Source: Nitrospirota bacterium
GTDB taxonomy: Bacteria; Nitrospirota; Nitrospiria; SBBL01; JAADHI01
Reading direction: 5' to 3'
Assembly: GCA_029261165.1 (NCBI GenBank)
Contig: JAJDBV010000006.1
Coordinates: forward strand, 1 to 33,655
DNA: 33,655 nt
In this document: positions 1 to 33,655 of the stretch, in pieces
Layout: every line of letters begins with the position of its first letter
How positions within the stretch are numbered: position 1 is the first letter of the stretch
Made by a program: the position numbers and the translations under genes
The notes under the pieces: generated by a model
Told to the model about the DNA's origin: nothing
Databases searched by the model: none
The model's input: only the letters and a program-made list of their open reading frames with translations

Positions 1-2439
1 ATGATATTCTCCGCCAAAATCGAGCTGGCGAACAGGCTGAAAGGTATGGTAAGCCAACTGGTGGCGGCGAAGCGACTCTTCGGCAATCCTTTCTATTCCG
101 ATCCCGCCAATTCTGGAGGCGGTCCCAGTAAAGTAGCGATTGATTGTTTCTGTATCCAGCCCGATGGCTTCATAGATTTGTGCACCGCAATAGCTCTGGA
201 CTGTAGAGATGCCCATTTTAGAAAATATTTTCAAAAGCCCCTTATTAATGGCCTTGATGTATTTTACTTCTGCCGTTGCCTCATCAATGGCTTCTGGGAA
301 ATAAGCTTCCCGTGACATGTCGGTTAATGTCTCAAAAGCCAGGTAGGGATTGACGGTCCCGGCACCGTATCCGATAAGCAGGGCGAAGTGGGAAACCTCT
401 CTGGCCTCACCTGTTTCGACGATCAGGCCGACCTCTGTTCTCAGTGAGGTCCTTATGAGATGATGGTGAATAGCTGAGACAGCCAAAAGAGAGGGAATCG
501 GTGCCCACTCTTCATTGATACCGCAGTCACTTAGAATGATAAATTTATATCCGGCCTGGATGGCTTCGGTTGCCTGTTCACAGAGTTTATCGAGGGCAAC
601 AATCATTTCCTTGGGGCCTTTGGCGGCAAGGAAGAGCATCTTGAGCGTGATCGTTCTAAAATGCCCATCGGAGATCTGTCGAATTTTTTCCAGGTCTGCG
701 TTTGTTAATATCGGTTGTTGGACCTTGATCCGCCTTGCGTGTTCCGGGGTCTCTCCGAGAAGATTTGCCTTGGGGCCGATCGTCGTGATCAGGGACATGA
801 CCAGATGTTCCCGGATGGGATCGATCGGCGGATTGGTGACCTGTGCGAAGAGCTGTTTGAAGTATTTAAAGAGGAGCTGCGGCGCGTCTGATAAAACGGC
901 CAACGGTGTATCATCCCCCATCGAACCGGTGGGTTCCTCTCCGGTGACGGCCATGGGGATCAGGAGCATCTTCAGGTCTTCAATGGTGTAGGCGAAGGTC
1001 TGCTGTCGTTGTCTTAAGGTGGCGTGATCCGGTTGAAGAAGATTGAGGGGTTCCGGAAGTTCACTGACGCTGATCCGGTTTGAAGCGACCCATTCGCGAT
1101 AAGGTTTTTGCGATGCGATCTGTGCCTTGATTTCCTCGTCGTCAATAATTCGGCCCTGTTCGGTATCAATCAGGAACATCTTTCCTGGTTGTAGGCGGCC
1201 TTTGGTTCGGATTTCTTCAGGCTTGAAAGGGAGAACCCCGGCCTCAGAGGAGAGGACGGCGAGATCATCTTGCGTGACAAGATAGCGTGCGGGGCGAAGA
1301 CCGTTCCGGTCGAGGGTTGCACCAATGACTTTTCCATCCGTAAATGCGACAGCCGCGGGCCCGTCCCAGGGCTCCATCATAGCAGCGTGGTATTCATAAA
1401 AGCCTCTTCGGTCGTGATCCATATGCGGATCTCCGGCCCATGCTTCAGGAATCAACATCATCATCGCATGGGGAAGGGACCGTCCCCCCATTACCAAAAA
1501 TTCTAGGGCGTTGTCAAAACAGGCGGAATCGCTCTGGTCTTCATAAATAATTGGAAAAAGCTTCTCCAGGTCCTCATCCCCAAAGAGTTTGGAGTGAAAG
1601 CGACCTTGCCGAGCCCGTATCCAATTGACATTTCCCTTTAATGTGTTGATCTCCCCGTTATGGCAGACGTAACGGTATGGATGGGCGAGTGGCCAGGTCG
1701 GGAAGGTGTTGGTTGAAAAACGGGAATGGACAAGGGCCAGGGCGCTGACGGTGTCTTTGTCGGAGAGGTCCGGATAGAAGGGCTGGACCTGCTCCGGGAG
1801 AAGGAGGCCTTTGTAGACTATGGTCTGACATGAAAGGCTGACGATGTAAAACAAGTCTTTTTCTTCAATGGCAGAGTCCCGAACGGCATTTTCCATTTGT
1901 CGGCGAATCACGTAGAGTTTTCGTTCAAAGGCCTGTTCGTCGAGAACATCACGTGCGATGAAGACCTGTCGAATTACGGGTTGCGTTTTCCGGGCAACTT
2001 CTCCGAGATGGGCTTCCGTGGTGGGGACGTCTCGCCACCCCAGAACCCGTTGACCTTCTTCCTGAATGATCTTTCCGAAGAGATGTTCACAAGCATGGCG
2101 GTCTGAAGGATCAGTTGGAAGGAAGATCATTCCTACCCCGTAGGCACCCATGGGAGGAAGACGGATCCCGATCTCAGAAGTAGACTTGTCTAAAAATGTA
2201 TGTGGAATCTGAAGTAGGATTCCTGCACCGTCGCCGGTACAGGGGTCACAACCTGCCGCGCCGCGATGCGCGAGGTTCTCGAGGATCTGGAATCCTTTTT
2301 TGACAATATCATGTGTGCGAACCCCCTTGATGCTGGCAACAAATCCGATGCCGCAGCCATCTTTTTCAAAGCGAGGGTCGTAGAGTCCCTGCATTGGCGG
2401 AAGGCCAATTGCATGCTCTTTTGAAACGTTCTTACTCAT
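1..2439 (-). CDS. gltB: Glutamate synthase (GOGAT) large subunit, N-terminal 813 codons, partial at window edge
   Basis: The large subunit hydrolyses glutamine and passes ammonia through a tunnel to the FMN synthase domain, which converts 2-oxoglutarate to glutamate. The minus-strand frame is open from ATG at 2439 to base 1. Cys29, in the motif DGCGIGF, is the expected N-terminal nucleophile of the class II (Ntn) glutaminase domain after removal of a 28-residue propeptide. The glutaminase domain fills about residues 29-430 and includes CHNGEINTLKGN, DNALEFL and LDRNGLRPARY. The central domain follows (about 470-770), and the visible part ends near SRIGGIGIEEIARESLRRH, where the FMN domain begins. 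Full-length family members are about 1,500 residues, so roughly half is missing beyond the left edge. AAGGA lies 11 bases before the start. No small subunit (gltD) is visible. Identity is very secure. What is absent is only the part outside the window. Confidence 0.96.
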   Translation of the reverse strand, partial: MSKNVSKEHAIGLPPMQGLYDPRFEKDGCGIGFVASIKGVRTHDIVKKGFQILENLAHRGAAGCDPCTGDGAGILLQIPHTFLDKSTSEIGIRLPPMGAYGVGMIFLPTDPSDRHACEHLFGKIIQEEGQRVLGWRDVPTTEAHLGEVARKTQPVIRQVFIARDVLDEQAFERKLYVIRRQMENAVRDSAIEEKDLFYIVSLSCQTIVYKGLLLPEQVQPFYPDLSDKDTVSALALVHSRFSTNTFPTWPLAHPYRYVCHNGEINTLKGNVNWIRARQGRFHSKLFGDEDLEKLFPIIYEDQSDSACFDNALEFLVMGGRSLPHAMMMLIPEAWAGDPHMDHDRRGFYEYHAAMMEPWDGPAAVAFTDGKVIGATLDRNGLRPARYLVTQDDLAVLSSEAGVLPFKPEEIRTKGRLQPGKMFLIDTEQGRIIDDEEIKAQIASQKPYREWVASNRISVSELPEPLNLLQPDHATLRQRQQTFAYTIEDLKMLLIPMAVTGEEPTGSMGDDTPLAVLSDAPQLLFKYFKQLFAQVTNPPIDPIREHLVMSLITTIGPKANLLGETPEHARRIKVQQPILTNADLEKIRQISDGHFRTITLKMLFLAAKGPKEMIVALDKLCEQATEAIQAGYKFIILSDCGINEEWAPIPSLLAVSAIHHHLIRTSLRTEVGLIVETGEAREVSHFALLIGYGAGTVNPYLAFETLTDMSREAYFPEAIDEATAEVKYIKAINKGLLKIFSKMGISTVQSYCGAQIYEAIGLDTETINRYFTGTASRIGGIGIERIAEESLRRHQLAYHTFQPVRQLDFGGEYH

Positions 2440-2569
2440 TCGATCGAGGATCCTTAGTATTATGTAGACGGTGTTCTGGAGGACATCGTTGCAGATAACC
2501 GGACGTACTCTCTACAAGAGGGGATATTCATCCTACTGCCACTACACCAGATTGTTACCAACGAGTAGG

Positions 2570-2598
2570 ATTATAAGGCAAAAAGGGGGTTCTTGAAA
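2570..2598 (-). promoter_or_regulatory. Candidate sigma70-type promoter for gltB
   Basis: On the minus strand a perfect TATAAT occupies 2575-2570, with a poor -35 candidate (TTTCAA, 2598-2593) 17 bp upstream. This leaves a leader of about 125 bases before the gltB ATG. The -10 is convincing but the -35 is not, so an activator or another sigma factor may be involved. The rest of the 340-bp gap 2440-2779 shows no ORF with coding character and no clear terminator. Its right part is AT-rich and should carry the promoter for the gene at 2780. Confidence 0.3.
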
Positions 2599-2779
2599 AG
2601 GGTTTTCTTTATCCACGATCTCATTCCGGGATTCACCTGCAAACTAATGATTGACGAGAGATAAAAGGGGCTATAGAATGAAAAATTGTTACTAAAATAT
2701 TAAACAGATTCTGTATGGTTGTCGTAAGGTCTTCTTTCGCATGAAGCGGAGATATTTTTTAACGATAAGGAGGTTGTCT

Positions 2780-3202
2780 ATGATCAGAGCAGGTTTTTTG
2801 GTGTTGGTTTCTTCCTTTGTCATACTCTCTAGCACGGCGTTTGCACGAACGCCTTCTCCAGAGGCTGCGCGGGTTTATATTATCTCCCCCTCGACCGGAG
2901 AGGCAGTCGGTCATCTGGCCACAGTCAAGTTTGGTTTACAGGGAATGGGCATTGCTCCGGCGGGCGTAGATAAAAAAAATACAGGACATCATCACCTGCT
3001 GATTGACCTGAAAGGCTTGCCTCCATTAAATAAGCCGATCCCTTCAGATAAACATCATAAGCACTTTGGCAAAGGGCAGACAGAAACGACACTGGAATTG
3101 TCGCCGGGAAAACACACACTTCAGTTGATTTTGGGTGATAAAGCTCATCTCCCTTTTGATCCTCCGGTGATATCGGAAAAGATTACGATATGGGTTAGAT
3201 AA
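2780..3202 (+). CDS. DUF4399-family secreted protein
   Basis: This is a 140-residue protein with an N-terminal signal peptide (charged MIRAG start, hydrophobic stretch, likely cleavage after STAFA), so it is probably periplasmic. The mature part has the DUF4399 signature: an opening VYIISPSTGEAV segment, a GHHHLLID motif, a SDKHHKHFGKGQT segment and a closing ...SPGKHTLQLILGD block. The His-rich GHHH motif suggests metal binding, but no biochemical function is established for the family. I chose ATG 2780 because AAGGAGG lies 6 bases upstream. An in-frame ATG 39 bases earlier (2741) has no such site and would put a basic extension ahead of the signal peptide. It is followed 33 bases later by the flavin reductase-like gene in the same direction. 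Confidence 0.8.
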   Translation: MIRAGFLVLVSSFVILSSTAFARTPSPEAARVYIISPSTGEAVGHLATVKFGLQGMGIAPAGVDKKNTGHHHLLIDLKGLPPLNKPIPSDKHHKHFGKGQTETTLELSPGKHTLQLILGDKAHLPFDPPVISEKITIWVR

Positions 3203-3235
3203 AGCATGTTCTGAAATCAACAATGGAGGTTTCAA

Positions 3236-3739
3236 GTGGATAAGGATGCTAAAAAGATTGCACTTCGGATGGTTCCGTATGGACTCTATATCCTGACAGG
3301 TGAGACGAAAGGTGGCCGTGTGGCTGCGGCAACGGTAAATTGGGTGACCCAAACGGCTTTTGAACCGCCCTTTGTTGTTGTCGGCGTCAAGGCCGATTCG
3401 GGTGCCCATGCGGTGATTAAGGAGGCCGGGGCTTTTGCCCTGAATATCCTCGGCAAAGCACAGCAAGCACTCGCCTACGGATTTTTTAAGCCGGCTGAAA
3501 GGGAGGGCAATACCATCGGCGGGCAGGCCTTTCGCTCTGGAAGTACGGGCGCCCCGCTACTTGAGGCCACTCCGGCGTATGTTGAGTGCAGGCTGGTTGA
3601 AACGATTGAAAAAGGAGATCACTCCATTTTTGTTGGTGAAGTGGTTGACGCAGGACTCTTGGAAACTCCGGATGGTCGCCCGGATGATGTGACCCTCACC
3701 CTGAAAGACTTGGGTGAGAAGGTCTTTTATGGCGGTTGA
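3236..3739 (+). CDS. Flavin reductase-like (FMN-binding split barrel) protein
   Basis: This 167-residue single-domain protein resembles the flavin_reductase domain family, small FMN-binding barrels that reduce free flavin with NAD(P)H or act as flavoproteins with ferredoxin-like partners. Supporting features are the N-terminal YGLYILTG segment, the AATVNWVTQTAFEPP strand-loop (the usual T/S-x-x-W-x-x-x-x-S/T-x-x-P region), VKADSGAHAVIKEAGAFALNIL, and the late HSIFVGEVVDAG strand. The start is GTG at 3236 with GGAGG 7 bases upstream. It probably shares a transcript with the DUF4399 gene. No partner oxygenase is adjacent, so the physiological substrate cannot be named. Fold assignment is confident, specific function is not. 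Confidence 0.82.
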   Translation: MDKDAKKIALRMVPYGLYILTGETKGGRVAAATVNWVTQTAFEPPFVVVGVKADSGAHAVIKEAGAFALNILGKAQQALAYGFFKPAEREGNTIGGQAFRSGSTGAPLLEATPAYVECRLVETIEKGDHSIFVGEVVDAGLLETPDGRPDDVTLTLKDLGEKVFYGG

Positions 3740-4115
3740 TCGCATGTCTTCTGTTGTAATTGTTCACAAATTTCCTGTTGACATTTCGCCACTATTCGGG
3801 CAATCTCAAGCCGTTTTTTCCTCTTGAAGCATTCGATGAGTGGCTATAATCAAGAGGTTTACTTCCTCATTGGGACGAAGGATCCTTAGCACTGTGGGTG
3901 TCGGGTTCTTTTGAAATGTGGCGATGTCGTGTAAGGCTGCTTCCATATTATCGGTGATAACAAAACAACACGGTTACTCTAGTTCGTCTCTTCGCCAGAT
4001 TATAAACTGCGAATAAAAGGGATCTTGCTGCCATGTGGTTTTGTCCAGCATCCAGTCTTAGTGTCTTGCAAAAAATCTAATATCTTAAATTGGTCAACAA
4101 TATGGGGGTTAAACA
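3740..4115. other. 376-bp intergenic region with no supported gene
   Basis: There is no ORF with a ribosome-binding site and no clear terminator hairpin. The minus strand carries an open frame of about 80 codons interrupted by one TAG (MLDKTTWQQ... then, after the stop, VITDNMEAALHDIAT...). It may be a decayed small gene, but I could not match it to a family. The last 50 bases are AT-rich and end in GGGGG seven bases before the carbonic anhydrase ATG, so the promoter for that gene should lie here. I found no convincing -35/-10 pair. Confidence 0.4.
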
Positions 4116-4979
4116 ATGAAAAAAAATGTTCTTATCTTGCTCGCCGCATCAATGCTGTTTCAAGCATGTGCCAGCCTGGGAAATAAAGGGCATGATGTTC
4201 TTGGGCCGGTTTCTGATCAAGTGGTTGAGAAGCAGCGTGGCTTGCTTGCAAAAAATACCGAAGGTAAAGGGTTCGGGCCTCAATCTCCGCGTGATATTGA
4301 TTCAAATCGTGGTAATAACGGTCGTGCATTCAATGCTGCGCCCGCCTATACAGAAATGAATCTCTGTAATATTCATTTTCATAAGAACGCGGAACACCAG
4401 GGTGGCGAGTTCACCAAGTATGCTGGTAACGGTGATGGCCACGGATATCAGAGTGGTTACGAGTATTCTGGCAATCTGAGTGAAGCAGAGCTAAGTCCAT
4501 TTAATATCTCAGGTAAACACGGTGGTCTTTCCTCGGGAGACACCATTGAAGTTCACTACGTTCACTCAAGCGCACAGGTCAAACCAGGCCCAACGCTGGG
4601 TTCTTGTCTGAGTGATGCGACCGGGAATCCTCAGTTGCGAGTAGAGACTCAGGTGTATGTTGTCGTCAATGACAAAAATGCGCTCGACTTCGGCGCATTG
4701 ACGAGGCACGGCATGATGATTAATGGTCTACACCAAGCATTCAACATCCCAAATAATACGGGTGCGCCTGTTGTGTACGCTGGATCAACAACGGGTCCTG
4801 GTTACAATGAAAAAGGTTCTCCTTTCCAAGTAACCTGGAGTGTTCGTCCTAAAGTAGCTAAGGTTAACATTGAGACTGTCGCTGAGTGGTTTAAGGGCAA
4901 TGTTTTCAATGAAGATCATGCACACGGGGTAAGAAACCTTGTTACCAATCAGGATCTTCTTTCAAAAATAGGGCGGTAG
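4116..4979 (+). CDS. Delta-class carbonic anhydrase, predicted lipoprotein
   Basis: This 287-residue protein matches the delta (CA_like) carbonic anhydrase family first described from diatoms, which interconverts CO2 and bicarbonate. The lipoprotein-type signal MKKNVLILLAASMLFQAC has a slightly unusual lipobox (F-Q-A-C18), so the enzyme should be anchored outside the inner membrane. The catalytic core carries a histidine cluster, IHFHKNAEH (His87, His89, His94), and EVHYVH (His147, His150). This resembles the HFH and HxVH zinc-ligand pattern of alpha carbonic anhydrases. GFGPQSPRDID near residue 52 is another family block. Two cysteines (C84, C164) could pair. Codon choice and surrounding DNA look more AT-rich than the neighbours, which is compatible with acquisition by transfer. 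Family call is fairly secure. Metal ligands are inferred by analogy. Confidence 0.85.
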   Translation: MKKNVLILLAASMLFQACASLGNKGHDVLGPVSDQVVEKQRGLLAKNTEGKGFGPQSPRDIDSNRGNNGRAFNAAPAYTEMNLCNIHFHKNAEHQGGEFTKYAGNGDGHGYQSGYEYSGNLSEAELSPFNISGKHGGLSSGDTIEVHYVHSSAQVKPGPTLGSCLSDATGNPQLRVETQVYVVVNDKNALDFGALTRHGMMINGLHQAFNIPNNTGAPVVYAGSTTGPGYNEKGSPFQVTWSVRPKVAKVNIETVAEWFKGNVFNEDHAHGVRNLVTNQDLLSKIGR

Positions 4980-5053
4980 TTTAAATCAACCGAAAAGAAA
5001 CTCTATGATGGTCGCGTCTGCCCGCTCAGCTTTTACACGGAAGGGCGACTACG

Positions 5054-5176
5054 AAACCGCCGATTCGCCTGAGATACTGCGTTATCGGTCTTCGTTGGTT
5101 CCTCAACGTACAGAGGAGTACGCCTCGGTCGCCAATGAAGCCCTCTCGCCTTGTCTTTCAGGCAACTTGACGGTTT
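5054..5176 (+). repeat. Family A hairpin repeat, copy 1
   Basis: This 123-bp non-coding element closely matches 9203-9322. Its ends are inverted: AAACCGCC at the left and GACGGTTT at the right, with GCCTGA/TCAGGC about 15 bases in from each end. Going inward, the two arms keep pairing imperfectly (CTTCGTTGG with CCAATGAAG) up to a central AACGTAC-agag-GAGTACG loop, so the whole unit can fold as one long hairpin. It lies between the carbonic anhydrase stop and the porin start. A 73-codon ORF running through it is an artefact. Confidence 0.85.
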
Positions 5177-5222
5177 CCTTGAATCAAACCAGATCCAATA
5201 GGTTTCTAAAAAAGGGGGGAAG

Positions 5223-6344
5223 ATGAAAAAGGGTTTAATAGTTGTAGTTCTGGCATTAGCGGTATTCTTGCCGGTTCAGGGTCGGGCGGCTGAAACGAGA
5301 TTATTGACTGAAGCGGATGGAATCCGTGTCGGCTATGATCGGGGCTTTCTGCTCCAAGCGGGGGACAAGTTTGAGATGAAATTCGGGGCCTTCCTCCAAT
5401 TTCAGTATCTTCATCGGGATAATGATTTTCCGGCAACGCAGGATATTTCAACCTTCAAGGTTGCCAAGGGCCGGCTTCGCTGGACCGGTTATATGTACAA
5501 CCCGAAGATTGGCTATGTGATTCAGTTGGAGCTGGCAGATACGAGTGTACCTGGCACAAAAAGAGTTGCTTTGAAGGATTTTGCGATCAATTTAAATCTA
5601 TATCCAAACGCAAAATTCCGAATTGGCCAGTTTAAAATTCCTTTCAACCGGCAGCAACTCGTCTTTTTTGGGGATCTCCAATTTGTTGATACCTCCCAAG
5701 CTTCGAAGGCATTTAATGCCAATCAGACCAATGCTCGGGATATCGGGGTCCAGGTCAGTGGGATATACTATGAAGACACCCTTCAGTATTGGTTCGGCCT
5801 ATTTAATGGGAATGGGATAAACAATAACAACGACAGCAGGGGGTTCGTTACAATGGGCCGGGTTGTCTACAATCCCTTTGGCAAGATGTCTATTTCGGAA
5901 TCAGACATGGCCAATTCAAAAGACCCGCTTCTCTCACTCGGCATCGGTGTCGCCCATGACGCATCAGATATGGGTGGGACTCTAAGCCCGTCCTCCGCAG
6001 ATACGATCGGCTTGGAATTTGCCTATAAGCATCGCGGACTTTCCGTCCAGGGCGAATATTATACCCGGGATGATGACCTTAACCCGGATGCCGATGGATA
6101 TTATCTCCAGGCTGGGGTGTTCCTTGTCCCGGGACACATCGAGGTTGCGGGCCGTATCGGCGAGATCGATTCCGATGTTCCGAACAATGATCGGTCTGAA
6201 CTGACTCTGGGAGCGAATATCTTCTTAGATGGCCATCGCCATAAACTCCAGCTCGATGTGTCTGTCTTTGAAATAGAAGCGACTGGGCCTGTTCGAGAAG
6301 ACGATGATGAGGTGATACGCCTTCAGTACCAGATTGCGTTTTAA
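5223..6344 (+). CDS. Phosphate-selective porin O/P-family outer-membrane protein
   Basis: This 373-residue protein has a signal peptide (cleavage likely after QGRAA) and belongs to the OprP/OprO-type porin family, 16-stranded beta barrels that pass anions or oligophosphates. Typical blocks are KFGAFLQFQYLHRD near the start, KGRLRWTGYMYNPKIGYVIQLELAD, the conserved KFRIGQFKIPFNRQ turn, the ARDIGVQVSG strand, and alternating aromatic/hydrophilic strands throughout. It ends in IAF with a C-terminal phenylalanine, the recognition signal for barrel assembly. AAGGGGGGAAG immediately precedes ATG 5223. No pho box or phosphate gene is nearby, so phosphate selectivity is not supported by context. With carbonic anhydrase upstream, bicarbonate or another anion is equally possible, though that is inference. 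Confidence 0.85.
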   Translation: MKKGLIVVVLALAVFLPVQGRAAETRLLTEADGIRVGYDRGFLLQAGDKFEMKFGAFLQFQYLHRDNDFPATQDISTFKVAKGRLRWTGYMYNPKIGYVIQLELADTSVPGTKRVALKDFAINLNLYPNAKFRIGQFKIPFNRQQLVFFGDLQFVDTSQASKAFNANQTNARDIGVQVSGIYYEDTLQYWFGLFNGNGINNNNDSRGFVTMGRVVYNPFGKMSISESDMANSKDPLLSLGIGVAHDASDMGGTLSPSSADTIGLEFAYKHRGLSVQGEYYTRDDDLNPDADGYYLQAGVFLVPGHIEVAGRIGEIDSDVPNNDRSELTLGANIFLDGHRHKLQLDVSVFEIEATGPVREDDDEVIRLQYQIAF

Positions 6345-6388
6345 TCTGGTAGGTTCCCCGGCCCTTTTTACAGGCTTCCCTTGTGATA

Positions 6389-6409
6389 CCCCTCCTTGGT
6401 AAGGAGGGG
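6389..6409. repeat. Perfect 9-bp-stem hairpin downstream of the porin
   Basis: CCCCTCCTT, a GGT loop and AAGGAGGGG form a perfect 9-bp stem 45 bases after the porin stop. No T-run follows in either direction, so it is not a canonical Rho-independent terminator. It could stabilise the porin mRNA 3' end. Purine/pyrimidine hairpins of this kind recur as dispersed repeats in many genomes, but only one copy is visible here. Confidence 0.6.
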
Positions 6410-6547
6410 TCCGGGGAGGTTGTAAGTGAAGTACCAGTTAGAATACCTTACTGAAAAAATCCAATATATCGAATTTATTTCTTCCTTCCGCGGTCCTTTC
6501 CAAATCAAAGTATCTGCCAAGCGGGACCAATGATTCCCTTGTATCTG

Positions 6548-6576
6548 TTTACCTTATACCTATAAAAGATTATAAT
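6548..6576 (+). promoter_or_regulatory. Promoter of the MBL-B12-thiolase operon (near-leaderless)
   Basis: TTTACC (6548-6553), a 17-bp spacer and a perfect TATAAT (6571-6576) lie just before ATG 6587. Transcription would start about 7 bases after the -10, close to 6583, leaving a 5' leader of only a few bases. This agrees with the lack of any Shine-Dalgarno sequence before the first gene. Confidence 0.55.
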
Positions 6577-6586
6577 TAAAAGTATC

Positions 6587-7429
6587 ATGAAGCTCGGACA
6601 ATTTGAAATTTATCCGATTACTGATGGTGTGCTTCGCCTTGATGGCGGGGCGATGTTCGGGATTGTTCCGAAGATCCTTTGGGAGAAACACCACCCTCCG
6701 GACGATCGGAATCGGATCAAGCTTGAACTGGGATCGCTCCTGATCAAGGCGCATGGTTTTAATATTCTGGTGGATACCGGTATTGGGAACAAAGGGGGTG
6801 AGAAGTTCAATCAAATGTATGGGGTTGAGCGGTGTCCTTCGCTTGAAGAATCACTATCTAAGTTTAATCTTTCACCGGTAGACATTGATCTGGTGATCAA
6901 CACGCATTTCCACTTTGATCATGCCGGCGGGAATACCAGAAGGGATGATCGAGGGGAGATTCATCCGACTTTTGCGAAAGCCGCTTATTTTATCCAAAAA
7001 GGGGAATGGGAATTTGCCAGCAAGCCGAATGAGCGAACCCGTGGGAGCTATCTTCTCGATAACTATGAGGTCTTGCCCAAGGCGGGTCGGCTTAATCTCC
7101 TCGAAGGTGATTCTGAGATATTAAAAGGCATCTCTGTGATCCGTACTCCAGGCCATACACCGCATCATCAATCGATCTTTATTGAATCAAACGGTGAAAA
7201 GGCGGTTTATCTTGGGGACCTCATTCCCACGGCTTCCCACATTCCGCTTCCCTATATTATGGGATACGATCTCTTTCCTCTGACCACCCTTGAAACAAAG
7301 CGGAAACTCCTGGAACAAGCTGAGGAGGAACACTGGCTTTTGGTCTTTCAGCATGATCCAAAAGTACGGATGGGATATGTCAAAAAAAAAGAAGGTCGTT
7401 TCCTGTTGGAAGAGGTTCGGAATGCCTAG
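6587..7429 (+). CDS. Metallo-beta-lactamase-fold hydrolase
   Basis: This 280-residue protein of the MBL superfamily usually binds two zinc or iron ions and hydrolyses thioesters, lactones or related bonds. The dinuclear site is complete: THFHFDH (His107, His109, Asp111, His112), GHTPHH (His190), GD at Asp211 and FQHDP (His256). The N-terminal YPITDGVLRLDGGAMFG is a family start, which supports ATG 6587 even though no Shine-Dalgarno sequence is present. The gene overlaps the next by 8 bases, so the two are translationally coupled. With a CoA-type thiolase homologue in the operon, hydrolysis of an acyl-CoA thioester is a reasonable guess, but nothing in the sequence fixes the substrate. Quorum-quenching lactonase activity is an alternative. 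Confidence 0.85.
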   Translation: MKLGQFEIYPITDGVLRLDGGAMFGIVPKILWEKHHPPDDRNRIKLELGSLLIKAHGFNILVDTGIGNKGGEKFNQMYGVERCPSLEESLSKFNLSPVDIDLVINTHFHFDHAGGNTRRDDRGEIHPTFAKAAYFIQKGEWEFASKPNERTRGSYLLDNYEVLPKAGRLNLLEGDSEILKGISVIRTPGHTPHHQSIFIESNGEKAVYLGDLIPTASHIPLPYIMGYDLFPLTTLETKRKLLEQAEEEHWLLVFQHDPKVRMGYVKKKEGRFLLEEVRNA

Positions 7430-7868
7430 AACGGTTCAGAAAAAAAATGATGGAAACGCACATCGTATTGCATCCCCCCAGAGAGTGAGAATTCTCCTGG
7501 CGAAGGTGGGTCTGGACGGTCATGATCGTGGCATCAAGGTGGTCGCGCGAGCGCTCCGCGATGCGGGGATGCAAGTACTCTATCTCGGTCTTCATAACAC
7601 ACCTGAAGAGATCGTTTCCTCTGCAGTTCAGGAAGATGTGGACGGTATTGGTCTCTCAATTCACTCTGCCGCCCATATGACCCTTTTTAAGAAGGTCAAG
7701 TCCCTCTTGAAAAAGGAAGAGGCGGAAGATATTGCTGTTTTCGGAGGGGGCATTGTGCCTGATGTAGATATTCGTGCCTTAAAGAGGGCTGGCATCGGCG
7801 AGATCTTTACGCCAGGCACGACGATGGAAGAGATTGTTGAATCTGTAAAAAAGATGGTTCATCATTAA
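7422..7868 (+). CDS. Stand-alone cobalamin-binding protein, methylmalonyl-CoA mutase C-terminal-domain type
   Basis: This 148-residue protein consists of just the B12-binding Rossmann-like domain found at the C-terminus of acyl-CoA mutases. The DxHxxG motif is present as DGHDRG (residues 32-37), with His34 the expected lower axial cobalt ligand. It is followed by GLSIHSAAH and a GGG turn (AVFGGGIVPD) that contact the nucleotide tail, then the FTPGTTMEEIVE helix. ATG 7422 lies within the end of the MBL gene (8-bp overlap). A longer in-frame opening starts at 7290 but is only an overlap of that gene. No mutase catalytic subunit is present in the window, so this would be either the small subunit of a mutase encoded elsewhere or a B12 carrier/sensor for the operon's own reaction. 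Confidence 0.88.
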   Translation: MPRTVQKKNDGNAHRIASPQRVRILLAKVGLDGHDRGIKVVARALRDAGMQVLYLGLHNTPEEIVSSAVQEDVDGIGLSIHSAAHMTLFKKVKSLLKKEEAEDIAVFGGGIVPDVDIRALKRAGIGEIFTPGTTMEEIVESVKKMVHH

Positions 7869-7926
7869 TATTCTTTTTCCTAAGCTTTTGAAGCCATGTT
7901 GATGAGGTGTCACTATCCAACGCTCA

Positions 7927-9204
7927 GTGTATATGATTACAGGCGGTATCACGAAGTTCAAAAAGGCCAATACCGAAATGGACTTTCGGCTCATGGTCAA
8001 GTCGGCCTATGATTATGCCCTTAAGGATCTTCCGAGCCTGAAGCCTGAGATGTTTGACGGGAGTGTCGGATCTTATTTTTCTGATCATTTCACACGACAA
8101 TTGATGGCGGCCATCATGGTTCAGGATTACCTGGGCCTATGCCCGAAGCCGTCCCGACGGGTTGAAGGCGGCGGGGCGACCGGGGGACTTTGTTTTCAGA
8201 GTGCCTGGGAGTCGGTCGCTTCAGGCAGAATGGATATCTGCCTTGCATTTGGGTTTGAGACGATGTCCCGCGTGAATACCTGGAAGGGGAACGAATTTAT
8301 CGCCTTGGCGTCAGATACCAATTTTGACTATCCCGTCGGGGGGTTCTATAGCGGCTACTATGCCATGATGGTCCAAAGGCACATGCATGAGTTTGGAACG
8401 ACACCGGAGCAGATGGCGAAAGTTTCCATTAAGAATCACGCCAATGCCCTGTACAATCCCTATGCGCAGAGACCAGAGCTGTTGACAGTCGAGGATGTCC
8501 GAAGTGCTAAGATGGTCGCGACGCCTCTTACGATGCTTGATATTTGCACGATGTCGGATGGTGCGGCTGTCGCTGTTCTGGCTTCGGAAAAGGTCGCCGA
8601 AAAAATTTGTAAACGGCCCGTCAAAGTGGCAGGTGTCGGGAGCGGGACGGATGCGATGCGGATGGCAGACCGGCCACGTGGGAAAGTCCTCCTTCTTCCT
8701 CATGAACGGGCAAGCGACTACAAAGGCTTAAAATACCCGGGAGTCCACTCTTTCCGGGGTGGACGCATGGCGGCGAAACTGGCCTATCAGATGGCCGGCA
8801 TTCAAAACCCGGCGCAGGATCTTGATTTTGTTGAACTGCATGATGCCTACACTTCTTCTGAGATACAGACCTACGAAGATCTTGGTCTATGTAAGTATGG
8901 TGAAGGGGGATGCTTTGTTGAAGAAGGAAGCCCTTTTATGCCGGGGATCAACTATGGCCTGGACCTTCCAAAGCGAGGAAAGATTCCGGTGAACCCAAGC
9001 GGAGGTCTCCTGGCCTGTGGTCATCCGGTCGGTGCCACGGGCCTGATGCAGGCGGTCTTCGCTTTCTGGCAGTTGCAGGGGAGTATTAAAAAACATCTGG
9101 GGAGCAGCCAGCTCCAGGTCAGGAATGCAAAGCGGGGCCTGATTCACAGCCACGCGGGAACGGGGACCTATATCACAGTCAGCATCCTCGAGCAACCCCA
9201 ATAA
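7927..9204 (+). CDS. SCP-x/archaeal-type thiolase homologue lacking the active-site cysteine
   Basis: This protein of about 425 residues has the thiolase fold of the SCP-x/acetyl-CoA acetyltransferase-like group. The region that normally reads CATG or CASG reads VEGGGATGG, so the nucleophilic Cys position is Gly83 (codon GGG at 8173). Cys89, six residues on, is the nearest thiol. Other landmarks remain: VASGRMDICLAFGFETM, HDAYT, NPSGGLLACGHPVGATG and, near the C-terminus, HSHAGTG. It follows the B12 protein by 58 bases. The partner DUF35 zinc/OB protein usual for this group is missing. The start is uncertain: GTG 7927 or ATG 7933, neither with a well-spaced ribosome site. It may be a non-condensing acyl-CoA-binding protein or use different chemistry. 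Confidence 0.85.
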   Translation: MYMITGGITKFKKANTEMDFRLMVKSAYDYALKDLPSLKPEMFDGSVGSYFSDHFTRQLMAAIMVQDYLGLCPKPSRRVEGGGATGGLCFQSAWESVASGRMDICLAFGFETMSRVNTWKGNEFIALASDTNFDYPVGGFYSGYYAMMVQRHMHEFGTTPEQMAKVSIKNHANALYNPYAQRPELLTVEDVRSAKMVATPLTMLDICTMSDGAAVAVLASEKVAEKICKRPVKVAGVGSGTDAMRMADRPRGKVLLLPHERASDYKGLKYPGVHSFRGGRMAAKLAYQMAGIQNPAQDLDFVELHDAYTSSEIQTYEDLGLCKYGEGGCFVEEGSPFMPGINYGLDLPKRGKIPVNPSGGLLACGHPVGATGLMQAVFAFWQLQGSIKKHLGSSQLQVRNAKRGLIHSHAGTGTYITVSILEQPQ

Positions 9205-9322
9205 ACCGCCGATTCACCTGCAATACTGCGTTATCGGTCTTTTCGGTTCCTCAACGTACGAAGAGTACGCCTCGATCACCAAAAATACCTCTGGCCTTGT
9301 CTTGCAGGCAACTTGACGGTTT
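9203..9322 (+). repeat. Family A hairpin repeat, copy 2
   Basis: This 120-bp element is highly similar to 5054-5176 and in the same orientation. It has AAACCGCC and GACGGTTT ends and a central AACGTACgaaGAGTACG. It fills the whole space between two convergent genes. Its first two bases are the last two of the thiolase TAA stop, and it ends 11 bases before the radical SAM stop. A long hairpin here could terminate or protect transcripts from both sides. Confidence 0.85.
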
Positions 9323-9333
9323 ATCCCAAGATT

Positions 9334-10773
9334 CTATGTTCTCTCCTGGATGATTTCGAACTGTTGTTTTGTGGGTTCCGCGCAGCAAAACCAGGGTTCG
9401 GTTAGTCTTGGTGGGCGTTTACGGTCAGCGTGAACGGGATGTGTAATCGTGACCGGTGGGCGTCCCTCATAGACCGCATAGGCGATTTCTTTCAATTGAT
9501 AGAAAATGGCGGCGGGGTCCACCTCCTCTTGTGTTCCTTTTTCTACTTCCTCAGCGAATACTTCCTGGAGTCGGTCGACCCTGGGATCCGGATGCGTCCA
9601 GTGATAAGTAAATAACTCTTGAATGAGGGGACCCAAGTGAGGCGTGATGCTCGGTTCTGACAGGAGAAGGGAGCCAGGCGGGATGAGTAGGCGGATCGTG
9701 TATTGTACCGGGTCTAGGGCATCGATCAGGCCTTCCTTTTCAACGAAGTCGAAAAGGTCGATGATGTCTTCAATCGTGGTCCAGGGGGTAAAGGGAACAA
9801 GTGAGGGGCGGAGCGTGATCCCGGCCTGCCGTGTCAGATGAACCGCACGGGTAATATCGGCTCTCGTGTGGTTTTTATCGAGATAGGACAAGATGGTATT
9901 ACTGAGCGACTCCGCGGCTGAGACGACAAAGATACAGCCCAGTTCGGCCAGTTCTGAAAGAGAGGACTGATCCCGGATAAGATGTTCGATCTTGGCGGTG
10001 AAATCGAAGGTGAGGTCTGGAAAGTGCGCATGCATTGATCGGACAATGCGCAGAGAATGGACGGGGCCGTTTAAGAAGTCGGGATCACCGAAGGTAATAT
10101 GTGTTGCTCCCATTTCAACAAGGCTTTTAATATCTTCCAGAACAACCTCACGGGGAATAAGAAAGAAACGTCCGTCATAGACTGACGGGATCGGGCAGTG
10201 TCGGCAGTGGTATCGGCAGCCCCGGCTTGCCTCAACGTAACCCACTTGCCGAAGTGTGCCGTTTTCCTCCAGGTGGGCATATTTTTCAAGAGGGGGAAGC
10301 AAGGTCCGACGCGGCGCGATGAAAGGAAGATGTGTCAGGGTCGGTGCCGCATTATTTCGGCGCGTGCTGACGCCTTCAATGGGCCGACCACCATTTGCTT
10401 CAAGAGATTTTACAAGTGAAACCAATGCGGTTTCGTATTCTCCTCCGATAATGGAGTCTGCACATTTTCCAAGGAGCGCATCCTTGTTGAGGGATGAATA
10501 GAGGCCGAAGAAGGTAATATGGCAAGTGGTGTTGTTCTCCCGGACCCGTGTGGAGACCATGGATCCGATGCGCAGGGCGGTGTGCATCGGGACAGAAATG
10601 GCAATCAACCTGGCCCGCTTGATTTTGGCCATGTCGAGTTTCTGGACGGAGAGGTCGATGATATCAGGGAAATATCCTGCCTGTTCTAAAAAGGCCAGGG
10701 GCGACGCAAGCGCGATGGGCTGGTGTCCCAGTTCGTAACAGGAGATGAGTAATATTTCTCCGGGACCTTTCAC
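9334..10773 (-). CDS. B12-binding-domain radical SAM protein with CCAEP tail
   Basis: This 479-residue radical SAM enzyme has an N-terminal cobalamin-binding-like Rossmann region (about residues 1-130; ISCYELGHQPIALASP at the front). The SAM-cleaving [4Fe-4S] motif is C186-x3-C190-x2-C193 (RGCRYHCRHC), within a TIM-barrel core that continues through DPDFLNG and AAESLSN. The C-terminus carries EPWFCCAEPT (Cys463-Cys464, codons TGC TGC). This matches what I recall as the CUAEP/CCAEP-tail radical SAM (seleno)protein family, where the first tail cysteine can be selenocysteine. Here both are ordinary cysteines. GTG start at 10773 overlaps the upstream gene's stop as GTGA, so translation is coupled. 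Substrate is unknown. Confidence 0.88.
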   Translation of the reverse strand: MKGPGEILLISCYELGHQPIALASPLAFLEQAGYFPDIIDLSVQKLDMAKIKRARLIAISVPMHTALRIGSMVSTRVRENNTTCHITFFGLYSSLNKDALLGKCADSIIGGEYETALVSLVKSLEANGGRPIEGVSTRRNNAAPTLTHLPFIAPRRTLLPPLEKYAHLEENGTLRQVGYVEASRGCRYHCRHCPIPSVYDGRFFLIPREVVLEDIKSLVEMGATHITFGDPDFLNGPVHSLRIVRSMHAHFPDLTFDFTAKIEHLIRDQSSLSELAELGCIFVVSAAESLSNTILSYLDKNHTRADITRAVHLTRQAGITLRPSLVPFTPWTTIEDIIDLFDFVEKEGLIDALDPVQYTIRLLIPPGSLLLSEPSITPHLGPLIQELFTYHWTHPDPRVDRLQEVFAEEVEKGTQEEVDPAAIFYQLKEIAYAVYEGRPPVTITHPVHADRKRPPRLTEPWFCCAEPTKQQFEIIQERT

Positions 10774-11180
10774 TCCGATCCTTTTGGATTATAAGTGATG
10801 AGGTTCCCCCAATAGGTGAAGGCCTTCATCTTTTTTATGGAGATATGTTCCATATACCTGACCGGCCCATCCTTTGTCATGACCTTGATATACCCACCCG
10901 TCTCCAAGTCGATAAAGAGGTCAAAGTCTTTCAATGACGTATAGATCAATTCTCTACGGTCTCGTGTTTCCCAATAATACTTTCCGTCCTCTTTCGTGAT
11001 AATGAGGGCATTGGTGAGTTTTTGATTGTTGTCGAGCTTGACGTTATGGGAAATTTCTTTTGAAATTCTTGTTTGAACGACGGGCAGGCCATGGAGGGCG
11101 ATCTCTTTTCCAAATGCAGGGGATGCCAGTGAGAGAAATAGTCCTAACGGAATAATCCACAAAGAATGATGCCTATTCAT
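10770..11180 (-). CDS. Small secreted protein of unknown function, coupled to the radical SAM gene
   Basis: This 136-residue protein has a clear signal peptide (MNRHHSLWIIPLGLFLSLASPAFG, cleavage likely after AFG). The mature part is a mixed polar/beta-rich sequence with no cysteines and a YWGNLITYNP ending. I do not recognise the family. AGGGAGG sits 5 bases before ATG 11180. Its stop overlaps the start of the radical SAM gene by four bases, so the two are co-translated. Being periplasmic, it is unlikely to be modified by a cytoplasmic radical SAM enzyme after export, but modification before export cannot be excluded. Function is open. Confidence 0.75.
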   Translation of the reverse strand: MNRHHSLWIIPLGLFLSLASPAFGKEIALHGLPVVQTRISKEISHNVKLDNNQKLTNALIITKEDGKYYWETRDRRELIYTSLKDFDLFIDLETGGYIKVMTKDGPVRYMEHISIKKMKAFTYWGNLITYNPKGSE

Positions 11181-11243
11181 TAATCCTCCCTATTGGTTTC
11201 GAGTGGTACAAGTGATTTTTACTTTCGTGAGAAATTACACAAT

Positions 11244-11273
11244 AATATATCAGAATCTTCTTCACGCCGTAAA
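11244..11273 (-). promoter_or_regulatory. Candidate promoter for the secreted protein/radical SAM pair
   Basis: On the minus strand, TTTACG (11273-11268), an 18-bp spacer and TATATT (11249-11244) lie upstream of the ATG at 11180. The pair would then be transcribed separately from the aap operon that ends at 11312. Confidence 0.4.
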
Positions 11274-11311
11274 CTGGCGGTCTTGGAGCGAATTGAATCG
11301 GGCGTGGAGCG

Positions 11312-12070
11312 TCAGTGTCCAAGTATTTTTGAGAGAAAGTCCTTCGACCGTTCATGTCTTGGATTTGTGAAGAAAATATCAGGCGTTGTTTCCTCGATAA
11401 TCTTACCCTGGTCAAAAAATAGAACCCGGTTTGCAACTTCTCTGGCAAAGCCCATCTCATGGGTGACAACAAGCATCGTAATCCCGGTTCTGGCGAGTTC
11501 CTTCATGACATCAAGCACCTCCTTAATCATCTCAGGATCTAATGCGGATGTTGGCTCGTCAAACAACAAGACTTCAGGTTCCATGGCAAGGGCTCTGGCG
11601 ATGGCGACTCGTTGCTGCTGGCCGCCCGACAACTGACCGGGGTATTTAGATGCCTGTTCCGGGATGCCTACCCGTTCTAACAATTCCATCGCTTTTTTTT
11701 CGGCCTGCTTCCTGGGGCGTTTACGAACGTGTATCTGCGCGAGGGTGATATTGTCCATGATGCTCAGGTGCGGAAAGAGGTTGAAACTTTGGAAGACCAT
11801 TCCCACCTCTTTCCGTATGGTTTCGATATTCTTCAAATCATCGTTCAGGACTGTTCCATGGACGATGATTTCCCCCTCTTCGTGGACTTCCAGGCGATTG
11901 AGTGTCCGTATGAATGTTGATTTCCCAGAGCCGGATGGCCCGATGATCACAACCACTTCTCCTTTAGCGACTTCGACATTTACGCCCTGTAAGGCGTGGA
12001 AGTCACCAAACCATTTGTGGACGTTGCGGCAGACAATCACCTTCTCCTCGTAAGGGCTCATCTCACCCAT
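11312..12070 (-). CDS. aapP: General amino-acid ABC transporter ATP-binding protein AapP
   Basis: This 252-residue ATPase of the polar amino-acid transporter (GlnQ/HisP) class drives uptake through the AapQ/AapM pore. Walker A is GPSGSGKST, the Q-loop is [11 protein letters not shown], the signature is LSGGQQQR, Walker B is [11 protein letters not shown] and the switch histidine is in VTHEMGFA. The start is ATG 12070 with GGAGG five bases upstream, or possibly the ATG at 12061. Both starts and the Shine-Dalgarno sequence lie inside repeat B1 (12050-12189), so residues up to about Tyr7 are repeat-encoded. It is the last gene of the aapJQMP operon, 140 bases after aapM. Confidence 0.93.
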
Positions 12071-12189
12071 ATTTTCCTCCGTGACTGCGTTGCTGTGGTA
12101 CTCGAATCCTCATGTATAAACCATACATTCAGGTTCTGCGTTCCTCGCTCCTTGCCACAAATAAAAATCTAGGCAACCTGAGCCCTTAC
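12050..12189 (+). repeat. Family B hairpin repeat, copy 1, overlapping the aapP start
   Basis: This 140-bp element is bounded by perfect 11-bp inverted ends: GTAAGGGCTCA at 12050-12060 and TGAGCCCTTAC at 12179-12189. The core shares GCGTTGCTGTGG, CTCGAATCCTCA and GGTTCTGCG with the other three copies, and the centre can pair (CATGTA/TACATT region). The left arm runs into aapP and carries CCTCC (12076-12080), which on the minus strand is that gene's GGAGG ribosome-binding site. Confidence 0.87.
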
Positions 12190-12210
12190 AAAACATGATT
12201 TTATCTGTTC

Positions 12211-13428
12211 TCATCGGATACCGACCCCAAGTTGTCTTTCTAGATTTTGGCTGTATATTGACATCAAATAACTAAAAATCCAATAGACGAGTGCGATCGT
12301 CATGAAAACCTCGGCTTCCAATCCTATAAAGTTGGGTTGACCAATGGCTGCTTTCGCGGCCCCGGTCAGATCCAGCAGTCCAACAATTGCAACCAGGGAG
12401 GTATCCTTAAAGAGGGCGATGCATTCCCCGACGAGTGCGGGTATGACGGCACGGATTGCTTGGGGCAGAATAATCAAAAAATTTGTTTGAACGCGATTCA
12501 ACCCAAGCGCTTGCGCTGCTTCGTTTTGTCCTATCGGGAGTGCCTGTAATCCTCCCCGGATATATTCTGCCATATAAGCCGCGGCAAAGAGAGTGACGGC
12601 AATCATCACGCGCACGAGGTTGCTGACGACCAAGGCGGGTGGAAGAAACAAGGGGATGAGCACCTGACCCATAAATAACAGAGTGATCAAGGGAACGCCG
12701 CGTATGGTTTCAATAAATCCGATGCAAAATAATTTTATCACCGGGAGCTCGCTTTTCCTTCCCAAGGCCAGGGCAATCCCAAATGGGAATGAGGCAGCAA
12801 TGCCGACAACGGTTACCAGCAGTGTTAAAAGCAGTCCGCCCCACAAATGGTTCGTCACCTTAGGTAAAAAAGAATTGCCCGTAAAACCGCTCAGCAATAT
12901 CAAGCTAAGCAAGATGTAGAGGAGCCATCCTATGCCGAAGACCTTGGCTCGGGAGAAGGCTTTCTTTTTTGTGGTGGTATAGCCCAGGAGATAGAGTCCA
13001 AGTCCGGCGATGAGGAAATAATGATTGATCGCATTCATCCCTTCACGGTCCGAACCATTGCCTCCAATTACAATCCACAGGGCGCAAGCCGTAAAGAGCA
13101 TAAACAGAGACGCACTTTTGATCCCCATCGTTGTCTGGGTGGCGACGGTGCCGCCAATCAGTCCCATCAAGAGCACGACATTCAGGAAGACTCTCCAGAG
13201 TTGGTCTGCCGGATAAGATCCGACTGCAAAAAGGTGGATATTATCAACGATGACTTCCCAGTTTGCATCATGAACAACGAACACAAGTATCGGAACCAAT
13301 ATGAGATAAGCCAGCCATAGACTTCCCAGGCTCAACAAAGCACTGCGCCAGGAACTAAACATGTTTTTTCTGAGCCAAAGAATCATCATATTTTTAGACA
13401 CTGTATGAGAAGACATGATCAAGGTCAT
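12211..13428 (-). CDS. aapM: General amino-acid ABC transporter permease AapM
   Basis: This 405-residue inner-membrane permease has the long form typical of AapM/BztC, with a hydrophobic N-terminal region (segments near residues 30-52, 80-120 and 135-150) ahead of the ABC permease core. The EAA loop that contacts the ATPase reads EAAQALGLNRVQTNFLIILPQ, preceded by AAYMAEYIRGGLQALP. It pairs with AapQ to form the pore. The upstream aapQ gene ends 37 bases earlier. The start at 13428 has only a weak TGGA in front, and an in-frame ATG at 13416 is an alternative. Confidence 0.93.
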   Translation of the reverse strand: MTLIMSSHTVSKNMMILWLRKNMFSSWRSALLSLGSLWLAYLILVPILVFVVHDANWEVIVDNIHLFAVGSYPADQLWRVFLNVVLLMGLIGGTVATQTTMGIKSASLFMLFTACALWIVIGGNGSDREGMNAINHYFLIAGLGLYLLGYTTTKKKAFSRAKVFGIGWLLYILLSLILLSGFTGNSFLPKVTNHLWGGLLLTLLVTVVGIAASFPFGIALALGRKSELPVIKLFCIGFIETIRGVPLITLLFMGQVLIPLFLPPALVVSNLVRVMIAVTLFAAAYMAEYIRGGLQALPIGQNEAAQALGLNRVQTNFLIILPQAIRAVIPALVGECIALFKDTSLVAIVGLLDLTGAAKAAIGQPNFIGLEAEVFMTIALVYWIFSYLMSIYSQNLERQLGVGIR

Positions 13429-13465
13429 TCCAGATTGTTTGTGTTCCGATGCAGGCCGGGCCGCT

Positions 13466-14662
13466 TCACCTTGTGACGATTTCTGTTTTGGTATTAAACC
13501 AGTTAATAATTGTCGAAATGAATAAGCTGAGGCTTAGGTATGATCCCATGATGAGGAGTATTATAGGGATCGCATTTCCAGACTGGTTGGAGATTGTTTG
13601 AGATACCTGAAAGAGGTCTGCAAAACCAATAACAAGCGCCAGACTGGAGTTTTTTGTCAGGTTGAGATACTGATTTGCAAGCGGAGGAAATATGACACGC
13701 AAGGCTTGAGGGAAGACAACCCGTCGGAAGATCTGTAATGGGGTTAAGCCCAGAGCCTGGGCCGCTTCACCTTGTCCTTTATGGACTGCCAGGATTCCCG
13801 CTCTGACGATCTCAGCAATGAAGGCTGCCGTATAGATCGTCAGCCCTGTCAACAATCCCATAAATTCCGGCGAAAAATGAATCCCGCCCTGAAAATTGAA
13901 TCCTTTCAAACGAGGTGAACTGAGGTGAAGCGGGTATTGCGGAAGTGCGAAAATACTGAGAAGGGACACTCCTGAAAATACCAGTAAAGGGAGGAGTATC
14001 TTGGATTGAGGCAAACCGCTCCTCCTTTCTTTCCGCTTCATGATGGTCAGTACTCCGATCCCGCTTAGTATGGCAAGGCCGATAAAGCCAAACCACATTC
14101 TGGTTGTGTCGGTCCCTTCCCACCAGGGGAAAAATGCGCCGCGATTGCTCAGGTGAATTGATCCGGGGAGTGGAATAGACTGTCGAATCCCTGGAAGGGC
14201 CAGATAGACTACGTGATACCATGCGAAAAGCTGTACCAGCAATGGAATATTTCGAACAATCTCCACATAGGCTGTTGACAGTGTATTGATCAAAAAGTTG
14301 TGTGAGAGGCGTCCCACGCCGATGAGGGTGCCGAGGACCGTACTCAGAAGAATCCCCAGAACAGAGACGTAAAGCGTATTGACTGCGCCGACTTGAAATG
14401 CCTTCCAATATGAGTTTTTAGAGGAAAATTCAATTCCTTCACTGATTGAAAACCCTGCCTCTTCCGTCATGAATCCAAACTGGATCTTTAAGTTCTGCTG
14501 GGCCAGTCCGGAAAACATATTACGGAGCAACCAGAAAGCCAGAATCCCGATGATGAGAAAAAAAAGGAGTTGGAGCAGAAGGTTGATCATTTTAACATTG
14601 CGATAAAAAGGAATGCGGATTGCTTCAGATTTGTGAAGGGAGGAATGTGGGTTGTTTGTCAT
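13466..14662 (-). CDS. aapQ: General amino-acid ABC transporter permease AapQ
   Basis: This 398-residue permease is the partner of AapM. It has a first membrane segment near residues 26-46 (LLLQLLFFLIIGILAFWLL), a large periplasmic-type insertion about residues 155-255, and a C-terminal core with the EAA loop GEAAQALGLTPLQIFRRVVFPQ and TAAFIAEIVRAGILAV. The 5' side shows no Shine-Dalgarno sequence: the eight bases before ATG 14662 abut repeat B2, which separates it from aapJ. Translation may therefore be weak relative to the binding protein. The 3' end contains a 17-bp exact copy of part of its own EAA-loop coding sequence, overlapping the stop codon. Confidence 0.93.
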   Translation of the reverse strand: MTNNPHSSLHKSEAIRIPFYRNVKMINLLLQLLFFLIIGILAFWLLRNMFSGLAQQNLKIQFGFMTEEAGFSISEGIEFSSKNSYWKAFQVGAVNTLYVSVLGILLSTVLGTLIGVGRLSHNFLINTLSTAYVEIVRNIPLLVQLFAWYHVVYLALPGIRQSIPLPGSIHLSNRGAFFPWWEGTDTTRMWFGFIGLAILSGIGVLTIMKRKERRSGLPQSKILLPLLVFSGVSLLSIFALPQYPLHLSSPRLKGFNFQGGIHFSPEFMGLLTGLTIYTAAFIAEIVRAGILAVHKGQGEAAQALGLTPLQIFRRVVFPQALRVIFPPLANQYLNLTKNSSLALVIGFADLFQVSQTISNQSGNAIPIILLIMGSYLSLSLFISTIINWFNTKTEIVTR

Positions 14663-14670
14663 AGCAATTT

Positions 14671-14810
14671 GTAACGATTTAGATTGCCTGTATAAGGCTT
14701 CAGGGTAAGGCGCGAGGAGCGCAGGACCACAGCGTATTCTTTATAAGTGAGGATTCGAGCATCACAGCAACGTCGCCATGGACCCTTAGATGGGTAAGCT
14801 GAGTCGGTGC
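14671..14810 (-). repeat. Family B hairpin repeat, copy 2, between aapJ and aapQ
   Basis: This element of about 140 bp occupies almost all of the aapJ-aapQ gap. In the minus orientation it carries GTTGCTGTGATGCTCGAATC and GCGCTCCTCGCGCCTTACCC, as copies B3 and B4 do. Its ends are weakly inverted (GTAACGATTTAGATTGCC against GCACCGACTCAGCTTACCC). It starts 3 bases beyond the aapJ stop. In the operon mRNA it would form a strong structure directly after the binding-protein gene, a position where REP hairpins raise upstream over downstream expression in other transport operons. Confidence 0.83.
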
Positions 14811-14812
14811 TT

Positions 14813-15841
14813 TCATCTAAACGGGGGGGCATACATCAACCCGCCGTCAGTCCAGAGGGCATTCAGGCCGCGAGACATCTTGAATTTGGATTTCATTCCG
14901 AGATTTCGTTCAAAAACTTCACCGTAGTTGCCTACATTTTTTATAATATTGGCGACGAAATGGTTGTCCACGCCGAGGCCTTTTCCAAGGGTTCCGGTCA
15001 CACCAAGGAGTCGCTGAATGACGGGGTCCTTATTTTTTTTCATGGCCTCAAGGTTTTTTTGAGTCACACCCAATTCTTCTGCAGCCAACATGCCATAAAC
15101 GGTCCAGACGACCACATCCCTCCATTGGCTATCATTAGAACCCACCGCCGGTCCCAGTGGCTCTTTGGAGATGGTTTGATCCATAAGAACATATATCGAA
15201 GGATTTTTTTCCGCATATTGCCGGGCAAGGAGTGTGGATCTGTCTGAGGTTGCGGCATCACATCGGTTTGCTCTAAAAGCAGACATCATCCCGTCGGCAT
15301 CTTCAAAGGTCAGCAGTTTAAATTTGACATTTCTTTTAGCGAAGTAATCTGTGATATTTTTTTCTGTCGTGGTTCCTGAAATGGTGCAAAACGTGGCACC
15401 TGCCAGTTCGCTGATCCCTTGGATGCCCAGATCTTTTTTTACCAGAACACCCTGGCCGTCGTAAAATGTCGTCACTGTAAAATCAAGCCCGACCGCCCCG
15501 TCCCTGGAAGCTGTCCATGTCGTATTTCGGGAAAGGACATCAATTTCGCCCGCCTGGAGTGCCGTAAAGCGTTGAGCAGATGAGAGAGGGACATATTTTA
15601 CTTTGGTGGGATCATTAAATACGGTGCTTGCAATGGCCTTACAAAACGCAACATCAAATCCTTCAAATTGACCACTGGGGGTAAGAAAGCCAAACCCCGG
15701 AATCATTTTGTTCACTCCGCAATGGAGAATTCCACGACGCTTTACCGTGTCCAACTTGCCGGCAAAAACAGAAGAAGCCCCCAGGATGAGTACCAGGGTA
15801 AACAATGTGCTCGCGGCTAATTTCAATCTATTTTTTGTCAT
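14813..15841 (-). CDS. aapJ: General amino-acid ABC transporter substrate-binding protein AapJ
   Basis: This 342-residue periplasmic binding protein of the AapJ/BztA group delivers L-amino acids to AapQM. The signal peptide (MTKNRLKLAAS... ending SSVFA) is cleaved just before GKLDTVKRRGILHCGVN. The ligand-binding lobes contain GFLTPSGQFEGFDVAFCKAIA and LSSAQRFTALQAGEIDVLSRNTTWT, the usual family blocks. I chose ATG 15841: AGAGG lies upstream at good spacing and the signal peptide starts cleanly. The frame is open a further 18 codons upstream, but that would place a polar extension before it. It is the first gene of aapJQMP, with a palindromic candidate operator over its promoter. Confidence 0.94.
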   Translation of the reverse strand: MTKNRLKLAASTLFTLVLILGASSVFAGKLDTVKRRGILHCGVNKMIPGFGFLTPSGQFEGFDVAFCKAIASTVFNDPTKVKYVPLSSAQRFTALQAGEIDVLSRNTTWTASRDGAVGLDFTVTTFYDGQGVLVKKDLGIQGISELAGATFCTISGTTTEKNITDYFAKRNVKFKLLTFEDADGMMSAFRANRCDAATSDRSTLLARQYAEKNPSIYVLMDQTISKEPLGPAVGSNDSQWRDVVVWTVYGMLAAEELGVTQKNLEAMKKNKDPVIQRLLGVTGTLGKGLGVDNHFVANIIKNVGNYGEVFERNLGMKSKFKMSRGLNALWTDGGLMYAPPFR

Positions 15842-15910
15842 AAGGAGCGCCTCTGAATGGTGAATTGATTTGCTTGTAACGTGTTGGGCCATCACATAGA
15901 ATAAAGGGAC

Positions 15911-15939
15911 ATTCTATAGAAATATTTCTATAGAAACAA
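15911..15939 (-). promoter_or_regulatory. aapJQMP promoter with 24-bp palindromic operator in the spacer
   Basis: On the minus strand, -35 TTGTTT (15939-15934), a 17-bp spacer and -10 TAGAAT (15916-15911) lie 70 bases before aapJ. A perfect 24-bp palindrome, made of two copies of TTCTATAGAA separated by ATAT, spans 15912-15935 and so covers the spacer and parts of both hexamers. This is where a dimeric repressor would block polymerase. The regulator is not identifiable from the window. Confidence 0.6.
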
Positions 15940-16000
15940 CCTCATATTTAAATTCGTTTAAGCTTGCTTCTCCTACATCTTGAAGGGCGAGGTTTCATTT

Positions 16001-16047
16001 GAGTTACTAATCTCATTTGACTTTTACGGTATAAATATAGTAACCTC
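16001..16047 (+). promoter_or_regulatory. Inverted repeat in the fadD-side leader
   Basis: GAGTTACTA (16001-16009) and TAGTAACCTC (16038-16047) are inverted arms with a loop of 28 bases holding CATTTGACTTTTACGGTATAAA. The latter has promoter-like hexamers but not at standard spacing. It could be an operator for the acyl-CoA ligase gene or a chance structure. The rest of 15842-16130 is non-coding divergent promoter DNA. Confidence 0.3.
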
Positions 16048-16130
16048 AACGGGTCGTTTCTGTGTTTTTCTTTCCCCTGTTCTGGGGGGAGCGGACGTAA
16101 CATCCATGTGTGTTCATGGAGGCAAGCAGA

Positions 16131-17804
16131 TTGCTTATGGACCGTCCCTGGCTTAAGTATTATGAACAGAATGTCCCGGAAAGCACTCAATTTCCATCCG
16201 TTCCAGTCTATCAATTTTTAGATGATTCAGCCCTCCGTTACCCGAGTCTCTGTGCCATCCTTTTCTACGGGAAGAGGACAAGCTACCAACAGTTGTCTCT
16301 AGAAAGTAATCGGTTCTCACATCTCCTCGCAAAACTGGGTGTTCGTAAAGGGGATCGGGTGGCTATTATGCTTCCGAACGTTCCCCAATGTGTTATTGCC
16401 TACTATGGTGCCCTGAAGGTCGGTGCGATTGTTGTGATGACGAATCCGCTGTACGTCGAACGAGAACTTCAAGTACAGCTTGATGATTCCGGCGCAGAAA
16501 CGATTATTGCCCTCGATTTTTTCTATCCCCTTATTGAAAAGATCAAGCATAAAACTTCTTTGAAAAATATTATCTTAACCTCCATCCGGGATGCATTGCC
16601 CTGGTTTTTGTCTTTACTCTACCCGATCAAGGCAAAGAAGGAGGGGCAATGGATTCAAGTTCAAAAAGTGCCGCCTGTCTACGACATGATGGAACTGATG
16701 AAACAGATGCCTTCATCGGACCTGAATGTGATTGTTTTTCCTACAGACCTGGCCCTTCTCCAATACACCGGCGGAACGACTGGAACCCCAAAGGGGGTCA
16801 TGTTGACGCATCAAAACCTTGTGGTCAATACGATTCAATGCCGTAAATGGATGCCTTCCCTTATAGAGAAGAAGGAAGTTTTTCTCGGAGTGATTCCTTT
16901 CTTCCATGTCTACGGGATGTCAACTTGTATGAACCTGGCGATCTATCTGGGATCCACATTGGTTCTCTTACCGCGATTTACAACCCGAGATGTCTTGAAG
17001 ACCATCCAGAAAAACAAGGTCACAATATTCATGGGAGTACAGGCGATGTACGTCGCAATTAATAATTTTTCCACTATTAAAGAACATGATCTCTCTTCTG
17101 TACGTGTTTGCATCTCTGGTGCGGGACCACTTCATTTGGAGGTTCAACGCTGCTTTGAAGCGCTGACAGGGGCAAAGCTGGTCGAGGGATTCGGACTGTC
17201 TGAGGCCTCTCCTGTGACGCATGTGATCCCGATTGATGGGAAGCGGAAAGAAGGGAGCATCGGACTTCCCCTTCCGAATACCCTGGCAAAGATTGTTGAT
17301 ATTGAGACAGGAATGGAAGACCTTGAAGTTGGAGAGGTTGGTGAATTGATTGTTCAGGGGCCTCAGGTGATGCAGGGATATTGGAAAAATGAGAAAGAAA
17401 CAGAGGATGTCTTGCGGGATGGGTGGCTTTATACCGGCGATATGGCCCGAATGGATGAAGATGGATACTTTTTTATTGTCGACCGCAAGAAGGATATGAT
17501 CAAGACGAAGGGAGAGAATGTCTATCCACGGGAGGTGGAAGAGGCGCTTTTTCGGCATCCTAAAATTGAAGATGCGGTCGTGATTGGCATTCCTGAGAAG
17601 TTCTCGGGAGAATATATTAAGGCCTATGTTGTGATGAAAGAAGGAGTAGCGTTAACAGTTGATGAGGTGATGCGTCATTGCGGCACAGAGTTGTCTAAAT
17701 TCAAGGTGCCGAAAGAGATTGAATTTCGATCTGAACTTCCGAAGACGATCATTGGAAAGGTATTAAGGCGTGTTTTGCTGGAGGAAGAGATGAAGAAGCG
17801 GTAA
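16131..17804 (+). CDS. fadD: Long-chain fatty acid-CoA ligase (AMP-binding, FadD-like)
   Basis: This protein of about 557 residues activates fatty acids to acyl-CoA via an acyl-adenylate, at the cytoplasmic side of the membrane. The ANL-superfamily motifs are complete: YTGGTTGTPKGVMLTH (phosphate loop), GFGLSEASP, GWLYTGDMARMDEDGY, the hinge IVDRKKDMIKTKGENVYP and the catalytic lysine in KTIIGKVLRR. A GGAGG at 16118-16122 suits TTG 16131. ATG 16137 and GTG 16110 are in-frame alternatives, the last lying before the Shine-Dalgarno. It is the first gene of the fatty-acid degradation block, separated from the thiolase operon by repeat B3, whose left end contains this gene's TAA stop. FadD-like is secure, exact chain length is not. 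Confidence 0.92.
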   Translation: MLMDRPWLKYYEQNVPESTQFPSVPVYQFLDDSALRYPSLCAILFYGKRTSYQQLSLESNRFSHLLAKLGVRKGDRVAIMLPNVPQCVIAYYGALKVGAIVVMTNPLYVERELQVQLDDSGAETIIALDFFYPLIEKIKHKTSLKNIILTSIRDALPWFLSLLYPIKAKKEGQWIQVQKVPPVYDMMELMKQMPSSDLNVIVFPTDLALLQYTGGTTGTPKGVMLTHQNLVVNTIQCRKWMPSLIEKKEVFLGVIPFFHVYGMSTCMNLAIYLGSTLVLLPRFTTRDVLKTIQKNKVTIFMGVQAMYVAINNFSTIKEHDLSSVRVCISGAGPLHLEVQRCFEALTGAKLVEGFGLSEASPVTHVIPIDGKRKEGSIGLPLPNTLAKIVDIETGMEDLEVGEVGELIVQGPQVMQGYWKNEKETEDVLRDGWLYTGDMARMDEDGYFFIVDRKKDMIKTKGENVYPREVEEALFRHPKIEDAVVIGIPEKFSGEYIKAYVVMKEGVALTVDEVMRHCGTELSKFKVPKEIEFRSELPKTIIGKVLRRVLLEEEMKKR

Positions 17805-17958
17805 ACGGTTCAGCATGCCCCCCTTTTCCTCCATGGAGGCGTTGCTGTGGTGCTCGAATCCTCACGTAGGGACATACGTAGCGGTTCTGCGCTCCTCGCG
17901 CCTTACCCTGGAGGATGGGTCTCGCGAAGCCAAAATTGTGGCATGTTGAGCCGTTTAC
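17801..17958 (+). repeat. Family B hairpin repeat, copy 3
   Basis: This 158-bp element has clear terminal inverted repeats: GTAAACGGTTCAGCATGCC at the left and the complement of GTAAACGGCTCAACATGCC at the right. It contains the shared core GCGTTGCTGTGGTGCTCGAA, a central CACGTA-gggaca-TACGTA hairpin and GCGCTCCTCGCGCCTTACCC. It includes the TAA stop of the acyl-CoA ligase (17802-17804) and ends 45 bases before the extended -10 of the next operon. Confidence 0.88.
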
Positions 17959-17999
17959 AAGGCTAGCATCATTTTTTACCGAACAAAATTCAGGCGAAT

Positions 18000-18008
18000 T
18001 GATATAAT
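18000..18008 (+). promoter_or_regulatory. Extended -10 promoter for the beta-oxidation operon
   Basis: TGATATAAT (18000-18008) is a perfect -10 with the extended TG element. There is no good -35 at 16-18 bp, as expected for an extended -10 promoter. Transcription would begin near 18015, just before the ribosome site GAAAGGAG of the thiolase gene. Confidence 0.5.
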
Positions 18009-18034
18009 TAATCGAAATATTGAAAGGAGTCTGC

Positions 18035-19225
18035 ATGAAGGAAGCGGTTATTGTAGAAGGGGTCCGAACGCCCATCGGAAATATGGGCGGGGCGCTCAAG
18101 GGACTCACCAACCAGAAGATGGGTGAAGCAGTAATCCGAGAGGTATTCAATCGTTCCGGAATCGATCCTGCGGCAGTTGAAGAGGTCATCTTTGGTTGTG
18201 TCGGGCAATATAGTGATGCGACCAATCTGGCGCGTGTCATCATGTTGATGGCGGACTTGCCAATTTCCACCCCGGCCTACACTGTCGCGCGTAATTGTGC
18301 TTCGGGCCTGCAGGCCGTCGTGAATGCCTGCCAGAATATCTACTCGGGGGATGCGGACCTCCAGGTTGCCGGAGGGGTGGAAAACATGAGTCTGGCACCG
18401 TTTGTTTCACGCGACATGCGGTTTGGACAGCGCCTGCGCCATTCCATGATGATTGATTCGATCTGGGAGGGACTGACCGATGGTTTCTGCGGACAGGTCA
18501 TGGGATACACCGCTGAGAACCTTGCAGAAGAGTATCAAATCTCCCGTGAGGAGCAGGACAAATATGCGGTAGAAAGTCATAAGAAGGCCTTTCGAGCGAC
18601 CCGGGAGGGAAAATTTCGAGAGGAGATCGTTCCCGTTCTTGTTCCGAAAAAAGTGGCAGGAAAGGAAGTGACTCCGGAGCCCTTTTCTCAGGATGAAGGG
18701 CCGAATATCGCGCTCACGGAGCAGATGCTCTCTCTCTATCCGACGATCTTCAAGGACGGGGGAACAGTAACACCAGGCAATGCCTGTCCGATCAGCGATG
18801 GCGCGGCGGCCCTCCTGGTCATGTCACGAGAGCGGGCCAATGCCCTGGGAAAAGAACCGATGGGGATTGTGCGGTCGTACGCCGCAGTTGGGGTCGATCC
18901 ACAACGCATGGGAATCGGCCCGGCGCTGGCTATTCCAAAGGCATTGAAGAAGGCGGGGCTTTCTCTTTCGGATATTGATCTGATTGAGGTCAATGAAGCC
19001 TTTGCCGTTCAGTACCTTGCGGTTGAGCGAGTATTGGGACTCAAGCGGGAGATCACGAACGTTAATGGCGGGGCAATCGCCCTTGGGCATCCGGTCGGGA
19101 TGAGCGGCACCCGCCTGGTGATCACCCTCCTGAAAGAGATGAAAAGGCGGGATTTGACTCTGGGTGTTGCATCTCTTTGTGTGGGTGGCGGACTCGGTAT
19201 GGCGATGGTACTGGAGCGAAAGTAG
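18035..19225 (+). CDS. fadA: Acetyl-CoA C-acyltransferase (3-ketoacyl-CoA thiolase)
   Basis: This 396-residue classical thiolase cleaves 3-ketoacyl-CoA with CoA in beta-oxidation, or condenses acetyl-CoA in reverse. All catalytic elements are present: nucleophile Cys88 in RNCASGLQA, the VNEAFAVQ block, GHPVGMSG (His) and the second cysteine in CVGGGLGMA near the C-terminus. This contrasts with the cysteine-less thiolase at 7927. ATG 18035 is preceded by GAAAGGAG at ideal spacing. A TTG at 18020 lies inside that site and is not used. The dehydrogenase gene follows 8 bases after the stop, so this is operonic. FadA and AtoB-type thiolases cannot be separated from the sequence alone. Confidence 0.94.
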
Positions 19226-19233
19226 GAGGAGAC

Positions 19234-20445
19234 ATGTACATTTACAAGGCAGCGGTCATTGGCGCAGGAACCATGGGGGCGGGAATTGCACAGGTGATTA
19301 CTTTTTCAGGCCTTCCGGTGATATTGAAGGACATCAATCAGGAGGCCGTTGATCGTGGCTTGAAGACGATCAGGAAAATCTATCAGAATCGTGTGGATAA
19401 AGGGAAGATGACGGCATCGGAGATGGATCAGAAGATGGCCCTGGTCAGTGGCGCGGTTGACTATTCAGGATTTGCAGATGTCGATATTGTCATTGAGGCG
19501 GTTTTTGAAGATGTTTCGGTCAAGCAAAAACTTTTCCATGATTTGGAAGCGGTTTGTCCTGAGAGTACGATCCTGGCAAGCAATACCTCCTCTCTCCCGC
19601 TCTCTGCTATCGCGTCTTCCTCAGAGAGACCTGAAAAAGTGGTCGGCTTGCATTTCTTCAATCCGGCGCCGGTGATGAAACTGGTTGAAGTGATCCCTGG
19701 TCTTGGAACATCACAGGAGACAATTGATGATGTCACACTCTTTTCAGAAAGTCTTCGGAAGATCCCTATTCGGGTAGAGGAGTGTGCGGGGTTCCTGGTC
19801 AATCGTCTCTTACTCCCCTACTTGAACGAATCTGCCATTGCTCTGGAGGAGGGTGCGGCCACGGCGAAGGAGATGGATGATGCTGTCATTGCCTTTGGAC
19901 TCCCAATGGGCCCTTTTACACTTTTTGACCTGGTTGGAATTGACGTCTCGTTGAAGGTGGCAGATATCCTTTATGAGGCCTATGGTCCCCGGGCGAAGTC
20001 CGCCGAAATTATTACCGCGCTGGTGAAGGCCGGGCGCTATGGCTTAAAAAGCGGATCGGGTTTTTATGAATATGGGGAGGGAAATCCGGGTGCACTCGAT
20101 TCTATTATCGATCAGGTGGGAAAAAAGAAAGGAGCTGGAAGGAATCCTTTTTCCGTAGATCGCCTGATCATGCCGATGATCAACGAAGCCGTGATTTCTC
20201 TCCAGGAAGGTGTTGCATCTGCTGCCGATATCGATGTTGCAATGCTGGCGGGGACTGGTTTTCCTCAGGAAAAAGGAGGCCCGCTTCATTACGCGGATCA
20301 AATCGGCGTTGATACGGTCCTCTCTTCCCTGGAGAAACTAAAAGAGGAGCATGGCGCGCGTTTCTGGCCCGCGCCGATGCTGAAACGTATGGTGGTGGGA
20401 GGATACCTGGGTCAAAAAACGGGGAAGGGCTTCTTCCAATACTAA
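19234..20445 (+). CDS. 3-hydroxyacyl-CoA dehydrogenase
   Basis: This 403-residue NAD-dependent enzyme oxidises L-3-hydroxyacyl-CoA to 3-ketoacyl-CoA. The N-terminal Rossmann motif is [27 protein letters not shown] and [17 protein letters not shown] hold the catalytic Ser/His region, with His in HFFNP. Two C-terminal helical domains follow, the second with ...[23 protein letters not shown]. It lacks the crotonase domain of FadB/FadJ fusions; hydration is done by the separate next gene. GGAGGAG directly precedes ATG 19234. The longer open frame from 19177 overlaps the thiolase and is not used. Confidence 0.94.
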
Positions 20446-20489
20446 CCATATGACATGTTGAACAATGATGAAAGGACAGGAGGGGCGAT

Positions 20490-21269
20490 TTGGAAAATGA
20501 GATTGTAAAATCTTCACGAGATGGTCATGTGGCGACGGTTACTTTGAATAATCCTCCCGCGAATCTTCTGACCTTTGAGCTCTTGTCCGAATTGGAAAAA
20601 GTGCTTGATTTGCTGGCGGGGGATGATGAGGTCAAGGCGGTCGTCATTACGGGATCGGGGAGTCTTTTCGTCGCCGGAGCCGATGTCAAAGTGATCGCCT
20701 CTATCTCTTCGTCTGAGGAGGGTGAATCACTTGCAAAAAGGGGACAGGCGGTTTTCGACAAGCTTGAACAGATGCAGAAACCGGTGATCGCTGCCATTAT
20801 GGGTTTCTGCCTTGGTGGTGGACTCGAGTTGGCAATGGCTTGCCATATCCGTATCGGCGGGGAACGCGTCCGTCTGGGGCAACCGGAAATCAACCTCGGC
20901 ATCATTCCGGGTTTTGGCGGGACGCAACGTCTTCCTAGATTGACGGGACAGGCAAAGGCGATTGAGTTGATCTTGACCGGTGATATGATCAATGCGGAGG
21001 AAGCGAAGCGGCTAGGCCTTCTCAACAAAGTGGTCCCGGAAGGCGCGGTGTTGAAAGAGGCTCAGGGATTGGCGAAAAAGATTGCGGCAAAAGGGAAGAA
21101 AGCGGTCGAAGCAAGTCTGATGGCCATTCAGTATGGGATGGAACATCCGCTTCCCTCCGGTTTGACACTTGAGGCGGAACTTTTTGGAAAGATCTGTGAG
21201 ACAGAGGATAAGAAAGAGGGTGTAAAAGCCTTTCTTGAAAAGCGTCAGGCGAAGTTTCAAGGTCGATAA
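20490..21269 (+). CDS. Enoyl-CoA hydratase (crotonase family)
   Basis: This 259-residue crotonase hydrates trans-2-enoyl-CoA to 3-hydroxyacyl-CoA. The oxyanion-hole and both catalytic glutamates are recognisable: GFCLGGGLELAMAC (first Glu) and LGQPEINLGIIPGFGGTQRL (second Glu), with GADVK earlier. The start is TTG 20490, with CAGGAGGGG 5-6 bases upstream. No ATG gives the conserved N-terminus. It sits between the dehydrogenase and etfB in the same operon, which supports a beta-oxidation role over another crotonase activity. Confidence 0.92.
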   Translation: MENEIVKSSRDGHVATVTLNNPPANLLTFELLSELEKVLDLLAGDDEVKAVVITGSGSLFVAGADVKVIASISSSEEGESLAKRGQAVFDKLEQMQKPVIAAIMGFCLGGGLELAMACHIRIGGERVRLGQPEINLGIIPGFGGTQRLPRLTGQAKAIELILTGDMINAEEAKRLGLLNKVVPEGAVLKEAQGLAKKIAAKGKKAVEASLMAIQYGMEHPLPSGLTLEAELFGKICETEDKKEGVKAFLEKRQAKFQGR

Positions 21270-21322
21270 TATCTGGTATCGGTCGTAATTGCGAAGGATG
21301 CCCTCTCGAAAGTAGGAGGCTG

Positions 21323-22114
21323 ATGAAGATCGCCGTTTGCATTAAACAAGTCCCCGCCACAGAGTCAAAAATCAAACCATCTTCTGATGGAAAGGAAATT
21401 GACCGAACGGGACTTTCCTATGTTGTGAATCCATATGACGAGTTTGGTGTTGAGGAGGCCTTAAGAATAAAAGAGCGGCTTGAGAGTTCTGTCACCGTGG
21501 TGACCATGGGGACGGAAAGGGCAGAAGAGGCACTGAGAACCTGTCTTGCCCTTGGGGCGGACCAGGCAATACATATCAAGGATGATCTGCTGAGGGGGGG
21601 AGATGCCTATGGGGTGGCTCTTGTTCTGACCACGGCCTTGATGAAAGAGCATTATGACATTATCTTTTTTGGAAAACAGGCCGTTGATGACGACAGCGGC
21701 GCCGTTGGTATTCATGTTGCTGAACTCATGGGGCTTCCGCATGTGGCCGTAATTAATAAACTTGATCTTAAGCCGGAAGAGGGGAGGGCCCTCGCCTCAC
21801 GACAGATTGAAGGGGCGACTGAAATGGTCAACATAAAACTCCCTGCGGTCTTTACCTGCCAAAAAGGGCTCAATGAGCCGAGATATGCTTCTCTCCCCGG
21901 CATTATGAAAGCAAAACAGAAACCATTGACGACACTGACCTTGGCTGACTTAGGTGTAGATAAAGATGCCGTTGGGGCGAAAGGGGCAAAGCTTGTGGTT
22001 GACTGCATCAAAGCACCAAGGGTCCGATCAACCGGCAATATCATCGACAAAAATCCCTCAGAGTCGGTTGAAGAGCTTGTTCGTTTACTTCGGGATGAGG
22101 CGAAAGTATTATAA
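21323..22114 (+). CDS. etfB: Electron transfer flavoprotein beta subunit (EtfB/FixA-like)
   Basis: This 263-residue subunit, with EtfA, carries electrons from acyl-CoA dehydrogenases. Family blocks include the MKIAVCIKQVPATESKI start, NPYDEFGVEEALRIKE, VTMGTERAEEALRTCLALGADQAI, DDDSGAVG and ASRQIEGATEMVNIKLPAVFTCQKGLNEPRY. The segment aligned with the second-FAD loop of bifurcating ETFs reads RGGDAYGVA, resembling neither the clear GADT form nor the classical mitochondrial form. Bifurcation therefore cannot be decided. AGTAGGAGG lies before ATG 21323. It is 53 bases after the hydratase and 121 bases before etfA. Confidence 0.93.
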   Translation: MKIAVCIKQVPATESKIKPSSDGKEIDRTGLSYVVNPYDEFGVEEALRIKERLESSVTVVTMGTERAEEALRTCLALGADQAIHIKDDLLRGGDAYGVALVLTTALMKEHYDIIFFGKQAVDDDSGAVGIHVAELMGLPHVAVINKLDLKPEEGRALASRQIEGATEMVNIKLPAVFTCQKGLNEPRYASLPGIMKAKQKPLTTLTLADLGVDKDAVGAKGAKLVVDCIKAPRVRSTGNIIDKNPSESVEELVRLLRDEAKVL

Positions 22115-22235
22115 CTTGTTACCGTGTCGCATCCGTTTTACCAAATCCATCACCCGTCGTTACTTTGAGAAAAAATGACATCGATTTAGCTCTCGATATA
22201 CAGATAGAATTTTGAAAGGAACGCAAGGAGGCATT

Positions 22236-23225
22236 ATGGCGGGCACACTGGTCTTTTCAGAACAACGTGAGGGAAAGGTCAAGCGTGTCGCTCTGGAGGC
22301 ACTTACAGCCGCTCGAACCCTTCAATCCAAGGTCGGAGGAGAAGTTGCGGCGGTGATCATAGGCGATCAGGTGGCTGATGAGGCAAAGGGGCTTACGGCT
22401 GCGGGCGCGGAAAAGGTCTACCTGGCAGAGGATCCCTTCCTACACTATTATTCGTCGGAAGGATATGCTTCTATTATTGCGGACCTGGCAAAGAAGTTGG
22501 ATACCCGTCTAATCCTGATGGGGGCAACGATGATGGGGAAGGATCTTGGCCCGAAACTGGCGGCCAGACTCGGCGGGCCTTTTGCCGGTGATTGTGTTGG
22601 GCTGGAAATCGTCGATGAGGGAATGCTTGTCGCACATCGACCGATCTACGGAGGGAAGATCATGTCCACGGTCAAGAGCCGTCAAAGTGGCTTCCAGGTG
22701 GCCACCATTCGACCAAATGTCTTTCCCGTGGAGAAACAGACGTCGGAGAATACCATCCGGATTGAAAGAATCACCTCACCTTGTGATCTCTCCAGTTTGC
22801 TTGCCCAGGTACAAGAGGTGGTGGCGACAGCGAGTTCGAAAGTTGAATTGACGGAGGCACGCATTATCGTATCGGGAGGAAGGGGACTCAAAGGTCCTGA
22901 AAATTTTAACTTGGTTGAGGACCTGGCAGAAGCTCTCGGGGCTGCTGTAGGGGCATCCCGTGCCGCGGTTGATGCCGGTTGGAAACCGCACAGTTACCAG
23001 GTTGGCCTGACGGGTAAAACGGTTTCTCCTCTTCTCTATATTGCCTGCGGTATTTCCGGAGCAATACAACATCTGGCCGGGATGTCTTCTTCGAAATATA
23101 TCGTTGCGATCAATAAAGATCCGAATGCCCCGATCTTCAAGATTGCCAATTATGGCATCGTTGGTGATCTTTTTGAGATTCTTCCTCTCCTGACTGAGGC
23201 TGTAAAAAAGGTGAGAGAAGGTTAA
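22236..23225 (+). CDS. etfA: Electron transfer flavoprotein alpha subunit (EtfA/FixB-like)
   Basis: This 329-residue FAD-binding partner of EtfB has an N-terminal ETF domain (GDQVADEAKGLTAAGAEKVYLAED) and a C-terminal FAD domain. The latter has the signature VSGGRGLKGPENFNLVEDLAEALGAAVGASRAAVDAGW and the closing LYIACGISGAIQHLAGM...IVAINKDPNAPIFKIANYGIVGD. There is no N-terminal ferredoxin extension. AAGGAGG precedes ATG 22236. The open frame from 22212 contains no better start. The operon with FixC downstream suggests that the ETF is re-oxidised by that protein. Confidence 0.94.
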   Translation: MAGTLVFSEQREGKVKRVALEALTAARTLQSKVGGEVAAVIIGDQVADEAKGLTAAGAEKVYLAEDPFLHYYSSEGYASIIADLAKKLDTRLILMGATMMGKDLGPKLAARLGGPFAGDCVGLEIVDEGMLVAHRPIYGGKIMSTVKSRQSGFQVATIRPNVFPVEKQTSENTIRIERITSPCDLSSLLAQVQEVVATASSKVELTEARIIVSGGRGLKGPENFNLVEDLAEALGAAVGASRAAVDAGWKPHSYQVGLTGKTVSPLLYIACGISGAIQHLAGMSSSKYIVAINKDPNAPIFKIANYGIVGDLFEILPLLTEAVKKVREG

Positions 23226-23302
23226 ACCCCATATGTCAGGATTCAAAGGCCAACGGAAAATGGGACGGCGTCCTCTGACCCCCCGTATTTTGGAGCGTTC
23301 AC

Positions 23303-24607
23303 TTGTCAGACAAATTTGACGTCATCATCGTAGGTGCGGGGCCGGCAGGTTCGGCCGCTGCACTTACCTTGGCTCGGGCCGGTTTATCCGTTGTCGTCTT
23401 TGAACGGGGCGCGTTTCCCGGCGCAAAGAATATGTTCGGGGGGGTCCTTTATACACCCATTCTAAACAAATTGATCCCCAAGTTTTGGGAAGAAGCCCCG
23501 ATTGAACGACACATTGTAAAGCGCCGGTTTAGCCTTCTTTCCAGTAAATCGGAGGCGGCTTTTGAGTTTCGCTGTGAAGATTACAATGAAAAGCCCCCTT
23601 TTAATCAGAGTTTCTCTGCGCTCAGGGCACGCTTTGATCCATGGTTTTCCAAAAAGGCGGAAGAAGCAGGTGCCATGGTTATCCCTGAAACGGTCGTAGA
23701 TGACCTGATCGTTAAAAATGGCAGGGTTTGCGGCGTGAAGGCCCGTCGAGAAGGGGGAGAGGTCTTGGCCGATGTCGTCATCGCCGCAGATGGGGTGAAT
23801 TCTTTTTTAGCGAAAAAAGCGGGCCTTCGTAAAGACTTCAGTCGAGCGGTCCTGGCCGTAGCGGCAAAGGAAGTCATCAGTCTTCCGCGTGAAGTGATAG
23901 AGGATCGTTTTTCCCTGGAGGGTCAGGAGGGAATGGCGATGGAATTCTTTGGCGATTCCGTGGCCGGTATGGTTGGCGGCGGATTTATTTATACAAATCA
24001 GGAGACGCTTTCTGTTGGGATTGCCTGTTCCATTAAGTCATTTATCGATAAAAAGGTGGCACCGAATGACCTACTGGATCGGTTTAAGGCGCATCCGAGT
24101 ATAAAACGCCTGATAAAAAAAGGAGAGACACTGGAGTATTCAGGGCACATGATTCCAGAGGGTGGTTTTGAACGGGTGCCGCAGGTCTATACCGATGGGC
24201 TTCTCCTGGTGGGAGATGCGGCCCACCTGGTGAATGCGTCTTTCTACCATGAAGGAACCAACCTGGCGATGGCCTCGGGCTTATATGCCGCAGAGGCCAT
24301 TATTGAGGCGAAAGAAAAAGATGATTTTTCGGCACAAACGCTGAAGCGATACCAGAAAAAACTAAATAATAGTTTCGTGATGAAGGATTTAAAAAAATAC
24401 CGGGCTGTTGAAAAATGGTCTCATGAGAACTTAAAATTTTTTGAGGAATATCCAGGTATTGCATTAGAGATGCTAAAAGATTACTTTAGTATATCTGAAG
24501 TGCCGAAAGAGACGATTCAAAAAGAAGCATACCGAAAAGTACGCACTCATATTTCCCCGATACAGGCCTTTCTTGAATTGAATAAATTCAGGAAAACTTT
24601 TTTTTAA
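23303..24607 (+). CDS. fixC: FixC-like FAD-dependent electron transfer flavoprotein:quinone oxidoreductase
   Basis: This 434-residue flavoprotein of the FixC/ETF-QO family is expected to take electrons from EtfAB and reduce membrane quinone. It shows the FAD motif GAGPAGSAAALTLA, the KNMFGGVLYTP block, AADGVNSFLAKKAGL and GDAAHLVNASFYHEGTNLAMASG. The start is TTG 23303 with TTTTGGAG upstream. The usual FixX ferredoxin is not encoded downstream: only 69 bases separate the stop from the convergent PilZ gene. The protein's own C-terminus has no four-cysteine cluster, so the iron-sulfur partner must be elsewhere or dispensable. The last 70 codons are noticeably AT-rich. Confidence 0.9.
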   Translation: MSDKFDVIIVGAGPAGSAAALTLARAGLSVVVFERGAFPGAKNMFGGVLYTPILNKLIPKFWEEAPIERHIVKRRFSLLSSKSEAAFEFRCEDYNEKPPFNQSFSALRARFDPWFSKKAEEAGAMVIPETVVDDLIVKNGRVCGVKARREGGEVLADVVIAADGVNSFLAKKAGLRKDFSRAVLAVAAKEVISLPREVIEDRFSLEGQEGMAMEFFGDSVAGMVGGGFIYTNQETLSVGIACSIKSFIDKKVAPNDLLDRFKAHPSIKRLIKKGETLEYSGHMIPEGGFERVPQVYTDGLLLVGDAAHLVNASFYHEGTNLAMASGLYAAEAIIEAKEKDDFSAQTLKRYQKKLNNSFVMKDLKKYRAVEKWSHENLKFFEEYPGIALEMLKDYFSISEVPKETIQKEAYRKVRTHISPIQAFLELNKFRKTFF

Positions 24608-24676
24608 AGACGGAGGGGGCGATGCAGGTACGGAAGGGAGGTTCCCTAAAGGGCCTCAGCAGAAAAGCGTACTGGT

Positions 24677-24973
24677 CTATATGAGATATCGAAGTCCGGC
24701 GGTATAACCCCCGAGGTTTGCTTGGTCGACGACCCAGCAAACCTCGGCGAGTGTCGGCAGTGAAGATTTGATTTCAGGAAGGGGCATTTGAACCTGGATG
24801 ATCTGGGATCTCGTCAAGGGGGTTTCCGTTTTAAGACAGAACCCCCCGTTGCTTATATTGAGCATCTTTCCATAATGCTTCCTCTGTATTTGTTCTAAGG
24901 ATGCAGACGGTTCGTAGACCACCTCTTTTTCCAAGCCATGGCGCTCAGCGATTCTTCGATCTTCTCTATCCAT
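24677..24973 (-). CDS. PilZ-domain protein (candidate cyclic-di-GMP receptor)
   Basis: This 98-residue single PilZ domain probably binds cyclic di-GMP. The RxxxR loop is RRIAER at residues 6-11, and the [D/N]xSxxG motif is NISNGG (about residue 40), followed by FCLKTETPL and a C-terminal beta strand YTAGLRYLI. There is no fused output domain, so it would act through a protein partner. It is convergent with fixC and downstream of the LuxR-type regulator in the same direction, 115 bases apart. Confidence 0.8.
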   Translation of the reverse strand: MDREDRRIAERHGLEKEVVYEPSASLEQIQRKHYGKMLNISNGGFCLKTETPLTRSQIIQVQMPLPEIKSSLPTLAEVCWVVDQANLGGYTAGLRYLI

Positions 24974-25060
24974 TTTGATCTCCCCAAACCAAGATATTCA
25001 TGTTTTTTGAGCGAAAAGCTGATAAAAATTACTCTACGCAATCGTTGGTCTTAAATCAAT

Positions 25061-25076
25061 CCCCTCAAATGAGGGG
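25061..25076 (-). terminator. Weak hairpin after the LuxR-type gene
   Basis: CCCCTC-aaat-GAGGGG lies 12 bases beyond the regulator's stop on the minus strand. A six-pair GC stem is followed only by ATTGATTT, not a run of T. It may be an imperfect terminator between the regulator and the PilZ gene. Confidence 0.3.
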
Positions 25077-25088
25077 GGCATTGAATTC

Positions 25089-26315
25089 TCAAGAAAGGCG
25101 ATGGCTCTGTAATATTTTTGCGACGATTCCGGCGCGGGTTGTTACGTTCAACTTTTTCATAATTCTCTTTATGTGGTCTTTCACTGTATATTCTCCAATA
25201 TCCATGTGAACGGCAATTTCCTTATTTGTTTTTCCTTCAGACAGTAGTTGAACGGCGATCTGTTCACGTTGCGTCAGTTTTGTTAAATCTCCTACATCTT
25301 CAATCCGAAGTCCCTCAGAAACTCTTTCGATCAATATCATAATGTGCGTGCTATTTTGACGCTCCGTCCCTCTTTGCAATAGCAGTGCTCGAAAAAGATA
25401 GACCGCACCCTCGTGGATGCAAATCCTGTTCACTGTGGGTACGGATGTTTCAAGCGTTCTTTTGTTTGCGGTGACCATTTTTTTGAAGTGATCATAAAGC
25501 TGATAAATAATTTGAGGCAACGGACGCCCCTGATCTTTTTTTTGAGGTGTTCGGGAAGTGCTTGGAATTGCAGTCAAACGATCCAGAAGGCTTTTTGCAT
25601 CATAGTTCAGGTAGAGGGTCTCTCCTCCTTTTCCAAGGATCAGGATGCCGGGTTGGGCCCTCCTCCGGACCAGATTATGAAGCTCGTCTTCATTCATGTT
25701 TGAAGGCCGGGTTATTGGCTTGAGAAGTTTTTCCGGTATATTTCGGGGGATGGTGGGTTTCTTTTCCTTCTCTATGTCGATCGACAGCTTCTGCAGGAGG
25801 CTACCCAGCACAGTGGAGAATGAGGTCATTAATGTGATATCAGAAGGGGTAAAAGGGCCACCTTTCTTTTCTCTCCAAAGAATAAGGTATCCTCTACATT
25901 TTTTATTTTTGTCCAGCAAGAGCACCATCAATGAAAAATAAAGTTTGGCCGGCAGGAGGACGGTTTTGTAAAAGGGGTGACGTGTCAAGCGAGCGGGTGT
26001 CCACAAGTCCTCGCCGCGGATGCAGGGGGGCTTAATCTGCATCAGTTGTTCAACGCTGGGGAGTAATGTGTTTTCCAAAGTGATCTGGTTGATATTGATT
26101 GGGAGAGAGGGACCTGACCAGCTTTGATGTGTGAGCAGGGTTGTTTTTAAAGAAACAGGATCTACGGGGAAGAACCAACCGGATCGAAAGGGGGCCTCCT
26201 TTTGTAACAGCGGGAAGAGGGTTTTAAGGAGCGTGTCCAGACCGACACGGGATGGATCCATATTTTTGAATTGGAGGATGACTTTCTTTTGCTGGGGTGT
26301 CATGCGAGTGTTCAC
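25089..26315 (-). CDS. LuxR-type transcriptional regulator with GAF-like sensory region
   Basis: This 408-residue regulator has a C-terminal LuxR/NarL winged HTH (about residues 340-405: LTKLTQREQIAVQLLSEGKTNKEIA, then EYTVKDHIKRIMKKLNV). The first 190 residues look like a divergent GAF domain. A second, PAS-like stretch (GILILGKGGETLYLNYDAKSLL, around residues 220-245) precedes the linker. There is no receiver domain, so it would sense a small molecule or partner directly. GTG 26315 has GAGA upstream. ATG 26303 is in frame but lacks a site. The target is unknown. Confidence 0.82.
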   Translation of the reverse strand: MNTRMTPQQKKVILQFKNMDPSRVGLDTLLKTLFPLLQKEAPFRSGWFFPVDPVSLKTTLLTHQSWSGPSLPININQITLENTLLPSVEQLMQIKPPCIRGEDLWTPARLTRHPFYKTVLLPAKLYFSLMVLLLDKNKKCRGYLILWREKKGGPFTPSDITLMTSFSTVLGSLLQKLSIDIEKEKKPTIPRNIPEKLLKPITRPSNMNEDELHNLVRRRAQPGILILGKGGETLYLNYDAKSLLDRLTAIPSTSRTPQKKDQGRPLPQIIYQLYDHFKKMVTANKRTLETSVPTVNRICIHEGAVYLFRALLLQRGTERQNSTHIMILIERVSEGLRIEDVGDLTKLTQREQIAVQLLSEGKTNKEIAVHMDIGEYTVKDHIKRIMKKLNVTTRAGIVAKILQSHRLS

Positions 26316-26437
26316 AACGAGATCTCTTTTTTTAACGCGTCTAGGGAGATATTAAGCTGATTGACACAACCCTTCAAGCGGGATCCTTTAAATGCCACAT
26401 AGGTCTATAGAGTATTCACATATTATATCAGGTTAAT

Positions 26438-26887
26438 TTATTCCTGGAACCTAATAATCATACCTTTTTTAAGTTTTTCTTGGCGCGTAAAACCGGAAGC
26501 AACTTCGAGTACATAGAGCGCCTTATCTTTTGTCGGGCCATAGCTTGGACAGGGATCTGATTTACATGGAGGGGTTTTTTCAGAAATGTGGATAATTTCC
26601 TGCTTTTTATTCATCCATATAATGTCGATTGGGAATTTGCAATTCTTCATCCAGAATTGGTGCCGTTCCGCCACCTGAAAGATGAAGAGCATTCCGCCGC
26701 CTTCCGGTAGGTGTTCCCGGAACATAAGTCCAATCGATCTGGCTCTCGGAGTACTGGCGATTTCCGCATTGAGTTTTGTGCCGCTGGGGAAGGTAATTTT
26801 CTGATGGGTCGGGGCGCCGTCTACACAAATCGGGCTCATGGCGAGAAAAAAAATTAATGCGACCAGACCTCTCTCTTTTCTCCACAT
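26438..26887 (-). CDS. DUF192 family secreted protein
   Basis: This 149-residue protein has a signal peptide (cleavage about VDGA-PTHQ) and one DUF192 domain. The conserved blocks are AEIASTPRARSIGLMFREHLPEGGGMLFIF, HQFWMKNCKFPIDIIWMN, and VLEVASGFTRQEKLKKGMII. The SDPCPSY loop contributes two cysteines near a third in PPCK. The domain is widespread and probably extracytoplasmic, with no agreed function. It is 122 bases upstream of the LuxR-type gene in the same direction. Confidence 0.85.
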   Translation of the reverse strand: MWRKERGLVALIFFLAMSPICVDGAPTHQKITFPSGTKLNAEIASTPRARSIGLMFREHLPEGGGMLFIFQVAERHQFWMKNCKFPIDIIWMNKKQEIIHISEKTPPCKSDPCPSYGPTKDKALYVLEVASGFTRQEKLKKGMIIRFQE

Positions 26888-27007
26888 GGCTCATATCTTA
26901 TGAAAAAGGAGAGAGTGTGTCAACAACAGGTATTCAAGAGATAAGTTATTTTGACCGCCATGATTGTGAGGTGTGGAAAAGATCCCTGATTCTTAGTTGT
27001 TATCCTT

Positions 27008-28267
27008 TTAAGGAATTTTACTCCAGAGGTGAAGTGCCCGCCAGCGATCCTGAAGGTTGAAAGGCTTCATTTCAAGGCCGGCAACGGTTGTGAGCATCTT
27101 GGTGTGAAGATCCGGGTGTTGGTTGATTGATCGAAAGATTCGGTCTCTCGCCCAGACGAGAGGTTCCCATCCGCTGTTCCAGAGCCAGGTCATTTCGTCA
27201 CCGACATTTTGCAGGAGATCGACCTTGCTGCGACGGATCGATTCATAGGGCTGAAGGGCCTTTCTGGAGAAATCTCCTTTTTGGAAGCAGAGGTCCAGTA
27301 CTTCGGCCAGGACCATTCCGTCTTCCATGGCAGAGTTTCTTCCTTGGGCGACGTGTGGATTCATTGCATGTGCGGCATCCCCGAGGAGGACACCACCATC
27401 GACGGCCCATTGATGACAACGGACTCGAAAGCAAGGCATAAAAGCCGTTTCTTCCCATGAAGAGATTCTCTTGAGTGGTTTTTCAAGCAAAGAGCGGACC
27501 TTAGCATTCATTGAAAGAATGTCGTCCTTGAAGCCTTGAATACCTTGCTTTTGAAGTTCTTCCCGTTTGTGTGAGGGAATCATATAGAAGAAGTAGCACT
27601 CTTGATTTGAGACGGGAAAGATGCCGAAGATCTTACCCTTCCCAAGATAGTATCGTGAATCCTCATGAAATCCTTCCGGGCGTTTGATGATGCCCGTGAT
27701 GTAGCCATGCTTGTATTCATGGAGTCGATATTTTATTTTAAAGGCATCTCGAACACGGGATCGGACGCCGTCCCCGCCGATGATGACGGGTGCCTTGAAG
27801 CGAGTCTTTTTTCCCTGGATGGTGACTTCGGCCCCGATTATTTTTCCTTTTTCTGTGGAGAGTTTTTCAAAGTGGGTGTCCCAGAAGGTCTCTATGTTGG
27901 ATGAAGCGGCGACCTTTTCTGCCAGGAGTTTTTGAATTGCATCGGGAAGAAGGATTAAGGAGTAGTCGTAGGGCTTGGGAAGGGTTTGATAGTCCACTGT
28001 ACAAAGGTGTGTGCCGGTCATTTGGTAGAAGTGGACCGCTTTATTCAGATGAACATCTGCCTTGAGCAGATCGGGAAGTATGCCGAGTGTTTCAAGGATT
28101 TTCAGGCCATTCGGTTGTATGATTTCGCCCCTCGGATGTGATGCCGGGGAGGATTGTCGGTCAAGGATGGCAATACGGCACCCCTTTTTTGCAAGCGCCA
28201 GTGCGAGGACCATGCTTCCCGGCCCAGCCCCAACAATGACGAGATCCCATTCTCTTTGATTCACCAT
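27008..28267 (-). CDS. FAD-dependent monooxygenase (UbiH/PHBH superfamily)
   Basis: This 419-residue class A flavoprotein monooxygenase uses NAD(P)H and O2 to hydroxylate a substrate. The N-terminal FAD motif is GAGPGSMVLALALAKKG, with S where the third G or A usually sits. The GDGVRSRVR (DG) motif and GDAAHAMNPHVAQGRNSAMEDG, which binds the FAD ribityl chain, are both present. No ubiquinone or geranylgeranyl-reductase partners are adjacent. A quinone-biosynthesis hydroxylase, an aromatic hydroxylase or a reductase of the same fold are all possible. Confidence 0.85.
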   Translation of the reverse strand: MVNQREWDLVIVGAGPGSMVLALALAKKGCRIAILDRQSSPASHPRGEIIQPNGLKILETLGILPDLLKADVHLNKAVHFYQMTGTHLCTVDYQTLPKPYDYSLILLPDAIQKLLAEKVAASSNIETFWDTHFEKLSTEKGKIIGAEVTIQGKKTRFKAPVIIGGDGVRSRVRDAFKIKYRLHEYKHGYITGIIKRPEGFHEDSRYYLGKGKIFGIFPVSNQECYFFYMIPSHKREELQKQGIQGFKDDILSMNAKVRSLLEKPLKRISSWEETAFMPCFRVRCHQWAVDGGVLLGDAAHAMNPHVAQGRNSAMEDGMVLAEVLDLCFQKGDFSRKALQPYESIRRSKVDLLQNVGDEMTWLWNSGWEPLVWARDRIFRSINQHPDLHTKMLTTVAGLEMKPFNLQDRWRALHLWSKIP

Positions 28268-28300
28268 TTCTATTGATCCATCGGTTTACTGTGCACTTTA

Positions 28301-28361
28301 CTTGACCTACCGGGGACCGTCAAGATGACCCAAGGTCAAACTCGTATCTTGGGTCTTTTTT
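28301..28361 (+). terminator. Two tandem hairpins followed by T6 between divergent genes
   Basis: The first hairpin is CTTGAC-N12-GTCAAG (28301-28324). The second is GACCCAAG-N13-CTTGGGTC (28327-28355), followed at once by six T (28356-28361). The second has the form of a Rho-independent terminator for the plus strand, yet no plus-strand gene lies upstream. It could end a short RNA or antisense transcript from the monooxygenase side. Confidence 0.5.
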
Positions 28362-28388
28362 GACAGTGTCGCTTGGTTGCAGTAAGGT
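28360..28388 (+). promoter_or_regulatory. Promoter for the HAD nucleotidase gene
   Basis: A perfect -35 TTGACA (28360-28365), a 17-bp spacer and TAAGGT (28383-28388) lie 55 bases ahead of the TTG start. The -35 begins in the T-run of the preceding hairpin. Confidence 0.45.
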
Positions 28389-28443
28389 AATGGGGCAGAT
28401 TGCTTCATTTACGAGTCAGGATTTACCACGACAGGAGAGATGA

Positions 28444-29094
28444 TTGATACCCTGGGAGAAAATTGATACCGTTCTTCTTGATATGGATGGCACCCTTCTT
28501 GACAGGCATTTTGATGATTTTTTTTGGGAAGAGCTCGTCCCTGAGAAGTTTTCCCACCTCAAGGGGATCTCTTTGTCTGTTGCCAAAAAGCAACTTTATG
28601 CTGCCTTTAAAGGAGAAGAGAGGACTCTGAATTGGACGGATATCTACTACTGGTCAGACAGGCTGGGGCTGGATATTGTGGCTCTCAAAATGGAAATGTC
28701 TGGACAGGTCCGTGTCCATCCAGGGGTATTGTCTTTTTTGAAGTTCATTCGAGACTTACAGAAAGAGGTTGTCCTGGTGACAAATGCGCACCCAAAGACT
28801 GTGCAGATAAAACTCGGGCAGACCGACCTCAGCCCTTATTTGGAAACCATTCTGTGCTCAAGCGATATCGGTGTGCCGAAAGAAGCACTGGAATTTTGGA
28901 AGAAGGCGGAAGAAGTCCTGCTTTTCGACAAAACAAAGACCCTCTTCATCGACGACAACGAAGCGGTCCTTCATGCGGCAGATGCGTTTGGGATCAAATA
29001 TCTTCTTCAGAAAAGTAATGCCAGTAGCCGTAGGGTTCAGATATCGTCAACGGCCTTTCCGCCATTAGCCCGTTTTGACTCTCTTATCGATTAA
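28444..29094 (+). CDS. yrfG: HAD-superfamily nucleotidase, YrfG (GMP/IMP nucleotidase)-like
   Basis: This 216-residue HAD hydrolase is close in pattern to E. coli YrfG, which dephosphorylates GMP and IMP. The nucleophile motif is LLDMDGTLLD (Asp13, Asp15), followed by the family-typical FDDFFWEELVPE. TLNWTDIYYWSDRLGLDI, VTNAHPKTVQIKL (motif II) and FIDDNEAVLHAADAFGI (motif IV) also align with YrfG. The start is TTG 28444 behind AGGAG. The ATG at 28440 runs in another frame and stops quickly. Substrate is inferred from homology. Confidence 0.87.
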   Translation: MIPWEKIDTVLLDMDGTLLDRHFDDFFWEELVPEKFSHLKGISLSVAKKQLYAAFKGEERTLNWTDIYYWSDRLGLDIVALKMEMSGQVRVHPGVLSFLKFIRDLQKEVVLVTNAHPKTVQIKLGQTDLSPYLETILCSSDIGVPKEALEFWKKAEEVLLFDKTKTLFIDDNEAVLHAADAFGIKYLLQKSNASSRRVQISSTAFPPLARFDSLID

Positions 29095-29125
29095 GTTCGT
29101 AATGACTTCGCCTCTGTGTGGCTGG

Positions 29126-30523
29126 TTACACTTTAGCCTCAGTTTTTCTCCTCGATGTTACTTTTTTGATCGACTCTCCCGTAACCCGAATAAGCTTTTT
29201 TAGATCCCGAAGCGAAATGGAGAGGGGGGGCAGTAAGACGATCACGTTTCCCAGTGGGCGAAGCAAGACGCCCCGTTTTTTTGCTTCCAGACAGACATGC
29301 CAGCCGATCCGCTCTTCAGGTGCATAGGCCATTCTCTCCTCTTTATCGGCTACCAGTTCAATGCCGGCCATGAAGCCGATCTGCCGGATCTCTCCTACAT
29401 GCCGCCACCGTCTCCACGGCGCAATCGCTTCCTTAAGAAAGCCGATCTTTTTTTGAAGCTTCGCCAGCACCTTTTCTTTTTCAAATATCTCTAGGTTGGC
29501 AATTGCGGCGGCGCATCCGAGAGGATTGCCTGTATAGCTGTGCCCATGGAAGAAGGATTTAAATTCCGAATATTTTCCGAGAAAGGCGTCATAGATTTCT
29601 TGTGTGGTCAGGGTTGCTGCGAGAGGCATGTAGCCACCCGTAAGGCCTTTTGATATTGCCATCAGGTCCGGGGTGACGCCTTCATGTTCACAGGCAAACA
29701 TCCTGCCTGTCCGACCAAATCCGGTTGCGACTTCGTCTACGATCATGAGAATGTTATATCGAGTACAGAGTTCCCGTATGCGTTTAAGATAATGGGGAGG
29801 TGAGGTGATCATCCCGGCTGCGGCCTGGACCAGTGGTTCAATGACGAGGCCCGAAATCTCTGTGGAATGGGTTTTCATGGCCACTTCCACTTCGTCGAGG
29901 CAGGCGATCTTACAGGAAGGATGGGAAAGAGAGAGCGGGCATCGGTAGCAGGTGGGCGGGGGGACTCTAATCGTCTTAAAGAGGAGAGGTTTATACGCCC
30001 GGTGAAATAGATCGATTCCTCCAAGGCTGACAGAGCCGAGGGTATCTCCATGATAAGCGTGATCAAATACGATAAACTTTTTCTTTTTTCGATCTTGTGT
30101 ACCTTTATTTTGCCAATAACTGAAGGCGATCTTCAGGGCCACCTCAACCGCGGTCGACCCGTTGTCAGAATAGAAGACCTTGGTCAACCTTCCGGGGGGA
30201 GATTCTCCCCTTGGGGCGATCTGAAGGAGTTTCTCCGCAAGTTCTATTGCCGGGAGGTTCGATAGACCGAGGAGTGTGGTGTGTGAAATCTTTCCGATCT
30301 GGCGAATTAAGGCCTTATCGATCGTCTTGTTGCGATGACCATGAAGATTGACCCAAATCGAAGAGCTTCCGTCGAGATACTTTTTCCCTTCCAGGTCGGT
30401 CAGCGTGACTCCGTCTCCTTCGACAATGATGGTCGGGTCTTGTTCTTCCCACTCTTTCATCTGGGTAAAAGGATGCCAGATGAGTGTCTGTCCTTTCCGA
30501 GCCCATTCTTTTTTTTTGTCCAT
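29126..30523 (-). CDS. bioA: Adenosylmethionine-8-amino-7-oxononanoate aminotransferase
   Basis: This 465-residue PLP enzyme of biotin synthesis converts KAPA to DAPA with S-adenosylmethionine as amino donor. WHPFTQMKEW near the start is diagnostic for BioA, as are SDNGSTAVEVALKIAFSYW, AYHGDTLGSVS and IVDEVATGFGRTG. PLP binds Lys292 in AISKGLTGGYMPLA. A CYRCPLSLSHPSCKIAC insert (four Cys) near residue 192 belongs to the long form. The start is ATG 30523, with no clear Shine-Dalgarno. The frame stays open to 30655 only because it runs through repeat B4. No other bio genes are in the window. Confidence 0.94.
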   Translation of the reverse strand: MDKKKEWARKGQTLIWHPFTQMKEWEEQDPTIIVEGDGVTLTDLEGKKYLDGSSSIWVNLHGHRNKTIDKALIRQIGKISHTTLLGLSNLPAIELAEKLLQIAPRGESPPGRLTKVFYSDNGSTAVEVALKIAFSYWQNKGTQDRKKKKFIVFDHAYHGDTLGSVSLGGIDLFHRAYKPLLFKTIRVPPPTCYRCPLSLSHPSCKIACLDEVEVAMKTHSTEISGLVIEPLVQAAAGMITSPPHYLKRIRELCTRYNILMIVDEVATGFGRTGRMFACEHEGVTPDLMAISKGLTGGYMPLAATLTTQEIYDAFLGKYSEFKSFFHGHSYTGNPLGCAAAIANLEIFEKEKVLAKLQKKIGFLKEAIAPWRRWRHVGEIRQIGFMAGIELVADKEERMAYAPEERIGWHVCLEAKKRGVLLRPLGNVIVLLPPLSISLRDLKKLIRVTGESIKKVTSRRKTEAKV

Positions 30524-30556
30524 ATGTCGTTTTCTAGGGGTGGAGAATAAAAAAGT

Positions 30557-30703
30557 GATATGGAACAATTCAGCTTGCCCGCATTTTTCTTCAGGGTAAG
30601 GCACGGGGAGTGCAGAACCGCAGCGTATACCGATACGTGAGGATTCGAGCATCACAGCAACGCCGCCATGAAGGAAAAGACGAGTAAGCTGGATTGTCCC
30701 ATC
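30557..30703 (-). repeat. Family B hairpin repeat, copy 4, between divergent bioA and htrA
   Basis: This 147-bp element has terminal inverted repeats of about 35 bases. GATATGGAACAATTCAGCTT at the left matches the complement of the right end (GATGGGACAATCCAGCTT), and both continue to TTTTTCTTCA or TTTTCCTTCA. It carries the shared core in minus orientation (GTTGCTGTGATGCTCGAATC, CACGTATCGGTATACG). It ends 3 bases before the -35 of htrA and begins 33 bases before bioA. Confidence 0.87.
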
Positions 30704-30705
30704 GC

Positions 30706-30735
30706 TTTACAATATTTAAATCGCTATAGTATAAT
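30706..30735 (+). promoter_or_regulatory. Promoter of htrA
   Basis: TTTACA (30706-30711), an 18-bp spacer and TATAAT (30730-30735) give a near-consensus sigma70-type promoter, 31 bases before the TTG start. No sigmaE-type GAACTT element was seen. Confidence 0.6.
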
Positions 30736-30766
30736 GTCAAAACTTAAATAAAGAAAGAGGGATTTC

Positions 30767-32263
30767 TTGAATAACAACGATAAGTTAGGTGTCAAACGCC
30801 TGGGTTTTTCCATCTTCTTGCTCATTGCTGGGATTATTATTGGGATCGTCCTGGTTTCGGAGTTCCACACTATTCCGCCAGGGCAGGCTGTGGATGGGGC
30901 CATTGCAATAAAACCGCGTTCTATTGACGGAACACAACAGGCCTTTGTTGAAATATCGAAGGCGGTCACACCGGCTGTTGTCAATATCTCGACGTCCCGA
31001 AGAAGGCAGGATGGGGACGATTCATCAGGCTTTCCTTTTAATGACCCGCTATTCAAGCGTTTTTTCGGTGGAAGTCCTTTCGAGAGGAAGGAATCACCGA
31101 AAGAAAGGAGATCTCAGAGTCTCGGTTCAGGCGTTATTGTTGACCCCGGTGGCTTAATTGTTACAAATAATCATGTGATTGAAAAAGCGGACGAGATCAA
31201 AGTTCTTTTGTCTGACAAGCGGGAATTTATCGGGAAGGTGGTGGGGACCGATCCAAAAAGTGACCTGGCCGTTATCAGGATAGATGCAGATAATCTGCCA
31301 ACCATTGCGTGGGGAGATTCCGGCACGCTTCAGGTGGGAGAGTATATTCTGGCCATTGGTAGCCCGTTTGGATTCACGCAGACCGTGACAATGGGAATCG
31401 TATCCGCTATTGGAAGGGCGAATGTCGGTCTTACAGATTATGAAGATTTTATTCAGACGGATGCCGCGATTAATCCGGGTAATTCTGGAGGAGCGATGGT
31501 GAATATAGAAGGTCAACTGGTCGGGATCAATACGGCGATCTTTACCCGAAGCGGTGGATATATGGGGATTGGGTTTGCTGTGCCGAGTACCATGGTCAAA
31601 TCTGTCGTAGACAGTCTTGTAACGAACGGAAGGGTTGTCCGGGGATGGCTGGGCGTTGCCATTCAGGAGGTTACGTCTCAACTGGCCAAGGGCTTCGGAC
31701 TGAAAGAGGTCAGAGGTGCTCTGGTGAGCGAGGTCATATCGAACAGCCCGGCGGAAAAGGCGGGATTTAAGCGGGGAGATGTCATCATTGCGTTTATGGG
31801 CCAGGCGATTGAGAATTCGAGCAAGCTGAGGAATATTGTTGCGAGAGCGGAAGTCGGGAGCCGTGGGAAGGTGAAGGTGATAAGGAACAAAAAAGAAGTT
31901 GATTTAGCTGTTGTAATTGAGGCTCAACCGAAAGATATGTTTGCCAGAGAGCGGGGAGAGGGAAAAGCAGTACCGAGTCTCAGTTTGGGCGGCATAGAGG
32001 TCGAGACCCTTACTTCGGAACTTGCCCTTCAACTTGATATAAGCCGCGGAGAGCGGGGTGTCGTTGTCATGCGCGTTGAGCCGGGGAGTTCTGCCGAAGA
32101 GGCAGGCCTACGACAGGGTGATCTTATTATGGAGGTCAATCACCAGGAAGTTCATAATACGAAAGATTATGAAGAAAGCCTTTCTAAAAGACCAGAGGGT
32201 GAAGCAATATTGCTCCTCATCCGACGGGGAGAGCGGACATTATTTCTAACGGTAACACCGTAA
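30767..32263 (+). CDS. degP: HtrA/DegP-family periplasmic serine protease
   Basis: This 498-residue trypsin-like protease/chaperone degrades misfolded envelope proteins. An uncleaved membrane anchor or signal lies at residues 12-31. The catalytic triad is His136 (NNHVIE), Asp166 (SDLAVI) and Ser240 (GNSGG). Two PDZ domains follow (about residues 290-385 and 405-495), with carboxylate-binding loops RGWLGV and SLGGIEV. A basic, disordered-looking segment (residues 103-117) precedes the protease domain, and a proline-containing linker precedes PDZ2. The start is TTG 30767 behind AAAGAGG. It is followed by the PIN/TRAM gene after an AT-rich 127-base gap. Confidence 0.93.
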   Translation: MNNNDKLGVKRLGFSIFLLIAGIIIGIVLVSEFHTIPPGQAVDGAIAIKPRSIDGTQQAFVEISKAVTPAVVNISTSRRRQDGDDSSGFPFNDPLFKRFFGGSPFERKESPKERRSQSLGSGVIVDPGGLIVTNNHVIEKADEIKVLLSDKREFIGKVVGTDPKSDLAVIRIDADNLPTIAWGDSGTLQVGEYILAIGSPFGFTQTVTMGIVSAIGRANVGLTDYEDFIQTDAAINPGNSGGAMVNIEGQLVGINTAIFTRSGGYMGIGFAVPSTMVKSVVDSLVTNGRVVRGWLGVAIQEVTSQLAKGFGLKEVRGALVSEVISNSPAEKAGFKRGDVIIAFMGQAIENSSKLRNIVARAEVGSRGKVKVIRNKKEVDLAVVIEAQPKDMFARERGEGKAVPSLSLGGIEVETLTSELALQLDISRGERGVVVMRVEPGSSAEEAGLRQGDLIMEVNHQEVHNTKDYEESLSKRPEGEAILLLIRRGERTLFLTVTP

Positions 32264-32275
32264 AATAGGACTCTT

Positions 32276-32304
32276 TTGAGGAGATTATAAATATAAAGTA
32301 TGAT
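32276..32304 (+). promoter_or_regulatory. Candidate promoter for the PIN/TRAM-ispD operon
   Basis: TTGAGG (32276-32281), a 17-bp spacer and TATGAT (32299-32304) lie in a strongly AT-rich stretch just after the htrA stop, about 86 bases before the ATG at 32391. Confidence 0.4.
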
Positions 32305-32390
32305 GACAATAATATTTTATAATAAATTGATATGTAAGGGGATTTATATAAATTTAATGCTAACTCATACATTAAAGGAAGGATACAAAA

Positions 32391-33422
32391 ATGCTAAAAA
32401 CATATACAATATATGTCTTTTTTGGACTATTAAGTACCCTAATCGGTTTTTCAATCGCGACACGCCTGGAGATCGGGAATTCCTACATGGGTGGCGGAGT
32501 GGGTTTTCTGCTCGGACTGATTGTGATGGCCTTTGGATCGCTTTTAGAAAAGAGTGGGGTAAAAAGATCCTTATGGGGATTAATGGGATTTGGCCTTGGG
32601 GCGCTGATGAGCGGACTATTAAACTTCCTGGTCGAACCGGTTTTTCCTCTGAGCCCTTCGGTCTCCTTGGTCTGGAAGGGGTTTTCCCTTCTGTTTTTTA
32701 CTTACATGGGGACCCTGCTTTCTCTAAAAATAGAAAATGATCCGTCACTATTGGTTATGGGGGCCTCTCCTGGAGACGATCCGGATATATCCAATAAAAA
32801 ACTGTTGGACACCAGCGTTATTATTGATGGAAGAATCGCCGATCTGTGTGAGACCGGTTTTTTGGAGGGGGTTTTTATCATCCCTCAGTTTATACTCCAG
32901 GAGCTTCAACATATTGCGGATTCCTCTGACTCGATAAAAAGAGCGCGAGGGCGCAGGGGGCTTGATGTCCTGCACCGGATACAAGACATGACCGATATCG
33001 ACGTTCGCATTGTGGATGATGATTTTCCTAAGATTAGAGAGGTCGATTCCAAGCTCGTTGCACTGGGGAAAAAGATCTCAGCCAAGGTTGTCACGAATGA
33101 CCTGAACTTGAATAAGGTTTCAGAGCTTCAGGGCGTGCGTGTTTTAAATATTAATCAACTCTGCAACGCTTTAAAGCCAGTCGTTCTTCCCGGTGAGGTG
33201 ATGCGTGTCTTCGTTCTGAAAGAGGGAAAGGAACTTGGACAGGGGATTGCCTACCTGGATGATGGAACCATGATTGTCGTAGATGATGCAAGGAAACGAA
33301 TCGGTAAAAATGTCGATATTGTTGTCACCAGTGTCTTACAGACGCCGGCCGGAAGGATGATTTTTAGTCGCGTTCGAGGCGAACCGGATCGTTCGGAAGT
33401 CTCATCAGTGAGAAAAAATTAA
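32391..33422 (+). CDS. PIN/TRAM-domain membrane protein (YacL family)
   Basis: This 343-residue protein has about four N-terminal membrane helices (residues 5-25, 32-52, 60-82, 92-112). A PIN nuclease domain follows (about 136-255: [15 protein letters not shown] with the first acidic residues, [27 protein letters not shown] with later ones), and then a TRAM RNA-binding domain (about 262-325). Together these suggest a membrane-tethered ribonuclease, though the family's substrate is unproven. AAGGAAGGAT precedes ATG 32391. Its TAA overlaps the ispD ATG as TAATG, an arrangement found in many bacteria. Confidence 0.92.
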
Positions 33423-33655
33423 TGGTCTTTGCCATTATCCCGGCAGCAGGGCGGGGTGAGCGATTCGGTGGGAAAACGAAGAAGCAATTTCTCGGTCTAG
33501 ACGGCGTTCCTCTCCTTATTCATACCTTGAGTGTTTTTCAGAAATCTTCTCTGGTGGATGAGGTTATCCCTGTTGTCAATCAGGGTGATCAATCTTTTAC
33601 AGAACAGATGATTTCAGGTTATGCACTTGCCAAGGTCAAGAAAGTTCTTCCTGGA
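33422..33655 (+). CDS. ispD: 2-C-methyl-D-erythritol 4-phosphate cytidylyltransferase, N-terminal 78 codons, partial
   Basis: This is the third enzyme of the non-mevalonate (MEP) isoprenoid pathway, transferring CMP from CTP to MEP. The nucleotide-binding signature AIIPAAGRGERFGGKTKKQF begins at residue 4 and contains the glycine-rich loop and catalytic Arg and Lys. GVPLLIHTL follows. The gene is cut by the right edge, about one third being visible. ATG 33422 overlaps the upstream stop by one base, so translation is coupled. Confidence 0.93.
   Translation, partial: MVFAIIPAAGRGERFGGKTKKQFLGLDGVPLLIHTLSVFQKSSLVDEVIPVVNQGDQSFTEQMISGYALAKVKKVLPG

Follow-up and report, generated by a model that had tools for sequence, protein, structure and literature searches.

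Known thiolase-fold proteins that lack the catalytic cysteine and pair with a DUF35 protein catalyze the retro-aldol cleavage of beta-hydroxyacyl-CoAs; for Ltp2, the substrate is a tertiary alcohol and a ketone is released. The two closest described systems of this kind are the steroid side-chain aldolase Ltp2-ChsH2(DUF35) (PDB 6ok1) and the bile-acid aldolase Sal-Shy(DUF35) (PDB 9myr), both with Gly in the column of the thiolase nucleophile, in Ltp2 as part of a GGGA motif. Ltp2 has a catalytic Tyr within the motif YDHF, no GHP motif, and a DUF35 fused to a MaoC domain. In the Sal enzyme CtSal, Tyr302 and Cys304 (YDCY) are essential, Gly stands for the thiolase Cys, and thiolysis is impossible (PMC12329534). 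Two thiolases with the nucleophilic Cys, archaeal acetoacetyl-CoA thiolase (6esq) and BbsAB (7pxp), likewise have a DUF35 partner and carry HDxF and GHP-type motifs.

Against these systems we compared a gene, here called THIO, in a window of 33,655 nucleotides (the whole stretch of DNA that was analyzed, contig JAJDBV010000006.1 of a Nitrospirota bacterium), for which an earlier note had described a thiolase-fold protein with glycine at the nucleophile position. The features considered are:

6587..7429, + strand: metallo-beta-lactamase-fold hydrolase, YtnP lactonase-like, a conserved neighbor in Nitrospirota that is also found in THIO-less operons
7422..7868, + strand: B12-binding small subunit of an acyl-CoA mutase, a conserved THIO neighbor
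7927..9204, + strand: THIO, Cys-less thiolase-fold protein of 425 aa, NCBIfam NF004982/PRK06365 clade
8161..8193, + strand: nucleophile loop VEGGGATGGLC, Gly83 (codon GGG, 8173-8175) replacing Cys
8662..8751, + strand: clade-specific insertion ADRPxGxVxLLPHExxxDYKxLKYPGVHSF, residues about 246-275, conserved in the THIO clade
8839..8853, + strand: HDAYT motif, His305-Thr309, with Ala307 at the second catalytic Cys of SCP2 thiolases (HDCF)
9019..9042, + strand: GHPVGATG motif, residues 365-372 including His366, shared with thiolases, lost from Ltp2 and Sal
9145..9165, + strand: HSHAGTG C-terminal loop, His407-Gly413, with IHSHA invariant across the THIO family

The 425-residue product contains Thiolase_N and Thiolase_C domains, and AlphaFold2 with 51 homologues predicted a thiolase fold (pLDDT 86, pTM 0.91) that matched PDB thiolases with TM scores of about 0.75-0.9, the top matches being SCP2 thiolases, archaeal acetoacetyl-CoA thiolase and benzoylsuccinyl-CoA thiolase, the last two among the best by sequence as well. 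The insertion at residues 246-275 has no counterpart in the thiolases and aldolases compared, 6esq and BbsAB included. Between positions 7903 and 7935 there are two in-frame start candidates, GTG 7927 and ATG 7933, with a Shine-Dalgarno-like GAGGTG about 17 nt or more ahead of them; homologues begin with MRPVYM or similar, and the window has CAA (7918-7920) at the position of their Met.

At 8152-8199 the THIO reading frame gives SRRVEGGGATGGLCFQ. In a MAFFT alignment with 6esq, 7pxp (BbsB) and 6hsj (SCP2), every thiolase has its nucleophilic Cys in the Gly83 column, where all aligned THIO-family members, like TcLtp2 and CtSal, have Gly, in agreement with the earlier placement of glycine at the nucleophile. 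The same substitution is found in all of the best 80 homologues from one scan of GTDB genomes (71-84% identical to THIO), every one of which also keeps the pattern [VITH]E[GSA]GG[AS]TG, far beyond chance, while G82, G83, T85, G86 and G87 are invariant in the 51-sequence alignment. The sole row with Cys in the scan was an unrelated paralogue of 32% identity. A lone mutation or decay as the cause of Gly83 is thus ruled out, and the view that the gene is not a decaying one is upheld by conservation across the family. Comparison of THIO with four homologues found synonymous sites saturated for dN/dS.

The second catalytic Cys is missing as well, since Ala307 is invariant in the family, where the motif reads HDAY or sometimes HDAF; the aligned motifs are HDCF in SCP2 thiolases and the archaeal thiolase, HDAF in BbsB, YDHF in TcLtp2 and YDCY in CtSal. 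BbsB is nevertheless an active thiolase, so this second Cys is not universal among thiolases. With neither catalytic Cys present, an acyl-enzyme cannot form in THIO, which bears out the note's claim that thiolysis through an acyl-cysteine at position 83 is not possible. Both active-site histidines, His305 and His366, are retained and are invariant, with their loops, across many phyla; the fold, HDAYT and GHPVGATG are therefore intact, as had been claimed. THIO accordingly shares with biosynthetic, degradative and SCP2-type thiolases the fold and the histidines of HDxF and GHPxGxxG, and lacks the nucleophilic and second Cys. With Ltp2 and Sal it shares the Cys-to-Gly change and a DUF35 neighbor, and lacks the catalytic Tyr and the DUF35-MaoC fusion; where Sal has Tyr302 and Cys304 and has lost GHP, THIO has His305 and Ala307 and has kept it. 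Judged by these motifs, the Gly / HDAY / GHP site is a predicted third acid/base arrangement, unlike those of thiolases and steroid aldolases.

NF004982 (PRK06365) was by far the best model for THIO and matched over the full length, with 679 bits (685 in the genome search) against a curated cut-off of 695; its title is 'thiolase domain-containing protein', without an assigned function. The family forms its own clade in our tree (support 100/99), separate from Ltp2, and its joining of Ltp2/Sal apart from the Cys thiolases has a support of 80/86 only, a level compatible with either one shared loss of the Cys or independent losses in THIO and Ltp2/Sal. Exact membership of the Ltp2/Sal group was not accepted, given that the catalytic Tyr motif (YD[HC][FY]) is absent. 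The 80 nearest homologues span Nitrospirota, Geobacteraceae and other Deltaproteobacteria, Chloroflexi, Planctomycetota including Scalindua, NC10, Actinobacteria, Terriglobia and others. In two loci from Scalindua / Planctomycetota (L045, L053), the THIO-DUF35-mutase cluster adjoins lysine 2,3-aminomutase and what by eye appear to be further lysine-fermentation genes, a diaminohexanoate dehydrogenase and a beta-keto acid cleavage enzyme.

A DUF35/ChsH2-type zinc protein (stand-alone, about 150-180 aa, Pfam OB_ChsH2_C and zf-ChsH2) is encoded near THIO in 70 of 81 loci, in most of them directly after it. In the window's own genome, it lies on a separate contig with an acyl-CoA dehydrogenase and then MeaB behind it, and a third contig carries the mutase large subunit. 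Among 296 Nitrospirota genomes, 12 have THIO, and DUF35 was found in 11 of these and elsewhere as one weak match (hypergeometric P about 4e-19, with kinship ignored). The lone THIO genome without it, G175, belongs to the window's family and has a broken THIO copy (about 6151-7419 of its locus), interrupted by two in-frame stop codons and eroded in its C-terminal residues; a second genome of the same genus (G159) is without both genes. As co-inheritance holds even though the two genes are unlinked in four genomes (G000, G139, G255 and G183, 13 kb apart in the last), it is strong evidence that THIO and DUF35 act jointly.

The commonest Nitrospirota neighborhood runs from 2-oxoacid dehydrogenase E1/E2, a canonical thiolase, 3-hydroxyacyl-CoA dehydrogenase and the mutase large subunit through the metallo-beta-lactamase-fold hydrolase, B12 subunit, THIO, DUF35 and MeaB to PrpD/B/C and an acyl-CoA synthetase. 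Three loci (L110, L112 and L113) have the order E1-E2-thiolase-HAD-mutase-MBL-B12 followed by THIO-DUF35-MeaB, and three Nitrospira-type relatives (G050, G055 and G251) have the same order, but with methylcrotonyl-CoA carboxylase (MCC) beta, a hydratase (crotonase) and HMG-CoA lyase between B12 and MeaB. In these related Nitrospirota, the MCC/HMG-CoA lyase branch of leucine breakdown stands in the operon slot of THIO, to which its proteins and chemistry are unrelated. The HMG-CoA lyase of this branch exceeded the cut-off of 246 with a score of 400 bits. Its carboxyltransferase gave about 690-700 bits with AccD1 and with the MCC beta chains of human and Pseudomonas; a single entry under the name of propionyl-CoA carboxylase scored slightly above these. 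MCC beta and HMG-CoA lyase co-occur in the same 31 Nitrospirota genomes and in none of the 12 with THIO, so that no sampled Nitrospirota genome has both versions. The alternation is seen within two families, and the exclusion gave P 5e-5 at genome level among mutase carriers and P about 0.03 at genus level.

When homologous loci were used to reach 46 THIO genomes, 44 of them had no strong MCC beta match; the genomes that carry both are G330, with the two modules within about 8 kb, and G313. Beyond Nitrospirota the exclusion is weak. In Desulfuromonadia, where 11 and 42 of 195 genomes have THIO and MCC, respectively, exclusion was not significant (overlap 1, expected 2.4). An MCC-like set and THIO-DUF35 lie within about 8 kb of each other in locus L064, from a record titled Undinarchaeales archaeon; the operon is bacterial-type and the bin label looks doubtful.

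Mutases of THIO genomes, the large subunit from the window's own genome included, carry Phe and Gln at two specificity positions, which is the isobutyryl-CoA mutase (ICM) pair (valine) rather than the Tyr/Arg of methylmalonyl-CoA mutase. The mutase is found whichever of the two modules fills the slot, so THIO does not serve it; a main role tied to the B12 mutase was ruled out by Geobacteraceae with ACAD-THIO-DUF35 and no mutase nearby, and by Nitrospira-type genomes with a mutase operon and no THIO.

Three further regions of the window were noted. The product of 4116-4979 strongly matches delta carbonic anhydrase (Pfam CA_like, PF10563, E 2e-79), a family best known from algae such as diatoms. 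A radical SAM protein that matches B12-binding domains weakly is encoded immediately behind THIO on the opposite strand (9334-10773, - strand) and is not conserved beside THIO in other genomes. A second fatty-acid/acyl-CoA breakdown cluster at 16110-24607 contains acyl-CoA synthetase, thiolase, hydroxyacyl-CoA dehydrogenase, enoyl-CoA hydratase and ETF beta and alpha, and a similar cluster lies near mutase genes in G131.

The slot that THIO fills otherwise holds three steps, from 3-methylcrotonyl-CoA to acetyl-CoA and acetoacetate; taken with the precedent of Cys-less, DUF35-linked enzymes, cleavage to acetone and acetyl-CoA is the simplest inference. We tentatively favor THIO as a retro-aldolase-type C-C lyase that works with DUF35 in branched-chain acyl-CoA breakdown, the likeliest substrate being 3-hydroxyisovaleryl-CoA, which would yield acetone and acetyl-CoA, the latter also the product of Sal. 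This substrate would be the hydrated form of 3-methylcrotonyl-CoA derived from leucine. THIO would place the thioester of the bound beta-hydroxyacyl-CoA in its oxyanion hole, the main chain near Gly83 may hold the substrate's beta-oxygen, and His305 and His366 could serve as acid/base while the C-C bond is cleaved to acetyl-CoA and a carbonyl compound. It is possible, if doubtful, that THIO and DUF35 thereby provide a leucine route requiring no carboxylase, and hence no biotin, CO2 or ATP, in which cleavage of 3-hydroxyisovaleryl-CoA at the Gly / HDAY / GHP site would replace MCC, methylglutaconyl-CoA hydratase and HMG-CoA lyase. Against the aldolase analogy, the catalytic-base Tyr of Ltp2/Sal is His in THIO and the acid Cys of Sal is Ala; against the leucine reading, the adjacent acyl-CoA dehydrogenases are short-chain-like and not isovaleryl-specific. 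A search of open-licence literature text returned no fitting leucine-to-acetone or DUF35/B12 thiolase-like enzyme.

A related (retro-)aldolase reaction on 3-hydroxyisobutyryl-CoA, 2-methyl-3-hydroxybutyryl-CoA or similar, giving propionyl-CoA and an aldehyde, or else fixing acetone or an aldehyde, is unlikely. Ltp2 does release propionyl-CoA, and many THIO operons include the methylcitrate-cycle genes PrpB, PrpC and PrpD, yet MCC-type operons that lack THIO contain PrpBCD just as well, and the displaced module is leucine-specific. Acetoacetate is suggested by an acetoacetate-CoA ligase (888-934 bits against a cut-off of 639) whose gene adjoins the THIO-DUF35 pair in several Geobacteraceae and in G131. 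In one operon-like locus (L188, G513) the order is acetoacetate-CoA ligase, thiolase, HAD, ACAD, THIO and DUF35, and in another (L169, G131) the ligase directly follows the THIO-DUF35 pair with genes nearly touching. Such a neighbor fits either a ketone carboxylated to acetoacetate or acetoacetate made directly from HMG-CoA. Starting from acetone, an acetone carboxylase would be needed, and none was recognized in the genome stretches inspected. This same ligase, the presence of HMG-CoA lyase in the slot that THIO fills, and the nature of HMG-CoA as likewise a tertiary beta-hydroxyacyl-CoA favor a thiolase-fold HMG-CoA lyase, which would split HMG-CoA from another carboxylase or route into acetoacetate and acetyl-CoA. 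We consider this quite unlikely, as the usual source of HMG-CoA is missing from the 12 Nitrospirota THIO genomes, none of which has an MCC-like carboxyltransferase at E <= 1e-60.

Loss of both catalytic cysteines would also suit a non-catalytic subunit that binds acyl-CoA or organizes DUF35, acyl-CoA dehydrogenase or the B12 mutase as a scaffold, and PMC12329534 describes an archaeal DUF35 that links a thiolase with HMG-CoA synthase. The invariance of the active-site histidines and loops over many phyla, THIO-DUF35 pairs in Geobacteraceae without a nearby mutase, and mutase operons without THIO make such a role decidedly improbable; binding of acyl-CoA without condensation, as the earlier note had suggested, is possible, although less likely than a retro-aldol reaction. 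The thiolase-like fold and CoA-binding motifs would in turn allow condensation or thiolysis through another nucleophile, for which Cys89 had been put forward. We regard this as very improbable, because 12 of the 80 nearest homologues have Gly, Ser, Asn or Ala instead of Cys89, and Ala stands in place of the HDCF cysteine. The 51-sequence alignment does show an invariant Cys207 and Cys322, but the alignments placed no other conserved Cys in the nucleophile column or in known catalytic columns. Neither a homologue set in which Cys is normal and THIO a lone variant, nor another cysteine at the catalytic site, was therefore found.

Replacement of the thiolase Cys by Gly has precedent; the novelty lies in the THIO clade, in how its active site is arranged, and in its taking the place of a leucine carboxylase module. 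Despite the title 'thiolase domain-containing protein', the family is unable to act as a thiolase through the known mechanism. Its hosts include anammox bacteria, Nitrospirota, Geobacteraceae and NC10 bacteria, of which many are uncultured. If THIO is a leucine-branch aldolase, genome-based predictions that an organism without methylcrotonyl-CoA carboxylase does not use leucine would be wrong for such organisms, and THIO would be a new source of acetone or acetoacetate. DUF35-linked thiolase-fold aldolases would then be a general enzyme type, not a steroid speciality.
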